Part shown: positions 1 through 64,000 of the stretch, one piece after another
Numbering within the stretch: the stretch's first letter is position 1
Layout of the letters: each line of letters starts with the position of its first letter
Source of the DNA: Jannaschia helgolandensis
GTDB lineage: Bacteria > Pseudomonadota > Alphaproteobacteria > Rhodobacterales > Rhodobacteraceae
Length of the DNA stretch: 64,000 bases
Assembly: GCF_900109285.1 (NCBI RefSeq)
Contig: NZ_FNZQ01000001.1
Location: forward strand, 897,001 to 961,000
Direction: 5' to 3'
Position numbers and translations under genes: made by a program
The notes under the pieces: generated by a model
The model's database searches: none
What the model saw: only the letters and a program-made list of their open reading frames with translations
Told to the model about the DNA's origin: nothing

Positions 1-1
1 C

Positions 2-1153
2 GAAGTGCTGACGGCCGTGCCGCTGTTTCTGTTCATGGGATACATCGTGGAGCGGTCGAATATCGTCGACCGGCTGTTTGTCACGCTCAATATTGCGTCG
101 AAGAACATTCCCGGCTCGATGGGTGTCGCCGCGCTCATTACCTGCGCACTCTTTGCAACCGCGACCGGAATCGTCGGCGCGGTCGTGACACTTATGGGTC
201 TGCTGGCCCTGCCCGCGATGCTCAAGGCACGCTACAACCCGTCCTTCGCCTCCGGCATCATCTGTGCGGGCGGTACGCTGGGTATCCTGATCCCGCCGTC
301 GATCATGCTGATCGTCTATGCGGCGGCCACGAACGTCTCCATCGTGCGGTTGTACGCGGCGGCGCTCTTTCCAGGGCTGACGCTGGTGGGGCTGTATCTC
401 GTCTACATCATCGGGCGCTCGATCCTGCAGCCGTCCTCGGCCCCACGGCCCGGCCCGGACGAGGTGCCGGATGTATCGAAGTCCAAGCTGTTCATGATGA
501 TCCTGACATCCTTCCTGCCGCTGGCTTTCCTGATCCTCGCGGTCCTGGGGTCGATTCTTTTTGGGCTGGCAACCCCGACCGAGGCCGCCTCGATCGGCGC
601 ATTGGGCGGCATACTTCTGGCCTTCGTCTACCGCGCGATGACCTGGCAGCGGATGCGCGAAAGCGTCTACCTGACCGTGCGCACCACAGCGATGGTCAGC
701 TGGCTCTTCGTCGGCTCCTATACTTTCTCTGCGGTCTTCTCCTACCTCGGCGGTGAACAAGTGATCTCGGAGTTCGTGCAATCGCTTGATCTGTCGCCAA
801 TCATGTTCCTGATCCTTGCACAGCTCATCATCTTCCTGCTGGGCTGGCCGCTGGAATGGTCCGAGATCATCATCATCTTCGTGCCAATCTTCCTGCCACT
901 GCTGGCGATCTTCGAGATCGACCCGCTGTTCTTCGGCATACTGGTGGCGCTGAACCTGCAGACCAGTTTCCTGACCCCGCCGATGGCGATGTCGGCCTAT
1001 TATCTCAAGGGGATCGCGCCGCCGGAAATTCGCCTGACGCAGATCTTTTCGGGTGTCATGCCGTTCCTGTTCTGCGTGATCGTGTCAATGGTGCTGATGT
1101 ACACCTTCCCGCAAATCGTCTTCTATCTGCCGGAATTGTTCTATGGGCGCTGA
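2..1153 (+). CDS. TRAP transporter large permease, DctM type (5' end outside window)
   Basis: Large membrane subunit of a tripartite ATP-independent periplasmic transporter, which drives uptake of organic acids with the sodium/proton gradient. The visible 383 codons are almost continuous hydrophobic helices; the GILIPPS and TPPMAMS segments are typical of the two DctM half-repeats. The reading frame is open to the window edge, and the first visible residues (VLTAVPLFLFMGY) normally sit about 50 residues into DctM, so the true start lies upstream. The stop overlaps the start of the amidase gene, so the two are probably co-translated, which hints that the solute is an amide or a carboxylate released from one. 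The small permease and binding protein should lie upstream, outside the window. Confidence 0.93.
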   Translation, partial: EVLTAVPLFLFMGYIVERSNIVDRLFVTLNIASKNIPGSMGVAALITCALFATATGIVGAVVTLMGLLALPAMLKARYNPSFASGIICAGGTLGILIPPSIMLIVYAAATNVSIVRLYAAALFPGLTLVGLYLVYIIGRSILQPSSAPRPGPDEVPDVSKSKLFMMILTSFLPLAFLILAVLGSILFGLATPTEAASIGALGGILLAFVYRAMTWQRMRESVYLTVRTTAMVSWLFVGSYTFSAVFSYLGGEQVISEFVQSLDLSPIMFLILAQLIIFLLGWPLEWSEIIIIFVPIFLPLLAIFEIDPLFFGILVALNLQTSFLTPPMAMSAYYLKGIAPPEIRLTQIFSGVMPFLFCVIVSMVLMYTFPQIVFYLPELFYGR

Positions 1154-2492
1154 CATGAAACGGGCAGAGGCCATTCTGGCGCTTCCGGTTCTTGAGTTGC
1201 GGGACAGACTGGCTTCGGGCGCCTTGTCGGCGGTCGAACTGGTGCAGGCCTGCATCGCCCGCATCGCGGCGCGCGAACCGGAGGTGCAGGCTTGGGCCTG
1301 GTTCGAAAGTGATTACGCGCTGGAGCAGGCGCGCGCGCTGGACGCGCTGCGCGTCACCGGGCGTCCCATCGGTCCGCTGCACGGCTTGCCGGTTGGCCTC
1401 AAGGATATCATCGACACGGCGAAGATACCCACTGAATATGGCTGCGAGCTTGACCGGGGCCGGGTGCCGAAAAAGGACGCTTATGTCGTCGAGCGCCTGA
1501 AAGCGGCGGGTGCCATCATCATGGGCAAGACGGTCAGCACCGAGCTGGCCTACATGCGCCCATCGAAGACGCGCAACCCGCATGACCCCGCGCACACTGC
1601 GGGCGGGTCCTCCGCCGGATCCGCCGCCGCCGTGGCCGCCGGAATGATCCCGCTCGCAGTGGGCACGCAGACGGGCGGCTCGGTGATCCGGCCCGCCGCC
1701 TTCTGTGGCGTGACGGGGTTCAAGCCGACATTCGGCGCGATTCCCCGGCGCGGCGTTCTGATGCAGTCGCCTAGCCTCGATACCATCGGCGTCTTCGCCG
1801 CCGACCCGACCGGTACGGCACTTCTGGCCGAGGTGCTTTTCGGCCATGACGCCTCTGATCCGGCAACCACCCCCACGCCCTTTCCGCGCCTGTCGCAGAC
1901 CGCGCTGTCGAAACCGCCAGTGAAGCCCGATTTCGTTTTCCTCCGTCTGCCGGGCTGGGAGGAGGCAGAGCCCGACACCAGGGATGCGCTGCACGAATTG
2001 GTCGCGGCACTGGGAGACAAGGTGGTGGAGCTCGACCTGCCCGCCCCCTTCGAGGCCGCCGGACGTGAACGCAAGCGCATCAATTTCGCCGAGATGGCGC
2101 GGTATTACTTCCGATACGGGCGCGATGCCGCCGATACGCTGGGCCCCGAAGTGCGCGAGGCGATGGCAGAGGGCGAGGCCGTTCTCGCCCGCGATTACCT
2201 TGCCGCACTGGACTGGAAACCCGTGCTGAACGCTGCATTGGAAGAAATCTTCGAGCGTTGCGATGCGATCCTCTGTCCTGCGGCACCCGGACCCGCGCCT
2301 CGCGACGTCGAGACCACCGGCGATCCGGTCTTCAACGGCCTCTGGACGTTCTGCGGCCTGCCGGCCATCACGCTGCCCTTGCTGACCGCCTCCAACGGGA
2401 TGCCCATGGGCGTGCAGCTGGTGGGCGCAGATGGCAACGACGCGCGGCTGCTGCGCACGGCGCGCTGGCTTTATGAATGGGCCGACCAATGA
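1143..2492 (+). CDS. Amidase (amidase signature family)
   Basis: A 449-residue amidase-signature hydrolase that would cleave a carboxamide to acid and ammonia. The Ser-cisSer-Lys triad is visible: Lys87 in VGLKD, Ser156 in GGSSAGS and the nucleophile Ser180 in TGGS; the Lys-Ser and Ser-Ser spacings (69 and 24) equal those of characterised members. The ATG at 1143 overlaps the preceding dctM by 11 nt; an ATG at 1155 is an alternative. GatA is unlikely because no gatB/gatC is adjacent and the C-terminal half is short. Coupling to a TRAP permease suggests breakdown of an imported small amide, but the substrate cannot be told from sequence. Confidence 0.9.
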   Translation: MGADMKRAEAILALPVLELRDRLASGALSAVELVQACIARIAAREPEVQAWAWFESDYALEQARALDALRVTGRPIGPLHGLPVGLKDIIDTAKIPTEYGCELDRGRVPKKDAYVVERLKAAGAIIMGKTVSTELAYMRPSKTRNPHDPAHTAGGSSAGSAAAVAAGMIPLAVGTQTGGSVIRPAAFCGVTGFKPTFGAIPRRGVLMQSPSLDTIGVFAADPTGTALLAEVLFGHDASDPATTPTPFPRLSQTALSKPPVKPDFVFLRLPGWEEAEPDTRDALHELVAALGDKVVELDLPAPFEAAGRERKRINFAEMARYYFRYGRDAADTLGPEVREAMAEGEAVLARDYLAALDWKPVLNAALEEIFERCDAILCPAAPGPAPRDVETTGDPVFNGLWTFCGLPAITLPLLTASNGMPMGVQLVGADGNDARLLRTARWLYEWADQ

Positions 2493-2511
2493 TGTCTCGA
2501 AAGGACACCGC

Positions 2512-2676
2512 ATGAACCGCTTCCTCGCCCTCTTTGCCTTCGTCGTCTTCGCGATCTTCGTCGGCATCCTCGCCTTCGAGGTGCCGAGCCCGGACCTGGT
2601 GATCGTGATCCTGATCACCATGGCGCTTTTGGCATATGATTTCATCACCTCCAGCCAGAACGAGCCCAAGGACTGA
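2512..2676 (+). CDS. Small two-helix membrane protein, unknown function
   Basis: A 54-residue protein with two hydrophobic segments (about residues 3-22 and 29-43) and a polar, charged tail (SSQNEPKD). The ATG at 2512 is preceded by GAAAGGACACC, a usable ribosome binding site; a longer upstream reading in the same frame would run back into the amidase gene. It follows the amidase by 19 nt and is probably the last gene of the dctM-amidase operon. I do not recognise the family. Small hydrophobic proteins accompany some transporters, but no function is claimed. Confidence 0.6.
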   Translation: MNRFLALFAFVVFAIFVGILAFEVPSPDLVIVILITMALLAYDFITSSQNEPKD

Positions 2677-2918
2677 TAGCCCGGCCAGTCATTGGGAGCT
2701 CGCGGCAATTGCAGGGCGCCTTGGCCTACGCCTGAAGATTGTCGCCAATCATTCCGTCGGCACCGGGGGCGGCACAAAAACGCGACATATCGAAATCCGG
2801 TTGCCCGGAAATTCTGGACAGGGCAGCCAGTTGCCCGCAACGCAGCTTGGAGGATGGCCATGCGACACCGCATCGGCTTGGTGATGATCGCATGATGCTG
2901 CGCAGATAGGATGTGGCG
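2677..2918. other. Intergenic stretch, nothing recognised
   Basis: About 240 bases between the converging small membrane protein gene and kdgF. No convincing gene, RNA, repeat or strong terminator hairpin was seen. Weak ORFs cross it on both strands but resemble no family I know. Confidence 0.5.
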
Positions 2919-3236
2919 TTACAGGAAATCATCGCGACGGGGAGTAAAGCTGTCGATCAGGCTGCCGGATTCCAGCGCGGTGCAGCCGTGCATCACCATC
3001 TTCGGGATGACCATGCTGTCGCCCGGTCCGATTTCAAACGTCTCGTCATCCATGGTGAACGCGAAGCGGCCCGATGCGACATAAGTGCCCTGAATGTGCG
3101 GATGATTATGCATTGCACCGACAGCCCCCTTGTCGAACGCGAACTCCACGATCATCAGATCGGGCGCATCAGACAGAACCTTGCGACGCGCCCCTTCTCC
3201 GATGACGACCCATTGTCCGATTTTCGATTCAGTCAT
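2919..3236 (-). CDS. kdgF: Cupin KdgF, unsaturated-uronate linearising enzyme
   Basis: A 105-residue single-domain cupin. The metal-binding motif HNHPHIQGTYV, the second cupin motif IGPGDSMVIPKMVMHG and the end SLIDSFTPRRDDFL match the KdgF family, which opens 4,5-unsaturated monouronates released by polysaccharide lyases into the linear ketone that KduI uses. The ATG at 3236 (MTESKIGQ) was chosen; an upstream in-frame ATG at 3290 would add 18 residues not typical of the family. It is divergent from the GntR gene and shares its promoter region with the operator at 3334-3351. KduI and KduD lie 4-5 kb away in the same locus, supporting this role. Confidence 0.87.
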   Translation of the reverse strand: MTESKIGQWVVIGEGARRKVLSDAPDLMIVEFAFDKGAVGAMHNHPHIQGTYVASGRFAFTMDDETFEIGPGDSMVIPKMVMHGCTALESGSLIDSFTPRRDDFL

Positions 3237-3333
3237 ATGTAGACGGTCCGTTATATTTCGTCCTTTGCCTGAACCGTCTTGACCAAACATATGACGGGTC
3301 CAGACGCATCATCCGGCTCTGGTTGGCAACTAT

Positions 3334-3351
3334 TGGTATTCTAGTATACCA
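3334..3351. promoter_or_regulatory. GntR operator, copy 1 (kdgF / GntR divergent promoter)
   Basis: TGGTATTCTAGTATACCA: perfect inverted arms TGGTAT and ATACCA around a 6-bp centre. It lies between divergent kdgF and the GntR gene, 26 nt before the regulator's start. It matches the site before dctP (7045-7062, other strand) at 15 of 18 positions. The arms resemble the ATTGGTATACCAAT core of UxuR/ExuR-type GntR operators but are spaced farther apart. Confidence 0.72.
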
Positions 3352-3376
3352 TGATCCAGAACAGAGGGAAGCCGAC

Positions 3377-4060
3377 ATGGTCTTCGTACACGAAATCAAC
3401 GAACGCCGTACAAGCGCCGATGTGGTCTTCGAAAGTCTGTTCGAGGAAATCGTCGCGCTGGACCTGTTGCCAGGTGCCAAGATGTCCGAGGTCGAAGTCG
3501 CCAAGCGTTTCGGCGTATCGCGACAGCCGGTGCGCGACGCATTCAGCCGCTTGGGCAACCTTGGCCTGCTTGTGATCCGCCCGCAGAAGGCGACGGTCGT
3601 TCGCCATTTTTCCCTGCAAGGCATCCAGAATGCGCGCTTTATTCGCACAGCCGTCGAAGTCGAGGTTTTGCGCCGTGCCTGCCTGAACTGGACCGGCGAC
3701 TTCGACGACGCGCTGGACGACAACCTGGCCGAACAGCGGATTGCGATAGATGCAAACGATCCGGAAACCTTCCACAGGATCGATTATGACTTCCACCGTC
3801 TGCTGTGCGAATCCGCCGGGGCTGACTTTGCATTCGAGACCATCGCTGCCAACAAGGCGCAGGTCGACCGGCTGTGCATCCTGAGCCTGACCGGCAAGGA
3901 CGGGATGGAGGCGCTCTACGGCGACCATACCGATATCCTTGCCGCTTTGCGCGCGGGTGACGGTACCAAGCTGGACCGGTCGATCCGGCGGCATCTGGAT
4001 CGGTTGAGCCCGACGATCGAAGCGATCCACCGATCCCACAGCGAGTACTTTCAGGACTGA
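3377..4060 (+). CDS. GntR-family regulator (FadR subfamily, FCD domain), uronate locus
   Basis: A 227-residue regulator with an N-terminal winged helix (KMSEVEVAKRFGVSRQPVRDAFSRL, about residues 36-60) and an all-helical FCD ligand domain with metal-ligand candidates in IDYDFHRLLC and RRHLDRL. The ATG at 3377 has AGAGGGA seven bases upstream; an in-frame ATG at 3323 would start before the operator and is unlikely. The operator at 3334-3351 overlaps its probable promoter, so it likely represses itself, kdgF and the dctPQM operon until a uronate-derived ligand is present. It is an UxuR/ExuR-like candidate, but the exact orthologue cannot be named from sequence alone. Confidence 0.88.
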   Translation: MVFVHEINERRTSADVVFESLFEEIVALDLLPGAKMSEVEVAKRFGVSRQPVRDAFSRLGNLGLLVIRPQKATVVRHFSLQGIQNARFIRTAVEVEVLRRACLNWTGDFDDALDDNLAEQRIAIDANDPETFHRIDYDFHRLLCESAGADFAFETIAANKAQVDRLCILSLTGKDGMEALYGDHTDILAALRAGDGTKLDRSIRRHLDRLSPTIEAIHRSHSEYFQD

Positions 4061-4097
4061 TCCGAGCCTCCTGTTCGGGGCGCAGGACCGCGCGCCG

Positions 4098-5378
4098 TTA
4101 CTCCAGCAAGGCGGGCAACGTCAGCGATACCGCCGGCACGAAAGTTACCAGCAGCAGGGCCGCCAGAATGGCCAGATAGAACGGCCAGATCGTACGAATG
4201 GCCTGTTCGATCGGCACCTTGCCCACGGCACAGCCCACGAAGAGGCAGGACCCGACCGGCGGCGTGCAAAGGCCCAGCCCAAGGTTCATCAGAAGCATGA
4301 TGCCGAATTGCGTCGGATCCATCCCGATGTCGCGTGCGATGGGCAGGAAGATCGGTGTGCAGATCAGGATCAGGGCTGCCATGTCCATGATCATGCCCAG
4401 AAGCAGCAGCATCACGTTGATCATGAGCAGGATCATGATCGGATTATCCGAGATCGCCAGAAGGAACGTGCTGAGCAGGCCCGGCACCTGGTAGAAGGCC
4501 AGCAGATACCCGAAGGCCCCTGCGCAGCCGATCAGGATCATCACCATTGATGTCGTGCGAACCGAATTGGTGACCGAGAGCTTGAACCCCTCCCAGCTGA
4601 GCGAACGATAGACAAAAGCGGTCAGCAGCACCGCATAGATTGCACCGAACGCACCGGATTCCGTCACCGTGAATACGCCGGACAATACGCCGCCGACGAT
4701 GATCACGGCCGTGACGAACCCCGGCAGAGCCTGCGCCGCAGTCAGCAGGACGACGCGAATGCCCGGGAATGGCTCGGATGGGTAGTTCTTCTTGATGGCA
4801 ATGACATAGGCGGCGATGGCCAGACAGATGCACATCAGGATGCCTGGCACGACGCCCGCAAGAAATAGCTTGGAGATCGAAATGCCGCCCCCCGCCGCGA
4901 TGGCGAAGATGATCATGTTATGGCTGGGCGGAATGACGACGCCCGCGATGGACGACGTGACCGTGACATTGACAGCATAATCGCCGTCATAGCCCTTTTC
5001 CTTCATCACTGGGATCAGGATGGAGCCAAGTGCCGAGATGTCGGCGATGGCCGACCCGGAGATGCCGCCGAACAGCATCGACGAGAAGATGTTGACCGAT
5101 GCCAACCCGCCCCGGACATGACCCACCACAGACGAAGCGAAGCGGACGAGGCGGATGGCGATACCCCCGTGCAACATGATCTCGCCCGCGAAGATGAAGA
5201 ACGGGATCGCCATCAGCGAAAAGATCGACATGCCGGAGATGATCCGCTGGAACGGGATCAGAAGGGGGAAACCTTCGTAGAAGAAAACGATGACCGATGC
5301 GACACCCATGGCGAAGGCCACGGGCATGCCGATGGCGACGGCGATGGCGAAGACGCCCAGAAGAAGTGCGAGACCCAT
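4098..5378 (-). CDS. dctM: TRAP transporter large permease, uronate-type DctM
   Basis: A 426-residue integral membrane protein, the transport channel of a TRAP system. It has about a dozen hydrophobic segments and the DctM hallmarks GGISGSAIADISALGSILIP and GLCTPPVGSCLFVG. The ATG at 5378 (MGLALLLGV) follows the dctQ stop by one base; an upstream in-frame ATG at 5423 would overlap dctQ and add a polar 15-residue leader, so it was not used. It is the third gene of dctP-dctQ-dctM. Position between kdgF/GntR and kduDI indicates uptake of uronate monomers or unsaturated uronates. Confidence 0.93.
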   Translation of the reverse strand: MGLALLLGVFAIAVAIGMPVAFAMGVASVIVFFYEGFPLLIPFQRIISGMSIFSLMAIPFFIFAGEIMLHGGIAIRLVRFASSVVGHVRGGLASVNIFSSMLFGGISGSAIADISALGSILIPVMKEKGYDGDYAVNVTVTSSIAGVVIPPSHNMIIFAIAAGGGISISKLFLAGVVPGILMCICLAIAAYVIAIKKNYPSEPFPGIRVVLLTAAQALPGFVTAVIIVGGVLSGVFTVTESGAFGAIYAVLLTAFVYRSLSWEGFKLSVTNSVRTTSMVMILIGCAGAFGYLLAFYQVPGLLSTFLLAISDNPIMILLMINVMLLLLGMIMDMAALILICTPIFLPIARDIGMDPTQFGIMLLMNLGLGLCTPPVGSCLFVGCAVGKVPIEQAIRTIWPFYLAILAALLLVTFVPAVSLTLPALLE

Positions 5379-5379
5379 A

Positions 5380-5898
5380 TCAGAGTGCCCCCTGCCGGCC
5401 CGACCCGTTGAAGTAGTATTCATGCGTTCGCGACAGGAACCGCAGTCCCGCGAACAGGAAGATCAGTCCGCCACTGACGGCAGCAGCCAGAGTGCGGACA
5501 CCTTCGGGAATGTTGAGCATCGCTAGGTTCGTATCCCAGCCGAATTGCACCAGCTTGGCCCCGTAGAAGGCCATCGCCAGACCGAATGCCGACAGACCCA
5601 GATCGGACAGAAGGCGCAGGGGACGGCGAATTTTTCTGGGCATCGACTCCCGTATGAAGGTCACGCCCAGATGCGTGTCTTCATAGACACCGGCGGCAGC
5701 ACCGAGAAACGAGATATATACCACCAGAAGAAGCGCCAGCTGCTCGACCCAGGTCGGCGTCACGTTCAGGACATATCGCCCAAAGACAAGCCATCCGAAG
5801 ATAACGATCAGCGTCACCATCATCAGGCTGCATACGAGAATGAGGAGCGTCCTGACCCAGCCGGACAGGCGGTCAAGACGGGCGAAGAGTTCGGTCAT
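5380..5898 (-). CDS. dctQ: TRAP transporter small permease DctQ
   Basis: A 172-residue four-helix membrane protein of the TRAP small-permease family. The segment TWVEQLALLLVVYISFLGAAAGVYEDTHLGV matches the conserved E/Q...FLGA.....HL.V pattern of DctQ. It bridges the periplasmic binding protein and DctM. It lies 98 nt downstream of dctP and runs directly into dctM. Confidence 0.92.
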   Translation of the reverse strand: MTELFARLDRLSGWVRTLLILVCSLMMVTLIVIFGWLVFGRYVLNVTPTWVEQLALLLVVYISFLGAAAGVYEDTHLGVTFIRESMPRKIRRPLRLLSDLGLSAFGLAMAFYGAKLVQFGWDTNLAMLNIPEGVRTLAAAVSGGLIFLFAGLRFLSRTHEYYFNGSGRQGAL

Positions 5899-5996
5899 GG
5901 CTGTCCCCGGACAAACGCTCTGACGGCGCTGGATGGAATGGGACCCGACCGGATGATCCGGTCGAGCCCCAGGGTCGTGTCACACCACGGGACGCG

Positions 5997-6989
5997 TCAG
6001 TCGGCGTCGCGAATCATCTTCACCAGACCTTCAAGGTCCGGGTTGTCCTCAAGGAAACTGGCATAGACACCCGCCATCGCTTCCTGGAACGGGACCTTGT
6101 TCTCGACCCTGTTGACGATGGTACCGGCCGCTTCGACCTTGGCCATCGACGCGGCTTCGCGTTCCTGCCACAGACCACGTTGCAGATCGGCACTGGCGCG
6201 ACCTGCGGCCATGACGATCTCCTGATCTTCGGGGGAGAAACGGTCCCACGTGGCTTTGGACATGCACAGGCACTCCGGGATTATCAGGTGCTCGGACAGG
6301 GAGTAGTATTTGGCGACCTCATAGTGATTGGTCGATTCATACGACGGCGGGTTGTTCTCGGCCCCGTCCACGACGCCCGTGCGCAGCGACTGATAGACTT
6401 CGCCAAATGCCATCGGAGTGGCGTTGCCGCCCATGCTCTCGACCATGCCGACAAACAGGTCGTTGTTCATCACGCGGACCTTCATGCCGACAACATCTTC
6501 CGGCGTGTTGATCGGTTTGATCGAGTTATAAAAGGATCGGGCGCCCGCGTCATACCAGCCAAGTGCGACCAGCCCCTTGGCTTCAAGACCCTTGCCGATT
6601 TCATCGCCGACGTCACCGTCCATCAGGCGGTACATCTGATCAGTGGATTTGAAGATAAACGGCAGCGAGACGACGTTCGTTTCCGGCACCACCTGGCCCA
6701 TCGGCCCAAGGCTGAAGACACCGAAATCGATCGCGCCAAGTCGGGCCTGTTCGATGGCATCGGGCTGATCGCCCAGCACGCCGTTATGGAAAACCTTGCC
6801 GGTCACGCGACCGTCGGTTTTTTCCGAAACCTCGGCTACGAAGCTCTCCATCCCGATGGAGACGGGGTAATCCTCGACGTGAATGTTCCAGCCACGCAAT
6901 TCCTGCGCGCTGACCGTGGTGGCCAGAAGGCTGGCACCCAGCGCAGCACCAATGGCTGTCGTCCGAGCGGTTTTCAAGATCATGTTCAT
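5997..6989 (-). CDS. dctP: TRAP periplasmic solute-binding protein DctP, uronate type
   Basis: A 330-residue exported binding protein. A signal peptide is clear (TARTTAIGAALGASLLATTVSA, cleavage after residue 26-27). The body is a DctP fold: VFHNGVLGDQPDAIEQ, the ligand-arginine segment MKVRVMNNDLF and VDGAENNPPSYEST. These and the GARSFYN motif are shared by uronate-binding TRAP proteins. The ATG at 6989 sits behind GGGAGGACGAAA; a second ATG two codons in is possible. The leader carries a GTGTCG-TT-CGACAC hairpin and, farther up, the operator at 7045-7062. The likely ligand is galacturonate, glucuronate or an unsaturated uronate. Confidence 0.92.
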   Translation of the reverse strand: MNMILKTARTTAIGAALGASLLATTVSAQELRGWNIHVEDYPVSIGMESFVAEVSEKTDGRVTGKVFHNGVLGDQPDAIEQARLGAIDFGVFSLGPMGQVVPETNVVSLPFIFKSTDQMYRLMDGDVGDEIGKGLEAKGLVALGWYDAGARSFYNSIKPINTPEDVVGMKVRVMNNDLFVGMVESMGGNATPMAFGEVYQSLRTGVVDGAENNPPSYESTNHYEVAKYYSLSEHLIIPECLCMSKATWDRFSPEDQEIVMAAGRASADLQRGLWQEREAASMAKVEAAGTIVNRVENKVPFQEAMAGVYASFLEDNPDLEGLVKMIRDAD

Positions 6990-7006
6990 TTTCGTCCTCC
7001 CATAAA

Positions 7007-7020
7007 GTGTCGTTCGACAC
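7007..7020. promoter_or_regulatory. Inverted repeat in the dctP leader
   Basis: GTGTCG-TT-CGACAC, 18 nt upstream of the dctP start on the reverse strand. It could be a second operator or a 5' mRNA hairpin adjusting binding-protein output. Confidence 0.35.
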
Positions 7021-7044
7021 ACTCTTCTCCCGGAACGTGTCGGT

Positions 7045-7062
7045 AAGTATACTAGCATACCA
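7045..7062 (-). promoter_or_regulatory. GntR operator, copy 2 (dctPQM promoter)
   Basis: On the reverse strand the site reads TGGTATGCTAGTATACTT, identical to the copy at 3334-3351 in 15 of 18 positions. It lies 56-73 nt before the dctP start, where a repressor would cover the core promoter. Confidence 0.7.
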
Positions 7063-7120
7063 GTTTCCGGCGTGAAGTCTAATTCGTGCGGAATCGCATA
7101 TTTGCCATTCCGTGTGCCCC

Positions 7121-7870
7121 TCATCGGGCAAGCCATCCTCCGTCGACCGGCAATGTGATACCGTGCACGTAGTCCGACGCTTTGGAGGCCAGAAACATCA
7201 CCGCACCCGAAATATCGGATGGCTGCCCCCAGTGTCCCGCCGGTATCCGGTCGAGAATGGCCTTGTTCCGCGCGGGATCATCGCGCAGCGCCTGGGTGTT
7301 GTTGGTCTCGATATATCCGGGGGCGACCGCGTTGACATTGACGCCCCTCGGACCCCATTCGCAGGCCAGCAGCTTGGTCAGACCGGCCACGCCGCTTTTG
7401 CTGGCGGTATAGGACGGAATGCGGATGCCGCCTTGAAACGACAGCAACGAAGCGATGTTGATGATCTTGCCCGATCCGCGCGGCACCATCTGGCGCGCAA
7501 CGGCCTGGCTCAGGAAAAACAGAGATTTCAGGTTCACGTCCATCACCGCATCCCAGTCGTCCTCGGTGAAATCCAGCGCGTCGGCCCGACGGATGATACC
7601 GGCGTTGTTCACCAGAATATCGATGTCCCCGGCCCACTCCGTCACCTCCGAAACGATCCGCCCGATCGGTTCAAGCGATCCGATGTCGGCTTGAACCGCC
7701 AGCGCACGATCCGGGTCGCCGATCTTCGCCAGCGTATCGTTCATCGACGACCGTCCGACGCAGGCGACCCGCACCCCGGCACGCGCCAGATCGATGGCGA
7801 ACGCTTGACCAAGGCCGGTATTCGCGCCGGTCACGATGGCCGTTTTGCCGGTAAGGTCGAACAAGGTCAT
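7121..7870 (-). CDS. kduD: 2-dehydro-3-deoxy-D-gluconate 5-dehydrogenase KduD
   Basis: A 249-residue short-chain dehydrogenase that reduces the KduI product to 2-keto-3-deoxygluconate (KDG) with NAD(P)H. Seen: cofactor motif TGANTGLGQ (14-22), NNAG, catalytic Ser-Tyr-Lys in IASLLSFQGG...YTASKSG, and APGYIETNNT with VDGGWLAR at the end, which are family-typical for KduD. The start overlaps the kduI stop by 4 nt (ATGA). It completes the kdgF-kduI-kduD route; the next enzymes (KDG kinase and aldolase) are not in this window. Confidence 0.92.
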   Translation of the reverse strand: MTLFDLTGKTAIVTGANTGLGQAFAIDLARAGVRVACVGRSSMNDTLAKIGDPDRALAVQADIGSLEPIGRIVSEVTEWAGDIDILVNNAGIIRRADALDFTEDDWDAVMDVNLKSLFFLSQAVARQMVPRGSGKIINIASLLSFQGGIRIPSYTASKSGVAGLTKLLACEWGPRGVNVNAVAPGYIETNNTQALRDDPARNKAILDRIPAGHWGQPSDISGAVMFLASKASDYVHGITLPVDGGWLAR

Positions 7871-8697
7871 CGCAGGTCGCCCATGTCGACGAAGTCCATA
7901 TCGGTGAAATCCTGATTGTCCCCCGCCATCGACCAGACGAACCCGTACCGCCCGGTGCCGCAGCCCGAATGGATCGACCAGCCCGGCGACAGGATGGCCT
8001 GTTCATTGCCGACGACCAGATGCCGCGTTTCCTGCGGCTCGCCCATCAGGTGGATGACTCGCGTCTTGGGCTGCATGTCGAAATACAGATAGGCTTCGGA
8101 TCGGCGGTCATGGGTGTGGCAGGGCATGGTATTCCAGACGCTGCCGTCCTCGATCAGGGTGACGCCCATGACCAGTTGGCAAGACGCACAGACCTCGGGA
8201 TGGATGTACTGGCGCAGTTTGCGGACGTTGGCGTCGGACTGGGTGCCCAAGTCTAACAGAATGGCATCGTCGGCGGTGATCTTCTGCGCCTTGTGCGTGG
8301 CGTGGGCGGGGGTCGAGACGAAATAGAACCGCGCCGGGTTGGCCGCATCGGTGCTGCTAAACGCTACATCCGCCGTGCCCATGGGCAGGTAGAGCGCGTC
8401 CGTCCACGCCAGATCGTAATCGGTGCCGTCCGCCGTTACCCGCCCTTCGCCGCCGATATTGACGACGCCAATCTCGCGGCGGTCCAGAAAGCCGGGCGAG
8501 CCGATCTGCTTTTCCGACTTCAGCAAAAGCGGCTTCGCCTGCGGCACCACCCCTCCCACGACGGTGCGGTCCAGATGGCTGTAGGTCATCGAAACTTCGC
8601 CCGCGCGGAACAGATCCTCGATCAGGTAATTCGTGCGCAGTTGTGTGGTGTCGAAGCCGCGTGTTTCGCCGGGGCTGCAGGATTGTCGGATATCCAT
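7867..8697 (-). CDS. kduI: 5-dehydro-4-deoxy-D-glucuronate isomerase KduI
   Basis: A 276-residue bicupin that isomerises the linear keto-uronate (DKI) to 2,5-diketo-3-deoxygluconate. The C-terminal metal site is visible in MPCHTHDRRSEAYLYFD and later in HSGCGTGRYGFVWSMAGDN, both diagnostic for KduI; length is normal (about 278). It lies 22 nt downstream of the second GntR gene and overlaps kduD by 4 nt, giving a GntR-kduI-kduD operon. Confidence 0.95.
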   Translation of the reverse strand: MDIRQSCSPGETRGFDTTQLRTNYLIEDLFRAGEVSMTYSHLDRTVVGGVVPQAKPLLLKSEKQIGSPGFLDRREIGVVNIGGEGRVTADGTDYDLAWTDALYLPMGTADVAFSSTDAANPARFYFVSTPAHATHKAQKITADDAILLDLGTQSDANVRKLRQYIHPEVCASCQLVMGVTLIEDGSVWNTMPCHTHDRRSEAYLYFDMQPKTRVIHLMGEPQETRHLVVGNEQAILSPGWSIHSGCGTGRYGFVWSMAGDNQDFTDMDFVDMGDLR

Positions 8698-8719
8698 CAG
8701 TTCGCTTTCGCTGGGTGGG

Positions 8720-9454
8720 TCAGGTCGCGTCGCCTTGGCGCAGCAGACGTCGGTTCAGGTCGAGGCCGCGGGCAAGGTGCCCCCGCATCAGATCGGCGGC
8801 GGACAACGCATCTCGGTCAGTGATCGCGGTCAGGATGTCGCGATGCTCGTGTTCCAGTACGCGCTGATAGGTGGCGCGCTCCTCGCCGGTGAATTGCGTC
8901 ATTGCGGGACGCGGAATGATGAATGGGCCGAGGTAACGCAGGAATCCGGCGATGTAGGCATTCTTGGTCGCCTCGGCGATGGCCAGATGCAGGCCGAAGT
9001 CTTCCTTGTGCCCGGTCTGGCCCGCCGTCATTGCATCGGAATGGGTCTGCCAGGCCACATTGATCGCCCGCAAATCGGATTGATCGCGGCGTACGGCGGC
9101 AAGGCTCGCGCTCTCGACTTCAAGGCTCAGGCGCAATTCCATCATCTGCACGATGTGATCGGCTTCACTCAATCCGTTTCGGCCCAAACGGAAGGGTTGC
9201 TGGCTCGGGTCATCGGCCACGAACACGCCGCGGCCCTGCTGTGCGTTGACCAAGCCATCGACGCTGAGGGCGGATACGGCTTCGCGGATGACCGTGCGGC
9301 TGACCCCGAACTGTTCGACCATGGCACTTTCGGTCGGCAACTGGGCACCGGGCTCCAGATCGCCTTGCTGGATTAACTCACGAAGCTGCGCCGCGACATT
9401 CTCGCTCAGCTTCGGACGCACACCGAGGGCGCGAATGCCATTGCTCCCTCCCAT
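8720..9454 (-). CDS. GntR-family regulator (FadR subfamily) heading the kduID operon
   Basis: A 244-residue regulator. The winged helix is ESAMVEQFGVSRTVIREAVSALSVDGLV (about 42-69), followed by the wing QGRGVFV and an FCD domain with the metal-ligand candidates in FGLHLAIAEATKN and MRGHLARGL. GGAG precedes the ATG at 9454. First in an operon with kduI and kduD, so it probably senses KDG or a related keto acid. This is the second FadR-type regulator within 6 kb. The upstream region has TTGCTAGCAA (9488-9497) and an AT-rich ATTATTCATCATACAA stretch as operator candidates. Confidence 0.9.
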   Translation of the reverse strand: MGGSNGIRALGVRPKLSENVAAQLRELIQQGDLEPGAQLPTESAMVEQFGVSRTVIREAVSALSVDGLVNAQQGRGVFVADDPSQQPFRLGRNGLSEADHIVQMMELRLSLEVESASLAAVRRDQSDLRAINVAWQTHSDAMTAGQTGHKEDFGLHLAIAEATKNAYIAGFLRYLGPFIIPRPAMTQFTGEERATYQRVLEHEHRDILTAITDRDALSAADLMRGHLARGLDLNRRLLRQGDAT

Positions 9455-9487
9455 CTTTCACACTCCGCTTCCAACATTATGCCTTGC

Positions 9488-9497
9488 TTGCTAGCAA
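9488..9497. promoter_or_regulatory. Palindrome upstream of the kduI-operon GntR gene
   Basis: TTGCTAGCAA, a perfect 10-bp palindrome 34 nt before the reverse-strand GntR start, in the 115-nt region divergent to the redoxin gene. It is only a candidate operator: one copy seen, no second instance in the window. Confidence 0.3.
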
Positions 9498-9569
9498 CTC
9501 ATTATTCATCATACAACATATAAATTGTGGTGAGTGCGTGCTGCGAAGCCGACCTCGGAAAGGATCCTA

Positions 9570-10088
9570 ATGACCCATTCTAAACCAGCCGTCGGCATGC
9601 CTCTGCCCCTCATGTCCCTCCCGAAACTGGGTGGTGGCGCCATCGACATTGGCGGCGCACGGGGACGTCATATGCTGCTGGTTGTCTACCGCGGAAAGCA
9701 CTGCGGGCGTTGCAAGAAATACCTGACATCGCTTGATGGCATGGCGGGCGATTGGGAAGCCGCAGGCTTCGATATCGTGACCGTGTCTGCGGACCCGCTG
9801 GAAAAGGCGCAGGCCGATCTGGACGAATATGGCTGGCGGTTCCCGATAGGCTACGACCTGTCGGAGGCGCAGATGCGCGATTTGGGCGTCTATATCTCGG
9901 ACCCGCTGTCCCCGCAGGAAACCGACCGCCGTTTTGCCGAACCCGCCGTATTCTGCGTCCGTCCCGATGGCATCATTCAGATTGCGTGTCTGTCCAACGG
10001 CCCTGCGGCGCGGCCCGATCTGGTCGAACTGCTGGATGGCATGAAGTTCAACATCGCCCACGACCGGCCTGCGCGCGGGATGGCCTGA
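9570..10088 (+). CDS. Peroxiredoxin/redoxin-like protein with CGRC motif
   Basis: A 172-residue thioredoxin-fold protein of the AhpC/TSA-like redoxin group. The active segment is VVYRGKHCGRCKKYLTSL, with Cys in the peroxiredoxin position and a second Cys three residues later (CxxC). The ATG at 9570 (MTHSKPAVG) follows AAAGGATCCTA; an in-frame ATG at 9534 is too far from any site. A paralogue at 40741-41256 has CPIC and shares the unusual C-terminal ending (PARGMA versus PARGTA). Likely a thiol peroxidase or disulfide reductase; the substrate is unknown. It is divergent from the GntR-kduID operon. Confidence 0.8.
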   Translation: MTHSKPAVGMPLPLMSLPKLGGGAIDIGGARGRHMLLVVYRGKHCGRCKKYLTSLDGMAGDWEAAGFDIVTVSADPLEKAQADLDEYGWRFPIGYDLSEAQMRDLGVYISDPLSPQETDRRFAEPAVFCVRPDGIIQIACLSNGPAARPDLVELLDGMKFNIAHDRPARGMA

Positions 10089-10174
10089 CAGGCCAACTGA
10101 CCGGAAGGCACCGCCTTTCCGGCCAGCAGCATAGGGTCAGAAGGGGTGTCACCGCGGCAGAACCATGGTGAGTT

Positions 10175-10196
10175 GTCGGGCCGGATGGGGCCCGAC
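10175..10196 (-). terminator. Hairpin downstream of xylA
   Basis: Stem arms GTCGGGCC and GGCCCGAC around a 6-nt loop, 13 nt past the xylA stop. There is no T-run, so it may act as a weak or Rho-assisted terminator or an mRNA 3' end stabiliser. Confidence 0.45.
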
Positions 10197-10208
10197 CGTC
10201 TACCCCCC

Positions 10209-11519
10209 TCAGAGATAGCGGTTGACGATATTCTCCAGCTTCTCCTGCGCGCCCGACACCGGCTGCGGGTTCACATCGCGCGCCTCGGCGTCCGCCGCAA
10301 TTCCGTCCAGCGTAGCACCTTTGGCCAGCATCGCCTGAGCGGCCTCGCCCTCCCAACCGGCGTAACGGACACGGCGCGGCCCTTCCAGCGCGTCATCCTC
10401 GATCATCGCGTGGGCCGAGATCAGGCCGCGCGCGCAGATATCCATACCTCCGACGTGCGCGGCGATCAGGTCCTCCGCATCCAGCGATTGCCGCCGCAGC
10501 TTGGCGTCGAAATTGGTGCCGCCGGTGGTGAACCCGCCCGCGCGCAGCACTTCGTAATAGGCCAGCGCCGCCTCACCGGGCGAGTTCGGAAACTGGTCGG
10601 TATCCCACCCTGACTGGTAATCGTTCCGGTTCATGTCGATGGACCCGAAGATGCCCAGCGTGCGCGCCATCGCCAGCTCATGCTCGAAGGAATGACCGGC
10701 AAGAATGGCGTGCCCCTGTTCGACATTGACCTTGACCTCATCCTCCAGCCCAAACCGCTTGAGGAAGCCATAAACGGTCGCCACATCGTAATCGTATTGA
10801 TGCTTGGTCGGTTCCTGCGGCTTCGGTTCGATCAGGATGGCACCCTTGAAACCGATCTTGTGCTTGTACTCGACCACCATCGACAGAAATCGGCCCATCT
10901 GCTCCAACTCGCGGTCCAGATCGGTGTTCAGAAGGGACTCGTAGCCTTCGCGCCCGCCCCAGAGAACATAGTTTTCCCCGTGCAATCGGTGCGTCACATC
11001 CATGCAGGCTTTCACGGTAGACGCACAATATGCGAACACATCCGGGTCGGGGTTCGTCGCTGCACCCGACATATACCGCCGGTTCGAGAACATGTTAGCC
11101 GTGCCCCAGAGCAGCTTTTGTCCTCCGTCTTCCATCTTCTGCTCGAAGTAATCGGCGATCTCGTTCAGACGTTCGTGGCTTTCGGCGAGCGTGTCGCCCT
11201 CGGGCCTGACGTCATGATCGTGGAAGCAGAAATACGGCACGCCCAGAATGCGGAACATCTCGAACGCGGCGTCGGCCTTCTGACGCGCCTGATCCATTGT
11301 ATCCGCCGGAAACCATGGGCGGTCAAAGGTCTGCCCGCCGAACGGGTCGCTGCCGTCCCAGACGAAATTATGCCAGTAACAGACTGCAAAGCGCAGATGT
11401 TCGGCCATCGTCCTGTCGCCCAGCATCGCGGTGGCGTCATAATGACGGAAGGCCAGCGGGTTCGTGCTGTCCCTGCCTTCGAAAGTGATAGGCTGGAGGT
11501 CGGCAAAATATTGAGACAC
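10209..11519 (-). CDS. xylA: Xylose isomerase XylA
   Basis: A 436-residue class II xylose isomerase, converting D-xylose to D-xylulose with two divalent metals. Seen: [15 protein letters not shown], catalytic His/Asp in [12 protein letters not shown], metal ligands in [33 protein letters not shown] and GSIDMNRND. The start is a GTG at 11519 directly after the stop of the LacI gene (TAG-GTG), implying translational coupling. No xylB or xylose transporter is nearby, so this gene depends on partners elsewhere or serves another sugar (the family also isomerises glucose). Confidence 0.95.
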
Positions 11520-12536
11520 CTAGATGTTCTCCCGGATGAAAATGTTGAGGGGGATCGCACCCCGAGCGGTGGTCACATCGCGATTATCGCTCAGGTCACG
11601 CATGATGGATATCGCCGCCCGCACCTCTGCGACGGGGTTCTGGTCGATCACCAGGTCGATCTCGCCGGACAGCAGTGCCGCGCGCGAAATATCGGTTAAT
11701 TCATGTACGATCGTCACCGGGCGCGGGGAGGTGTCGCGCAGACCTTCCAGCAGTCCGCGATTGCCAGCACCTACGGCATAAATTCCGGCCAATGGCGTGG
11801 TCTTCAGCGTGTCTGAGATCAGCTTGCGGACGGTCTCCGCGCTATCGAACCCCTGCGCGGCAGGCAGCAACGTCAGATTGGGAAACCGTTCGGCCATAAC
11901 CATGCGAAACCCCATGACCCGCTCCATGTGATCGCGCGACGCAAGGCTTCCGGTAACCATCAGGATCGTGCCAGACCGGCCCGCGCTGAATCGCCCCATG
12001 AAGGCCGCGGCCGTCCGCCCGGCGGCGACATTGTCAGGGCCGACATAGGCGTCCCGCTGCGACCGGGGTAAATCAGAAACCAGGGTCAGGACGTGAACGC
12101 CCTGATGGGCCAGACGCGCAATTTCGTCATGTATTTCAGGCGCCTCAGCGGCAAAAACGGCAACCCCGTTCGTTGTGTCGCCAGACAAGCTGCGCAATGC
12201 GGCCAGCTGCGACGGGGTATCGAAAGGGGCGGTTTCGATGATCTCCAGCTCGATCTTGTCCGGGCGCAGGCGAATCTGCTCTTTTGCCAGTTCGGCGCGC
12301 AGCAAAGCGACAAATCCGGTCGCGATGCCAGGCAGGATGAAAGCAAAGCGATACCGCCTTTTGCGGGACAGGTTGGCCGCCGCGATATCCCGGACATAGC
12401 CAGTTTCGGCCACGGCCTTGGTCACCTTGCGAACCGATTTTTCGGCAACGCCGCCCCGGTTGTTCAGGACGCGATCCACAGTCGCAAGGCTGAGCCGTGC
12501 TGCATCGGCCACATCATGAATCGTCGGTCGTTGCAT
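11520..12536 (-). CDS. LacI-family sugar regulator
   Basis: A 338-residue LacI/PurR-type repressor: N-terminal HTH TIHDVADAARLSLATVDRVLNNRGGV (5-30), hinge around 55-62 and a periplasmic-binding-protein-like effector domain (YVGPDNVAAGRTAAAFMG, ILMVTGS, AGIYAVGAGNRGLLE). It is transcribed with xylA and follows larB after 98 nt. Effector most likely a pentose or a sugar acid. The inverted repeat at 12583-12628 in front of it could be its own operator. Confidence 0.9.
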   Translation of the reverse strand: MQRPTIHDVADAARLSLATVDRVLNNRGGVAEKSVRKVTKAVAETGYVRDIAAANLSRKRRYRFAFILPGIATGFVALLRAELAKEQIRLRPDKIELEIIETAPFDTPSQLAALRSLSGDTTNGVAVFAAEAPEIHDEIARLAHQGVHVLTLVSDLPRSQRDAYVGPDNVAAGRTAAAFMGRFSAGRSGTILMVTGSLASRDHMERVMGFRMVMAERFPNLTLLPAAQGFDSAETVRKLISDTLKTTPLAGIYAVGAGNRGLLEGLRDTSPRPVTIVHELTDISRAALLSGEIDLVIDQNPVAEVRAAISIMRDLSDNRDVTTARGAIPLNIFIRENI

Positions 12537-12582
12537 ATCTCTCTCCTGCGCCTAAATCGTCGCTAGAATGATGAACGTCAAT

Positions 12583-12628
12583 CTTTTTCAGTAATTCAGA
12601 GTTTCTGCCGCTCAAGTAATTGAAAAAG
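12583..12628. promoter_or_regulatory. Inverted repeat before the LacI gene
   Basis: Arms CTTTTTCA (12583-12590) and TGAAAAAG (12621-12628), extended by AATTACT-like flanks, in the only AT-rich gap of the lar-lacI-xylA run. It could be a pair of LacI half-operators or part of the lacI promoter; a larB terminator is less likely, as there is no GC stem. Confidence 0.35.
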
Positions 12629-12634
12629 TTAATA

Positions 12635-13288
12635 TTATAGCGCTTGGGCGATGTTTAAAATCTTGGCCGCTGCGGCGGCTGCACCGAATCCGTTGTCGAT
12701 ATTCACACAGACCACGCCCGGCGCACAGCCGCCCAACGCCGATCCTAAGGCCACCGACCCGTCCTTCGCCACGCCATATCCCACCGATGTCGGAACAGCG
12801 ATGATCGGCGCGGTGACAAGCCCGGCCAGCACCGAGAACAACGCGCCTTCCATTCCGGCGACGGCGATGATCAGGCGGTGCGCGGTCAGCGCCGGCAAAT
12901 GCGCTTCCAGCCGCCAGAGACCTGCGACGCCGACGTCAGCGATCAATTCGGTTCGCAATCCCATGAAATTTGCCGCGACTTCGGCCTCGCGCGCGACGGA
13001 CAGGTCGGAGGTGCCCGCCGTGACGATGGCCACTACGGGCGCGTCATGATCCGGTTCCGGGGCTTCCAGGGTGGCCGTGCGCCCCAGATCGTCAACCGAC
13101 AATGGCAGGTCACGCAGCCCATCGATCTGCGTCGGGGTCAATCGCGTAATCAACAGCGATGCGTTTCGGTCGATGTGGTCACGGATTACATCATGCAGAT
13201 GCGACAGGGACTTGCCTTCAGCGAAGACCGCCTCGGGGATGCCCGTCCGCGCCTTGCGGGACCAGTCGAAGATCGTGTGCCGCTCCAT
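12635..13288 (-). CDS. larB: LarB, nicotinate-mononucleotide carboxylase/hydrolase for NPN cofactor
   Basis: A 217-residue protein of the PurE-like LarB family. LarB carboxylates nicotinic acid adenine dinucleotide at C5 and releases AMP, giving the dicarboxylated precursor of the nickel-pincer nucleotide (NPN). The core VVAIVTAGTSDLSVAREAEVAANFMG, the AVAGMEGALFSVLAGL segment and AVPTSVGYGV are typical of the family. The length is shorter than the roughly 246 of L. plantarum LarB but the catalytic core is complete. It starts 3 nt after the larE stop. Confidence 0.92.
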   Translation of the reverse strand: MERHTIFDWSRKARTGIPEAVFAEGKSLSHLHDVIRDHIDRNASLLITRLTPTQIDGLRDLPLSVDDLGRTATLEAPEPDHDAPVVAIVTAGTSDLSVAREAEVAANFMGLRTELIADVGVAGLWRLEAHLPALTAHRLIIAVAGMEGALFSVLAGLVTAPIIAVPTSVGYGVAKDGSVALGSALGGCAPGVVCVNIDNGFGAAAAAAKILNIAQAL

Positions 13289-13291
13289 CGC

Positions 13292-14065
13292 TCACTCCCC
13301 GGGAATGACGAAGGCACTGCCGCGCACATAGGTGCGGCTGCCTGCGAAGGGCCGGTTCGCCCGGCGGCACAGGTCGGCGACGGATGCCACGGTGGCATCG
13401 GGCATCGGGGTGCCGGTCTCCAGCACGACGCCGTCCCCGGTGATGCGGCAACGGATATCCATGCCCGGAGTGTCCGCCCGCACGAGCGTCTCGACCATGT
13501 CGATGAAATCCAGATCGTCGCGACGGATGGCAATGCCGGTGGTGACGCGGCTGGCCAGGCAGGGCTGCGCGGGCAGGTCGGCGATTTCATCCAGGCCGCA
13601 GGCCCGCGCGATGGCCCGGATGTCATCCTTGGCAATATCGGCCGCGACGTAGGGATGCAGGACATCATAGTCATCGGCGGCGATCAGGCCAGGGCGATAT
13701 TCGCCAAGATCGTCCGTATTGGTTCCTGCGGCAATCGGCCCGTCGAACACCCGCCGCATCGTGCCATAGAGATTGGACTTGCAGAAATAGCATCGGTTGT
13801 GCGGGTTCGCGCGATAGTGCGGGTCCGCGAATTCGCCGCTGTCCACAAGGCGCAACCTCCAGCCGTGCACTTTGGCCTGTTGCCGCACCCGATCGGTCGC
13901 GGCGGGCGGCACGGCAGGAGACATGGCGTGAATGGCGTGGAAATCCGGCACGATACCCGATGCGACATGGGCAAGCGTCAGGCTGTCGACGCCACCGCTG
14001 ACGGCAACGGCCAGTTTCGGCAGACGCTGCAACTCCGCCTGCAATCGGGCGAGGGGGTCAGTCAT
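13292..14065 (-). CDS. larE: LarE, sulfur transferase for NPN cofactor
   Basis: A 257-residue PP-loop ATP pyrophosphatase (SGGVDS, 23-28) that activates and thiolates the carboxylates made by LarB. Three cysteines stand out: Cys92 and Cys95 in NRCYFCKSNLY and Cys169 in PCLASR. Single-Cys LarE enzymes sacrifice the sulfur of the Cys equivalent to 169; the CxxC plus this Cys is the pattern associated with LarE forms that bind a [4Fe-4S] cluster. The ATG at 14065 overlaps the larC stop by 8 nt; a start at 14089 is possible but would overlap more. Confidence 0.92.
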   Translation of the reverse strand: MTDPLARLQAELQRLPKLAVAVSGGVDSLTLAHVASGIVPDFHAIHAMSPAVPPAATDRVRQQAKVHGWRLRLVDSGEFADPHYRANPHNRCYFCKSNLYGTMRRVFDGPIAAGTNTDDLGEYRPGLIAADDYDVLHPYVAADIAKDDIRAIARACGLDEIADLPAQPCLASRVTTGIAIRRDDLDFIDMVETLVRADTPGMDIRCRITGDGVVLETGTPMPDATVASVADLCRRANRPFAGSRTYVRGSAFVIPGE

Positions 14066-15209
14066 GCTCGGCCTCGGCGGCACGGGCAAGATTTCGACGG
14101 GCCTGAAGGGTCGGGACGCCTGTCAGGTCGTCGCTTTCGGCTTTGCGCGTCACTCCCTCGGGGCGTTCGACCGTTTTGGTGCGGGTGAACCCGATGTCCG
14201 CCCGACGCGGCAGAACGTGTCGCGCGACAGTCTGAACCCGCAACCCGATTGTGCTGGTTTCCGCGAAACAGGCTTCGATCAGAGCGGCCGTTGCATCGGT
14301 TCGCACTGTGATCGTCACGGCAAACTGCGCCCGACCCTTTTTGCCGAATGAGGTCGCGTATCCGGCGTCAAGGAGACCATCGGTCAAGCGCAGCCGGTCG
14401 AGTGAGACGGCGATTTCCTCGGGCGTCATATCGTCCACCTCGAACCGGATCAGGCTGACGGTTTCCGGTGCGCGCGTGCCATCCTCAAAGACCAGAACCC
14501 TCAGTATATTCGCGATTCCCTCCATCTGTCGTTGCCCCGCCCCGGTGCCGGTCGCGCTCAGGCGACCGCGAGGCCCGACAAGTTGTTGGACGGGGGCGAG
14601 GTGCCGCAGGATTGCCGCTCCGGTCGGGGTGATCCGCTCTCCCTGGCCCGCGTCGGTGAACATTTCGAACCCGATCAACAACTCGGCGGTCGCGGGGGCC
14701 GGTACCGGAACGATGCCATGCCTTGTCTTCACGCGACCACTGCCTACGGGCAGGGCGCTGACCGACCACCCTTCGACCCCGGCCCGATCAATGACCGAAG
14801 CCGCGCCGATGATGTCGGCCAGCGAGTCCCAGTCCGCGATCTCGTGGAAATGCACTTCGTCTGGTGCGACCCCGTGGCAGGTTGCCTCGGCCTCTGCCAG
14901 CAAGGCGAAAATTGCCAAGGCACGGGCCTTCACTGGTGCGTCCAGCCCGCTGCCGTCGATGAACGCGCGAATATCGCGCCACTGCGATGTCGGTGGCGCG
15001 TCCGACGCCGTGGTGACCTTGACCCGCACTGCCGCGAAACCCTTTTCGCGCACCGTATCAATGGACAGCGTGACATGCTCCAGAACTCCGGCGGCGCGCA
15101 GATCGTCAAGCATCGCCCCGCGCAATTCGGGACAGGCCGACAGCATTGCCGACAGGAACATGTCGCCCGCAATCCCGCCCGTCACGTCCAGATGCAGATG
15201 TTTTGCCAT
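14058..15209 (-). CDS. larC: LarC, nickel-insertion protein for NPN cofactor
   Basis: A 383-residue CTP-dependent cyclometallase that inserts nickel into the pincer to form NPN. N-terminal LDVTGGIAGDMFLSAML (7-23), HFHEIADWDSLADI, VPVPAPATAELL and the C-terminal half are in one continuous frame, unlike L. plantarum, where larC1 and larC2 are joined by a frameshift. Length is normal. The start is 3 nt after the larA stop; the end overlaps larE. Confidence 0.93.
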   Translation of the reverse strand: MAKHLHLDVTGGIAGDMFLSAMLSACPELRGAMLDDLRAAGVLEHVTLSIDTVREKGFAAVRVKVTTASDAPPTSQWRDIRAFIDGSGLDAPVKARALAIFALLAEAEATCHGVAPDEVHFHEIADWDSLADIIGAASVIDRAGVEGWSVSALPVGSGRVKTRHGIVPVPAPATAELLIGFEMFTDAGQGERITPTGAAILRHLAPVQQLVGPRGRLSATGTGAGQRQMEGIANILRVLVFEDGTRAPETVSLIRFEVDDMTPEEIAVSLDRLRLTDGLLDAGYATSFGKKGRAQFAVTITVRTDATAALIEACFAETSTIGLRVQTVARHVLPRRADIGFTRTKTVERPEGVTRKAESDDLTGVPTLQARRNLARAAEAEHD

Positions 15210-15212
15210 GGA

Positions 15213-16505
15213 TCAGCCTGGCCCGGCGGCGGCTTTGGGCACGACATACGGCCCTTCGGGAATGACCGCGACCGCAGCATCGCCGTGATGTGCGATGCTG
15301 GCGGCAATGGCGTCGTGCAGGTCGGTAATGCGGTCCACCCCCGTCACCGCATGATCGGAGTCTGACAGAGTGCCGGAATAGAGCTGAATGCGCCCGACGC
15401 GCATCGGTTTCAGCTGCATCTCAGTCTGCCATTCATCGACGTCGGCAAAGTCCTTGGCCAGCAGCGTCTTCAGGAACGCCTCCGGCCCCAGCCGCACCAG
15501 CCGTTCCTGTGCGGCGCGGAAGTGGTCAGACCCGATGCCCTCGGCGCATTGCGATGCGACGATCAGGGTGCCGCCGTCTTCCAGAATGTCCAGAGGCGTC
15601 ACCATGCCCTTGACCGTCTGATAATACGTCTGGTCCAGCGGATAGCCCGCCGATGATGTGACGACGGTACGGAATTTCCGCCCCACCGGAATTTCGGTAT
15701 AGCCGCGGACGAAATCGACGGCGGCCAGATGGCTTTCGATGATTTCGCCGAAGCTGCAGAACACCAGATTTCGCTTGTCGTCGATCACCGTATTCAGGGC
15801 GTAGACGTCACCCAGCCGCCGCACGATTTCCAACTGTTCCTCGTGCAGGGGGTTGCCGGTCAGGTTGCATTCGCGCGCGGCGGGGTCTTCCATGAAGCGG
15901 GCGGAATGGAAGGTGCGGATCGTTTCGTGATGGGCCACGCCGGGGGCCACGACTTTGCGTCCGCCGGAAAATCCGGCCATGAAATGCGGCTCGACCAGGC
16001 CGGTCGCGATCTTTAACTCTGCCTCGACAAAGCGACGGTCCAGTTTGATCGGAACGCCGCGTCCCTCGGTCACGCCCAGATCGACATGATCCGCGTCATT
16101 CAGGGCAAAATGGTTCTCGACCCGCACGTTCTCCAGCACCCAGGGGTCGCCGACCAGCTCATCCATCTCCGTGCCTTCATTCGGGCGGTGCAGACCCGTC
16201 GCGATGAGGACCGTGATGCGGTCGAGGGGGATGCCGCCCGCGGTCATGATCTCAATCATCGGGCGCAGGAACAGGTAGTTGGGCACGGGTCGGGTGATGT
16301 CACAAATCAGGATGCAGGCCGAGGATTTGCCATGACACAATTCGGCCAAGGGGGCGGCGCCGTGCGGGTCACGCAGGGCGCGGGCGATCTGTTCGGCGGG
16401 CGGATCGCAGGCCGGAAAGGCGGGCTTTTCGATCAGATGCGTTTCGGCCCCGTCGGGCATATCCAGCGTCAGGCCATCGCGTCCGTAAAGAAGGTCAATC
16501 TGCAT
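15213..16505 (-). CDS. larA: LarA-family nickel-dependent racemase/epimerase
   Basis: A 430-residue LarA homologue. Lys184 in SGGRKVVAPG (covalent NPN anchor), His200 (nickel ligand) and the acid/base His174 fall at the numbers known from L. plantarum LarA; His106 in ATGLHRP and Arg72 in DITRPVP match His108 and Arg75. The ATG at 16505 (MQIDLL) was preferred over an in-frame one at 16580. Family members racemise lactate, malate, phenyllactate or hydroxyglutarate, or epimerise gluconate at C2. Neighbours are NPN biosynthesis, a LacI regulator and xylA, with no lactate permease or LarR, so a sugar acid (aldonate) is a plausible substrate. Confidence 0.9.
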   Translation of the reverse strand: MQIDLLYGRDGLTLDMPDGAETHLIEKPAFPACDPPAEQIARALRDPHGAAPLAELCHGKSSACILICDITRPVPNYLFLRPMIEIMTAGGIPLDRITVLIATGLHRPNEGTEMDELVGDPWVLENVRVENHFALNDADHVDLGVTEGRGVPIKLDRRFVEAELKIATGLVEPHFMAGFSGGRKVVAPGVAHHETIRTFHSARFMEDPAARECNLTGNPLHEEQLEIVRRLGDVYALNTVIDDKRNLVFCSFGEIIESHLAAVDFVRGYTEIPVGRKFRTVVTSSAGYPLDQTYYQTVKGMVTPLDILEDGGTLIVASQCAEGIGSDHFRAAQERLVRLGPEAFLKTLLAKDFADVDEWQTEMQLKPMRVGRIQLYSGTLSDSDHAVTGVDRITDLHDAIAASIAHHGDAAVAVIPEGPYVVPKAAAGPG

Positions 16506-16589
16506 GGCGGGTCTTTCGCTGCGGCTGTTTCCGCACCCACTGTCGCCGTTCAGGCAGGGCTTGACCAGACCGACCGGCATTCCGCCTCT

Positions 16590-17213
16590 TCAGGACGTGG
16601 TGATCAATCGGGCAAGGGCGCGCAAATCCGTACGTCCCAGTCGCAGCCCCCGCGCCAGCGTCCGCAAAAACACGCGATCCGATCGCCCCATTGGCCCATC
16701 CGCCAGCAGTACGGATAACGTGGCGTTGAAAATCAGCAGCTTTTCTTCGCGGTTCAGGTCTTCGCGCATCCAATTGAAGTTTATCGGAATGATAATGCGA
16801 TCGGCGCGCTGAGCCATTTCCTGCATATGCATCGAGGTGAAATCCATCCCGGTGGTATCGCGCGCGATCTGCAATGCGCGTTTTACACGAACCGTGTTGA
16901 TCGTGCGACCGTCCCAGACGGCGTGGCACATCGCGTCGACGACTCGGAACCGCGCGCCGTTCCGCAAGCCGGAAATCGCCAGCCGGGCATGACGACGTCG
17001 CATCCGCAAATTCCCGGCGACCAAAACGCACAGCCCGACGACGGCCACGGCAATCGCGATCGCAGGCAGCATCGCCGGACTGTCCAGCCAGCGCCAAACG
17101 GGTTCGGAAAGCGGACCCAGAAAAGAGGTATGCCAACCCTCGCCCGCCATGGCGGTTTGAGGGAAGACGAATCCGGTTAGAAGCCGCGGAAAGCGGGCAA
17201 GAGAGCGAGGCAT
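16590..17213 (-). CDS. Membrane protein with TerB-like C-terminal domain
   Basis: A 207-residue protein with a probable signal or anchor at residues 1-21, a second transmembrane helix (PAMLPAIAIAVAVVGLCVLVAG, about 46-67), a basic stretch, and a helical C-terminal region (EEKLLIFNATLSVLLADGPMGRSDRVFLRTLARGL) like the TerB/DUF533 fold with its acidic-G-x motif. It precedes larA by about 85 nt on the same strand and may be read with it, but nothing links it to nickel chemistry. Family assignment is by pattern only. Confidence 0.6.
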   Translation of the reverse strand: MPRSLARFPRLLTGFVFPQTAMAGEGWHTSFLGPLSEPVWRWLDSPAMLPAIAIAVAVVGLCVLVAGNLRMRRRHARLAISGLRNGARFRVVDAMCHAVWDGRTINTVRVKRALQIARDTTGMDFTSMHMQEMAQRADRIIIPINFNWMREDLNREEKLLIFNATLSVLLADGPMGRSDRVFLRTLARGLRLGRTDLRALARLITTS

Positions 17214-17345
17214 TAGCAGACACCAAGGGCAGAATAGTTAATACCCTTAAATCATTGGAACGCGGCAGAACTTTGATACCCTTCGGCTCAATTGTGTCCG
17301 CTGTTTCTGATTGTGCCTTTCTTGTCCTCTCTGTCGAAACGCGGG

Positions 17346-18740
17346 TCAGGAATGGATCGCGCCGTCGCCGCAGGCAAGGGCGGCCTCGCGCATGGCTTCG
17401 CTGTAGGTGGGGTGCGCATGGCAGGTTCGCGCCAGATCTTCGGCAGCCGCTCCGAATTCCATCGCGACGCAGACTTCGTGTATCAGATCGCCGGCCATCG
17501 GGCCGATGACGTGGCAACCCAGAATTCGGTCGGTCTTGGCGTCCGCCAGCATTTTTACGAAGCCGTCACCCGAGAAGTTGGCCTTGGCCCGTGCGTTGCC
17601 CATGAAGCTGAATTTGCCGACCTTGTAAGCGCGGCCCTCCTCCTTCAGCTGCTCCTCGGTCATGCCGACGCTGGCCACTTCGGGATGGGTGTAGATCACG
17701 CCGGGAATGACGTCGTAATTCACGTGACCCGCCTGACCGGCCAGGATCTCGGCAATCGCCATGCCCTCGTCCTCGGCCTTATGGGCCAGCATCGGACCTT
17801 CGATCACGTCGCCGATGGCGTATATCCCTTTGACGCTGGTCGCATATCCGTCGTCGACTGCGATCTGCCCGCGCTTCGTCATCTTCATGTTCAGCGCGTC
17901 AAGGCCAAGCCCCTCGACATAGGGTTTGCGGCCCGTGGCGACCAGGACGACATCGGCTTTCAACTCATGCGCGCTGTCGTCCTTGCGCAGCGCATAGGAT
18001 ACATGCGCCTTGCCGCCCTTGACCTCGACCTTCGACACACCTGCGCCGGTGATGAATTTCAGACCCTGCTTTTGCAGAAGCCGTTGGAATGCCTTGGCAA
18101 CTTCGGCGTCCTGTCCGGGGGTGATGGCGTCGAGGTATTCCACAACCGTCACTTCGGCGCCGAGGCGGGCATAGACCGACCCCAGCTCCAGTCCGATGAC
18201 ACCGCCGCCGACCACGACCATGGTTTTCGGGATGGACGACAATTCCAGCGCGCCGGTGGAGGTGACGATGACCTTCTCGTCGATCTCGACGTCCGCGCCC
18301 GGCACGTTGGCCGATTCAGAGCCGGACGCGATGATGATATGTTTGGCGTCGTGGGTGTCGTCGCCGACCTTGACCTTACCCGCCTCGGGGATGGACCCCC
18401 ACCCCTTGAGCCAATCTATCTTGTTCTTCTTGAATAGAAATTCTATGCCCTTGGTGTTCTGGTCGACAGTGCTCTGCTTGTAGTCCAGCATTCCTTTCCA
18501 ATCGACCGAGGGCGACTTGCCCTTCAGGCCCATCTTGCCGAAATTATGCTCGGCTTCGTGCAGCATGTGCGACGCGTGCAACATGGCTTTGGACGGGATG
18601 CAGCCGATGTTCAGGCAGGTGCCGCCCAGCGTGTCGCGGCCCTCGACCACAGCGGTTTTCAGACCGAGCTGTGCGCAGCGGATGGCGCAGACATAGCCGC
18701 CGGGGCCGCTGCCGATGATGATGACGTCGTATTGGGCCAT
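17346..18740 (-). CDS. lpd: Dihydrolipoyl dehydrogenase (E3)
   Basis: A 464-residue flavoprotein disulfide reductase that reoxidises lipoyl groups of the 2-oxoacid dehydrogenases. FAD motif GSGPGG (10-15), redox disulfide Cys42/Cys47 in [15 protein letters not shown] motif [12 protein letters not shown] and active-site His in [10 protein letters not shown] are all present. GGAGGCACC precedes the ATG at 18740; the open frame continues far upstream but overlaps other genes. It lies downstream of sucAB and two small genes in the same orientation, so it probably supplies the E3 of the 2-oxoglutarate dehydrogenase complex. The leader carries three 11-bp tandem repeats. Confidence 0.96.
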
Positions 18741-18756
18741 GGTGCCTCCGGGGCGT

Positions 18757-18789
18757 GGGTGATGAACGGGTGATCCACGGGTGATCTGC
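18757..18789. repeat. Three tandem 11-bp repeats in the lpd leader
   Basis: Three units each starting GGGTGAT (18757, 18768, 18779) followed by variable 4-mers, 17-49 nt before the lpd start. The 11-bp period is close to one helical turn, so it could be an array of protein sites. Confidence 0.6.
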
Positions 18790-18808
18790 GTCGGACGGGG
18801 ATCGGAAA

Positions 18809-19204
18809 TCAGATAAGGGTTGAGATAACCATCAGAACGGTCGCCGTGAACCCCACGGCCCAGATGATCGACCGACCCGGCCGCCAGCCGAAGGCATAGG
18901 CCGGGACATACAGAACGCGCGCGCCCAGATAGACCCAGGCGCAGAGCGCGGTGAAGGACGAGGCCTGCCCCGACAGGGTGACGACGACAACGGCGATGGT
19001 GAAGAACAGCAACCATTCGACATGGTTGTTCAATGCGCGCTGCAGGCGAAGCGTGCGCTGCGACATGGCGCGGCTGGGCGGACGGTCGCGGGCCGACATG
19101 GTGTAGCCCGGCCCGATCTCCCGGTTGGCGGGAATCGCGAAGGCGATGAATTGCGCGGCCTGCAGCAGAGCGGCAAGGGCGAGGGCGGTCAGCTCGGGGG
19201 TCAT
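18809..19204 (-). CDS. MAPEG-family membrane protein
   Basis: A 131-residue protein with four hydrophobic helices and the MAPEG pattern ([19 protein letters not shown], followed by [13 protein letters not shown]). The bacterial members' substrate is mostly unknown; eukaryotic ones act on glutathione or eicosanoids. The start overlaps the stop of the upstream small gene by 4 nt (ATGA), so they are co-translated. It lies between sucB and lpd. Confidence 0.88.
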
Positions 19205-19440
19205 GCAGTGCGCATGAAGCGGGCGGTGACGGGGCCGTCGGTCTGGTTTTCGGCGTCGACCCAGCCTTGGGCCTTCTTGCGGTCGTTGACTTCGAAGAGG
19301 GCGGTGACGCCGGTGCCGTCGGCATCACGCCAGAGTTGCATGAGGGTGAGGCCCGCTTGCATCCGCGTCTCGGAATGGGCGTCGAAGTCGGCCTTCCACG
19401 CGGTGTAGTCGGCGGGGATGTGGTGGGTGAGGAGGTTCAT
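19201..19440 (-). CDS. Small ABM-like (ferredoxin-fold) protein
   Basis: A 79-residue protein whose pattern ([19 protein letters not shown], then [29 protein letters not shown]) resembles antibiotic-biosynthesis-monooxygenase-like dimeric alpha+beta barrels. Such small proteins often bind or modify aromatic or lipid-like molecules; no substrate is evident. Co-translated with the MAPEG gene through an ATGA overlap. Confidence 0.6.
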
Positions 19441-19520
19441 GGGGTGGCTCCGTTGAGATTAGCGAAAGGTTCCACTATCAGATCTTTTCAAGATATTCCC
19501 GATGAGGATGAAGAGCCGAC

Positions 19521-19937
19521 GTGGCTATACAATTTCACCCGAAACGAGGAACAGTTCTTTGCGCAAACTTCGACCAAGGCTTCAGGGCTCCGGAGATGGT
19601 GAAACGTCGATTGTGTATCGTAGTTTCTCCACCGATACACGCCCGGGCCGGACTGTGCACCGTAGTTCCTTTGAGCACGACGGATCCTGATCCGTTGATG
19701 TCATATCATTATAAGTTGGATGTTCCGTTTGTCATTCCTGCTCCATGGGGAAACCGGTCCCGATGGGTGAAGGCCGACATGGTTTGCGCGGTGGGCTTCC
19801 ACAGGCTTGATCTTTTGCGTTTGGACAAGGGGCGAGACGGCAAGCGTAGGTATCAGACATCGGTTCTGTCGAGCGTACATTTGAATCAAATCGTGTCTTG
19901 CATTTTGTGCAGTCTAGGTGGTCCGCCGTTGACATGA
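19521..19937 (+). CDS. PemK/MazF-family toxin-like protein, no antitoxin seen
   Basis: A 138-residue protein of the PemK/MazF-like family, usually ribonucleases cutting mRNA. Seen: the N-terminal strand PKRGTVLCANFDQGFRAPEMVKRRLCIVVSPP, then GLCTVVPLSTTDPDP and the C-terminal WVKADMVCAVGFHRLDLLRL. The R-x-CIVVSP region corresponds to the conserved (K/R)RP(V/A)-V(V/I)S core, but the usual RP proline is replaced (RRLC). No antitoxin ORF is apparent on either side; it sits alone on the forward strand between reverse-strand sucB and lpd genes. The surroundings look lower in GC, hinting at acquisition. Confidence 0.8.
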   Translation: MAIQFHPKRGTVLCANFDQGFRAPEMVKRRLCIVVSPPIHARAGLCTVVPLSTTDPDPLMSYHYKLDVPFVIPAPWGNRSRWVKADMVCAVGFHRLDLLRLDKGRDGKRRYQTSVLSSVHLNQIVSCILCSLGGPPLT

Positions 19938-20051
19938 AGCGAGCGCCACTCCATCTTAATGTCTGTCAGGGCAATGCTTCGGTATCCCACTAAGACCCTA
20001 CCAAGGGCGGCTGGCCGTCGCGACGACTTCAAGTTGCAGGCCAGCGTCGTG
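19938..20051 (+). other. Non-coding stretch ending in a strong terminator; possible small RNA or toxin 3' UTR
   Basis: About 115 bases after the PemK-like gene with no coding potential, ending in the forward terminator at 20052-20079. Either this is the toxin mRNA 3' region or a separate small RNA starts here. No tRNA-like T-loop or known RNA motif was seen. Confidence 0.35.
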
Positions 20052-20079
20052 AAGGCCCCGCTATGCGGGGCCTTTTTTT
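20052..20079 (+). terminator. Strong intrinsic terminator (forward)
   Basis: Perfect stem AAGGCCCCGC / GCGGGGCCTT with a 3-nt loop, running into seven T on the forward strand. On the reverse strand it lies 3 nt after the sucB stop but is not followed by T there, so it mainly ends forward transcription coming from the PemK-like gene. Confidence 0.88.
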
Positions 20080-20081
20080 AT

Positions 20082-21668
20082 TCACAAATCCATCACCAAC
20101 CGACGCGGGTCCTCCAGCGCTTCCTTCACCCGCACGAGGAACGTCACCGCGCCCTTGCCGTCCACGATCCGGTGGTCGTAGCTGAGCGCGAGATACATCA
20201 TCGGGCGGATGACGATTTCGCCGCCGACGACCATGGGCCGGTCCTGGATCTTGTGCATGCCGAGGATGCCCGATTGCGGCGGGTTCAGAATGGGCGAGGA
20301 CATGAGCGAGCCGTAGACGCCGCCGTTCGAGATGGTGAAGGTGCCGCCCTGCATGTCGGCCATCGACAGCTTGCCGTCGCGCGCGGCGGCGCCCTTTTCG
20401 GCGATGGCCTTCTCGATCTCGGCAAACGACATCTGGTCGGCGTCGTGGATCACCGGGACGACGAGGCCCTGCGGCGTGCCTGCCGCGATGCCCATGTGGA
20501 CGAAGTGCTTGTAGACGACGTCGGTGCCGTCGATCTCGGCATTCACTTCGGGCACTTCGCGCAGGGCGTGGACGCAGGCCTTGGTGAAGAAGGACATGAA
20601 GCCCAGCTTCACGCCGTGCTTTTTCAGGAACAGGTCCTTGTATTCGCTTCGTAAGTCCATGACTGCACCCATGTCCACCTCGTTATAGGTGGTCAGCATG
20701 GCGGCGGTGTTCTGGCTGTCTTTCAGACGCTTGGCGATGGTCTGGCGCAGGCGGGTCATCTTCACCCGCTCCTCCCGCGCATCGTCCCCGGCGGGGGTGG
20801 GCGCGCGCGGGGCCTGTTTCGCGTCAGGCGCGGTCGATTTCGCGGCGGAGCCGGCCTTGAGCACGTCTTCCTTCATCACCCGACCGTCGCGGCCGGTGCC
20901 TTTGACCTGCGCGTCGGACAGGCCCATTTCAGCCATCATCTTCTTGGCCGAGGGTGCGTTCTCGACGTCGCCCCTGGCCGCGTCACCGGCCTTGGCTTCG
21001 GGCTTGCCCGCATCGGAACCGGGTTCAGGACTGGCAGGCTTTGGCGTGGCGATCGCCCCGGCCCCGGTGGTCAGAAGGGCCAGCTTGCTGCCGGCGGCGA
21101 CGGTCTCGCCCTCCTGTGCCAGGATTTCGGTCAGGGTGCCTGCGGCAGGGCTGGGCACCTCGACCGAAACCTTGTCGGTCTCCAGCTCGCAGAGCATTTC
21201 GTCGACGGAGACGGTCTCGCCCGGTTGCTTGAACCAGGTGGCGACGGTGGCCTCGGTCACGCTCTCGCCCAGGGCAGGCACCATGATGTCGATCGCCTCG
21301 CCGCCGGTATCGGCGGGGGCATTGCCGGGGTCGGTATTGACGTCGGGTTTGACCTCGACCGGTTCGGCCTTTTCGACTGGCTCGGCCTTGGGGGCGGACT
21401 TTTCGGCCTTGGGTGCCGGGGCTTCGCCTTCACCTTCCGATATGGTCGCCAGCAGGGCGTCGACGCCGACGGTCTCGCCCTCGGCGGCGACGATCTCGCC
21501 CAGCGTTCCGGCGGCGGGCGATGGCACTTCGACGGTGACCTTGTCGGTCTCCAGCTCGCAGAGCATTTCGTCGACGGCGACGGTATCGCCGGGCTGCTTG
21601 AACCAGGTGGCCACGGTGGCCTCGGTCACGGATTCGCCCAGGGTGGGGACTTTAACTTCGATGGTCAT
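20082..21668 (-). CDS. sucB: 2-oxoglutarate dehydrogenase E2, dihydrolipoyl succinyltransferase, two lipoyl domains
   Basis: A 528-residue E2. Two near-identical lipoyl domains are visible, with lipoylated Lys43 and Lys166 in ELETDKV, joined by Ala/Pro/Glu-rich linkers; then a peripheral E1/E3-binding domain (about 235-270, [30 protein letters not shown]) and the C-terminal catalytic domain with His/Asp in [15 protein letters not shown]. coli SucB has one lipoyl domain and about 405 residues. The start is 6 nt after the sucA stop. Confidence 0.96.
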
Positions 21669-21674
21669 GGCGGG

Positions 21675-24632
21675 TTACTCCGTGCTCAGCGCTTCGTCGA
21701 CGAGCGCTGCCTGTTGGGATTTATGCTGACTGGCGAGGCCCGTCGCGGGCGACGCGCTGGCGGCGCGACCGACATAACGGGGGCGGGTATGGCTGGCGCC
21801 GATACGGGTCAGCACCCATTCGATGTTCGGCTCGACGAATGTCCAGCCGCCCTGGTTCTTGGGCTCTTCCTGACACCAGACGATTTCGGCCTTCAGGAAG
21901 CGTTGCAGCTCGTTGACCATCGACAGGGCCGGGAACGGATAGAACTGCTCCAGCCGCAGGATATAGACATCGGTGATGCCACGCGCATCGCGCTCTTCCA
22001 GCAGGTCGAAGTAGACCTTGCCCGAACAGACGATGACGCGCTTGATCTTGTCGTCGGCGACCAGTTCCGTGTCCGAATTGCCGTGCTGCGCATCGTCCCA
22101 GAGGACGCGGTGGAAGGAGGAGCCGAGGGTGAATTCCTCCTTCTTCGAGACCGCCATCTTGTGACGCAACAGCGATTTCGGGGTCATCAGGATCAGCGGC
22201 TTGCGGAAGTCGCGGTGCAGCTGACGACGCAGGATGTGGAAGTAGTTGGCGGGCGTGGTGCAGTTTGCCACGATCCAGTTGTCGGAGCCGCATTGCTGCA
22301 GGAAGCGTTCCAGACGAGCCGACGAATGCTCCGGCCCCTGACCTTCGTAGCCGTGCGGCAGAAGGCAGACGAGGCCCGACATGCGGAGCCATTTGGACTC
22401 GCCGGAACTGATGAACTGATCGAACATGATCTGCGCACCGTTGGCGAAGTCGCCGAACTGCGCTTCCCACATGGTCAGGGCGTTGGGTTCGGCCAGCGAG
22501 TAGCCATACTCAAACCCCAGCACCGCGTATTCCGACAGGGCGGAATCGATGACTTCGAAGTGCGCCTGCCCTTCGCGGATGTGGTTGAGGGGGTAATAGC
22601 GTTCCTCGGTCTGCTGGTTGACGAAGGACGAATGACGCTGGCTGAAGGTGCCGCGCGTGCTGTCCTGCCCCGACAGGCGGACCCTGTAGCCCTCGGTCAG
22701 CAGCGACCCGAACGCCAGCGCTTCGGCGGTGGCCCAGTCGAAGTTCGCACCGGTCTTGAACATCTCGGCCTTGGCATCCAGCAGGCGACCGATGGTCCTG
22801 TGCAGCGGAAAGCCATCGGGTGCCGCCGACACGGCCGCACCGACCTCCGTGTAGGTCGCTTCGGGGATCGCGGTTTCACCGCGGATGTAATCGTCCTCTT
22901 TCCGGCGATCCAGATGCGACCAGCGCCCGTCCAGCCAGTCGGCCTTGTTGGGCTTGTAGTCGCGCCCGGCCTCGAATTCCTCGGCCAGCTTGTCCTGGAA
23001 GGCGGATTTCATGTCCTCGATTTCGCCCTCGGGGATCAGTCCGTCCTTGACCAGCCGCTCGGTATAGAGCGTCAGCGTCGTTTTCTGCTGTTTGATCTGC
23101 TTGTACATCAGGGGGTTGGTGAACATCGGCTCGTCCCCCTCGTTATGGCCGAAGCGGCGATAGCAGAAGATGTCGAGCACGACGTCCTTGCCGAACTTCT
23201 GCCGGAACTCGATGGCGACGCGGGCGGCGTGGACGACCGCCTCCGGGTCGTCGCCGTTGACGTGGAAGATCGGCGCCTCGACCACCAGCGCGTTGTCGGT
23301 GGGATAGGGACTGGAGCGCGAGAAGTGCGGCGCGGTCGTGAACCCGATCTGGTTGTTCACGACGATATGGATGGTGCCGCCGGTGCGGTGACCGCGCACG
23401 CCCGAGAGGGCGAAACATTCCGCCACCACGCCCTGACCGGCAAAGGCCGCATCGCCGTGCAGCAAAAGGCCCGCGACCTTCTTGCGGCTGGTGTCGCCGA
23501 TCTGATCCTGTTTGGCGCGGACCTTGCCCAGAACGACGGGGTTGACCGCTTCGAGGTGGGAGGGGTTCGCGGTCAGCGACAGATGCACGGTGTTACCGTC
23601 GAATTCGCGGTCCGACGACGCGCCGAGGTGATATTTCACGTCGCCCGATCCGTCGACGTCCTCGGGTTTGAAGCTGCCGCCCTGAAACTCGTTGAAGATC
23701 GCCTTGTAGGGCTTGTTCATCACGTTCGCGAGGACAGACAGGCGACCCCGGTGCGGCATTCCAATCACGATATCCGACAGGCCCAGTTGCCCACCGCGCT
23801 TGATGATCTGTTCCATCGCGGGGATCAGCGCCTCGCCCCCGTCCAGGCCGAACCGCTTGGTTCCCATGTATTTGACGTGCAGGTATTTCTCGAAGCCCTC
23901 GGCCTCGACCAGCTTGTTGAGGATGGCGCGCCTGCCGTTCTGGGTGAACTCGATCTCCTTGCCCAGACCCTCGATGCGTTCCTTCAGCCAGCCGGACTGT
24001 TCGGGGTCGGAAATGTGCATGTATTGCAGCGCGAAGGTGCCACAATACGTCCGCTTCAGGATCGCGATGATCTGGTTGAGGGTCGCGACCTCCAGCCCCA
24101 ACACGTTGTCGATGAAGATCGGGCGGTCCATGTCGGCATCGGTGAAGCCGTAGGACCGGGGGTCCAGTTCGGGGTGGGGCACGTCGTTGCGCATGCCCAG
24201 CGGGTCCAGGTCGGCGGCCAGATGGCCGCGAATGCGATAGGCCCGGATCAGCATGATGGCGCGGATGGAGTCCAGCACGGCGCGCTTGATCTGATCGTCG
24301 GAGGGGGCCGCGCCGGCCTGCGCCGCCTTGGCCTTGATCTTGTCGCCAGCCGCCTTGCCCTCTGGTTCCTCCGGCCATTCGCCGGTCAGCGCCGCGGTCA
24401 GATCGTCGCCCGGCACCGGCGGCCAGTCGGTGCGCGCCCAGCTTGGCCCGGCGGCCTCGGCCTGTGCGACCTCGCCCTCGTCGCCCATGGCGGCGAAGAA
24501 CTGCTTCCACGTCTCGTCCACGGCGGTCGGATCATTGGCGTAGCGGGCATACATCTGTTCGAGGTATTCCGCGTTATGCCCCTGCATGAAACTGGTGGAG
24601 CGGAAGACGTCGTTGTCGGATTGGTCGGTCAT
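21675..24632 (-). CDS. sucA: 2-oxoglutarate dehydrogenase E1
   Basis: A 985-residue thiamin-diphosphate-dependent decarboxylase of the TCA cycle. N-terminal SFMQGHNAEYLEQMY is the E2-binding segment; GMPHRGRLSVLANVM, HGDAAFAGQGVVAE, NNQIGFTT and YRRFGHNEGDEPMFT are classic SucA motifs. The ATG overlaps the stop of the preceding exported-protein gene by 4 nt. Order sucD, small gene, sucA, sucB on the reverse strand. Confidence 0.97.
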   Translation of the reverse strand: MTDQSDNDVFRSTSFMQGHNAEYLEQMYARYANDPTAVDETWKQFFAAMGDEGEVAQAEAAGPSWARTDWPPVPGDDLTAALTGEWPEEPEGKAAGDKIKAKAAQAGAAPSDDQIKRAVLDSIRAIMLIRAYRIRGHLAADLDPLGMRNDVPHPELDPRSYGFTDADMDRPIFIDNVLGLEVATLNQIIAILKRTYCGTFALQYMHISDPEQSGWLKERIEGLGKEIEFTQNGRRAILNKLVEAEGFEKYLHVKYMGTKRFGLDGGEALIPAMEQIIKRGGQLGLSDIVIGMPHRGRLSVLANVMNKPYKAIFNEFQGGSFKPEDVDGSGDVKYHLGASSDREFDGNTVHLSLTANPSHLEAVNPVVLGKVRAKQDQIGDTSRKKVAGLLLHGDAAFAGQGVVAECFALSGVRGHRTGGTIHIVVNNQIGFTTAPHFSRSSPYPTDNALVVEAPIFHVNGDDPEAVVHAARVAIEFRQKFGKDVVLDIFCYRRFGHNEGDEPMFTNPLMYKQIKQQKTTLTLYTERLVKDGLIPEGEIEDMKSAFQDKLAEEFEAGRDYKPNKADWLDGRWSHLDRRKEDDYIRGETAIPEATYTEVGAAVSAAPDGFPLHRTIGRLLDAKAEMFKTGANFDWATAEALAFGSLLTEGYRVRLSGQDSTRGTFSQRHSSFVNQQTEERYYPLNHIREGQAHFEVIDSALSEYAVLGFEYGYSLAEPNALTMWEAQFGDFANGAQIMFDQFISSGESKWLRMSGLVCLLPHGYEGQGPEHSSARLERFLQQCGSDNWIVANCTTPANYFHILRRQLHRDFRKPLILMTPKSLLRHKMAVSKKEEFTLGSSFHRVLWDDAQHGNSDTELVADDKIKRVIVCSGKVYFDLLEERDARGITDVYILRLEQFYPFPALSMVNELQRFLKAEIVWCQEEPKNQGGWTFVEPNIEWVLTRIGASHTRPRYVGRAASASPATGLASQHKSQQAALVDEALSTE

Positions 24633-25228
24633 GGCTTCGTTTCCTCGGTGAGGACGGTTGCGATTTCGGCAAGGGTTTCGGGCGCGCCGTCGACCTCGGT
24701 GGTGTTGATTATCGTCAGACCAACGGGCGCATCCGCAGCCGCGTTCCCTGTCGTGGCAAATCGGCAGATCCGCTCGACCCGTCCGGGGAGGGTGCGGGTC
24801 TGGACGATGGTCAGGACGCCATCGTCGTCGGTCAGAACGCGGGATTTCGTCGTATCGGTATCCCGCCGGGCCAGCAGGCCGGGCGCGGACCGGCGTTGCA
24901 GATCGAGCAGGGTGGCAATGTCCTCGCCGCCGTCATCCCCGGCCAGATAGCCGGTCATCAGGGTCCAGGCGAGGGCATCGACCTGCGCCTCTGTCAGGTC
25001 GGAATCGCGGGTCAGGACGGTCCAGCCCTCGGATTCAAGCTGGGTGACGGCGTCGGGGAATGTGCTCGTCCCGGCGCAGGCCGTCGCGATGTCGGCGGCA
25101 GCGGGCGTGATGAAAAGCATCGAAGCGAAGACGCCGAACGCGATCGCACGATGCCCGCCATTGCGCCGGGTCCGAACGATCCCGCCGGGGCGGGCGCAGC
25201 CTTTTTCGCTTTGTTCGGCGGTTCTCAT
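24629..25228 (-). CDS. Exported protein of unknown function between sucD and sucA
   Basis: A 199-residue protein with a basic start, a hydrophobic stretch ending AADI (HRAIAFGVFASMLFITPAAA, cleavage near residue 45) and a soluble body rich in Asp/Thr containing two Cys (in ATACAG and ERICRFA). A start nearer the hydrophobic core is possible because the first 25 residues are unusually long for a signal peptide. No family is recognised. Its ATGA overlap with sucA shows co-translation with the oxoglutarate dehydrogenase genes. Confidence 0.65.
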   Translation of the reverse strand: MRTAEQSEKGCARPGGIVRTRRNGGHRAIAFGVFASMLFITPAAADIATACAGTSTFPDAVTQLESEGWTVLTRDSDLTEAQVDALAWTLMTGYLAGDDGGEDIATLLDLQRRSAPGLLARRDTDTTKSRVLTDDDGVLTIVQTRTLPGRVERICRFATTGNAAADAPVGLTIINTTEVDGAPETLAEIATVLTEETKP

Positions 25229-25260
25229 GCCGTCACTCCAGTCGGGGTCGATGGATCACG

Positions 25261-26142
25261 TCACCCGATCGCGTCCTTCACCGCTTCGCCCAGCGTCGCC
25301 GGGCTGTCGGCGACGACGATGCCAGCCGATTTCATGGCCTCGATCTTCGATTCCGCGTCACCCTTGCCGCCCGCGACGATGGCGCCGGCGTGGCCCATGC
25401 GGCGACCCGGAGGGGCGGTGCGCCCGGCGATGAAACCGGCGGTCGGCTTCCAGCGGCCGGCCCTGCGTTCGTCGGCCAGAAACTGCGCGGCTTCCTCTTC
25501 CGCCGTACCGCCGATCTCGCCGATCATGATGATCGAGTGCGTTTCTGGATCAGCGAGGAACATTTCCAGCACATCGATGTGCTCGGTCCCCTTGATCGGG
25601 TCGCCACCGATGCCCACGGCGGTCGACTGGCCCAGCCCCATGTCGGTCGTCTGTTTGACTGCCTCATAGGTCAGTGTGCCGGAGCGGGATACGACCCCGA
25701 CCGACCCGCGTTTGTGGATGTGACCCGGCATGATGCCTATCTTGCATTCGCCGGGCGTGATGACACCGGGGCAGTTCGGACCGATCAGCCGGGTTTTCGA
25801 ACCGTCCAGCGCGCGTTTGACGCGCGTCATGTCGAGCACCGGGATGCCTTCGGTGATGCAGACGACCAGCGGAATTTCGGCGTCGATGGCCTCGAGGATG
25901 GAATCGGCGGCGAAGGGGGGCGGGACGTAGATCACGCTGGCCGTCGCGCCGGTGTGGGCGACCGCTTCGTGGGAGCTGTCGAAGACCGGCAGGCCCAGAC
26001 GCGTCTGCCCCCCTTTGCCGGGTGTCACGCCGCCGACCATTTTCGTGCCATAGGCAATTGCCTGTTCGGTGTGGAATGTCCCCTGCGAGCCGGTCAGGCC
26101 CTGGCAGATCACCTTGGTGTCTTTGTCGATGAGAATGGCCAT
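25261..26142 (-). CDS. sucD: Succinyl-CoA synthetase alpha subunit
   Basis: A 293-residue alpha subunit. CoA-binding [15 protein letters not shown] at the N-terminus, the IGPNCPGVI segment and the phosphorylated His in [15 protein letters not shown] are visible. It makes ATP/GTP from succinyl-CoA with SucC, encoded 1.1 kb upstream. Two small exported-protein genes separate sucC from sucD. Confidence 0.97.
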
Positions 26143-26157
26143 GGGGCCTCCGGCTGG

Positions 26158-26730
26158 TCAGTTATGAACGATAAGGATGACGGGGTGGTCGAAGGCGACT
26201 CCTTCGCCCGTTTCGGGGTCGACAAACGTGGTGCGCGCAAGCGGCAGGGTCACCGACAGGTTATCGAAGAAGAATCCGACGCCGCCGTCCGGATTGCGGC
26301 CCGCCCCGCGCGGGGCCAGCAAGGTATCGCTGCCGTCGACCAGGCGCGGCGCCAGTATTTCCCCGGTCAGACGATTGGCTGTCGCGGTGCCGACCGCGGG
26401 CGATCCGACGGAACAGCCGGTGCCGCTCACGATCTGGCGCTGGCCCTGATCGTCGGTAAAGCTCTGATCCGGTGCCGGGCCGATGCGGATGAACGTCAGC
26501 GTGCCGGGGTTGGCATAGACGATGGAGTCGCCGTCGCGTTCGCGGACCGGAAAATTCAGCGCCCGCGCCGCAGCGTCCTGCGTGCGGAGGGTCCGGTTGT
26601 TCAGGCAGACGGCTTCGGCGGCGAAGCGCACGCGCTGTGCCGCGATGTCCGACACGCCGGGACCGAAGCCGTTCGGCCCCGTGGAAGCGCATCCGGCCAA
26701 TGTCAGCAGGAGAAGCAGCGCGCGTTTCAT
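26158..26730 (-). CDS. Lipoprotein of unknown function between sucC and sucD
   Basis: A 190-residue protein with a lipoprotein signal ([16 protein letters not shown]; lipobox LAGC, Cys14). The body has no family I recognise; it contains VCLNNRTLRTQDAAARALNFP and a C-terminal FFFDNLSVTLPL segment. Its start overlaps the upstream exported gene's stop by 4 nt, and it ends 15 nt before sucD. Confidence 0.65.
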   Translation of the reverse strand: MKRALLLLLTLAGCASTGPNGFGPGVSDIAAQRVRFAAEAVCLNNRTLRTQDAAARALNFPVRERDGDSIVYANPGTLTFIRIGPAPDQSFTDDQGQRQIVSGTGCSVGSPAVGTATANRLTGEILAPRLVDGSDTLLAPRGAGRNPDGGVGFFFDNLSVTLPLARTTFVDPETGEGVAFDHPVILIVHN

Positions 26731-27266
26731 TTCATCGCCTCGCGGCTGGCGTCCGGGGTCAGGCGTTCGACCGACAGGAACGTCTCGGGACCGGTGGGGC
26801 CGGGGCGCGTGCCGGTGTGGACGACCGCGACGCGCGCCGGGTTCAGGGCGCGGGCCGCCAGCAGGGTCGTACCGGGCAGCGCGGCGGCCGCATGGGTTTC
26901 GGGCAGGGGGGCCAGCGTCCGGATGCCCTCGGACGCCAGTGTTCGGATCGCCGCCTCTGCCGCCGCCATGCCATGGTCGCCATCGAATGCGACGTCGCAG
27001 CGGCGGTCGGTGCCGGGGGTGACGGGGCGTTGATCGGTGCCGCGCGCGACTTGCGACGGGGCGACGTCCGAAGCGGGCGCGCGGTCGTAGTAATCGAGGC
27101 GCGCACCGGTCCTGCCAATCCTGTCGACGGCCTGATCCGCTGTCAGATAAGGCGACAGACAGTTCGCTGCGAAGGCGGCGAATATCGTATCGTCACCAGC
27201 CTGCGCAGAAGCTGTAACGGGCGCAGCCATCATAGTGGCAACCACGAGGGAGCGGAGGAGCGGCAC
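26727..27266 (-). CDS. Exported protein of unknown function downstream of sucC
   Basis: A 179-residue protein with a signal peptide ([23 protein letters not shown], cleavage after about residue 22). The segment [23 protein letters not shown] is reminiscent of small Rhodobacterales periplasmic proteins, but I cannot name a function. The start is 10 nt after the sucC stop, so it is part of the suc operon. Confidence 0.65.
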
Positions 27267-27276
27267 CCGGTCTTTC

Positions 27277-28470
27277 CTAACCCTTGACCGCCTTCACGAT
27301 CTTCTGGGCCCCGTCCTTCAGGTCGTCGGCGGCCACGACGTCCAGACCGGACTCGTTGATGATCGCCTTGCCTTCCTTGACGTTGGTGCCTTCCAGCCGG
27401 ACGACCAGCGGCACCTTGAGGCCGACTTCCTTGACGGCGGCGACCACGCCTTCGGCGATGACGTCGCAGCGCATGATGCCGCCGAAGATATTGACCAGAA
27501 TGCCCTTCACCTGCGGATCGGAGGTGATGATCTTGAACGCCTCGGTCACCTTTTCCTTGGTCGCGCCGCCGCCCACGTCGAGAAAGTTGGCGGGCTCCGC
27601 GCCATACAGCTTGATGATGTCCATCGTCGCCATGGCAAGGCCTGCACCATTGACCATGCAACCGATTTCACCGTCCAGCGCGATATAGTTCAGGTCGTAT
27701 TTGGAGGCGGCGAGTTCCTTGGGGTCCTCCTCGGTTTCATCGCGCAACTCGGCGATGTCCTTGTGACGGTACATCGCGTTGCCGTCGAAGCTGACCTTGG
27801 CGTCCAGCACCTTGAGCGTGCCGGTGTCGGTCACGATCAACGGGTTGATCTCCAGCATCTCCATGTCCTTCTCGGTGAAGGCTTTGTAGAGGTTGCCCAT
27901 CAACTGCACGCACTGCTTGACCTGCGCGCCCTCCAGCCCCAGCGAAAAGGCGATACGACGGCCGTGAAAGGGCTGATAGCCGGTGGCCGGATCGACGCTG
28001 AAGCTGACGATCTTGTCAGGCGTGTTGGCGGCGACTTCCTCGATGTCCATGCCACCCTCGGTGGAGCAGACGAAACCGATTCGGCTGGTTTGACGATCGA
28101 CCAGCAGCGCCAGGTACAGTTCGCGCGCGATGTCGGAGCCGTCTTCGATATAGATGCGGTTGACCTGCTTGCCCGCCGGGCCGGTCTGGTGCGTGATCAG
28201 GGTGCGGCCCAGCATTTTCTTGGCTTCCTCGGCGGCTTCCTGAACGGATTTGGTCAGGCGAACGCCGCCTTTCTCGCCGGCATCGGCCTCCTTGAACTTA
28301 CCCTTGCCGCGTCCACCGGCATGGATCTGCGCCTTCACAACCCAAAGCGGTCCATCGAGCTGACTTGCCGCGTCCTTGGCATCCGCCGCCTTGGTGACCG
28401 GCACACCTTCGCTGACGGGAGCCCCGTATTCGCGCAGCAGCGCCTTGGCCTGATATTCGTGGATATTCAT
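27277..28470 (-). CDS. sucC: Succinyl-CoA synthetase beta subunit
   Basis: A 397-residue ATP-grasp beta subunit. [19 protein letters not shown] at the start, [17 protein letters not shown], the [11 protein letters not shown] metal site and [14 protein letters not shown] are diagnostic. The ATG at 28470 matches the family start; the frame extends 16 codons upstream without homology. It is the first gene of the reverse-strand suc operon; two TGTGATCACA palindromes lie 114 and 135 nt upstream. Confidence 0.97.
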
Positions 28471-28583
28471 GGGATGCGCCCCCGCTGGGTCAATGAAGCT
28501 TGGGCATCGCCTTGCCATGCCCCGGTTGGCAATAAAACGGGTATATCGGCAATTGTGCGGATTTCAGCCGCATAATGCACATT

Positions 28584-28614
28584 TGTGATCACATGTATGC
28601 GGGGTGTGATCACA
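28584..28614. promoter_or_regulatory. Paired TGTGATCACA palindromes before sucC
   Basis: Two perfect copies of TGTGATCACA at 28584-28593 and 28605-28614, exactly 21 bp apart (two helical turns), upstream of sucC. Closely matching sites occur before sdhC (35149-35177) and mdh (30632-30640), supporting a shared regulator. The pattern also resembles a CRP/FNR core, so the regulator's family is open. Confidence 0.75.
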
Positions 28615-28692
28615 ATGTGGCTATGGTGTTTGTCTGCGTATCATACCTTAGACAAAAGAGATGGCCGTTCTCATACAGCCGCTCCGAAACTT

Positions 28693-29544
28693 TCAGCGCT
28701 GGAATCGTCCTCGCACAAGGCCAAGAGGACGCGACAGGATTTCCATTATCCCGCGCCGGATGAGCGGTCGGACCCGCGCGCCGTCGCCGCCGAGCGTGGG
28801 GTCGGACGCCACGAGGCGCGCCACTTGCTCGGCAGCCGTCCGACCCAACAGGTCGGAAAGCGTGTCGATCGGAGCTTTGCGCTTGCGAAAAGTCGCATGC
28901 AGGCGCGGCGAATGGATCAGGCGCGGTGCGGCGCAGTCAGACGACAAGGTGTTTAGTGCGCGCAGGCCCATGAGGTTATATTCCTCGGGTAGAGTGGCAA
29001 TGCGCAGGTTCCCGGTCCAAAGCACTTCGCGCAGCACACCCTGATCACGGGGCACGGCATCCGCGAGAATGCCATCGATTACGGCTTGCCAAGTGGCTTG
29101 GGTCGCGGGCGTTTGCCGCGCGCCGATCACGCCGGAGTTGTACTGCGGAAACGCGGTGGGCAAGTTCTGTCGCCACGTCGTGGTCGCATGTTCGGTGGCG
29201 CGGTAGGGGTCATGCGCCATGGCCACATCGAACCGGTCGAGCAGGTCGAAGATGTCCGAAGGATCGGCAACAGGCCAGATGTCGGCGTCAAGATAGATCG
29301 TCCGCGCAAACCTTGATCGGATCAGCGCGTCGAACTTGGGACGGAAAAATCCGTCCCCCAGGGAATGTACGGCATCGAATGGCCCTTCGAGCGAAGGTTG
29401 GTCCGTAAAGAGGTCAATGGGCGTGTCACCGACGATGCCGCGCAACATGGTCGCCGAACGCGTGGCAAGGGCCGTGTAATCGGGCCCCGTGGTCGCGAAG
29501 ACGTAACCGCGGCTGTCGGGATCGGAAGAGGGAGTGAAATCCAT
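28693..29544 (-). CDS. Glycosyltransferase-like protein (nucleotide-sugar transferase fold)
   Basis: A 283-residue soluble protein with a GT-A pattern: FRPKFDALIRSRFARTIYLDADIWPV (DxD motif in DAD), FPQYNSGVIGA and a C-terminal HSPRLH segment like GT8-type or related putative nucleotide-diphospho-sugar transferases. The acceptor and sugar are unknown; envelope polysaccharide modification is the usual role. It sits between mdh and sucC on the same strand, 45 nt after mdh, interrupting what is otherwise a TCA cluster. Confidence 0.75.
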   Translation of the reverse strand: MDFTPSSDPDSRGYVFATTGPDYTALATRSATMLRGIVGDTPIDLFTDQPSLEGPFDAVHSLGDGFFRPKFDALIRSRFARTIYLDADIWPVADPSDIFDLLDRFDVAMAHDPYRATEHATTTWRQNLPTAFPQYNSGVIGARQTPATQATWQAVIDGILADAVPRDQGVLREVLWTGNLRIATLPEEYNLMGLRALNTLSSDCAAPRLIHSPRLHATFRKRKAPIDTLSDLLGRTAAEQVARLVASDPTLGGDGARVRPLIRRGIMEILSRPLGLVRGRFQR

Positions 29545-29589
29545 CGACGTATCTTGCGCGCCCTGCCGAGGGCGCGCAAGGCGTGTGAC

Positions 29590-30640
<1,051 letters not shown>

Positions 30641-30711
30641 CGCTGCTGTGTTGGCGCGGGGGCGAACGACCCGACCCTTGCCGGTCGGGCCAGGGGGCCA
30701 TGCGCCCGCGA

Positions 30712-31053
30712 TCAGGTTTCGGCGTCGGCCAGATAGGCCAGATCGTCCATCCGATCTTCCCAGGCCTGACCGGACGCGACAAGGCACATGCGCCCGTCGG
30801 TCAGTGTCACGGTGATCGTCCACGTGCCCGTCGCCTCGGACGCGAAAACCTCGAGGACGCGGTTTTTCTTCCCGATGCCGATGCCGCGACGGGTTTCACC
30901 GAACTGACTGGAAAGTTTCGCGACCATATCACCGCGCGGCCCGCAGGCGGCCTGTTGCGCGCCCTGTTGGGCATGCGCGGGCAGGGCGAACAGGGCCAGG
31001 GCCGCGCCGATCAGTGTGGCGTAAAGGGACATCATCAACTGGGTCTTGGTCAT
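30712..31053 (-). CDS. Small exported protein of unknown function
   Basis: A 113-residue protein with a signal peptide (LYATLIGAALALFALPAHA, cleavage after about residue 27) and two Cys (ACGPRGD and RMCLVAS) that could form a disulfide. The ATG at 31053 follows AAAGGAATGCGAT; the frame extends upstream without support. Divergent from the malyl-CoA thioesterase gene; family not recognised. Confidence 0.7.
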   Translation of the reverse strand: MTKTQLMMSLYATLIGAALALFALPAHAQQGAQQAACGPRGDMVAKLSSQFGETRRGIGIGKKNRVLEVFASEATGTWTITVTLTDGRMCLVASGQAWEDRMDDLAYLADAET

Positions 31054-31315
31054 ATCGCATTCCTTTCGTGGCGATGACCGGCCGTGACAGGAACGAGAAA
31101 GCTGCCGGGCCATCTCATCCATTGGCGGCCAGGTCGTTTGGCCCGAAGTGATGTCAGGGAAGCTGCCTGAAACCTGCGAATAAACGGTTAACGGTCGGAC
31201 GCCCCGCCACGCCGCGAAGCAGCAGGCACAGGCGAACGATTCGTGCGACGGATGGCAAAAACTCTTGTCATTCGTTGCGCATGGTGCTTCGAAGCGACGC
31301 CAAGGAGACCTTGTC

Positions 31316-32173
31316 ATGCGCCAATCAGACCGTCCTGTCCGCTCCGTCCTTTATATTCCCGGCTCCAAGCTGCGGGCGCTGGAAAAGGCCCGTACGCTGC
31401 CGGTCGATGCAATCATTTTCGATCTGGAAGATGCCGTCGCACCAGACGAAAAGGTAAGCGCCCGCAATACTTTGGCGGATGCCCTGAAATCAGGTGGTTT
31501 CGCGCCGCGTCAGTGCATCGTGCGCATTAACGGAACCGATACCAAATGGGGTGCCGACGACCTGGCGATGTTCGCGCCACTGGCACCCGACGCGATCCTG
31601 CTGCCCAAGGTGAACACGTCCGAGGACGTTGCTGCGGCTGCGAAAGAGTTGACCGGCGAGACGCTGATCTGGGCGATGATGGAGACACCGGAGGGTATTC
31701 TGAACGCCGCCGCCATTGCCCGTGCACCCCGCATGGGGGGATTCGTGATGGGCACGAACGATCTTGCCAAGGACCTGAATTGCCGGGATCGGGCGGATCG
31801 TCTGCCCCTGATGACGGCGCTTCAGACCTGTCTGCTGGCGGCGCGGGCGGCAGGAATCCCCTGCGTCGACGGCGTCTTCAATGCGTTCAGGGACGACAAC
31901 GGTCTGCGCGCCGAATGCGAACAGGGCTGCGACCTGGGGATGGACGGCAAGACGCTGATTCATCCTGCACAGATCGCCATCGCCAATGCCGCCTTCGGTC
32001 CGACCGATGCCGAGGCCGAACTGGCCCGGCGCCAGATTGCGGCCTTTGACGCCGCGATCGCCGAAGGGAAGGGCGTTGCCGTGCTGGATGGGCGCATTAT
32101 CGAGAACCTTCATGTGGACACGGCCCGCCGGACACTGGCAAAGCTGGCCGCGATTGCCGCATTGGAGAGCTGA
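31316..32173 (+). CDS. HpcH/HpaI-type CoA ester lyase, probably (3S)-malyl-CoA thioesterase
   Basis: A 285-residue CitE-like TIM-barrel protein: SVLYIPGSKLRALEKARTLPVDAIIFDLEDAVAP, VRINGTDTKWGADDLAMF, AMMETPEGILNAAAIA and GMDGKTLIHPAQI carry the metal and CoA sites. Length and motifs fit Mcl2 of Rhodobacter, which hydrolyses malyl-CoA to malate at the end of the ethylmalonyl-CoA pathway; a malyl-CoA/methylmalyl-CoA lyase (Mcl1) is the alternative. The ATG at 31316 has GGAG upstream. mch lies two genes downstream, supporting this pathway. Confidence 0.85.
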   Translation: MRQSDRPVRSVLYIPGSKLRALEKARTLPVDAIIFDLEDAVAPDEKVSARNTLADALKSGGFAPRQCIVRINGTDTKWGADDLAMFAPLAPDAILLPKVNTSEDVAAAAKELTGETLIWAMMETPEGILNAAAIARAPRMGGFVMGTNDLAKDLNCRDRADRLPLMTALQTCLLAARAAGIPCVDGVFNAFRDDNGLRAECEQGCDLGMDGKTLIHPAQIAIANAAFGPTDAEAELARRQIAAFDAAIAEGKGVAVLDGRIIENLHVDTARRTLAKLAAIAALES

Positions 32174-32176
32174 ACC

Positions 32177-32722
32177 ATGTATCTTCTGATTCTCGGTCTC
32201 GCCCTTTGGGCCGGGGCCCATTTCTTCAAACGCCTGGCCCCTGCCGTCCGCGCAAAGATGGGCGCTTCGGGCAAGGCGCTGGTGGCGGCGCTGTCCGTCC
32301 TGGCCATCGTGCTGATGGTGATGGGATACCGGGCGACCGATTTCGTTGTGATCTGGGAACCGCCAGCGGGCATGCGGCATCTCAACTACCTTTTGATGGT
32401 GGTGGCATTCTACCTGTTCGGTGTCGGCGCGGCCAAGGGCACGACCGCAGGCTGGCTGCGCCATCCGCAACTGTCTGCCGTGATTGTCTGGGCCGTCGCG
32501 CACCTACTGGTGAACGGCGATCTGTCGGCCATCGTCCTGTTTGGCGGGCTGCTCGTCTGGGCAATTGCCGAAGTGATCGTGCTGAACCGAACCACCACAT
32601 GGGTCCGTCCTGCCGACGTGTCGATCAAGGGCGATGCGAAAGCTCTCGTGATCGGTCTGATTGTCATGTCCATCGCCATCGCCATCCATATCTGGCTTGG
32701 CGTCAACCCGTTCGGAGGCTGA
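32177..32722 (+). CDS. NnrU-family membrane protein
   Basis: A 181-residue protein with five or six hydrophobic helices and the NnrU-family pattern GLALWAGAHFFKRLAP, MRHLNYLLMVVAFYLFG, GWLRHPQLSAVIVWAVAHLLVNGDLSAIVLFGGLLVWA. NnrU accompanies nitrite/nitric oxide reduction in some denitrifiers, but no such genes are here. It starts 3 nt after the thioesterase stop. Confidence 0.9.
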   Translation: MYLLILGLALWAGAHFFKRLAPAVRAKMGASGKALVAALSVLAIVLMVMGYRATDFVVIWEPPAGMRHLNYLLMVVAFYLFGVGAAKGTTAGWLRHPQLSAVIVWAVAHLLVNGDLSAIVLFGGLLVWAIAEVIVLNRTTTWVRPADVSIKGDAKALVIGLIVMSIAIAIHIWLGVNPFGG

Positions 32723-32723
32723 T

Positions 32724-32930
32724 ATGTCCACGCTCTACCGTCTGCTGACTGCCGAGGATTCATCGGCATTCTGTCACAAGATCACGGATGCACTGGCCAA
32801 GGGATGGGTTCTGCATGGATCCCCCTGCTATGCTTTCGACCCGGCGACGAACGTCATGCGGTGCGCGCAGGCGGTGACCAAGAACATCGATGCGGAGTAC
32901 ACACCCGACATGAAGCTGGGAGCGCAATGA
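32724..32930 (+). CDS. DUF1737-family small protein
   Basis: A 68-residue protein (MSTLYRLLTAEDSSAFCHKI..., LAKGWVLHGSP) matching the small DUF1737 family, of unknown role. The ATG at 32724 begins next to the nnrU-like stop; its stop TGA overlaps the mch ATG by 4 nt, coupling it to mch. Confidence 0.8.
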   Translation: MSTLYRLLTAEDSSAFCHKITDALAKGWVLHGSPCYAFDPATNVMRCAQAVTKNIDAEYTPDMKLGAQ

Positions 32931-33952
32931 CCAAGACCAATCCGGGCCGCTTCTTCGAAGACTACACGATCGGCCAGACCATTCGTCACGCCGTCCCCCG
33001 GACCGTCGCGGAAGGGGAACGGGCGCTATACACCGCGCTCTATCCTCAGCGATTCGCCGTCGCGTCGTCGGACGCCTTCGCGCTGGAGTGCGGGCTGGAC
33101 GGCAGTCCGATTGACGATCTGATTACGTTCCACACGGTTTTCGGCAAGACCGTCCCCGACATTTCGCTGAACGCCGTGGCCAATCTTGGATACGCCGAAG
33201 GCCGGTTCCTGCAATCCGTGTTTCCGGGCGATACGCTGCGGTCGGAATCCGAGGTGATCGGGCTCAAGCAGAATTCGAACGGCAAATCCGGAGTGGTCTG
33301 GGTTCGAACCACCGGTCTGAACCAGTCGGATGAGCCGGTGCTGAGCTATGTGCGCTGGGTCATGGTCCGCAAGCGCGACGTGGATGCCCCCGCGCCGGAG
33401 ACGGTGATCCCGGATCTGGCCGACGTCGTTCCGCCCGAGGCCCTGATCGTGCCCGAGGGACTGACCTTCGACAGCTACGATTTCGCCTTGGCCGGAGAGC
33501 CGCATCGCGCTGCCGATTACGAGATCGGCGAGCGCATCGACCACGTCGACGGCGTTACCATCGAGGAGGCGGAGCATATGCTCGCCACGCGCCTGTGGCA
33601 GAACACGGCCAAGGTGCATTTCGATGCCACGCATCGCGAGGATGGCAGGCGTCTGATCTATGGCGGCCATATCATCAGTCTTGCGCGTGCCCTGTCGTTC
33701 AACGGGTTGGCCAACGCGCAGATGATCGCGGCGATCAACGGCGGCGCTCATGCGAACCCGTGCTTTGCGGGCGACACCGTGCGGGCCTGGTCCGAGGTGC
33801 TGGACCGGGCTCAGGTCGCGCCCGGCATTGCAGCGCTGCGCCTGCGGCTGGTGGCGACGCGGGGGGCGGCGTTCGCATTGCGGGGCGAGGACGGCAAATA
33901 TCTGCCCGACGTCCTGCTGGACCTCGACTATTGGGCACTGATACCGGCCTGA
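32927..33952 (+). CDS. mch: Mesaconyl-CoA hydratase (beta-methylmalyl-CoA dehydratase)
   Basis: A 341-residue double-hotdog MaoC-type hydratase. It interconverts mesaconyl-CoA and beta-methylmalyl-CoA in the ethylmalonyl-CoA pathway, which lets bacteria without isocitrate lyase assimilate acetyl-CoA. MTKTNPGRFFEDYTIGQTIRHAVPRT and KVHFDATHREDGRRLIYGGHIISLARALS (hydratase domain with the Asp/His pair) match Mch. It is coupled to DUF1737 and followed by the DUF4344 gene. Confidence 0.93.
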   Translation: MTKTNPGRFFEDYTIGQTIRHAVPRTVAEGERALYTALYPQRFAVASSDAFALECGLDGSPIDDLITFHTVFGKTVPDISLNAVANLGYAEGRFLQSVFPGDTLRSESEVIGLKQNSNGKSGVVWVRTTGLNQSDEPVLSYVRWVMVRKRDVDAPAPETVIPDLADVVPPEALIVPEGLTFDSYDFALAGEPHRAADYEIGERIDHVDGVTIEEAEHMLATRLWQNTAKVHFDATHREDGRRLIYGGHIISLARALSFNGLANAQMIAAINGGAHANPCFAGDTVRAWSEVLDRAQVAPGIAALRLRLVATRGAAFALRGEDGKYLPDVLLDLDYWALIPA

Positions 33953-33972
33953 GGCTTGTTCGACGGGGCGAA

Positions 33973-34683
33973 ATGCGGTCTGATCGTCGTATGATCCGAG
34001 CGGCTGCCCTGCTTCTGGGCCTGATGGCCGCCACGCCCGCCGCGGCGGATTTCGTGCTGAGCAACCTGCGGTTCACACTGTATCACGAGGTCGGGCATGC
34101 CGTGATAGACCAGATGCGTGTGCCGCTGTTCGGGTCCGGGGAGACGGCGGCGGATGGCTTTGGCCTGATGGTCGCCGACCGCCTGCACTCCGAAACCGAG
34201 ATGCGCGAGATCATCACCGATATGACGCGTCTTGGCCGGACCGAGGCGGCGCGGGAAATATTCGACCCCTGGTCCGAATACATGCCCGGCGCACAGCGGA
34301 TGTCGCGCGCGATCTGTCTGTGGTTCGGCCTGAAACCGACGGAGCGCGGCGATCATGCCCGCGCATTGGGAATGCCCCCCCAGGAAGAGTGGGCCTGCAT
34401 CGAGAATGCCCGCGCCCTGCGCTCCGCGTGGACACCGATCCTTGATGATCTTCGACCCGACGGGACAGGCGGCGTCAGCCTGCGGGTTGCCGCCACCGGC
34501 AAGGCGCTGCGCCTGCTGGCCCCGGACATCGCGCGTCTGAACAAGGAGATCGCACTGCCGCGTCCAACGCCGGTAACCATCGAAAACTGCGGAGAGGACA
34601 ATGCCTATTATTATCAGTACGATGATCGAATCGTTATCTGTGCCGAACTGGTCACCGGGCTGCGTCGGGATGCCCTGCGCTGA
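33973..34683 (+). CDS. DUF4344-family exported metallopeptidase-like protein
   Basis: A 236-residue protein with a signal peptide (MIRAAALLLGLMAATPAAA, cleavage after about residue 25) and a gluzincin-like motif HEVGH at 38-42 (YHEVGHAVIDQ). A later Glu as third zinc ligand is plausible in the EFDPWSEYMPGA region, but I cannot assign it. Four Cys suggest disulfides in the periplasm. The ATG at 33973 (preceded by GGGGCGAA) or 33991 could be the start. Substrate unknown. Confidence 0.75.
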   Translation: MRSDRRMIRAAALLLGLMAATPAAADFVLSNLRFTLYHEVGHAVIDQMRVPLFGSGETAADGFGLMVADRLHSETEMREIITDMTRLGRTEAAREIFDPWSEYMPGAQRMSRAICLWFGLKPTERGDHARALGMPPQEEWACIENARALRSAWTPILDDLRPDGTGGVSLRVAATGKALRLLAPDIARLNKEIALPRPTPVTIENCGEDNAYYYQYDDRIVICAELVTGLRRDALR

Positions 34684-34751
34684 CCGTGGTAACAGGCGCC
34701 GGACAAAAGTCGGAAACGTGACTGACGGAACCGATGCGCCGGACCCCAGCG

Positions 34752-35081
34752 TCAGGATTTCAGCGGGTCATGTCCCCAGTTCATCAGCGAATAACGCCAT
34801 GCTGACGTCCGGACACCGCTATCGGGGCCGCCCTGTGCCAGATGCCGTTTGATAAAGCCCACGACCTTGGCCATGTGATCCCAGTCGGCGTCGGTCAGGT
34901 CGTCCTTGGTGGCGCGTCGGATCTCGACGATGCGACGACCCGAGCGGTGACCTTTGGACTCGCCTTCGCCGGCACCGACCGATTTGCTTTCTTCCGTTTC
35001 CAGCCAGTCTTCCAGCTCCTTCGGGGCCATGTTGACCAGATCTCTCCATTCGTCCCAGACGGTTTCGCGTGACTTCGACAT
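34752..35081 (-). CDS. DUF3140-family small protein
   Basis: A 109-residue protein matching DUF3140: WDEWRDLVNMAPKELEDWLETEESKSVG, SGRRIVEIRRATKDDLTDADWDHMAKVVGFIKRHLAQ and WRYSLMNWGHDP. The family is cytoplasmic and often associated with plasmid or stress contexts; no function is established. Divergent from sdhC, sharing the region with the TGTGATCAC pair. Confidence 0.85.
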   Translation of the reverse strand: MSKSRETVWDEWRDLVNMAPKELEDWLETEESKSVGAGEGESKGHRSGRRIVEIRRATKDDLTDADWDHMAKVVGFIKRHLAQGGPDSGVRTSAWRYSLMNWGHDPLKS

Positions 35082-35329
35082 GACTTACCCCGTTTTTGCA
35101 CGTTCAGGCTTCAAACCTGCGCATCCGGACCACGGTTCCGGCAATTCTTGTGATCACGGCAACCAAGCTGTGATCACGGATTGCAGGTATTCGGGATATT
35201 TCCGGCGTCTGCGACCGTGCGCCCCCGTGACTCCGCCGTTAAATCCGCTAGGATTACGGGCGAACGAGAACAATCCGACGACTTGGGCGACTCCATCGGT
35301 CCCGGTCGCAGCAGCCAAGGAGGTCCGCG
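35082..35329. other. Divergent control region between the DUF3140 gene and sdhC
   Basis: 248 bases without coding potential. It holds the TGTGATCAC pair (35149-35177) about 150-180 nt before sdhC. No further strong promoter or RNA motif was recognised. Confidence 0.5.
35149..35177. promoter_or_regulatory. Paired TGTGATCAC sites before sdhC
   Basis: TGTGATCAC at 35149-35157 and 35169-35177, 20 bp apart, each continuing CGG rather than CA. Same core and nearly the same spacing as before sucC, suggesting one regulator for sdh and suc. Confidence 0.72.
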
Positions 35330-35713
35330 ATGGCCGACGTGAACCGGGGCAATCGCCCGCTCAGTCCGCACCTGCAAATCTATCGCCCGCAGATGACGTC
35401 GATATCCTCGATCCTCATGCGGATATCGGGCAATGCGCTGATCGTGGCGGCCCTGATGATCACATGGTGGTTCGTGGCCGCCGCCGCAGGGCCGGATGCC
35501 TTTGCGACCGCCGACGCTTTCCTGACCTCGTGGTTCGGTAAACTGGTGTTCATCGGCTCTATCTGGGCGATCTGGTATCATCTGCTGGGCGGGATCCGCC
35601 ATCTGATCTGGGACACCGGCCGCGCGCTGGACGTTGCTACCGCTGAAATGATGGGATGGGGCATGGTCGTCGGGTCGATCCTGCTGACACTCATCACCAT
35701 CGCTATCCTGTAA
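35330..35713 (+). CDS. sdhC: Succinate dehydrogenase cytochrome b556 subunit
   Basis: A 127-residue membrane subunit with three helices. NRPLSPHLQIYRPQMTSISSILMRISGNAL is the SdhC N-terminal signature; the heme-ligand His is in WYHLLGGIRHLIWD. First gene of the sdh operon, complex II of the TCA cycle and respiratory chain. Preceded by AAGGAGG, seven bases before the ATG. Confidence 0.96.
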   Translation: MADVNRGNRPLSPHLQIYRPQMTSISSILMRISGNALIVAALMITWWFVAAAAGPDAFATADAFLTSWFGKLVFIGSIWAIWYHLLGGIRHLIWDTGRALDVATAEMMGWGMVVGSILLTLITIAIL

Positions 35714-35726
35714 GGGGCCTGCACAC

Positions 35727-36098
35727 ATGGCATATCTCACCGATCGCAAGCGCGTCGAAGGTCTTGGCGCCGCAGGCTCCGGCACGACGCATCACTGGCA
35801 GCAGACGATCCTTTCCATCGCGCTGGTCGTTCTGATCCCCTTGTTCATTTTCACGTTCGGCACGGTTCTTGGCGGCACCTACGAAGAGATTGTCGCTTAT
35901 TACTCCCGCCCCGTTCCGGCATTGATTGCGCTGTTGACGCTGGTTGTGGGTTGGGTTCACTTCGCCAAGGGTGTTCAGGTTCTGATCGAGGACTATGTGT
36001 CCGGTTCGACCCGCAAGTTCATGATCGTCGCGACCAACTGTGTCAGCTATGCTGCTGCGCTGGCGGGCGTTTACGCCATCGCCCGCCTGGCGCTGTAA
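35727..36098 (+). CDS. sdhD: Succinate dehydrogenase hydrophobic membrane anchor
   Basis: A 123-residue membrane subunit with three helices, starting MAYLTDRKRVEGLGAAGSGTTHHWQQTILSIALV and containing HFAKGVQVLIEDYV, the SdhD heme and quinone region. It follows sdhC by 13 nt and precedes sdhA by 12 nt. Confidence 0.93.
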   Translation: MAYLTDRKRVEGLGAAGSGTTHHWQQTILSIALVVLIPLFIFTFGTVLGGTYEEIVAYYSRPVPALIALLTLVVGWVHFAKGVQVLIEDYVSGSTRKFMIVATNCVSYAAALAGVYAIARLAL

Positions 36099-36110
36099 GG
36101 AGAACGACAG

Positions 36111-37922
36111 ATGGCTGCTTACGAATACGAGACGCATGAATATGATGTGGTCGTGGTGGGGGCCGGCGGTGCCGGCCTGCGCGCGACGCTCGGCATGGCC
36201 GAACAGGGCCTGCGCACCGCCTGCGTGACCAAGGTATTCCCGACCCGGTCGCACACCGTTGCCGCGCAGGGCGGCATCGCGGCCAGCCTTGGCAACATGG
36301 GCCCCGACAGTTGGCAATGGCACATGTATGACACCGTCAAGGGGTCGGACTGGCTTGGCGATACCGATGCGATGGAATACCTCGCCCGCGAAGCGCCCAA
36401 GGCGGTTTATGAGCTGGAACATTACGGCGTGCCGTTCTCCCGCACCGAAGAAGGCAAGATCTACCAGCGTCCCTTCGGCGGCCACACCACCGAATTCGGC
36501 GAAGGCCCCCCGGTGCAGCGCACCTGCGCCGCCGCCGACCGTACCGGCCACGCGATCCTGCACACGCTCTACGGTCAGAGCCTGAAGCAGAAGGCCGAGT
36601 TTTTCATCGAATATTTCGCGATCGACCTGATCATGTCGGAGGACGGCACCTGTCAGGGCGTGCTTTGCTGGAAGCTGGACGACGGCACCCTGCACCTGTT
36701 CAGCGCCAAGATGACGGTGCTGGCAACCGGCGGTTATGGCCGTGCCTATTTCTCGGCGACCTCGGCCCATACCTGCACCGGCGACGGCGGAGGTATGGTC
36801 GCGCGTGCGGGCCTGCCGTTGCAGGACATGGAGTTCGTGCAGTTCCACCCGACCGGCATTTACGGCGCCGGTTGCCTGATTACCGAGGGCGCGCGCGGCG
36901 AGGGGGGATACCTGACCAATTCCGAGGGCGAGCGGTTCATGGAACGCTATGCCCCGACCTACAAGGATCTGGCGTCGCGCGACGTGGTATCGCGCTGCAT
37001 GACGCTGGAAATCCGCGAGGGGCGCGGTGTCGGCAAGGACAGCGACCATATTCACCTGAACCTCAGCCACCTGCCGCCGGAAACGCTGGCCTTGCGGCTG
37101 CCGGGCATTTCGGAGAGCGCGCGCATCTTCGCCGGCGTCGATGTCACCAAGGAACCTGTGCCGGTTCTGCCCACGGTCCACTACAATATGGGTGGCATCC
37201 CGACGAATTACTGGGGCGAAGTGCTGGCCCCGTCTGACGGCAAGGACGATAACGTCGCGCCCGGTCTGATGGCCGTGGGCGAGGCGGGCTGTGCCTCCGT
37301 TCACGGTGCGAACCGTCTGGGCTCGAACTCCCTGATTGACCTCGTGGTCTTCGGCCGCGCCGCCGCGATCCGGGCTGGCGAAATCGTCGACCCATCGACC
37401 CGCGTTCCCGAGCCGAACATGCGCTCGGTCGAGATGGCACTGGCCCGCTTCGACGGTCTGCGCCACGCGCGCGGTCAGGTCGCCACCGCCGAGCTGCGTC
37501 TGGAAATGCAGAAGACGATGCAGGACGACGCCGCCGTCTTCCGCACCTCCGAAACCCTGGCCCAGGGCAAGGACAAGATGGAGGATATCGCAGGCAAACT
37601 GTCGGATGTCGCCGTCACGGACAACACGCTGATCTGGAACTCCGACCTGATGGAGACATTGGAACTGGCCAACCTGATGCCCAATGCCGTGGCCACCGTG
37701 GTCGCCGCCGAAGCCCGCAAGGAAAGCCGGGGTGCCCACGCGCACGAGGATTTCCCCGATCGCGACGATGAAAATTGGCGGAAGCACTCGCTGACCTGGT
37801 TCAGGGGCGACGCGATGAAGGCCGATCTGGGATATCGCGGTGTCCACGTAAACCCACTCACCAGTCACAACGACGGCGGCATCGACCTCAAGAAGATCGC
37901 GCCGAAAGCCCGTGTTTATTGA
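36111..37922 (+). CDS. sdhA: Succinate dehydrogenase flavoprotein
   Basis: A 603-residue flavoprotein: FAD motif GAGGAG (17-22), covalent FAD His48 in [12 protein letters not shown], active-site [26 protein letters not shown] and [10 protein letters not shown]. Oxidises succinate to fumarate. Its end overlaps the next small lipoprotein gene by 11 nt, the first of five genes between sdhA and sdhB. Confidence 0.97.
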
Positions 37923-38130
37923 TCGAAGCCCATTGGCAACCGTAGGGCACATCGCGGCGGCCTTCGCTTTGACCAGCGTTGCAGCCTGCGTCCCCAACAC
38001 GCCCGAGGCGAGGCGCGCGGCTTATCTCGACTGCGCCCGCGATCAGGGGTTGGTCGTGGAGAACGATACGATCCGCACGTCCAGCGCGGATCTGTCGCGG
38101 TTGGATGCCTGCGAGGCGTTGCCCCGATGA
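37912..38130 (+). CDS. Small lipoprotein 1 between sdhA and sdhB
   Basis: A 72-residue protein with a hydrophobic segment and a lipobox-like SVAAC (Cys26), then [15 protein letters not shown] and a Cys near the end. Its start overlaps sdhA by 11 nt and its stop overlaps the next gene by 4 nt. Family not recognised; no function is claimed. Confidence 0.6.
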
Positions 38131-38429
38131 TCCGGCACATGCTCTTTCTTCTGCCTCTGGTCGCGACAGCCTGTGCACCGGTTCCGATGACGCCGGAACG
38201 GGCTGCCCGCCAGTGCCGCGCCGAGGCTTCGCAGGCCGACGGCATCTCGGGCAGCGTGGGCGCGGGGGTCAGCAACCGGGGGTCCTTCGGGACTGGTTCG
38301 ATCACGATCACAAACCGTGTCTTCAACCCGCAGACCGAAGCCGAGTTCGTCGCCGACTGCATCGCCCGCCGTATGGAAGGCCGCCCGGAGCCGACGACTT
38401 TCGGCGTTTCCATCGGAGGCCGGACATGA
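38127..38429 (+). CDS. Small lipoprotein 2 between sdhA and sdhB
   Basis: A 100-residue protein with a lipoprotein signal ([18 protein letters not shown], Cys16) and a Gly/Ser-rich middle (SGSVGAGVSNRGSFGTGSI), ending with FVADCIARRMEG. Overlaps both neighbours by 4 nt, so all are translated together. Family not recognised. Confidence 0.62.
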   Translation: MIRHMLFLLPLVATACAPVPMTPERAARQCRAEASQADGISGSVGAGVSNRGSFGTGSITITNRVFNPQTEAEFVADCIARRMEGRPEPTTFGVSIGGRT

Positions 38430-38662
38430 GGCCGGACATGACGCGCGCCGCGATCCTTCTGGTCGGCATCGTTTTGACCGGCTGTAACGCCGCGACGGGC
38501 GGAGCTCCGGTCACCGTGGCCGACGGGTCGGTCCAGCCCGGGCTGGCATCCTGCCTGACGGCCATCGGGCGTTCCGATGTTGCCGCCGACCCCGACGCTG
38601 CGATGAGCGATGCCGAGATCGAGGCGCTGCTGACCTGCACCGCCGACAGGGCAGGTCGCTGA
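38426..38662 (+). CDS. Small lipoprotein 3 between sdhA and sdhB
   Basis: A 78-residue protein with a lipobox (VGIVLTGCNAA, Cys20) and a short acidic tail (MSDAEIEALLTCTADRAGR). The ATG at 38426 overlaps the previous stop by 4 nt; an ATG at 38438 is an alternative. Its last base is shared with the sulfotransferase start. Confidence 0.6.
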   Translation: MRPDMTRAAILLVGIVLTGCNAATGGAPVTVADGSVQPGLASCLTAIGRSDVAADPDAAMSDAEIEALLTCTADRAGR

Positions 38663-39459
38663 TGGACCTTATCGCCCCCCGCGTCCTGTGCATCGGCACG
38701 CACCACAAGACCGGGACGCTGTGGATGCGGACCGTGTTCCGCAAACTGGCGCAGGCGCTGGGTATCGAGTCGCATCAGGTCTTTGCGGGCAGTGGTGACG
38801 GCATGGTCCCTGCCGCCGACCGGGTGTTTCTGTTCCAGTGGTCGTCGGCATTTCCGCCGGTCATCCTCGACCGCCCCGACGCGCGCATCCTGCATGTGAT
38901 CCGCGACCCGCGCGACGTGCTGTTGTCCGGCATGCGATATCATCGCACCGCGCCTGCGGGCGGCGAGGAATTCCTGCATACCCCCCGCGCCGATCTGGAC
39001 GGATTGACCTATCAGCAGCATCTGAACGCACTGCCCCACGACAGCGCCCGCCTGATGTTCGAGATGGGCGAAAAACATGCGGAGACCCTGACCGCGATGA
39101 CCGCGTGGGACTACGCCCGTGACAATACGATCGAAGCCCGGTTCGAGGATCTGATGCAGGACCATGACACCCGTGGCTTCAGCGATCATCTGCGCAATCT
39201 GGGTCTTCCCGAGGTCGAGGTGGCCCAAGGCGCGCGTATTTTCTGGGACAGCGCCCTGTTCGGCGGGCTGGCCGCACCCGAGGCGCGGGCCGACCGGGTC
39301 AAGGCGCATGTCACCGGGGGCACCGATTCCGGCTGGCGCGACGCGCTGCCGGGCGATGTGGCACAGGCCTATGCCGCGCGGCATGGTGACGCACTGATGA
39401 CCCTCGGTTATGAAACCCATCCGACCAACTGGTTAACGGAGGTTCGCAATGCGGCCTGA
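38662..39459 (+). CDS. Sulfotransferase-domain protein inserted in the sdh operon
   Basis: A 265-residue cytosolic protein of the PAPS-dependent sulfotransferase fold. The 5'-phosphosulfate loop is CIGTHHKTGTLWMR (14-19, HHKTGT) and the 3'-phosphate site ARILHVIRDPRDVLLSGMRYH (81-85, RDPRD). These motifs and the length fit sulfotransferases acting on small molecules or polysaccharides; the acceptor is unknown. Its overlaps with small lipoprotein 3 and lipoprotein 4 place it in the operon, yet no other sulfation gene is near. Confidence 0.85.
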   Translation: MDLIAPRVLCIGTHHKTGTLWMRTVFRKLAQALGIESHQVFAGSGDGMVPAADRVFLFQWSSAFPPVILDRPDARILHVIRDPRDVLLSGMRYHRTAPAGGEEFLHTPRADLDGLTYQQHLNALPHDSARLMFEMGEKHAETLTAMTAWDYARDNTIEARFEDLMQDHDTRGFSDHLRNLGLPEVEVAQGARIFWDSALFGGLAAPEARADRVKAHVTGGTDSGWRDALPGDVAQAYAARHGDALMTLGYETHPTNWLTEVRNAA

Positions 39460-39769
39460 CCTGCTTCTGGCGCTTCCCTTGCTCTTGGCGGCCTGCACGT
39501 CGCCCATCGCCGATACGTTGGCGCGGGATGCGGCCAAATCTGCGGTGAACCCCGTGATCGCGGCGCGCTTTCCCGGCATTCCGCTGGAACCGGCGACGAA
39601 CTGCATTATCGACAACGCCTCGGCCGGGGAAATCGTGCAACTGGCGACCCTGGCCGGTTCAGGCGCGAATGACGCCGCCACGCGCATTGTGCTGGATATC
39701 GCCCAGCGTCCCGACACGATCCGGTGCATCGCGACCGAAGGTCTGCCGGTGTTGCTGAACACCCTCTAG
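39449..39769 (+). CDS. Small lipoprotein 4 directly before sdhB
   Basis: A 106-residue protein with a lipoprotein signal (LLLALPLLLAACTSP, Cys16), a positively charged stretch AKSAVNPVIAARFPG and an invariant-looking CIIDNASAGEIVQLA. It overlaps the sulfotransferase by 11 nt and ends 12 nt before sdhB. Unlike lipoproteins 1-3, its pattern suggests a conserved succinate-dehydrogenase-associated protein of Rhodobacterales, though I cannot state a role. Confidence 0.7.
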   Translation: MRPDLLLALPLLLAACTSPIADTLARDAAKSAVNPVIAARFPGIPLEPATNCIIDNASAGEIVQLATLAGSGANDAATRIVLDIAQRPDTIRCIATEGLPVLLNTL

Positions 39770-39781
39770 GAGGTCCGAGAC

Positions 39782-40561
39782 ATGGTCCAATTCACCCTTC
39801 CCAAGAACTCGAAGATCACCGTCGGCAAGACCTGGCCCAAGCCCGAAGGCGCGGACAACCTGCGCAAGTTCCAGATCTATCGCTGGAACCCGGAGGATGG
39901 GAAAAACCCGCGGCTCGACACCTATTGGGTGGACCTTGATACCTGCGGACCGATGGTTCTGGACGCGCTGATCAAGATCAAGAACGAGGTCGATCCGACG
40001 CTGACCTTCCGCCGCTCCTGCCGCGAAGGCATCTGCGGGTCCTGCGCGATGAATATCGACGGTGTGAACACGCTGGCCTGCACCTGGGGCATCGACGAGG
40101 TGAAGGGCGACGTGAAAATCTATCCGCTGCCGCACCTGCCGGTCATCAAGGACCTTATTCCCGACCTGACGCATTTCTATGCCCAGCACGCCAGCGTCAT
40201 GCCGTGGCTGGAAACCAAGTCGAATGCACCTGCCAAGGAATGGCGCCAATCCATCGAAGATCGTGAAAAGCTGGACGGTCTGTATGAATGCATCATGTGC
40301 GCATCCTGTTCGACCGCCTGTCCGTCTTATTGGTGGAACGGCGATCGCTATCTGGGACCAGCAGCGCTTCTGCATGCCTATCGCTGGATCATCGACAGTC
40401 GCGACGAGGCCACCGGGGAGCGGCTGGACGATCTGGAAGATCCGTTCAAACTGTATCGCTGCCATACGATCATGAACTGCGCCAAGACCTGCCCCAAGGG
40501 TCTGAACCCGGCGCGCGCGATCCAGAATATCAAGAAGATGATGGTCGAGCGACAGCTCTGA
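39782..40561 (+). CDS. sdhB: Succinate dehydrogenase iron-sulfur protein
   Basis: A 259-residue iron-sulfur subunit with the [2Fe-2S] site [15 protein letters not shown]...LAC, [4Fe-4S] site [12 protein letters not shown] and [3Fe-4S] site [14 protein letters not shown]. Electrons pass from SdhA to quinone. Separated from sdhA by five inserted genes. Confidence 0.97.
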
Positions 40562-40584
40562 ACCTGAACCGCACTGAAACGGCT

Positions 40585-40600
40585 CCCGGCGCAAGCCGGG
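40585..40600 (+). terminator. Hairpin downstream of sdhB
   Basis: CCCGGC-GCAA-GCCGGG, 24 nt after the sdhB stop; GC-rich stem with a GNRA tetraloop but no T-run. Confidence 0.5.
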
Positions 40601-40740
40601 CCATTCCGGTGTCTGACTGTTCCGTGATCTGAGTGCATCTGCGAAGCCTCCCCTTGGCCGGTATGCGGGAGTGAAGAATGGGCGGCGGCGCTCTATTGCC
40701 TGAACAAACGAGATCAGGAACACAATTGAAAGGTCCCCCT

Positions 40741-41256
40741 ATGCTCAGGATCAACGCCCCGGCACCCGCCCTTGGATTTCCGCTGCTGTCTGGCGACAGG
40801 TTCAACCTCACCGGGGAAACGCCCGAAAACTTCACCTTGGTGATTTTCTATCGCGGTCTGCACTGCCCGATTTGCCGCAAGCAGATCGAAACAGATGTAG
40901 TCCCGAACCTGAAAGCACTGGCTGAAAAGGGCGTAGATGTCGTCGCAGTTTCGATGGACGAGGAGGAGCGTGCCCGCAAGCAGGAGGCGGAGTGGAATTT
41001 CGGTGACCTGCGCGTAGGATACGCCCTGACGGAAGCCACGGCGCGCGAATGGGGGCTATATATTTCCAGCGCCCGCAATGGCAGCACCGAACCCGAGATT
41101 TTCTGCGAACCCGGCATGACGCTGGTGCGTGCCGACGGCAGCGTCTTTGCCCATTGGCAGCAATCCGTGCCCTTTGCCCGACCGGGCATGGGCGACCTGA
41201 TCTCCGGGGTCGGCTTCATCGTCGACAATGACTATCCGGCGCGCGGCACGGCCTGA
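40741..41256 (+). CDS. Peroxiredoxin/redoxin-like protein with CPIC motif
   Basis: A 171-residue AhpC/TSA-like redoxin with VIFYRGLHCPICRKQIETDVVP (CxxC). Paralogue of the protein at 9570-10088. The ATG at 40741 (MLRINAPA) was chosen over an in-frame one at 40678. Probably a thiol-dependent peroxidase or disulfide exchanger; stands alone between sdhB and a reverse-strand lipoprotein gene. Confidence 0.82.
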   Translation: MLRINAPAPALGFPLLSGDRFNLTGETPENFTLVIFYRGLHCPICRKQIETDVVPNLKALAEKGVDVVAVSMDEEERARKQEAEWNFGDLRVGYALTEATAREWGLYISSARNGSTEPEIFCEPGMTLVRADGSVFAHWQQSVPFARPGMGDLISGVGFIVDNDYPARGTA

Positions 41257-41259
41257 CCC

Positions 41260-41273
41260 GCCCCGAACGGGGC
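41260..41273 (+). terminator. Hairpin downstream of the redoxin gene
   Basis: GCCCCG-AA-CGGGGC just past the redoxin stop, no T-run. Confidence 0.45.
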
Positions 41274-41287
41274 CTCGGATGACCGGG

Positions 41288-41307
41288 CCCTTTCGACAAG
41301 CTCAGGG
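41288..41307. repeat. Extragenic palindrome-like repeat, CCCTTTCGACAAGCTCAGGG
   Basis: A 20-bp sequence containing TTCGACAAGCTCAGG, a motif known as a dispersed extragenic repeat in several proteobacteria. It sits in the tail-to-tail gap between the redoxin and lipoprotein genes. Only one copy was seen in the window. Confidence 0.45.
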
Positions 41308-41310
41308 AAT

Positions 41311-41484
41311 TTACGGTTGAACCTGTGCCCCGGTCGAGCTTGTGACCGTATCGCCCGAAATGGCGGTATCGGTCGTCGCTTCGATTTCGGCGGTGGTGTC
41401 GACGCGGTTGTTGGCAGCGGTCTGGCAACCTGCGACCAGCGCGATCAAGGGAAGGGCAAGGCTCAGCTTCAGGGTCCTGGACAT
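41311..41484 (-). CDS. Small lipoprotein, unknown function
   Basis: A 57-residue protein with a lipoprotein signal (SLALPLIALVAGCQTA, Cys20) and a Thr/Asp-rich mature part of 38 residues without secondary features. The ATG at 41484 follows GAGAAAAACCTT. The family looks like the short antigen/entericidin-like lipoproteins, but assignment is not firm. Divergent from the decarboxylase. Confidence 0.6.
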   Translation of the reverse strand: MSRTLKLSLALPLIALVAGCQTAANNRVDTTAEIEATTDTAISGDTVTSSTGAQVQP

Positions 41485-41599
41485 AAGGTTTTTCTCCGTT
41501 TCAGTCTTCAGGTGAACCCCGCGGTGGCTTCGAATGTTCCGCGTTTGCGCGGGCCGCTGAAGCACAGGGCGAATTTTCTGAATTTTCCGTATTGACCCG

Positions 41600-41755
41600 A
41601 ATCAGGTTTGGCCCCAAATGGCCCGAATAGACGCCAACGCACGCGCCTCTGGCACGGCTTAACGCACGGTTACGTAGCGACGGTAACGTCTCCTTGGAAG
41701 TGAGCGGTCTTAGTTGGGGGAACCCCCAAAATGGCCGGGTCTATTGGAGATGACC
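41600..41755 (+). ncRNA. Structured leader of the decarboxylase gene (possible speF RNA)
   Basis: 156 bases of leader upstream of a class III ornithine/lysine decarboxylase in an alphaproteobacterium, where the speF RNA motif is known. It contains a strong hairpin (41714-41729), a GTAACG/CGGTAACG rich part and GTTACG-like repeats. I cannot verify the consensus from memory, so the name is a proposal based on gene context and structure. Confidence 0.35.
41714..41729 (+). promoter_or_regulatory. Perfect hairpin near the decarboxylase ribosome binding site
   Basis: TTGGGGG-AA-CCCCCAA, 27 nt before the start at 41756. Could be the expression platform of the leader RNA, or an attenuator; no T-run follows. 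Confidence 0.6.
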
Positions 41756-42955
41756 ATGAACGCAGTAACCGGCTTTGGCCGTCCGTCCTTCGTCGCGACA
41801 CCCGCCGTCGAATTCGCCACCTCGCGCGTCGCGTCCTACATTGCCGCCCATGATTTCGCGCATCCGACGCTGGTCATGGACGTCGATGCGGTCGAGCGTC
41901 AATTCAACGCTCTCTCTGACGGCCTGATGACCCGCACCGGTCGTGCCCACATCCATTACGCCGTCAAGGCTAACCCCCATCCCGCCATCATCGAGCGTCT
42001 GGTCGGGCTTGGCTCGGGCTTCGATGCCGCCTCCCGTGGCGAGATCGAGCTGGTTCTGGGTCAGGGTGCCGACGTCGATCACGTCTCCTTCGGCAATACC
42101 ATCAAGAAGGCATCAGACATCCGTTTCGCCCATCACGCCGGCGTCACCCTGTTCGCCGCCGATGCCGAGGAAGAGCTGGACAAGATCGCCGAAAATGCGC
42201 CCGGCACCCGCGTCTACATCCGCGTCATCGTCGACAACGAAGAGGCGGACTGGCCCCTGTCGCGCAAGTTCGGTTGCGCCGCCGACAAGGTCATGACGCT
42301 GCTGGGCCGCGCCCGTGACCTGGGCCTGATCCCCTTCGGCCTGTCGTTCCACGTCGGATCGCAGACCCGTCAGGCCCGCATGTGGACCGGCACGCTCGAT
42401 CAGGTTGCCGCCATCTGGCACCGCGCCAATGAGGCCGGTTTTGGCCTGCAACTGCTGAACATCGGCGGCGGTTTTCCTGCTTTCTATGGCGAAGATATCC
42501 AGCACCCCACTTCCTATGCCGCCGAGGTGATGGGTCTGATTGCCGACCGCTTCGGCGACGTCCCCCAGATCATGGCCGAGCCGGGCCGCAGCATGGTCGC
42601 CGATTGCGGTGCCATTGCCGCCGAAGTCATCCTTGTGTCGAAGAAGTCCGAGGACGACCTGCACCGCTGGGTCTATCTGGACATCGGCAAGTTCTCGGGT
42701 CTGGCCGAAACCATGGACGAAGCGATCCGCTATCAGTTCGTCACATCCCGTGATGGCGACGAGACCGGCGCCTGCGTTCTGGCTGGCCCGTCCTGCGACA
42801 GCGCCGACGTGCTCTATGAAAAGCGCCCGATCCAATTGCCCGTGACCCTTAGGGCCGGGGACAAGATCATCATCCGCAACTGCGGCGCCTACACGACGAC
42901 CTATTCGTCTGTCGGCTTCAACGGCTTCCCGCCGCTGGATCAGATCGTCATCTGA
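41756..42955 (+). CDS. Ornithine/lysine-type decarboxylase (PLP, class III fold)
   Basis: A 399-residue alanine-racemase-fold decarboxylase making putrescine (or cadaverine). PLP Lys71 in HYAVKANPHP, phosphate loop in LLNIGGGFPAFY with AEPGRSMVAD, and the catalytic Cys in AGPSCDSADVLYEK (CDSxD) are all visible. Size fits ODC/LDC of alphaproteobacteria. The ATG at 41756 has TTGGAG upstream; an ATG six bases earlier is possible. The leader suggests regulation by a riboswitch-like element. Confidence 0.92.
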   Translation: MNAVTGFGRPSFVATPAVEFATSRVASYIAAHDFAHPTLVMDVDAVERQFNALSDGLMTRTGRAHIHYAVKANPHPAIIERLVGLGSGFDAASRGEIELVLGQGADVDHVSFGNTIKKASDIRFAHHAGVTLFAADAEEELDKIAENAPGTRVYIRVIVDNEEADWPLSRKFGCAADKVMTLLGRARDLGLIPFGLSFHVGSQTRQARMWTGTLDQVAAIWHRANEAGFGLQLLNIGGGFPAFYGEDIQHPTSYAAEVMGLIADRFGDVPQIMAEPGRSMVADCGAIAAEVILVSKKSEDDLHRWVYLDIGKFSGLAETMDEAIRYQFVTSRDGDETGACVLAGPSCDSADVLYEKRPIQLPVTLRAGDKIIIRNCGAYTTTYSSVGFNGFPPLDQIVI

Positions 42956-43123
42956 GGCAGGCCATCGTATCGGACCGTCATCTGCCCCTGCCTGTCCCGG
43001 CGGGGGCATTTTCACGTCTGCACTGTCCTGCACGTCTGTGCGCATCGCCTGCACACCGCCGCCATCGTCCCCCGTGACCCGCGACCGGCCCGAGGCCATC
43101 TTTAACCCGCGCCGCAGATCCGT

Positions 43124-43828
43124 TCAGGCAAATGCCGCTTCCAGGGCGATCTCCACCATGTCTCCGAAGGATGACTGGCGGTCCGACGCGGGCAGGGCCT
43201 CCTGCGTGAGCAGATGATCGCTGACCGTTAGAACGGCCAGGGCGCGGCATCCATGCCGGGCCGCAAGACTGTACAGTTCCGCCGCTTCCATCTCGACGGC
43301 CAGAATACCGTGTCGCGTCATCTGTTCGTTCAGATCCGGCCGCTCGTCATAAAAGACGTCCGACGAATAGATGCCACCCACGTGAACATCGTTCGCCTTG
43401 GTCTGCGCTGCCGCATACGCTGCCATCAGCAGGCCGAAGTCGGCACAGGGGGCAAAGTTGATATCGCGCAGGATGCCGCGCGACGGGGTCGAGAGGCTGC
43501 TGGCGGTCTGCGCCAGCACGACATCGCGGATCTTGACATAGGGCTGCATCGCGCCGGCCGACCCGATCCGGATCAGCGTTCTGGCCCCGTATTTCGTGAT
43601 CAGCTCATTGGCATAAATCGACAGGCTGGGCATTCCCATCCCGGACCCGTGGATCGTGACCCTGTTGCCGCGCCACATCCCCGTGAACCCCAACATCCCA
43701 CGCACGTCGTTAACCAGTTCGGGGCTATCCAGAAACGTCTCCGCTGCCCATTTGGCGCGCAGCGGGTCTCCCGGCATCAGTACGGTTTCGGCAATCTGTC
43801 CGCGTCCGGCGCGAATGTGGGGGGTCAT
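43124..43828 (-). CDS. deoD: Purine-nucleoside phosphorylase, DeoD (hexameric)
   Basis: A 234-residue enzyme cleaving purine (deoxy)nucleosides with phosphate. [45 protein letters not shown] and the catalytic Asp in TVSDHLL match DeoD rather than the trimeric PunA also in this window. It is downstream of hvrA, beyond the terminator at 43847-43875. Confidence 0.95.
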
Positions 43829-43846
43829 GACGGGGCCTCGGATATG

Positions 43847-43875
43847 AAAAAGGGACGCGGATCGGCGTCCCTTTT
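43847..43875 (-). terminator. Intrinsic terminator of the H-NS-like gene
   Basis: Stem GGGACGC/GCGTCCC with six-base loop, flanked by A5 and T4 on the forward strand; symmetrical, so it works for the reverse-strand gene, giving TTTTTC after the stem. Confidence 0.8.
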
Positions 43876-43897
43876 CCCAGAATTCCGAAGTGAAAGT

Positions 43898-44203
43898 CTA
43901 GATCGCCATATCTTCGGCGGACTTGCCGCTAGAAAGCGCATCCTTGAACCACTGCGGCTGACGCCCGCGGCCCGACCAGGTCTTTCCCGGATTTTCCGGA
44001 TGGACGTATTTCGGAGCGGCTCCCCCGGACTTGCCCTTTTTCCCGCCAGCGAAGTCGTTCAGCGAATAGCCCATTTCCTTGGCCATCGCCTCCAGCTTGG
44101 ACTGGGCTTCCCGCTTCTTGCGTTCGTCATAATTCTTGAGCGCCACAGTAACCTGCTTCTGAAGACTCTGCAGTTCTTCGCGGCTCATGTTGTCGAGCTT
44201 CAT
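43898..44203 (-). CDS. H-NS family protein (HvrA-like)
   Basis: A 101-residue nucleoid protein: an N-terminal coiled oligomerisation region (MKLDNMSREELQSLQKQVTVALKNYDERKKREAQSKLE, 1-40) and a C-terminal DNA-binding motif PKYVHPENPGKTWSGRGRQPQWFKDAL (the TWSGRGRxPxW signature). Such proteins silence foreign AT-rich DNA and, as HvrA, tune photosynthesis in Rhodobacter. The ATG at 44203 was chosen (preceded by AAAAAGGGGGAAATC). Confidence 0.92.
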   Translation of the reverse strand: MKLDNMSREELQSLQKQVTVALKNYDERKKREAQSKLEAMAKEMGYSLNDFAGGKKGKSGGAAPKYVHPENPGKTWSGRGRQPQWFKDALSSGKSAEDMAI

Positions 44204-44270
44204 GATTTCCCCCTTTTTATCACAGACACCAATCCGCAATAGCCGCTGTCAATTTCATTTGCAATGACTG

Positions 44271-46232
44271 CTATTCGGCCGCCATTCCCGACGGGTCTGC
44301 CAGTGCGACGATATCGGCCATGATCCGGTTCAACTCGAAATCCTTGGGGGTATAGACGGCGGATACGCCAAGGCTGCGCAATCGATCTGCATCTTCCTCG
44401 GGAATGATGCCTCCCACTATGACGGGAACGTGGGTCAGACCGGCATCCCGCATTCGTGTCATTAATTCCTCGACCAGGGGCAGATGGCTTCCCGACAGGA
44501 TCGACAATCCGACGACATGCGCGCCATTATCAATTGCTGCGCTGACAATTGCTTCGGGCGTCAGGCGAATGCCTTCATAGCGGATCGTCATTCCACAATC
44601 GCGGGCCCGCACGGCAATCTGTTCGGCCCCGTTGGAATGACCATCCAGTCCCGGTTTTCCCATCAGGAAGGTCAAACGCCGACCCAGCCGGTCCGAGACC
44701 GCATCGACCGCGGCGCGCAACTCGTCCAGTCCTTCGACCGCATTCGATGGCGACGCCGACACGCCCGTCGGACCCCTGTATTCACCATGAACGGCGCGCA
44801 TCACGCCCGCCCATTCGCCGGTCGTCACGCCCGCTTTCGCCGCCGCAACCGACGGCGGCATGATGTTCGTGCCGTCCCGCGCAGCCTGTCTCAGGGCGGC
44901 CAGTGCCGCCTCGACTGCATGGGCATCGCGGGCCTCGCGCCAGGCGTTCAGTCGCCCGATCTGATCGGCCTCGACCGCCGGGTCCACTGTCATGATGCCG
45001 CCGTCCTCTCCCACCAGCGGCGATGGCTCGCCTTCGGTCCAGGCGTTGACGCCGACCACGGTGGTTTCGCCGCGTTCGATGCCGCCCAGACGCGCGGCAT
45101 TTGATTCCACCAGCCGCGATTTCATATATTCGATGGCCGCGACCGCACCGCCCATTCCATCCAGAATAGCCAATTCCGCCCGCGCCTCGGTTTTCAGGGC
45201 TTCGACCTTCGCCGCCACGACCGGTGATCCGTCGAACAGGTCTCCGTATTCCAGAAGATCCGTTTCATAGGCCAGAACCTGCTGCATTCGCAGCGACCAC
45301 TGCTGATCCCAGGGGCGCGGCAATCCCAGCGCTTCGTTCCATGCGGGCAATTGAACGGCGCGGGCCCGTGCCGATTTCGATAGCGTGACGGCAAGCATTT
45401 CCAGCAGGATGCGATAGACGTTGTTTTCCGGTTGCTGTTCCGTCAGGCCCAGCGAATTGACCTGAACGCCATAGCGGAACCGCCGGTATGTCGCGTCCTC
45501 GACTCCGTAACGCTCGCGACAAATCTCGTCCCACAATTCGACGAAGGCGCGCATCTTGCACATCTCGGTCACAAACCGGATACCGGCATTCACGAAGAAT
45601 GAAATGCGCCCGACCAGTCTCGGGAAATCCCCGGCCGGAACCTTATCCTGCAATTCATCCAGAACCGCCGTTGCCGTCGCCAATGCGAAGGCCAGTTCCT
45701 GCTGCGGAGTCGCGCCTGCCTCTTGCAGGTGATAGGAACAGACATTCATCGGGTTCCATTTCGGAATTTCCGAATAACAATATTCCGCAACGTCCGAGAT
45801 CAGCTTCATCGAGGGCTTCGGCGGCAAGACGTAAGTGCCCCGCGACAGGTATTCCTTGACGATGTCGTTCTGAACCGTCCCCTGCAACGTGGCGATATCC
45901 GCGCCCTGTTCCTCGGCCACCGCGACATACAGCGCCAGCAACCACGGTGCCGTCGCGTTGATCGTCATCGAGGTATTCATCTGCTCCAGCGGGATGTCCG
46001 CGAACAAAGCGCGCATATCGCCCAGGTGCCCGACCGGCACGCCGACCTTGCCGACTTCGCCCCGCGCCAGAATATGGTCGCTGTCATATCCGGTCTGCGT
46101 GGGCAGATCGAAAGCCACCGACAATCCGGTCTGCCCGCGTGCGAGGTTCGATCGGTACAGCGCGTTCGATTTCTCCGCCGTCGAATGACCTGCATAGGTA
46201 CGGAACAGCCAGGGGCGATCTTTCTGCGTCAC
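44271..46232 (-). CDS. ecm: Ethylmalonyl-CoA mutase (B12-dependent)
   Basis: A 653-residue mutase converting (2R)-ethylmalonyl-CoA to methylsuccinyl-CoA. The N-terminal barrel has FDLPTQTGYDSDHILARGEVGKVG, TINATAPW and FQYGVQVN-like RFRYGVQVNSLGL; the B12 domain has MGKPGLDGHSNGAEQIAV, where Ser-Asn after DGH (instead of DR of methylmalonyl-CoA mutases) marks Ecm. The start is a GTG at 46232. The partner enzyme Ccr is encoded 1.6 kb away beyond the divergent acyltransferase gene. Confidence 0.93.
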   Translation of the reverse strand: MTQKDRPWLFRTYAGHSTAEKSNALYRSNLARGQTGLSVAFDLPTQTGYDSDHILARGEVGKVGVPVGHLGDMRALFADIPLEQMNTSMTINATAPWLLALYVAVAEEQGADIATLQGTVQNDIVKEYLSRGTYVLPPKPSMKLISDVAEYCYSEIPKWNPMNVCSYHLQEAGATPQQELAFALATATAVLDELQDKVPAGDFPRLVGRISFFVNAGIRFVTEMCKMRAFVELWDEICRERYGVEDATYRRFRYGVQVNSLGLTEQQPENNVYRILLEMLAVTLSKSARARAVQLPAWNEALGLPRPWDQQWSLRMQQVLAYETDLLEYGDLFDGSPVVAAKVEALKTEARAELAILDGMGGAVAAIEYMKSRLVESNAARLGGIERGETTVVGVNAWTEGEPSPLVGEDGGIMTVDPAVEADQIGRLNAWREARDAHAVEAALAALRQAARDGTNIMPPSVAAAKAGVTTGEWAGVMRAVHGEYRGPTGVSASPSNAVEGLDELRAAVDAVSDRLGRRLTFLMGKPGLDGHSNGAEQIAVRARDCGMTIRYEGIRLTPEAIVSAAIDNGAHVVGLSILSGSHLPLVEELMTRMRDAGLTHVPVIVGGIIPEEDADRLRSLGVSAVYTPKDFELNRIMADIVALADPSGMAAE

Positions 46233-46312
46233 GGCAACCTCATGGGTAACAATATTTCTTGGTGGGTCGATTATCGGGAATATCAGGCAAGTGTCAATTC
46301 GCCGCGCTGCGG

Positions 46313-46359
46313 CAATATTGTGTGCGCAAATCTGTATGACCCGGGTAATACCATGGTAT
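46313..46359. promoter_or_regulatory. Palindromes between divergent ecm and acyltransferase
   Basis: CAATATTG (46313-46320) and a perfect 12-bp palindrome ATACCATGGTAT (46348-46359) with a TGCGCAAA element between them, in a 177-nt divergent region. CAATATT recurs near 46250. Plausible operator(s) for a regulator of ethylmalonyl-CoA pathway genes. Confidence 0.4.
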
Positions 46360-46409
46360 GCACCGTGATATGATCGCCATTATTCTCTGTTTCGGCTGAC
46401 CGCTCGCAC

Positions 46410-47777
46410 ATGTTCCGCACCGTCGAACTGCCACTGTGGGCTGTCATCCTTCTGGTCATCTTCGCGACCGTGACGTTCGCATCTCACTTCCTGTTTCCAT
46501 CTGTCCGATGGTACTTCCGCAAGCGGGCGGAACGCCTGATCGCGCAGTTGAACACAAGGCTCAAGGTTCCGATTCAGCCGTTCAAGCTGGCCCGTCGCAT
46601 GGACACGATCAACCGGCTCAACCATGACCCCGAGGTCGCGCAAGCGATCGTCGATCATGCCCGCGAACAGGACATGCCCGAAGACGTCGCCTACGAAACC
46701 GCGCGCCGCTATGCGCGCGAGATTGTGCCGGGGTTTTCGGCGTTGCTGTATTTCGGCGTGGCAACCCGATTGGCCCGATGGTTGTCCCGGTCACTCTACC
46801 GTGTGCGTGTCACGGGCGAGGCCGAGGCCTTGGCTGGAATCGATCCGAAAGCGACGGTCATCTATGTCCTGAACCACCGGTCGAACATGGATTATGTGCT
46901 GGTCACATGGCTTGCCGCGCACCAGACCGCACTGGCCTACGCCGTCGGCGAATGGGCCCGACGCTGGCCCCTGGGTCCGCTGATCCGTGCAATGGGGGGG
47001 TATTTCGTGCGGCGGCGCAATTTGAATCCGCTCTATCGTCGCGTTCTGGCGCGGTATGTCCAACTTGCCACGGCCAACGGCGTGACCCAGGCGGTTTTCC
47101 CGGAAGGCCGATTGTCGCGGGACGGGGCATTGCAGGCGCCCAAGCTGGGCATTCTCAGCTACATCCTTGCGGACCATGACCCGGAAGACACGCGGGATGT
47201 CGTCTTCGTGCCGGTTGCGGTGAACTACGAACGTGTCCTGGAAGACCGCGTCCTGATTGTGGCCGGAGGCGAGACGGCGCACAGTTTCCGCCTGCGCTGG
47301 TGGATGGTGGCGCGGTACCTGTGGCGGCATTTGCAACTGCGCCTGACGGGACGTTTCACGCGGTTCGGCTATGCCGCCGTCGTCTTTGGGCGGCCGCTCT
47401 CGTTGCATCGCTTTCTCTGGCAGGGCCACGCCGATCCGGCTGCGGCCCTGGGCAATGCGCTGATTGACCGGATCGGGGAAGTTTTGCCGGTGCTTCCGAT
47501 GGCGTTGGTCTGCGAGGCATTGACCAAAGGCGCCCGCGATGTTGCCGTGGTGGCCGCGCATCTGGAGACGCGGGCTGAAGACTGGCGCGAAGAAGGCCGC
47601 GCCGTCTACTATGCCCAACGCGAGGCTCGCGATACGGCAATGGTGGCGCTGCGAATGCTCGGGGTTAGAAAGGCGTTGCGACTCGACGGTGATCGGATTG
47701 TCCTCGCCGAGGACTGGCTGCCGGTGATTGCTTACTACGCGAATACTTTGCCGATGCAGAAAGTTAATGAGACATAA
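46410..47777 (+). CDS. PlsB-like acyltransferase (glycerol-3-phosphate acyltransferase family)
   Basis: A 455-residue membrane-anchored acyltransferase. N-terminal helix (ELPLWAVILLVIFATVTFASHFLFP), then the acyltransferase block NHRSNMDYVLVT (H-x4-D catalytic motif), GGYFVRRRNLNPLYRRVLARY and FPEGRLSRDGALQ (FPEG motif). It would acylate a glycerol-phosphate or similar. Much shorter than E. coli PlsB (about 807), so PlsB-like. It lies between ecm and ccr on the ccr strand. Confidence 0.85.
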   Translation: MFRTVELPLWAVILLVIFATVTFASHFLFPSVRWYFRKRAERLIAQLNTRLKVPIQPFKLARRMDTINRLNHDPEVAQAIVDHAREQDMPEDVAYETARRYAREIVPGFSALLYFGVATRLARWLSRSLYRVRVTGEAEALAGIDPKATVIYVLNHRSNMDYVLVTWLAAHQTALAYAVGEWARRWPLGPLIRAMGGYFVRRRNLNPLYRRVLARYVQLATANGVTQAVFPEGRLSRDGALQAPKLGILSYILADHDPEDTRDVVFVPVAVNYERVLEDRVLIVAGGETAHSFRLRWWMVARYLWRHLQLRLTGRFTRFGYAAVVFGRPLSLHRFLWQGHADPAAALGNALIDRIGEVLPVLPMALVCEALTKGARDVAVVAAHLETRAEDWREEGRAVYYAQREARDTAMVALRMLGVRKALRLDGDRIVLAEDWLPVIAYYANTLPMQKVNET

Positions 47778-47779
47778 AA

Positions 47780-47817
47780 TTACGTGAAGGAACTTTTCGG
47801 GGTTGGAAAGTTACGTG
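47780..47817 (+). promoter_or_regulatory. Direct repeats upstream of ccr
   Basis: TTACGTG at 47780-47786 and 47811-47817, 31 bp apart (about three helical turns), 70-105 nt before the ccr start. Candidate activator sites; strength low because the core is short. Confidence 0.35.
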
Positions 47818-47840
47818 CACCTTGTTATTTTCACTGCAAT

Positions 47841-47864
47841 GCAGCGCGAAGAATTCCGCGCTGC
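47841..47864 (+). promoter_or_regulatory. Hairpin in the ccr leader
   Basis: Inverted repeat GCAGCGCG / CGCGCTGC around an 8-nt centre holding GAATTC, 22 nt before the ccr start. A protein site or 5' mRNA structure. Confidence 0.45.
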
Positions 47865-47885
47865 GGCATGATGGAGATGACCGAA

Positions 47886-49178
47886 ATGGCTCTGGATACG
47901 CACGCTACACCGCCGACCTATGACGCGGTGGCCAAGGATCTTTACGAAATGGGCGAGATGCCCCCGATGGGCCATGTGCCAAAGCAGATGTATGCCTGGA
48001 CCATTCGCAAGGAACGTCACGGCGAACCCGACACGGCGATGCAACAGGAAATCGTGGACGTTCCCGCCTTGGACAGCCACGATGTGCTGGTCCTCGTGAT
48101 GGCCGCGGGCGTGAATTACAACGGTGTCTGGGCCGCGCTCGGTGTCCCGATCAGTCCGTTCGACGGCCACAAGGCCCCGTATCATATCGCCGGATCCGAC
48201 GCATCGGGCATCGTCTGGGCGGTCGGTGACAAGGTGAAACGCTGGAAGGTCGGGGACGAGGTCGTCGTTCACTGCAATCAGGACGACGGCGACGACGAGG
48301 AATGCAACGGCGGTGACCCGATGTTCTCGACCTCGCAGCGGATCTGGGGATACGAGACGCCGGACGGCAGCTTCAGCCAGTTCACCCGCGTCCAATCGCA
48401 GCAGTTGATGCCGCGCCCCAAGCACCTGACGTGGGAGGAATCGGCCTGTTACACCCTGACACTGGCCACTGCCTACCGGATGCTGTTCGGGCACGAACCG
48501 CATGACCTGAAGCCCGGCCAGAACGTTCTGGTCTGGGGCGCGTCGGGCGGGCTTGGCAGCTATGCCATTCAGCTGATCAATACCGCCGGGGCCAATGCCA
48601 TCGGTGTCATCAGCGACGAGGGCAAGCGCGATTTCGTCATGGGACTGGGTGCCAAGGGCGTGCTGAACCGCAACGATTTCAATTGCTGGGGCCAGATGCC
48701 CACTGTCAATACGCCCGAATACAACACTTGGTTCACCGAGGCGCGAAAGTTCGGCAAGGCGATCTGGGACATCACCGGCAAGGGCAACAACGTCGATATG
48801 GTGTTCGAACATCCCGGTGAGGCGACGTTCCCGGTATCGACGTTCGTCTGCAAGAAAGGCGGAATGGTCGTGATCTGCGCCGGGACGACCGGATATAACC
48901 TGACTTTCGATGTCCGTTACATGTGGATGCACCAGAAGCGGTTACAGGGCAGCCATTTCGCACACCTGAAGCAGGCGGCGGCGGCCAACAAGCTGATGGT
49001 GGAGCGTCGGCTGGACCCTTGCATGTCCGAATGTTTCGAATGGTCGGATTTGCCCGAGGCTCACATGAAAATGCGGCGCAACGAACATAAGCCCGGCAAC
49101 ATGGCGGTGCTGGTTCAGGCTCCGGTGACAGGTTTGCGAACCCTGGAAGACGTGATCGAGGCAGGCCCGTCCACCTGA
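47886..49178 (+). CDS. ccr: Crotonyl-CoA carboxylase/reductase
   Basis: A 430-residue NADPH-dependent enzyme fixing CO2 onto crotonyl-CoA to make (2S)-ethylmalonyl-CoA, the key step of the ethylmalonyl-CoA pathway. PYHIAGSDASGIVWAVGDKVKRWKVGDEV, HCNQDDGDDEECNGGDPM, VWGASGGLGSYAIQLINTAG and the C-terminal HKPGNMAVLVQAP match Ccr over the whole length. The ATG at 47886 (MALDTHATPP) with GGAG nine bases upstream agrees with the usual Ccr start; three earlier ATGs and the upstream GTG are less likely. Confidence 0.97.
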   Translation: MALDTHATPPTYDAVAKDLYEMGEMPPMGHVPKQMYAWTIRKERHGEPDTAMQQEIVDVPALDSHDVLVLVMAAGVNYNGVWAALGVPISPFDGHKAPYHIAGSDASGIVWAVGDKVKRWKVGDEVVVHCNQDDGDDEECNGGDPMFSTSQRIWGYETPDGSFSQFTRVQSQQLMPRPKHLTWEESACYTLTLATAYRMLFGHEPHDLKPGQNVLVWGASGGLGSYAIQLINTAGANAIGVISDEGKRDFVMGLGAKGVLNRNDFNCWGQMPTVNTPEYNTWFTEARKFGKAIWDITGKGNNVDMVFEHPGEATFPVSTFVCKKGGMVVICAGTTGYNLTFDVRYMWMHQKRLQGSHFAHLKQAAAANKLMVERRLDPCMSECFEWSDLPEAHMKMRRNEHKPGNMAVLVQAPVTGLRTLEDVIEAGPST

Positions 49179-49338
49179 CCGAACCGATTCTGTCGAATAC
49201 CACCAGGACAGGGTTCAAAATGTTCGTATTTCGTTCCAGCGGGCTTGCAGGGTCAGAGTGTTGCACTCCGGCACCCCACCAGATCGGGGGAGGAGGAATC
49301 CGCGAATATCCCCACGTCATCTGCCCCGACTAAGCTGT

Positions 49339-49357
49339 GGTTAATCATTCATTAACC
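49339..49357. promoter_or_regulatory. CtrA-type box and palindrome upstream of the luxR cluster
   Basis: GGTTAATCATTCATTAACC is a perfect 7+5+7 inverted repeat. Inside it TTAA-N7-TTAAC (49341-49356) matches the CtrA binding consensus. It lies 20-38 nt before the 63-residue ORF and luxR. In Dinoroseobacter, quorum sensing and CtrA are linked, so control by CtrA is a fitting hypothesis. Confidence 0.7.
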
Positions 49358-49376
49358 TCCGTGAAAGGAATGTCGG

Positions 49377-49568
49377 ATGTCGAAGGAATGGATCATCGAC
49401 GTATTGGGCGATCTTCGCGGTTTCGCTCGGGCCAATGCCATGCCTGTTCTGGCAGATCAGCTGGAGGAGGCGCTCGTCGTGGCCGCCCTCGAAATCGCTC
49501 CGTCGCCCGGAACGCAGGCGGGGCCGGATGGCGCGGAAACTGGACGACATGCTGGAGCGGTTGGGTAA
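49377..49568 (+). CDS. Small conserved-looking ORF before luxR
   Basis: A 63-residue ORF starting MSKEWIIDVLGDLRGFARANAMPVLADQLEEALVVAALEIA, an amphipathic helical pattern, with a less ordered tail that overlaps luxR by 41 nt in another frame. GAAAGGAATGTCGG precedes the ATG. Similar 60-70 residue ORFs occur in Rhodobacterales to my recollection, but I cannot name a function. Its position and overlap suggest co-translation with luxR, perhaps a small partner of the regulator. Confidence 0.6.
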   Translation: MSKEWIIDVLGDLRGFARANAMPVLADQLEEALVVAALEIAPSPGTQAGPDGAETGRHAGAVG

Positions 49569-50238
49569 AACCACCAGTCTTTGCGATCTTCAAAAAACCG
49601 TTTTCGACCTGCGCGACGCCTATGAGGTCGAACATCTCGTCTACCATTCGGTAAAATCCAGCGGTGCGCAGTGGGCCGCACTGACCTATGCGCCCGAATG
49701 GGTCGATACCTATGTCGCCGAGAATTTTCAGACCATAGACCCCGTTGTCCTGTCCTGCTTTCGCGGGTTCAGGCCGATCGACTGGAAGACTCTCGACTGG
49801 TCGGGTCGCCCGGCCCGGACGCTTCTGGGCGAAGGGTTGGCGAACGGCCTTGGAAATCAGGGGGTCAGTCTGCCCATACGTGGGCCGTCGGGGCAGTTCG
49901 CGCTGTTTACCGTCAATCACAAGACCGGGGATGACAGTTGGGGGCGGTTCATCCGCCAGAACATGCACGACCTGTTGCTGGCCGCACATTACATCAACGA
50001 ACGCGCGCTGGCGCTGGAGGGCGAGGGTCATGTCCCCCATCAGTCGCTGTCGCCACGCGAAACCGATGCGTTGACCCTTCTGGCCGCCGGGCGATCGCGC
50101 GCACAGGCGGCGGAGCGTCTGAAGATCAGCGAGCATACCTTGCGGGTCTATATCGAAAGCGCCCGGTTCAAACTGGGCGCGCTCAATACCACGCATGCCG
50201 TCGCCAGTGCCCTGTCGCGCGGCCTGATCGGCCTGTGA
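49528..50238 (+). CDS. luxR: LuxR-family autoinducer-binding regulator
   Basis: A 236-residue LuxR regulator. All six residues that bind acyl-homoserine lactones are present at TraR-like numbers: Trp58, Tyr62, Asp71, Pro72, Trp86 and Gly112. The C-terminal GerE HTH reads SPRETDALTLLAAGRSRAQAAERLKISEHTLRVYIESARFKLGALNTTHAVASAL. The ATG at 49528 was preferred; an upstream ATG at 49435 lies in the 63-residue ORF and gives an unstructured leader. Activates or represses in response to the signal made by the adjacent LuxI. Confidence 0.93.
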   Translation: MARKLDDMLERLGKTTSLCDLQKTVFDLRDAYEVEHLVYHSVKSSGAQWAALTYAPEWVDTYVAENFQTIDPVVLSCFRGFRPIDWKTLDWSGRPARTLLGEGLANGLGNQGVSLPIRGPSGQFALFTVNHKTGDDSWGRFIRQNMHDLLLAAHYINERALALEGEGHVPHQSLSPRETDALTLLAAGRSRAQAAERLKISEHTLRVYIESARFKLGALNTTHAVASALSRGLIGL

Positions 50239-50353
50239 CCCGTGATACCGTACGCGGGGCCGTTCCGTATTTTCCGAGCTGCCGACCGCTTACCGTCTTT
50301 TAACCTGCTCGGGCTGAATCCCTTCCGTCATCAACGACCGGAAGGACCGCACG

Positions 50354-50974
50354 ATGATCCGTTATCTCTTTGGCTCGCAACTGGACGAGCACTGCGATCT
50401 GTCATCCGCGATGTTCCGCGACAGGACAGCCCAGTTCCGCGATCGAATGGGTTGGGACGTCATTGTCGACCCGCTGGGCTGGGAAACGGATGAATTCGAC
50501 GCCCTCGATCCGCTGTATGTCATCGCCGAAGACGCCACGGGCGGCCATGCCGGGTCGCTGCGGTTTCTGCCGACAACAGGTCCGACGATGCTGCGCGACG
50601 TATTCCCGCACCTGACCGGCGGGCGGCCGATCCGCGACCGGCTGATCTGGGAATGCACCCGCTTTTGCTTGTCGCCCAGCTCTGATGGCACCGTGACGCG
50701 ACGGCTCTTGCTGGCGGCGAGCGAACTGGGGCTGGGCATGGGGTTGTCCCATGCCGTCGGCGTTTTCGACTTTCCGATGGTGCGCATCTATCGACGTCTT
50801 GGCTGGCCGCCCGAAGTCTTGAGAAGTGCCGATGGCATCTCCGCCGGGATATGGACGTTCTCGGATCAGACGCACGACCTGCTTTGCGGGGCGACCGGCA
50901 TTTCCGCGCGGGCCTCGCGCGACTGGTACGAGGCGCAACTGGGCGACGTCCTGCCCCTTCCCGTCCGCGCCTGA
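50354..50974 (+). CDS. luxI: Acyl-homoserine-lactone synthase
   Basis: A 206-residue LuxI-type autoinducer synthase, joining S-adenosylmethionine and an acyl-carrier-bound fatty acid. Conserved residues are present: Arg24, Phe28 and Trp34 (FRDRTAQFRDRMGW), Asp46/Asp49, Arg70 (GSLRF) and Glu100/Arg103 (WECTRF). The C-terminal half is family-typical. The acyl chain cannot be told; the neighbouring ccr gene hints at use of short- or branched-chain acyl pools, but that is inference. A 115-nt gap to luxR holds no clear lux box. Confidence 0.93.
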   Translation: MIRYLFGSQLDEHCDLSSAMFRDRTAQFRDRMGWDVIVDPLGWETDEFDALDPLYVIAEDATGGHAGSLRFLPTTGPTMLRDVFPHLTGGRPIRDRLIWECTRFCLSPSSDGTVTRRLLLAASELGLGMGLSHAVGVFDFPMVRIYRRLGWPPEVLRSADGISAGIWTFSDQTHDLLCGATGISARASRDWYEAQLGDVLPLPVRA

Positions 50975-50991
50975 GGCTATAGAAGGGGGCG

Positions 50992-52521
50992 ATGAGCGAT
51001 CCCGCCCCCCAACTCTCCAGCGATCAGGCCGAAGCCTGGGACCGCATTGCCGACATTCTGTCCGACAGCGGCATTTCCCTGGCCGACGGCTGGGCATCGG
51101 AGCGGCCCGATGAAGACAGCCGCGTTTTGGCGGTGACGGGTCGGGCCGGGTCGGGCAAGACGCTGCTGCTTGCCGAATTGGTCAAGTCGATGCGCGAAGC
51201 GGGTCTTGATCTGGTGTCGGGTGACTATGAACGCAAGCGCAAGGACAAGCGCACGCTGGCGGTGTTGGCCCCCACCAACAAGGCGGCGTCAGTCCTGCGC
51301 ACGCGGGGTGTGCCCGCCACGACGATCCATCGCATCCTCTATACCCCGGTCTATGACCCGCAGTACGAGCGGATCGCCGAGTGGCTGGCGGGCGACGCCG
51401 ACCGGCCCGAGGTCGAGGGAATCAGCGACGAAATGCTCGACCGCGCCAAACGGGTCTATGACGAGACGTCATCGGTGCCCGGTGCTCTGGCCTCCGCCGG
51501 GTTGCGCGGGTCGGATTTCATAACCGGCTGGAAACGCCGCGAAGCCCCGCTGGACATCGGATTTGTCGACGAATCCTCGATGCTGGACGACAAGCAGTAC
51601 GAAGATCTGAAAGAGATATTCCCGACCCTCGTGCTGTTCGGCGACCCGGCGCAGCTGGCCCCGGTGAACCAGTCCGGGCGGATGGTCTTCGACCGCTTTT
51701 CAGGCACCGATCATCTGCATCTGGAGCGGGTGCATCGACAAGAGGCCGACAACCCGATCCTCGACCTGGCACACGCGCTGGGCGACCCGGCTCTCGATTT
51801 CCACAGCTTCGAACAGATGATAGAAGCGGCGGCGGCCAGGGACGATCGCGTCGTCGTCGCAGGCCGGGTCGACAGTGATCTGATGGCGCGGTCGCCTGTT
51901 CTGGTCTGGCGCAATGCAACCCGCATCCGCCTGATCCGCGCTTTCCGGCAGGCGCACGGGGCCGACGATACCCACTTGCTGCCGGGTGAGCCGTTGATCT
52001 GCGACGGTTTGGAACTGCCCCTGAAACATCGCAAGCGCCGGATCGACCTTGAAGCGCGGGGCCTGATCAAGGGGGCGCAGGTCGTCTATCTGGGGCCGGG
52101 TCGCAAGCCGGGGTTTTCCAAACTGCACGTTGTCGGCGCGCCCGACCCGGAAATTTCGGTCAGCAGTATCGTCAAGATCGAACACCCCGACGAAGAAGAG
52201 CCTTTCCTGCCCTTTGCCGCTCGCATGGGAGCGGCGTTTCTGCACGGGGCGGCCGTCACGACCCACAAGGCGCAGGGGTCCCAGTGGGACAGCGTGCAGG
52301 TTTTCGCGCCCGATCTTTATGCCGCGAGCCGGGCCGGTCGGATGGAGGCGGGGCAGCAGCTCTGGAAACGTCTGGCCTATGTCGCCATCACCCGCGCAGT
52401 CACCCGGTTGATCTGGGTGAAACGTTACGCGCTGGCGATGCCCAGGGTGCCGCTGGATACATCGGACCTGCGGGTGGAGCCTGTGGCCCTGACCCTGGAA
52501 CGGCAAAGCGACGACGCCTGA
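50992..52521 (+). CDS. RecD-like ATP-dependent DNA helicase
   Basis: A 509-residue superfamily 1 helicase: Walker A AVTGRAGSGKTLL (50-57), motif Ia LAPTNKAASVLR, Walker B GFVDESSMLD, LFGDPAQLAPV (motif III), and the C-terminal UvrD_C_2 segment TTHKAQGSQWDSVQVF. Best described as a RecD/AAA_30-type 5'-3' helicase; it is not an intact RecD (about 600) or RecD2. 17 nt after luxI. Confidence 0.88.
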   Translation: MSDPAPQLSSDQAEAWDRIADILSDSGISLADGWASERPDEDSRVLAVTGRAGSGKTLLLAELVKSMREAGLDLVSGDYERKRKDKRTLAVLAPTNKAASVLRTRGVPATTIHRILYTPVYDPQYERIAEWLAGDADRPEVEGISDEMLDRAKRVYDETSSVPGALASAGLRGSDFITGWKRREAPLDIGFVDESSMLDDKQYEDLKEIFPTLVLFGDPAQLAPVNQSGRMVFDRFSGTDHLHLERVHRQEADNPILDLAHALGDPALDFHSFEQMIEAAAARDDRVVVAGRVDSDLMARSPVLVWRNATRIRLIRAFRQAHGADDTHLLPGEPLICDGLELPLKHRKRRIDLEARGLIKGAQVVYLGPGRKPGFSKLHVVGAPDPEISVSSIVKIEHPDEEEPFLPFAARMGAAFLHGAAVTTHKAQGSQWDSVQVFAPDLYAASRAGRMEAGQQLWKRLAYVAITRAVTRLIWVKRYALAMPRVPLDTSDLRVEPVALTLERQSDDA

Positions 52522-52679
52522 AAAGCATCCTCATCACCGGTGCATCATCGGGCATCGGGGCGGCCACGACGAAACTCTTTCTGGCCGTCCTGCACATGGC
52601 GTCGGTGCCCGAAGAAACGAACGTGCTGACCATGACGATCGTGGCGAGCGCGACGCCCTATGGGGCCGGGCGCGGCTGA
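52518..52679 (+). pseudogene. Short-chain dehydrogenase remnant (N- and C-termini fused by internal deletion)
   Basis: An in-frame 53-codon stretch reads SILITGASSGIGAATTKLFL, the NAD-binding start of an SDR, then jumps directly to AVLHMASVPEETNVLTMTIV, the C-terminal end of such proteins, and stops. About 190 internal residues, including the YxxxK site, are missing, so it is almost surely a dead gene left by an internal deletion. It overlaps the helicase stop by 4 nt and is preceded by no good start. Confidence 0.8.
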
Positions 52680-52685
52680 CGTGTG

Positions 52686-53441
52686 CTAGTTCTTGAACAG
52701 GCGGAAGACCGCGCTGGCCCCCCAGCCGGCGACGATGGCGATGAACAGCGACAGAAGCCCATAGAGGATCGGTTCGTCATTGGCGAGCGCATAGATCCAG
52801 CGTTCCAGCCCGACCTTCTGAACGTAGATCGACGTCGCATAGCTGTCCACGACCTCGCCGTTGCGGGTCAGAAAGATGCGGGTGTTGTAATTGCCTTCGG
52901 TCAGGTCCGCAGGCAGTGCGATATCCGCGGAAAAGAGCGTCGAGTCCCGGACCTGCACCGATTCTTCGGCGGTTCCATAGGTGCCCGCCGCCGTGTTGAC
53001 ACGGATCAGCGCCTCGAGGAATTCCGGGTCGTTATCCGTCATCGTGGTCATGTCCGGCGCGGTCAGGGCGCTGGCCGTGGTGATGCGCCAGCGGTCATCT
53101 TCCGCGGGGGTCAGCGCACGGGACAGCGGAATCGACGACGACACGGAATAGAAGCTCGGTGCACCATTCACTTCGCGCGAGTCTGTGTTGACCCAGATGC
53201 CGAACCGCCGCGCCTTGCGTCGGACCGTGATGTTCTCGCGCGGGCCGGTTACGGTAATGATGACGGCCATGTCGGTCCCGACCGGCTGTGGCGCATTGCG
53301 CTTGATGGCGCCGAACACGAGAATTTCGGAGCCATCGAAGTTGGTCGATATCGAAATGCGATCCTGACTCAGGTCAGCCACGATTTCTTCGGCGCGAAGC
53401 GGCAGGCCCGCGACCAGCAGGATCAGCAGAAGGCGGATCAT
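52686..53441 (-). CDS. TIGR02186-family membrane protein, partner of the TauE/SafE exporter
   Basis: A 251-residue alphaproteobacterial protein: signal (MIRLLLILLVAGLPLRAEE), a periplasmic part starting EIVADLSQDRISISTNFDGSEILVFGAIKR and a C-terminal helix (ILYGLLSLFIAIVAGWGASAVFRLFKN). The family often sits with TauE/SafE permeases, as here. The ATG at 53441 overlaps the exporter stop by 4 nt. The exact biochemical role is not known; a longer open frame to 54368 overlaps the exporter gene. Confidence 0.88.
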   Translation of the reverse strand: MIRLLLILLVAGLPLRAEEIVADLSQDRISISTNFDGSEILVFGAIKRNAPQPVGTDMAVIITVTGPRENITVRRKARRFGIWVNTDSREVNGAPSFYSVSSSIPLSRALTPAEDDRWRITTASALTAPDMTTMTDNDPEFLEALIRVNTAAGTYGTAEESVQVRDSTLFSADIALPADLTEGNYNTRIFLTRNGEVVDSYATSIYVQKVGLERWIYALANDEPILYGLLSLFIAIVAGWGASAVFRLFKN

Positions 53442-54373
53442 TCCTGACCTCCGAAACCGACCGAATACAGTTCGGCCGGCTCGATCAGAAGGTCCAGCGC
53501 CAGCTTGCCGGAGACCACCAGAACCAGGATAGCCAGCAGGATGCGAAGCTGCTCGGCTTTCATTTTGACGCCGATTCGCGTTCCGATCTGTGCACCCACG
53601 ACGCCGCCCAGCAGCAGCAGGACGGCCAGCACCATATCGACGGTATAGTTGGTCGTGGCATGCAGCATTGTCGCGAAAGCGGTGACGAAAATGATCTGGA
53701 ACAACGATGTGCCGACGACGACCTTGGTGGGCATTCCCAGCAGATAGATCATCGCGGGCACCATGATGAACCCTCCGCCGACGCCCATGATCGCGGCCAG
53801 AACACCGACCAGCAAGCCGACGATAACCGGGGGGATCACGCTGATATAAAGGCCGGATGTTCGAAACTTCATCTTGAACGGAAGTGCGTGAATCCAGCTT
53901 CGCTGACGGCGCACCGTTCTGGGCGCAGGGCCTGCGCTGCGGGCCCTGCGGATGGAGTTCAGGGACTCGAGGAACATTAGTCCGCCGATCACACCCAGAA
54001 AGAGCACGTAGGACAGCTTGACCAGCAGATCCACCTGCCCGAGTTCGCGCAGTATGGCGAAGACCTGAACGCCGACCGCGGCCCCGATCAGACCCCCGAC
54101 GAGCAGGACCAGCCCCATTCGGAAATCCACCGTCTTTCGCTTGAAATGCGCCAGAACGCCGGAAAAGGACGAGGCGACAATCTGGTTCGCCTCGGTCGCG
54201 ACGGCGACGGCTGGGGGGATGCCGATCATGAAAAGGAGTGGCGTCATCAGAAAACCGCCACCCACGCCGAACATGCCGGACAAGATGCCTACCAGTCCAC
54301 CCAATCCTAAAAGAAGGAAGGCATTGACCGAAACTTCGGCAATCGGAAGATATATCTGCAAGGGGCACCTCAT
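53438..54373 (-). CDS. TauE/SafE-family (TSUP) exporter
   Basis: A 311-residue membrane permease with two half-repeats, GILSGMFGVGGGFLMTPLLF and GVLAAIMGVGGGFIMVPAMIYLL, each carrying the family GVGGG-F motif. TSUP proteins export sulfite, sulfonates or organosulfur compounds. The ATG at 54373 is preferred to a TTG at 54397. A terminal VGFGGQE tail is hydrophilic. Confidence 0.92.
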   Translation of the reverse strand: MRCPLQIYLPIAEVSVNAFLLLGLGGLVGILSGMFGVGGGFLMTPLLFMIGIPPAVAVATEANQIVASSFSGVLAHFKRKTVDFRMGLVLLVGGLIGAAVGVQVFAILRELGQVDLLVKLSYVLFLGVIGGLMFLESLNSIRRARSAGPAPRTVRRQRSWIHALPFKMKFRTSGLYISVIPPVIVGLLVGVLAAIMGVGGGFIMVPAMIYLLGMPTKVVVGTSLFQIIFVTAFATMLHATTNYTVDMVLAVLLLLGGVVGAQIGTRIGVKMKAEQLRILLAILVLVVSGKLALDLLIEPAELYSVGFGGQE

Positions 54374-54503
54374 GCGGTGGATATCACCCCTAAACAAGAT
54401 TGGGGGCAGGCGGTCAAACCCCCTGCCGGATTGAAAACCCCGAGACGACGTAAACTTCCCCTTCTGGACCTAAGCCAAAGGTGTGACTGGCCACATTGTC
54501 CGG

Positions 54504-55310
54504 CTAGTCCGGTTCACTCAGAAACCGATGAAGCACCCGCTCCAGCTTGGCCGCTCCGATAGGGGCCATGGCCTTGGTGTGGTCGTGGCTGATCGCTTCG
54601 TCGCTCAGTCCCGCCGCCATGTTGGTGATGGTCGAGATCGCAGCTGCCTTCATCCCCAGGAACCGGGCCAGTATGATTTCCGGCACCGTGGACATGCCCA
54701 CGGCATCGGCACCCAGTACGCGGATCGCACGAATTTCGGCGGGCGTCTCGAAAGATGGGCCGGAATACCAGGCATAGACTCCTTCGTGCATCTCGACCGC
54801 TTCGGCCTGTGCCGCATTGCGCAGCGCGGCACGCAAGGCAGGATCGTGGGCATCGCCCATCGGGACAAATCTGCGATCGGTCGGCTCTCCGATCAGGGGG
54901 TTCAGTCCCGAAAAATTGATGTGGTCCGACAGAAGCATCAGAGATCCGGTCGGCATGTCCGGGCGCAGACTGCCTGCGGCGTTGGTGGCGATCATACCCT
55001 CGGCGCCCAATTTTGCCAGGACCTCCAGCGGCAGGCGCATCGCATCGGCACGTCCCTGTTCGTAATAATGCGTCCGCCCGCCGAAGACGGCAACGCGCGT
55101 CCCGCCCAGATCGCCGATCACCAGCCTGGGATTGTGCCCGGACACGCCCGCATGGGGGAAACCGGGCAGGTCGGCATAGTCGATGGCGACGCCCTCGACC
55201 TGCTCCGCCAGATGACCCAGGCCGGACCCGAGGATCAGACCCAGACGCGGTGCCTCGACCCCGGCCCGGTCGCGGATCAGGGTGGTCAGGGTTTCAGCGT
55301 TCCTTGACAT
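54504..55310 (-). CDS. Purine-nucleoside phosphorylase (trimeric, PunA type)
   Basis: A 268-residue PNP: LGLILGSGLGHLAEQ, VFGGRTHYYEQGR, ATNAAGSL, YAWYSGPSFETPAEIR and ADAVGMSTVPE with ITNMAAGLSD. Cleaves (deoxy)guanosine, inosine or xanthosine with phosphate. Its start lies within the upstream permease gene, overlapping by 17 nt. Combined with the adjacent ABC transporter it forms a nucleoside uptake/salvage operon. Confidence 0.95.
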   Translation of the reverse strand: MSRNAETLTTLIRDRAGVEAPRLGLILGSGLGHLAEQVEGVAIDYADLPGFPHAGVSGHNPRLVIGDLGGTRVAVFGGRTHYYEQGRADAMRLPLEVLAKLGAEGMIATNAAGSLRPDMPTGSLMLLSDHINFSGLNPLIGEPTDRRFVPMGDAHDPALRAALRNAAQAEAVEMHEGVYAWYSGPSFETPAEIRAIRVLGADAVGMSTVPEIILARFLGMKAAAISTITNMAAGLSDEAISHDHTKAMAPIGAAKLERVLHRFLSEPD

Positions 55311-56259
55311 AGGGCTCCCCCCCGGCGCGCGGCGGGATGGCCCGACCGACGAACCCGGCCAGGATCACGACAGTAAGAATATAGGGCAGGGCCTGCATGA
55401 ACTGCGTCGGGATCGGGATGCCGAACAGGTCCAGCGACTGGAACCGGTTGCCCAGGGCCTCCAGCAAGCCGAACAGCAGCGTCGCCCCCAAAGCATACCA
55501 GGGCCGCCACTTGGCAAAGATCAGCGCGGCCAGCGCGATGAACCCGCGTCCGGCCGACATCTCCTTGACGAAGCCTGCCGACAGGGCGGTCGCCAGATAG
55601 GCCCCGGCGATGCCGGTGAGCACACCGCAGATCATCACCGCGGCATATCGCAAGCCCACGACGCTGACGCCCGCAGTATCCACCGCTGCAGGATTTTCGC
55701 CAACCGCGCGCAGGCGCAGGCCGAACCGGGTGCGGAACAATACCCACCAAGTGATCGGGACAAGGGCCAGCGCGACATAGACGAGGATCGAATGGCCCGA
55801 CAGAAAGTCCGCGTAGATCGGCCCCAGATAGGGGACATCGCGAACCGCATTGGCAAAGGGCAGGGTGATTTCCTGGAACCGTGCCGCGCCTTCCAGTTGC
55901 GGGGTCCGTCCGCCCAGCGAAAACCATGCTTCGCCGATCACGACGGTCAGGCCGGACGCCAGAAAGTTGATCGCCACGCCCGAAATCAGTTGGTTGCCGC
56001 GGAAAGTTATGGACGCAACACCGTGGATCGCCGCCAGCACCAATGACGCGCCGATACCCGCCATCAGACCGATCCAGACGCTGCCGGTATAACTGGCGAC
56101 CGCCGCCGAAAAGAACGCCGAGGCCAGCATCTTGCCTTCCAACCCGATGTCGAAAATTCCTGCCCGCTCACTGAACAGGCCTGCCAGACAGGCCAGAAGA
56201 AGCGGTGTCGCAAGACGCAGCGAGGAGTCGAGCAGTTGAATGACGCCGAGGAAGTCCAT
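55294..56259 (-). CDS. Nucleoside ABC transporter permease 2
   Basis: A 321-residue permease of the BPD_transp_2 type with about eight helices, containing GLFSERAGIFDIGLEGKMLASAFFSA and GRGFIALAALIFAKWRPW, typical of the NupQ/YufQ-like subunit of BMP-type ABC importers. The last 17 nt overlap punA. Confidence 0.92.
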   Translation of the reverse strand: MDFLGVIQLLDSSLRLATPLLLACLAGLFSERAGIFDIGLEGKMLASAFFSAAVASYTGSVWIGLMAGIGASLVLAAIHGVASITFRGNQLISGVAINFLASGLTVVIGEAWFSLGGRTPQLEGAARFQEITLPFANAVRDVPYLGPIYADFLSGHSILVYVALALVPITWWVLFRTRFGLRLRAVGENPAAVDTAGVSVVGLRYAAVMICGVLTGIAGAYLATALSAGFVKEMSAGRGFIALAALIFAKWRPWYALGATLLFGLLEALGNRFQSLDLFGIPIPTQFMQALPYILTVVILAGFVGRAIPPRAGGEPYVKER

Positions 56260-56352
56260 GTCAGCTCCTGTCGGTGGCGAGGCGGAAGGCCGCAGATGGT
56301 TGGTGCATGCCTGGATGCGGCAGCGGACCGGAAAGGACGTGCAAAGGGCCGC

Positions 56353-57510
56353 TCATGGCTCGATCTTCGCATCGTCTGGATGGCCGCCCGGTTGCAACGG
56401 TGTGGTCGGCAGCGGCGCCTCGGGCTGACGTCTCCGCGACAGGAACATTCGTTCAACCGGCGATCGCACCATGTTATCCAGCGCGCCGGTAAACAGGATC
56501 ACGAGCGCCTGAATCACCAGGATCATTTCGCGCGTCATGCCGTTCATCTCGAACGTCAGTTCGGCTCCTCCCTGATACAACGCCCCGAACAGCAGCGCCG
56601 CGATGAACACGCCCAGTGGATGCGACCGACCCATCAGCGCGACCGCAATGCCGACGAATCCCGCGCCCTGTACCGGGTCCAGCACCAGACGTTCCGCCTC
56701 GCCCATGACGGCATTGATCGCCATCAACCCGCTCAGACCGCCCGAAATAAGCATCGCGAGCATGGTGATCCTGACAGGAGAGATACCGGCATAGAGCGCA
56801 GCGGGTTCCGAATGGCCGAAAGCGCGGATTTCATAGCCCAGGCGGGTCCGCCAGATCAGGAAATAGACCCCGATACAGGCCAGAACCGCGACCAGAAAGC
56901 TGACGTTCAGCGGCGTGGATCTGGAAAAGCCGACCCACGGCAGAATATCAGCCGCATTGGGAAGGCGCGCGCCTTCGATGAAACGCGCGGTTTCGGGCGA
57001 GGCGCTGCCCGGCACTTTCAGCACATTGGCCAGCAGATAGACCATCAGCGCGGCGGCAATGTAGTTGAACATGATCGTCGTAATGACGATGTGACTGCCC
57101 CGCCGGACCTGAAGGTAGGCTGGTACGGCAGCCCAGAGCGCGCCGAAGATCATTCCCCCGATCACGGCGGCGGGCAGGGCCAGTGCCCAGTGCGGCCAGT
57201 CGATGGAGAGCGCGACCAGGGCCACGCCCAGCCCGCCCAATGCCGCCTGACCTTCGCCGCCGATATTGAACAGACGCGCGTGGAACGCGACCGCGACGCT
57301 CAGGCCGGTAAAAATGAAATTGGTGGCATAGAACAGCGTGTAGCCCCAGCCATAGGCCGATCCGACCGATCCGTTCACGAGGATATACAATGCCTCGAAC
57401 GGGTTCTTGCCGATCAGCGCCACGACAAGCCCCGAAACGAACAGTGCCAGAGCCAGATTGATAAGTGGGATCAGGACGATGTCGGCCCATTTCGGCATGG
57501 CGTCGTTCAT
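56353..57510 (-). CDS. Nucleoside ABC transporter permease 1
   Basis: A 385-residue permease with PFEALYILVNGSVGSAYGWGYTLFYATNFIFTGLSVAVAFHARLFNIGGEGQAALGGLGVAL and GAGFVGIAVALMGRSHPLGVFIAALLFG, typical of NupP/YufP-like subunits. The start overlaps the ATPase stop by 4 nt; 93 nt separate it from permease 2. Confidence 0.92.
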   Translation of the reverse strand: MNDAMPKWADIVLIPLINLALALFVSGLVVALIGKNPFEALYILVNGSVGSAYGWGYTLFYATNFIFTGLSVAVAFHARLFNIGGEGQAALGGLGVALVALSIDWPHWALALPAAVIGGMIFGALWAAVPAYLQVRRGSHIVITTIMFNYIAAALMVYLLANVLKVPGSASPETARFIEGARLPNAADILPWVGFSRSTPLNVSFLVAVLACIGVYFLIWRTRLGYEIRAFGHSEPAALYAGISPVRITMLAMLISGGLSGLMAINAVMGEAERLVLDPVQGAGFVGIAVALMGRSHPLGVFIAALLFGALYQGGAELTFEMNGMTREMILVIQALVILFTGALDNMVRSPVERMFLSRRRQPEAPLPTTPLQPGGHPDDAKIEP

Positions 57511-59045
57511 GCCGCATCCTCCGTGATGCCCGCCATCAACAGTCCAAGCTCGCCCTGATTGGTCTCGGACGGCAAACGTTCTCCCATGATCCGGCCATCG
57601 AACATGACGGCAATGCGGTCGGACAGAGCCATGATCTCGTCCAGCTCAACGCTGACCAGAAGGATCGCCTTGCCCTGATCGCGCAGGGCGACGATCTGCT
57701 GGTGGATGAACTCGATGGCGCCGATATCGACGCCGCGGGTGGGCTGGCCGATCAGCAGAAGGTCGGGGTTTCGCTCGATTTCGCGGGCCAGCACGATCTT
57801 CTGTTGATTGCCGCCCGAGAAGTTCTTGGCGGCAAGATTCGGGTCTGGCGGGCGGACGTCGAACCGCTCCATCTTGTCGACACAGTCGGTTTTGAGCGCC
57901 GAATTATGCATCAGCAGGCCCGAGTTGAATTTCGGGTCATCATGATACCCGAAGCCGATATTTTCCCACGCCCGGTAATCCATGATCAGACCTTCGCGCT
58001 GCCGATCTTCGGGCACATGGGCGATGCCGCGCGCGCGGCGGGTGCGCGCGTCGGACGCGGACCCGGTGATGTCGATCTGCTGGCCGTTCACACGGATCAC
58101 GCCGGTGCCCTTGGCATAGCCGCCCAGAATCTCCAGCAATTCCGACTGTCCGTTGCCGGATACGCCCGCGATGCCCAGCACTTCGCCCGCCCGGATGGTC
58201 AGGTCGATGCCGCGCAGACGCTCGACGTTTCGGTCGTCGACCACCCGCAGGTTCTCGACCTCCAGCACGACAGCGCCGGGTGTGGCAGGCGTCTTGTCCA
58301 CCCGCAGCAAGACCTTGCGGCCGACCATCAGCTCGGCCAGCTGTTCGGGCGAGGTCTCGGCGGTCTTGACGGTCGCGGTCATCTCGCCGCGCCGCATCAC
58401 GGACACGGTGTCGGTGATCTCCATGATCTCGCGTAGTTTGTGGGTGATCAGGATGATCGTTTTCCCCTCGTCGCGCAGACCTTTCAGAATACGGAACAGG
58501 TGGTCGGCTTCAGCGGGAGTCAGCACACCCGTCGGTTCATCCAGGATCAGAATATCGGCTTCGCGATACAGCGCCTTCAGGATCTCGACGCGCTGCTGCT
58601 GACCGACGCCCAGGTCCTCGATGATGGCGTCGGGGTCGACGTCCATCTCGTAATCGTCTGCCAGCTTCTTCAGCAGCTTGCGGGCCTTCGCCAGCGACGG
58701 CTTCAGCAGCCTGCCGTCTTCGGCGCCCAGAATGACATTCTCCAGAACGGTGAAGTTCTCGACCAATTTGAAATGCTGGAACACCATGCCGATGCCAGCG
58801 TCGATGGCGGCCTGACTATCGGGAATTTCGGTTTTCTTGCCGCCGATGAATACCTCACCCGAGTCGGCCCTGTAAAATCCGTAAAGGATCGACATGAGCG
58901 TCGACTTGCCCGCGCCATTCTCGCCGATGATGCCATGAATGGTTCCGCGTTTGACCTGGATTGAGATGTCCTTGTTCGCCTGCACCGGCCCGAACGCCTT
59001 GGAAATGCCGCGCAGTTCGATCGCAAGTGTCTCGTCCATGCCCAT
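57507..59045 (-). CDS. Nucleoside ABC transporter ATP-binding protein (two NBDs)
   Basis: A 512-residue protein with two nucleotide-binding halves: Walker A GENGAGKST with signature LGVGQQQRVEIL in the first, and the degenerate GVSGNGQSELL with intact signature NFSGGNQQKIVLAREI in the second. Such fused ATPases serve BMP-type nucleoside importers. A GTG/ATG choice at the start (MGMDETLA or MDETLA) is open by two residues. Confidence 0.93.
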   Translation of the reverse strand: MGMDETLAIELRGISKAFGPVQANKDISIQVKRGTIHGIIGENGAGKSTLMSILYGFYRADSGEVFIGGKKTEIPDSQAAIDAGIGMVFQHFKLVENFTVLENVILGAEDGRLLKPSLAKARKLLKKLADDYEMDVDPDAIIEDLGVGQQQRVEILKALYREADILILDEPTGVLTPAEADHLFRILKGLRDEGKTIILITHKLREIMEITDTVSVMRRGEMTATVKTAETSPEQLAELMVGRKVLLRVDKTPATPGAVVLEVENLRVVDDRNVERLRGIDLTIRAGEVLGIAGVSGNGQSELLEILGGYAKGTGVIRVNGQQIDITGSASDARTRRARGIAHVPEDRQREGLIMDYRAWENIGFGYHDDPKFNSGLLMHNSALKTDCVDKMERFDVRPPDPNLAAKNFSGGNQQKIVLAREIERNPDLLLIGQPTRGVDIGAIEFIHQQIVALRDQGKAILLVSVELDEIMALSDRIAVMFDGRIMGERLPSETNQGELGLLMAGITEDAA

Positions 59046-59073
59046 CCCCCGGCCGGTCGTGATACGGGAACGA

Positions 59074-59087
59074 GGCCCCGAAGGGCC
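59074..59087 (-). promoter_or_regulatory. Hairpin between bmpA and the ATPase gene
   Basis: Stem GGCCC-CGAA-GGGCC in a 69-nt gap between the binding-protein gene and the ATPase gene. Typical position for a stem that protects the binding-protein mRNA or limits downstream transcription. Confidence 0.45.
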
Positions 59088-59114
59088 CCGTCCGGTCTTG
59101 TCGGTGTCGCTGCC

Positions 59115-60110
59115 TCAGTAGGCGGGGCAGCTGCCGTCCGTTGTGAAGTCGTGGACTTCGATTTCGCCTGCGATGATCTTGGCCTTGGCCTCTTCGACGG
59201 CGGCGACCATTTCCGGGGTGACCAGATCCGCGTTGTTGTCGTCCATCGCGAAGCCAACGCCGTTGTTATCGAGTCCCATGACCGAAATGCCGGTCTCCAG
59301 CTCACCCGCGGCGCCCTTGGTGAAGGCGTCATAGACGGCGTTGTCCACGCGCTTGACCATCGATGTCAGAACCTGGCCCGGGTGCAGGTAGTTCTGGTTG
59401 CTGTCGACACCGATCGAAAGGATACCGGCATCTGCAGCGGCCTGAAGCACACCGATCCCGGTGCCACCGGCGGCGGCGAACACCACGTCGGAACCCTGGC
59501 TGATCTGGCTGCGGGTCAGTTCGGCACCCTTGACCGGGTCATTCCATGCGGTGGGTGTCGTGCCGGTCATATTGACGATGACATTGGCATCCGGGTCTGC
59601 GGCCTTGGCACCCTGGGCATAGCCACAGGCAAACTTGGAAATCAGGGGGACGTCCATGCCGCCGATGAAGGACACGGTGCCCGTCTCGGACGCCATGGCG
59701 GCCATCATGCCGACCAGATAGCTGCCCTGATGTTCGGCAAAGACGACCGATTTCACGTTGGGCTGATCGACGACCATATCAACGATCACGAACTCGGTGT
59801 CCGGATAGTCGGGCGCGACGACTTCGAGGGTCGAGGCATTGGCGAAGCCCAGAACGACGACGGGGTTCGCACCGCGTTCGGCCATGCGGCGCATGGTCTG
59901 TTCGCGCTGGGCTTCGTTGGCCAGTTCGGTCTCGGAGTAGTCGCCCCCGGTCTCCTCGACCCAGCGTTGTGCGCCGTTGTAAGCGGATTCATTGAAAGAT
60001 TTATCGAACTTGCCGCCAAGGTCGATGATCAGGCCGGGCTCGGCGAAGGCCGTTCCGGCCGTCAGGGCTATGGTTGCCACGGCACCCATGAGGGTCTTGT
60101 TGATGGTCAT
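59115..60110 (-). CDS. BMP-family nucleoside-binding protein
   Basis: A 331-residue periplasmic binding protein: signal peptide TLMGAVATIALTAGTAFA, then AEPGLIIDLGGKFDKSFNESAYNGAQRWVEETGGDY, AERGANPVVVLGF, FAEHQGSYLVGMMAAMASETG and GGMDVPLISKFACGYAQGAK, which mark the BMP/PnrA family that binds purine nucleosides. No lipobox, so it is soluble. ATG at 60110. First gene of the operon. Confidence 0.93.
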   Translation of the reverse strand: MTINKTLMGAVATIALTAGTAFAEPGLIIDLGGKFDKSFNESAYNGAQRWVEETGGDYSETELANEAQREQTMRRMAERGANPVVVLGFANASTLEVVAPDYPDTEFVIVDMVVDQPNVKSVVFAEHQGSYLVGMMAAMASETGTVSFIGGMDVPLISKFACGYAQGAKAADPDANVIVNMTGTTPTAWNDPVKGAELTRSQISQGSDVVFAAAGGTGIGVLQAAADAGILSIGVDSNQNYLHPGQVLTSMVKRVDNAVYDAFTKGAAGELETGISVMGLDNNGVGFAMDDNNADLVTPEMVAAVEEAKAKIIAGEIEVHDFTTDGSCPAY

Positions 60111-60235
60111 TGGTCTCTCCCGTCGAACGGACGTTATTGTTTGCACCCCGAAGGGGCCACGTCACCATTGATGCATGGGATAAGGCCGCAGGGACGGCGG
60201 AAGGTCAACCTGAGTCTGTCGGCTATGACCTGTGG

Positions 60236-60631
60236 TCAAAGGGTCTTGCGCAGCAGACGGGCGTCTGTGCCGTCATAATAACCGGGCCGCAAGCCGACCT
60301 GTATCCAGCCGGTCGCGGCATAAAGCGCGCGGGCGGGGGCATTGTCGGCAGCGACTTCCAGAAACGCCTGCGTCGCGCCCAGTTTGCGCGCCTCGCGATC
60401 GAAATCGCTCAACAGGGTGCGGGCGGTGCCCTGACCCCGTTGTGCCAATGCGACCACGATCGTCAGAAGCTCCGCCTCATCGGCCATGACGCGGCCCAGC
60501 GCGAAGCCATCGTTCCCGCTCACGATGATCGTGTCGGACCTGTCGAGCATCGCGGTGAAGCTTTCGGCGGACCAGCGCGCCGACCCGTCGAAGGCCTGCG
60601 CGTGCAGGGCGGCCATCTTCTTTGGCGTCAC
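60236..60631 (-). CDS. rimI: Ribosomal-protein-alanine N-acetyltransferase-like (RimI)
   Basis: A 131-residue GNAT: LAQRGQGTARTLLSDFDREARKLGATQAFLEVAADNAPARALYAATGW shows the acetyl-CoA Q-R-x-G-x-G/A loop and terminal ALY motif. In operons with tsaB and nifU it acetylates ribosomal protein S18 N-terminally. The GTG at 60631 overlaps the tsaB stop by 4 nt (GTGA); an ATG at 60616 is possible. Confidence 0.85.
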   Translation of the reverse strand: MTPKKMAALHAQAFDGSARWSAESFTAMLDRSDTIIVSGNDGFALGRVMADEAELLTIVVALAQRGQGTARTLLSDFDREARKLGATQAFLEVAADNAPARALYAATGWIQVGLRPGYYDGTDARLLRKTL

Positions 60632-61254
60632 GGCAGGATGACCGGCGGCAGGTCGGACGCGGGCGCGGCATCGGCGGGTCGCAGATAGACCGGTGCGGCG
60701 CGCGGACGGTCCCGCCCGGCGCGGCAAGCGGCAAGGCGTGCGATCTGCGGGGCAAGGTCGGGTGTAGGGAGGACAGCGCGTCCGGTCGCCGTCGCCACCC
60801 TTTCCGCAGCCGGTCCGGTCAGCGGAGCCAACCAATCGGCCGGAAGGCCCGTGGGCGGCATGACGATGACCTCTCCGCGATATGCCAGATGGACCAGATC
60901 GCGCGGCGCAGGCAGGCAGACGACCACGTCGCGCCCGTCGGCATAGGCATCCGGCAGGCTCACTCCCTCGCAGGGAATATCCAGCCCCAGCGAAAGGCCA
61001 CGCCCGGCGGCTACCGAAATCCGGGTTCCGGTGAAATTGCCCGGCCCGGTACCGACACCCAGCGCTGCGAGTTCGGCCCAGTCGACACCTGCCTCGGCCA
61101 GAACCTCTTGCAGAAGGATCATAAGGCGTTCCGCCTGACCCTTGCGCATTTCCTCGATCCGATGCGCCAGAACCCTGTCGCCCGACACCAAAGCGGCCGC
61201 GCAATGCGCGGCCGAAGTATCGAACCCCAGGGTCAGCCGGTCAACGCTCGCCAT
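60628..61254 (-). CDS. tsaB: TsaB, tRNA t6A biosynthesis dimerisation subunit
   Basis: A 208-residue actin-fold protein: LTLGFDTSAAHCAAAL at the start and VGTGPGNFTGTRISVAAGRGLSLGLDIP, the TsaB signature. It supports TsaD in forming N6-threonylcarbamoyladenosine at position 37 of tRNAs. It starts 2 nt after the nifU stop. Confidence 0.93.
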   Translation of the reverse strand: MASVDRLTLGFDTSAAHCAAALVSGDRVLAHRIEEMRKGQAERLMILLQEVLAEAGVDWAELAALGVGTGPGNFTGTRISVAAGRGLSLGLDIPCEGVSLPDAYADGRDVVVCLPAPRDLVHLAYRGEVIVMPPTGLPADWLAPLTGPAAERVATATGRAVLPTPDLAPQIARLAACRAGRDRPRAAPVYLRPADAAPASDLPPVILP

Positions 61255-61256
61255 GG

Positions 61257-61817
61257 TCACAGACCAACGGGGCGAACCTCCAGCACTTCGGGAATATAGT
61301 GCCGCAGCAGGTTCTCGATCCCCATCTTCAGGGTCATGGTCGACGAAGGGCAACCCGCGCAGGCCCCCTTCATCTGCAGATAGACCACCCCCCGCTCGAA
61401 CCCGTGGAAGGTGATGTCACCCCCATCCTGGGCCACGGCGGGACGGACGCGGGTGTCCAGCAGCTCGGTGATCTGGCCGACGATGGCGCTGTCTTCTTCG
61501 GCGTGATTGGCACCGTGCGCAGCCTCGGCCTCGCCCTCCATGATCGGATCACCCGACTGGAAATGCTCCATGATGGCGCCCAGAATGGAAGGCTTCACAT
61601 GGTCCCATTCGGTTCCGTCGTCCTTGGTCACGGTGACGAAATCATTGCCGAAGAACACGCCGGTCACACCGCCGATGGCGAAAATGCGACGTGCAAGCGG
61701 CGACTTTTCCCCGGCTTCGGCGGTCGGGAAATCGGCAGTGCCCGAGTCCAGCACGGATTGACCCGGCAGGAATTTCAGGGTTGCGGGGTTCGGTGTGGTT
61801 TCGGTCTGGATGAACAT
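61257..61817 (-). CDS. Nfu/NifU-family Fe-S cluster scaffold
   Basis: A 186-residue Nfu-type protein: N-terminal domain MFIQTETTPNPATLKFLPG and C-terminal NifU_C with KGACAGCPSSTMTLKMGIENLL (CAGC cluster site). Delivers [4Fe-4S] clusters. A probable Irr ICE box (61874-61890) and a TTGACA -35 lie upstream. Heads nifU-tsaB-rimI. Confidence 0.93.
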   Translation of the reverse strand: MFIQTETTPNPATLKFLPGQSVLDSGTADFPTAEAGEKSPLARRIFAIGGVTGVFFGNDFVTVTKDDGTEWDHVKPSILGAIMEHFQSGDPIMEGEAEAAHGANHAEEDSAIVGQITELLDTRVRPAVAQDGGDITFHGFERGVVYLQMKGACAGCPSSTMTLKMGIENLLRHYIPEVLEVRPVGL

Positions 61818-61864
61818 GAGGGTGCCTCCGGGTTGGACTCTAATGTGAGCCTCCGATCCCCCGA

Positions 61865-61870
61865 TGTCAA
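61865..61870 (-). promoter_or_regulatory. -35 element of the nifU promoter
   Basis: TTGACA on the reverse strand, 48 nt upstream of the start, with a weak -10 (CACATT or ACATTA) about 17-18 nt downstream of it. Confidence 0.5.
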
Positions 61871-61873
61871 CGA

Positions 61874-61890
61874 TCTGGAACCGTTCTAAA
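61874..61890 (-). promoter_or_regulatory. Probable Irr (ICE) box before the nifU gene
   Basis: TTTAGAACGGTTCCAGA on the reverse strand resembles the ICE motif TTTAGAA-N3-TTCTAAA bound by the iron regulator Irr in alphaproteobacteria, with two mismatches in the second arm. It lies just upstream of the TTGACA -35, a position suggesting activation rather than blocking. Confidence 0.5.
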
Positions 61891-61926
61891 CTGGATCAGC
61901 GAAGCATCAGGGTCTCGGGCGGGCTG

Positions 61927-62382
61927 TCACGCGATATCTTCCAGCTGCTCCTTGGACAATGTGCCTGGCACGATGGTGATCGGTACCGGAAGACTGCCCG
62001 CCGATCGTGCAAGTTGCGTCACAAGTGGGCCCGGACCCTTGCCTTCCGCTGACGCGCCCAGAACCAGCACGCCAATCTCCGGATCTTCCGTGACCTGTGC
62101 CAGAATTTCGGTCACCGGTTCCCCCTCGCGGATCACCAGATGAGGTTCCAGCCCGTGCTTGTCGCGCATCCACTTTGCGAAAACCTCGAAGTGGGCGACG
62201 ATGCGTTCGCGGGCTTCCTCGCGCATGATGTCGCCGACGCCGATCCAGTGGTTGAATTCGTCCGGCGGGATCACCGAAAGGACCTCGATGCCGCCGCTAG
62301 TATGTTCTGCCCGCAGCGATGCGAAACGCATCGCGTTCAGACATTCTCGACTGTCATCCAGGATGACGAGAAACTTGCGCAT
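61927..62382 (-). CDS. Universal stress protein
   Basis: A 151-residue UspA-fold protein: MRKFLVILDDSRECLNAMRFASLRA start and the ATP-binding GASAEGKGPGPLVTQLARSAGSLPVPITIVPG end (G-x2-G-x9-GS type). The start at 62382 is usual for Rhodobacterales; an in-frame ATG at 62418 is possible. Stress or nucleotide sensing, not further known. Confidence 0.9.
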   Translation of the reverse strand: MRKFLVILDDSRECLNAMRFASLRAEHTSGGIEVLSVIPPDEFNHWIGVGDIMREEARERIVAHFEVFAKWMRDKHGLEPHLVIREGEPVTEILAQVTEDPEIGVLVLGASAEGKGPGPLVTQLARSAGSLPVPITIVPGTLSKEQLEDIA

Positions 62383-62401
62383 GGGTGCCCCGGTCGTCGT
62401 T

Positions 62402-63484
62402 TCAATGGCTTTCAGCATTGCCTTGCGCGGGCGGTTCTGTCCACCGGGTTGGTGCGACAATCACAGGGCGCAACAGGCCCCGAAGGACAATACCGCTGAG
62501 CCGCGTGCCGATGATGACCGCGATCTGCGCGGCCGTCAGCCAGATCAGAAGCAACGTTCCCGCCGCCATCCGGCCAAGCCTGACGGTCGCGCGAAATACG
62601 CGGGTCTTGCCCAATACCGCAAAACTGCGCGTGGTGCGGGGGCCGGCGGCCTCGGCCACGCGGGCCAGTTTCGCCGCATCTTCCGGCGTGTCCACGAAGC
62701 GCGCCAGACGCAACGCTTCGGCGGGCGATGTGGCGGTGGCCACCCGGCCCAGATCGCCCGCCAGCGACTGGATACGCGCCAGTGCAGGCGCGTCAATCGC
62801 GTCCTCCAGGCGGGCGACGCCCGTCATCACCTCGTCCACCCGCGACCAGCGAACGGGCAGCCGCAGCATCCGGGCAAGATCCGGTGTGACCGATCCCATT
62901 CGGCGCGCCAGTCGCAAAAGGCCTGTGCCCGCCTTGATCGTGACCGACGATCCGCCGGAAACCACAATGGCCCCCGTCGCCGCCAGGCCGACCAGCGCCA
63001 GACCCGCATCCAACTCGTCCACCGGCCTGTCGCCAACCCATGCGACGCCGGCGCGACGCAGCGCATTCAGATCGCCCAGCGGCGACATCTCGAACGGGAC
63101 GGCGCATGCGGCGACCTGGGTCAGTGTGGGACAGGTCGATACGTCCGCCATACAGGCCGCGCAATCGGCGGCCATGGTGATCCAACCCGAACGTGCGTCG
63201 ATCATGGCTTCGGCCGAACGGGTATCGACGGGCCGTTTCAGATCGGCACTCAGATCCATCAGCATCCGTGCCCGGTCGACGTCTCGGGTCGTAACGGCAT
63301 CGGCCAGCGCGCCCTCGATCCAATCCGACGTTGCCGCGCGACTGACCTTTCGCTCCAACGCGATGCGCAGGTCGTTTGCGGTCCGATCCACGAAAGGCCG
63401 TGCCAACGGATTTGTCGAAAGCGCCCAGACAGTTGCCGTCACCGTAACGATCAACGGCAACACACGGAGCAATCGCAGGATCAT
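62402..63484 (-). CDS. Large membrane protein of unknown function
   Basis: A 360-residue protein with an N-terminal hydrophobic helix (LLRVLPLIVTVTATVWAL), a helical middle region with a short Cys cluster in ADCAACMADVSTCPTL and two more helices near the C-terminus (AGTLLLIWLTAAQIAVIIG and IVLRGLLRPVIV). I do not recognise the family. The ATG at 63484 overlaps the aminotransferase stop by 4 nt, so they share a transcript. Confidence 0.6.
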   Translation of the reverse strand: MILRLLRVLPLIVTVTATVWALSTNPLARPFVDRTANDLRIALERKVSRAATSDWIEGALADAVTTRDVDRARMLMDLSADLKRPVDTRSAEAMIDARSGWITMAADCAACMADVSTCPTLTQVAACAVPFEMSPLGDLNALRRAGVAWVGDRPVDELDAGLALVGLAATGAIVVSGGSSVTIKAGTGLLRLARRMGSVTPDLARMLRLPVRWSRVDEVMTGVARLEDAIDAPALARIQSLAGDLGRVATATSPAEALRLARFVDTPEDAAKLARVAEAAGPRTTRSFAVLGKTRVFRATVRLGRMAAGTLLLIWLTAAQIAVIIGTRLSGIVLRGLLRPVIVAPTRWTEPPAQGNAESH

Positions 63485-64000
63485 GCCGCCGAGAGCGCCC
63501 AGTCCCAATACATGTCCCGCACCCGACGCGTGACGGGGCCGACCTGATACTGGCGGTCATCGAAGGCCGTGACCGGCGTGACCTTGGTCAGGTTCCCAGA
63601 CAGGAACACTTCATCCGCGTTCCGGATGTCGTCGAAGGTCAGCACGTCTTCATGCACGGTGACCCCGTCGCGGGCCAGATTGGCGATGTGACGTGCGCGG
63701 GTGATCCCGGCAAGGAACGTGCCGTTGGCGATGGGGGTGAAAACTTCGCCGTCGCGCACCATGAAGACGTTCGACGTGGCCGATTCCGCCACGTTGCCCA
63801 GCGCATCCGCGACCAGCGCGTTGCCGAACCCGGCGCGCTGCGCTTCAGCCAGCATGCGGGCGTTGTTGGGATACAGACACCCCGCTTTGGCATCGCAGAC
63901 CGCATCCTCCAGCACCGGACGGCGAAAACGCGTCGTGGTCAGGGTCGTGGTCCTGTCGGGCGCGTGCATCGGCACTTCCTCCAGACAGATGGCGAAACCG
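63481..64000 (-). CDS. Class IV aminotransferase (branched-chain amino acid type), 5' end outside window
   Basis: The visible 173 codons are the C-terminal part of a fold-type IV PLP enzyme: GFAICLEEVPMHAPDRT, NNARMLAEAQRAGFGNALVADALGNVAESATSNVFMVRDGEVFTPI, FLAGITRARHIANLA and ADEVFLSGNLTKVTPVTAFD. These suit IlvE-like branched-chain aminotransferases; a D-amino-acid transaminase or aminodeoxychorismate lyase is less likely. The frame is open at the window edge. Confidence 0.85.
   Translation of the reverse strand, partial: GFAICLEEVPMHAPDRTTTLTTTRFRRPVLEDAVCDAKAGCLYPNNARMLAEAQRAGFGNALVADALGNVAESATSNVFMVRDGEVFTPIANGTFLAGITRARHIANLARDGVTVHEDVLTFDDIRNADEVFLSGNLTKVTPVTAFDDRQYQVGPVTRRVRDMYWDWALSAA

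What the first reader, a model, noticed from the sequence alone, without database searches (positions are those of the whole stretch)
28584..28614. Paired TGTGATCACA operators shared by sucC, sdhC and mdh promoters
Two perfect TGTGATCACA copies 21 bp apart precede sucC; two TGTGATCAC copies 20 bp apart precede sdhC (35149-35177); one TGTGATCAA precedes mdh (30632-30640). Three TCA operons in one window share a core and spacing not seen elsewhere here. CceR and AkgR are reported TCA regulators in alphaproteobacteria; whether they bind this motif is not known to me.
Basis: partly seen in the sequence, partly recalled or inferred. Interest (0 to 1): 0.72.

Follow-up and report, generated by a model that had tools for sequence, protein, structure and literature searches.

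The report
Paired AkgR-type operators before sucC and sdhC
Two copies of a ten-letter DNA switch, set two helix turns apart, sit before the sucC and sdhC genes of the citric acid cycle; most sampled relatives of the same family carry such pairs, and they fit a regulator already reported in Rhodobacter (AkgR), so the switch itself is probably not new.

Summary
The sucC and sdhC pairs are real. TGTGATCACA stands at 28584-28593 and 28605-28614 (period 21) before sucC; TGTGATCAC at 35149 and 35169 (period 20) before sdhC. In the whole 3.56-Mb genome this pair occurs only there; about 0.004 core pairs are expected by chance. Paired GTGATCAC occurs in 363 of 395 family genomes, the window's own included; the reversed pattern in none. 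Of 156 pairs inspected, 90 have sucC and 59 sdhC as next reference gene within 900 nt; the period is 21 (142) or 20 (13). The mdh half-site is not conserved. The likely regulator is one GntR/FCD protein coded about 190 kb outside the window. Orthologues occur in 31 of 31 pair-positive and 5 of 32 pair-negative genomes. Of 59 distinct orthologue loci, 43 carry GTGATCAC just upstream of the gene, 36 with TTGAC starting exactly 18 nt before it; this genome's own gene has lost it. This matches RSP_0981 of R. sphaeroides, predicted to control sucCD, sdh and odh (PMC4344238), which I recall to be AkgR; GTGATCAC is quoted as an AkgR motif (PMC6365646). CceR's motif is absent.

The parts
28584..28593 (.). 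sucC operator, copy nearer sucC: TGTGATCACA
   Evidence: conserved pair
28605..28614 (.). sucC operator, copy further from sucC: TGTGATCACA, period 21
27277..28470 (-). sucC (succinyl-CoA synthetase beta subunit), first gene of a co-directional run with sucD (25261-26142), sucA (21675-24632) and sucB (20082-21668)
   Evidence: sucC family scan (ATP-grasp_2, Ligase_CoA); the other names given by eye from the translations; operon inferred
35149..35158 (.). sdhC operator, copy further from sdhC: TGTGATCACG
35169..35178 (.). sdhC operator, copy nearer sdhC: TGTGATCACG, period 20
35330..35713 (+). sdhC, first gene of the sdh run (sdhD 35727-36098, sdhA 36111-37922, sdhB 39782-40561)
   Evidence: sdhC family scan (Sdh_cyt); the other names given by eye; operon inferred
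30632..30640 (.). TGTGATCAA before mdh: single imperfect copy, judged not part of the system

Best explanation
The two pairs are tandem operators of an AkgR-type GntR/FCD transcription factor, coded in this genome at C5:706793-707440 (minus strand), outside the window. Each TGTGATCACA palindrome should bind one dimer. The 20-21 bp period puts two dimers on the same face of the helix, two turns apart, upstream of the sucC and sdhC promoters, from where they should activate the sucCD-sucAB and sdhCDAB operons together. In most relatives examined the regulator's own gene has one copy of the same operator between a TTGAC box and the start codon, a position that should repress it; in this genome that copy is missing. 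Shown here: sequence, uniqueness, conservation, spacing, co-occurrence and the self-operator. Inferred: binding, dimer stoichiometry, activation and autorepression. From the literature and recall: that AkgR is an activator of TCA genes.
For: Pair only at sucC and sdhC in the genome. Paired core in 363 of 395 family genomes (own included), reversed pattern in none. 149 of 156 pairs have sucC (90) or sdhC (59) as the next of nine reference genes within 900 nt. FCD orthologue at 66% identity or more in 31 of 31 pair-positive genomes (30 with at least two pairs, plus the sister species) and 5 of the 32 pair-negative ones. Of those five, G035, G258 and G367 turn out to have a degenerate pair (1-2 mismatches, period 21) before sucC; G178 and G139 could not be read. 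Orthologue also in 36 of 40 genomes reached through 41 of the 119 loci. Among the best-scoring 30 loci of each (59 distinct), 43 have GTGATCAC just upstream of the gene; TTGAC starts exactly 18 nt before it in 36 of 43 and 20 nt in 3, against 0 of 43 in a control stretch. For another FCD regulator used as control, 0 of 30. Outside the family a triple array with periods 20 and 21 lies right before an FCD regulator gene (L218). GntR and FCD domains. Literature.
Against: In this genome and its sister species (L275) the regulator gene has no such site upstream; 16 of 59 orthologue loci lack it. Orthology to RSP_0981 was not tested by sequence, and that RSP_0981 is AkgR is recalled. Co-occurrence is confounded by phylogeny, and another FCD protein (L051) also correlates, less well (27 of 31 against 5 of 32); the other 16 FCD matches were not tested. 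The L218 regulator matches L050 almost as well as L059 (E 2.4e-23 against 6.8e-24), so that link is weak. Allgaiera indica has a pair but no orthologue at E 1e-50, and so have three MAGs. No start site was measured; the sucC -35/-10 scan did not beat shuffles.
Confidence: 0.88

Rival explanations
1. The pairs are operators of a different GntR/FCD regulator, such as the PdhR-like protein next to a ptsP-like gene (L051, C5:799622), and the co-occurring AkgR-type gene is a bystander.
For: L051 orthologues (54% identity or more) also track the pair: 27 of 31 against 5 of 32.
Against: Four pair-positive genomes lack it (G017, G020, G029, G037). Of the five pair-negative genomes that have it (G004, G139, G298, G344, G362), the four with a readable sucC upstream show no pair at the usual place; G139 has no sucC match. 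None of 30 L051 orthologue loci has the core in the 200 nt upstream.
Confidence: 0.06
2. CceR (LacI family) binds here.
For: CceR (RSP_1663) is predicted to regulate sdh and mdh in R. sphaeroides (PMC4344238, passage; that RSP_1663 is CceR is recalled).
Against: Its predicted motif is absent from the three intergenic stretches of the window. In relatives GTT-N6-8-AAC is found before 2 of 89 sucC (12.1 expected), 2 of 30 sdhC (3.5) and 7 of 64 mdh (5.3). As mdh shows no signal either, this loose pattern may be a weak test.
Confidence: 0.02
3. A CRP/FNR-type protein binds TGTGA-TCACA.
For: The half-sites look like those of a CRP site (recalled).
Against: CRP sites have six bases between TGTGA and TCACA (recalled); here there are none. 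R. [quoted passage not shown] The same motif occurs before the FCD regulator genes themselves.
Confidence: 0.02
4. The repeats are not regulatory: chance or a palindromic repeat element.
For: The single 8-mer is common, 36 of 49 inside predicted genes, and single sites in the window barely exceed shuffles.
Against: Conserved pair with fixed period at the same two operons in many genomes, reversed pattern in none.
Confidence: 0.01

Closest known systems
AkgR of Rhodobacter sphaeroides (recalled to be RSP_0981, GntR family)
   Same: GTGATCAC said to be among its binding sites (passage in PMC6365646). RSP_0981 is predicted to control sucCD, sdh and odh (passage in PMC4344238). Its locus tag is close to those of sdh; likewise the orthologue lies within about 20 kb of the pairs in G009 and G037, 2 of the 3 genomes for which both positions were listed.
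   Different: The defining paper (mBio 2015, e02461-14) is not held, so I could not tell whether it describes paired operators. In this genome the gene lies about 190 kb outside the window and lacks the self-operator; in G039 it is on another contig than the pairs.
PS417_07240, GntR-like regulator of the deoxyribonate cluster in Pseudomonas simiae
   Same: GTGATCAC palindrome upstream of its own cluster, proposed as its site; 32% identical to AkgR according to that paper (PMC6365646, passage).
   Different: One palindrome reported, at -47 to -40; a local catabolic cluster, not the TCA cycle.
McbR (PDB 4p9f), nearest solved structure by sequence
   Same: GntR-type regulator (phmmer E 8.5e-23).
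   Different: A different regulon (recalled); no structural comparison made.

Membership tests
AkgR regulon | Operator core GTGATCAC | tested here: met
   motif attribution in PMC6365646 (passage)
AkgR regulon | Targets: succinyl-CoA synthetase, succinate dehydrogenase and 2-oxoglutarate dehydrogenase operons | tested here: met
   Pairs before sucC (with sucD, sucA, sucB named by eye downstream on the same strand) and sdhC; predicted RSP_0981 targets in PMC4344238
AkgR regulon | Genome encodes a GntR-family regulator tied to the motif | tested here: met
   C5:706793-707440; GntR and FCD domains; co-occurrence; self-operator in 43 of 59 distinct orthologue loci, though not in this genome
AkgR regulon | That regulator is the orthologue of RSP_0981 | tested here: inconclusive
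   RSP_0981 sequence not available; only closeness to the pairs in G009 and G037, not in G039, and by locus tag
AkgR regulon | Direct binding and activation of the TCA genes | not testable with these tools
   needs binding and expression experiments
CceR regulon | Motif [AGT]GTT-N6-8-AAC[ACT] in the promoters | tested here: not met
   0 hits in the sucC, mdh and sdhC intergenic stretches

The most novel reading that the evidence does not exclude
One GntR/FCD factor uses the same palindrome in two opposite ways. Two copies two helix turns apart, placed upstream, activate just two operons, which cover the 2-oxoglutarate to fumarate stretch of the TCA cycle; a single copy between the -35 box and the start codon of its own (possibly leaderless) gene represses the factor. 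Pairing, not core sequence, would mark the true targets, since the single core is common in the genome, and this rule would hold across Rhodobacteraceae. A/T runs with a period of about 10 bp between operator and promoter may add bending or RNA polymerase contact.
Probability: 0.45. Interest if true: 0.45.

Novelty: new member of a known kind. Interest (0 to 1): 0.3.

Why it matters
It ties an unexplained repeat to a regulator already reported and gives a simple rule, two GTGATCAC cores 20-21 bp apart, that finds the sucC and sdhC control regions in most sampled genomes of a bacterial family. It also gives a testable model of how one factor can activate its targets and repress itself with the same site.

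Tried and rejected
mdh as a third target: 9 of 64 relatives within one mismatch, about 4 expected; rejected. cimA as a further target (perfect palindrome 65 nt upstream of a gene that looks like citramalate synthase): 0 of 26 relatives with a readable start have the exact core (29 loci, 3 starts not found); rejected as conserved. Other sites of this genome with TGTGATCA or with one mismatch: mostly inside predicted genes or without a convincing target by eye. The one-mismatch list was cut off (50 of 58 places shown), so some were not examined. gltA, acnA, icd and fumC promoters were not looked up one by one. CceR motif: absent from the window's three stretches.

Promoter elements: a -35/-10 scan placed a candidate -35 at +64 to +67 (0 is the T of the TGATCA of the gene-proximal copy) in 34 of 60 sdhC sequences, with a mean score above shuffles (9.32 against 8.58). 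For sucC (91 sequences) the mean score equalled shuffles (9.07 and 9.07), so its promoter is unresolved. The A/T period test (0 of 2000 column permutations reached the observed power, for sucC and for sdhC) ignores runs of A/T and the relatedness of the sequences, so it is suggestive only.

Class-wide search: 63 of 289 genomes match the looser pattern; five of these are of the window's family, its own genome included. The 30 loci fetched from the others gave no match to the window's suc, sdh or mdh proteins. Of the 7 pairs not assigned to a reference gene, four (L093, L115, L119, L172) lie near the edge of the locus, L144 is a Streptosporangiaceae MAG, and L168 and L176 were not followed up. 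Literature: eight searches, seen as listings; only asked for tandem operators. I read passages only of PMC6365646, PMC4344238, PMC11323563, PMC4419725, PMC7471390 and PMC5343134.

Full report
Observation. The three motif places are as written. The pair at sucC has period 21 and that at sdhC period 20. A search of the whole genome (3,562,860 bases, 14 contigs; the window is C5:897001-961000) for TGTGATCAC-N10-13-TGTGATCAC finds only these two places. The 8-mer GTGATCAC occurs at 49 places, 36 of them inside predicted genes (with a simple codon-usage gene caller of my own, which can miss genes). About 0.004 pairs at six spacings would be expected. Single sites in the window barely exceed shuffles (5 against 1.90; 5 of 100 shuffles reach 5). 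So the pair is significant and the single core is not.

Conservation. GTGATCAC-N11-16-GTGATCAC is present in 363 of 395 genomes of the same family, the window's own included, while the reversed pattern is in none. That search does not say where in each genome the pair lies. In these 119 and in 30 loci I found 156 pairs. For 90 the next start among nine reference genes of the window, within 900 nt, is sucC, and for 59 it is sdhC. The period is 21 in 142, 20 in 13 and 18 in 1. The pair ends a median of 110 nt before sucC and 138 nt before sdhC, counted where the match began within the first three residues. An exact core lies in the 200 nt before all 89 readable sucC and all 30 readable sdhC of these loci, as expected since the loci were found by it. 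Before the other genes of the cluster, sites within one mismatch were: mdh 9 of 64 (about 4 expected), sucD 21 of 61 (4), sdhA 8 of 53 (3), sdhD 3 of 9 (0.4), sdhB 3 of 18 (1), sucA 3 of 39 (2) and the citE-like gene 4 of 44 (3) (expectations from shuffles of single letters). The sucD and sdhD excess was not followed up; those stretches may be operon-internal coding DNA.

The regulator. The genome holds 18 FCD matches. Outside the family, in G520, three copies of the core with periods 20 and 21 lie right before an FCD regulator gene (L218), which pointed to this class; its best tblastn match among the 18 is the L059 locus, with L050 nearly equal. I compared two candidates over 63 genomes: 31 with the pair and all 32 without it. 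The FCD protein of L059, C5:706793-707440, has an orthologue of 66-92% identity in 31 of 31 and of 69-76% in 5 of 32 (G035, G139, G178, G258, G367), plus one partial match in G100 and homologues of 50-51% in G248 and G298 (Fisher p 5e-13, which ignores phylogeny). The L051 protein scored 27 of 31 against 5 of 32. The other 16 were not tested. Looking before sucC in the pair-negative genomes (26 readable), G035 and G258 have a pair with one mismatch and G367 one with two, all at period 21; G100 has one copy with one mismatch; G362 has a two-mismatch pair at period 19, 433 nt away; G016 a three-mismatch pair at period 20; the other 20 have five mismatches or more. So the exceptions that could be read fit the FCD protein, except that G100 has only a single copy. 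Through loci, 36 of 40 further genomes have the orthologue; Allgaiera indica and three MAGs do not.

Self-operator. I took the best-scoring 30 loci of each, one of them a duplicate. In 43 of the 59 distinct loci an exact GTGATCAC lies just upstream of the regulator gene. TTGAC begins exactly 18 nt before it in 36 of 43 and 20 nt in 3; of the 4 without it, three (L297, L434, L435) read TTGAT at the same place. A control stretch further upstream has TTGAC in 0 of 43. The first ATG lies 8-10 nt after the core in 25 of 43; in 12 an ATG directly abuts the core. The operator therefore sits over the region where the -10 element should be, and transcription may start at or near the start codon; both are inferences. 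As a control, 0 of 30 L051 orthologue loci have the core in the 200 nt upstream. In this genome and in its sister species the site is absent. The neighbourhood is conserved: a SprT-like gene in 55 of 60 loci and an FYDLN-type gene in 49 of 60 (both names are recalled labels, no family scan was run on them).

Literature. [quoted passage not shown] PMC4344238 (passages) predicts that RSP_0981, a GntR-family regulator, controls sucCD (RSP_0967-6), sdh (RSP_0974-6) and odh (RSP_0965-62), and that RSP_1663 binds [A/G/T]GTT-N6-8-AAC[A/C/T] and controls mdh and sdh among others. That RSP_0981 is AkgR and RSP_1663 is CceR is recalled; the mBio paper itself is not held. Both positions were listed for three genomes: in G009 and G037 the FCD orthologue lies on the same contig as the pairs, 11-18 kb away, and in G039 on another contig. 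This is in line with the closeness of RSP_0981 to RSP_0974-6.

Mechanism. Two palindromes two helix turns apart upstream of the promoter fit two dimers on one face, acting as an activator. One palindrome between -35 and the start codon of the regulator gene fits self-repression. Downstream of the pair, A/T-rich runs recur about every 10 bp in the aligned sequences, with the caveats given under Tried and rejected. No start sites were measured.

Verdict. The finding is a good catch of a real operator pair. It belongs, with high likelihood, to the known AkgR system. mdh and CceR should be dropped from the claim. The pairing rule and the self-operator are the parts that might be new; I found them in none of the passages or listings I saw (searches), but the key paper was out of reach.

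Noticed in passing
28693-29544 (-): A gene weakly matching Nucleotid_trans (PF03407, E 2.7e-5) sits between mdh and sucC; my codon-usage gene caller did not report it.
   Followed up: partly
L045:3014-3023 (genome C13:129513): Perfect TGTGATCACA 65 nt before a gene that looks like citramalate synthase; the exact core is absent before it in 26 of 26 readable relatives.
   Followed up: yes
L218:973-1020: Triple GTGATCAC-type array (periods 20 and 21) between a gene that looks like a TonB receptor and an FCD regulator followed by a dehydrogenase-like gene, in an alphaproteobacterium outside the family.
   Followed up: partly
genome C6:91254-91418 (L065): A fragmentary FCD match with an internal TGA; a GTGATCAC lies about 160 bases away.
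   Followed up: no
L128 (Allgaiera indica): Has the pair but no orthologue of the regulator at E 1e-50: a lost or diverged regulator or a replacement.
   Followed up: no
relatives, 200 nt before sucD: Site within one mismatch of GTGATCAC in 21 of 61 loci, where about 4 are expected; may be a conserved coding stretch.
   Followed up: no
L118 (MAG labelled Robiginitomaculum): Carries the pair before a sucC-like start but no orthologue of the regulator was found in that genome; the contig may be misbinned.
   Followed up: no
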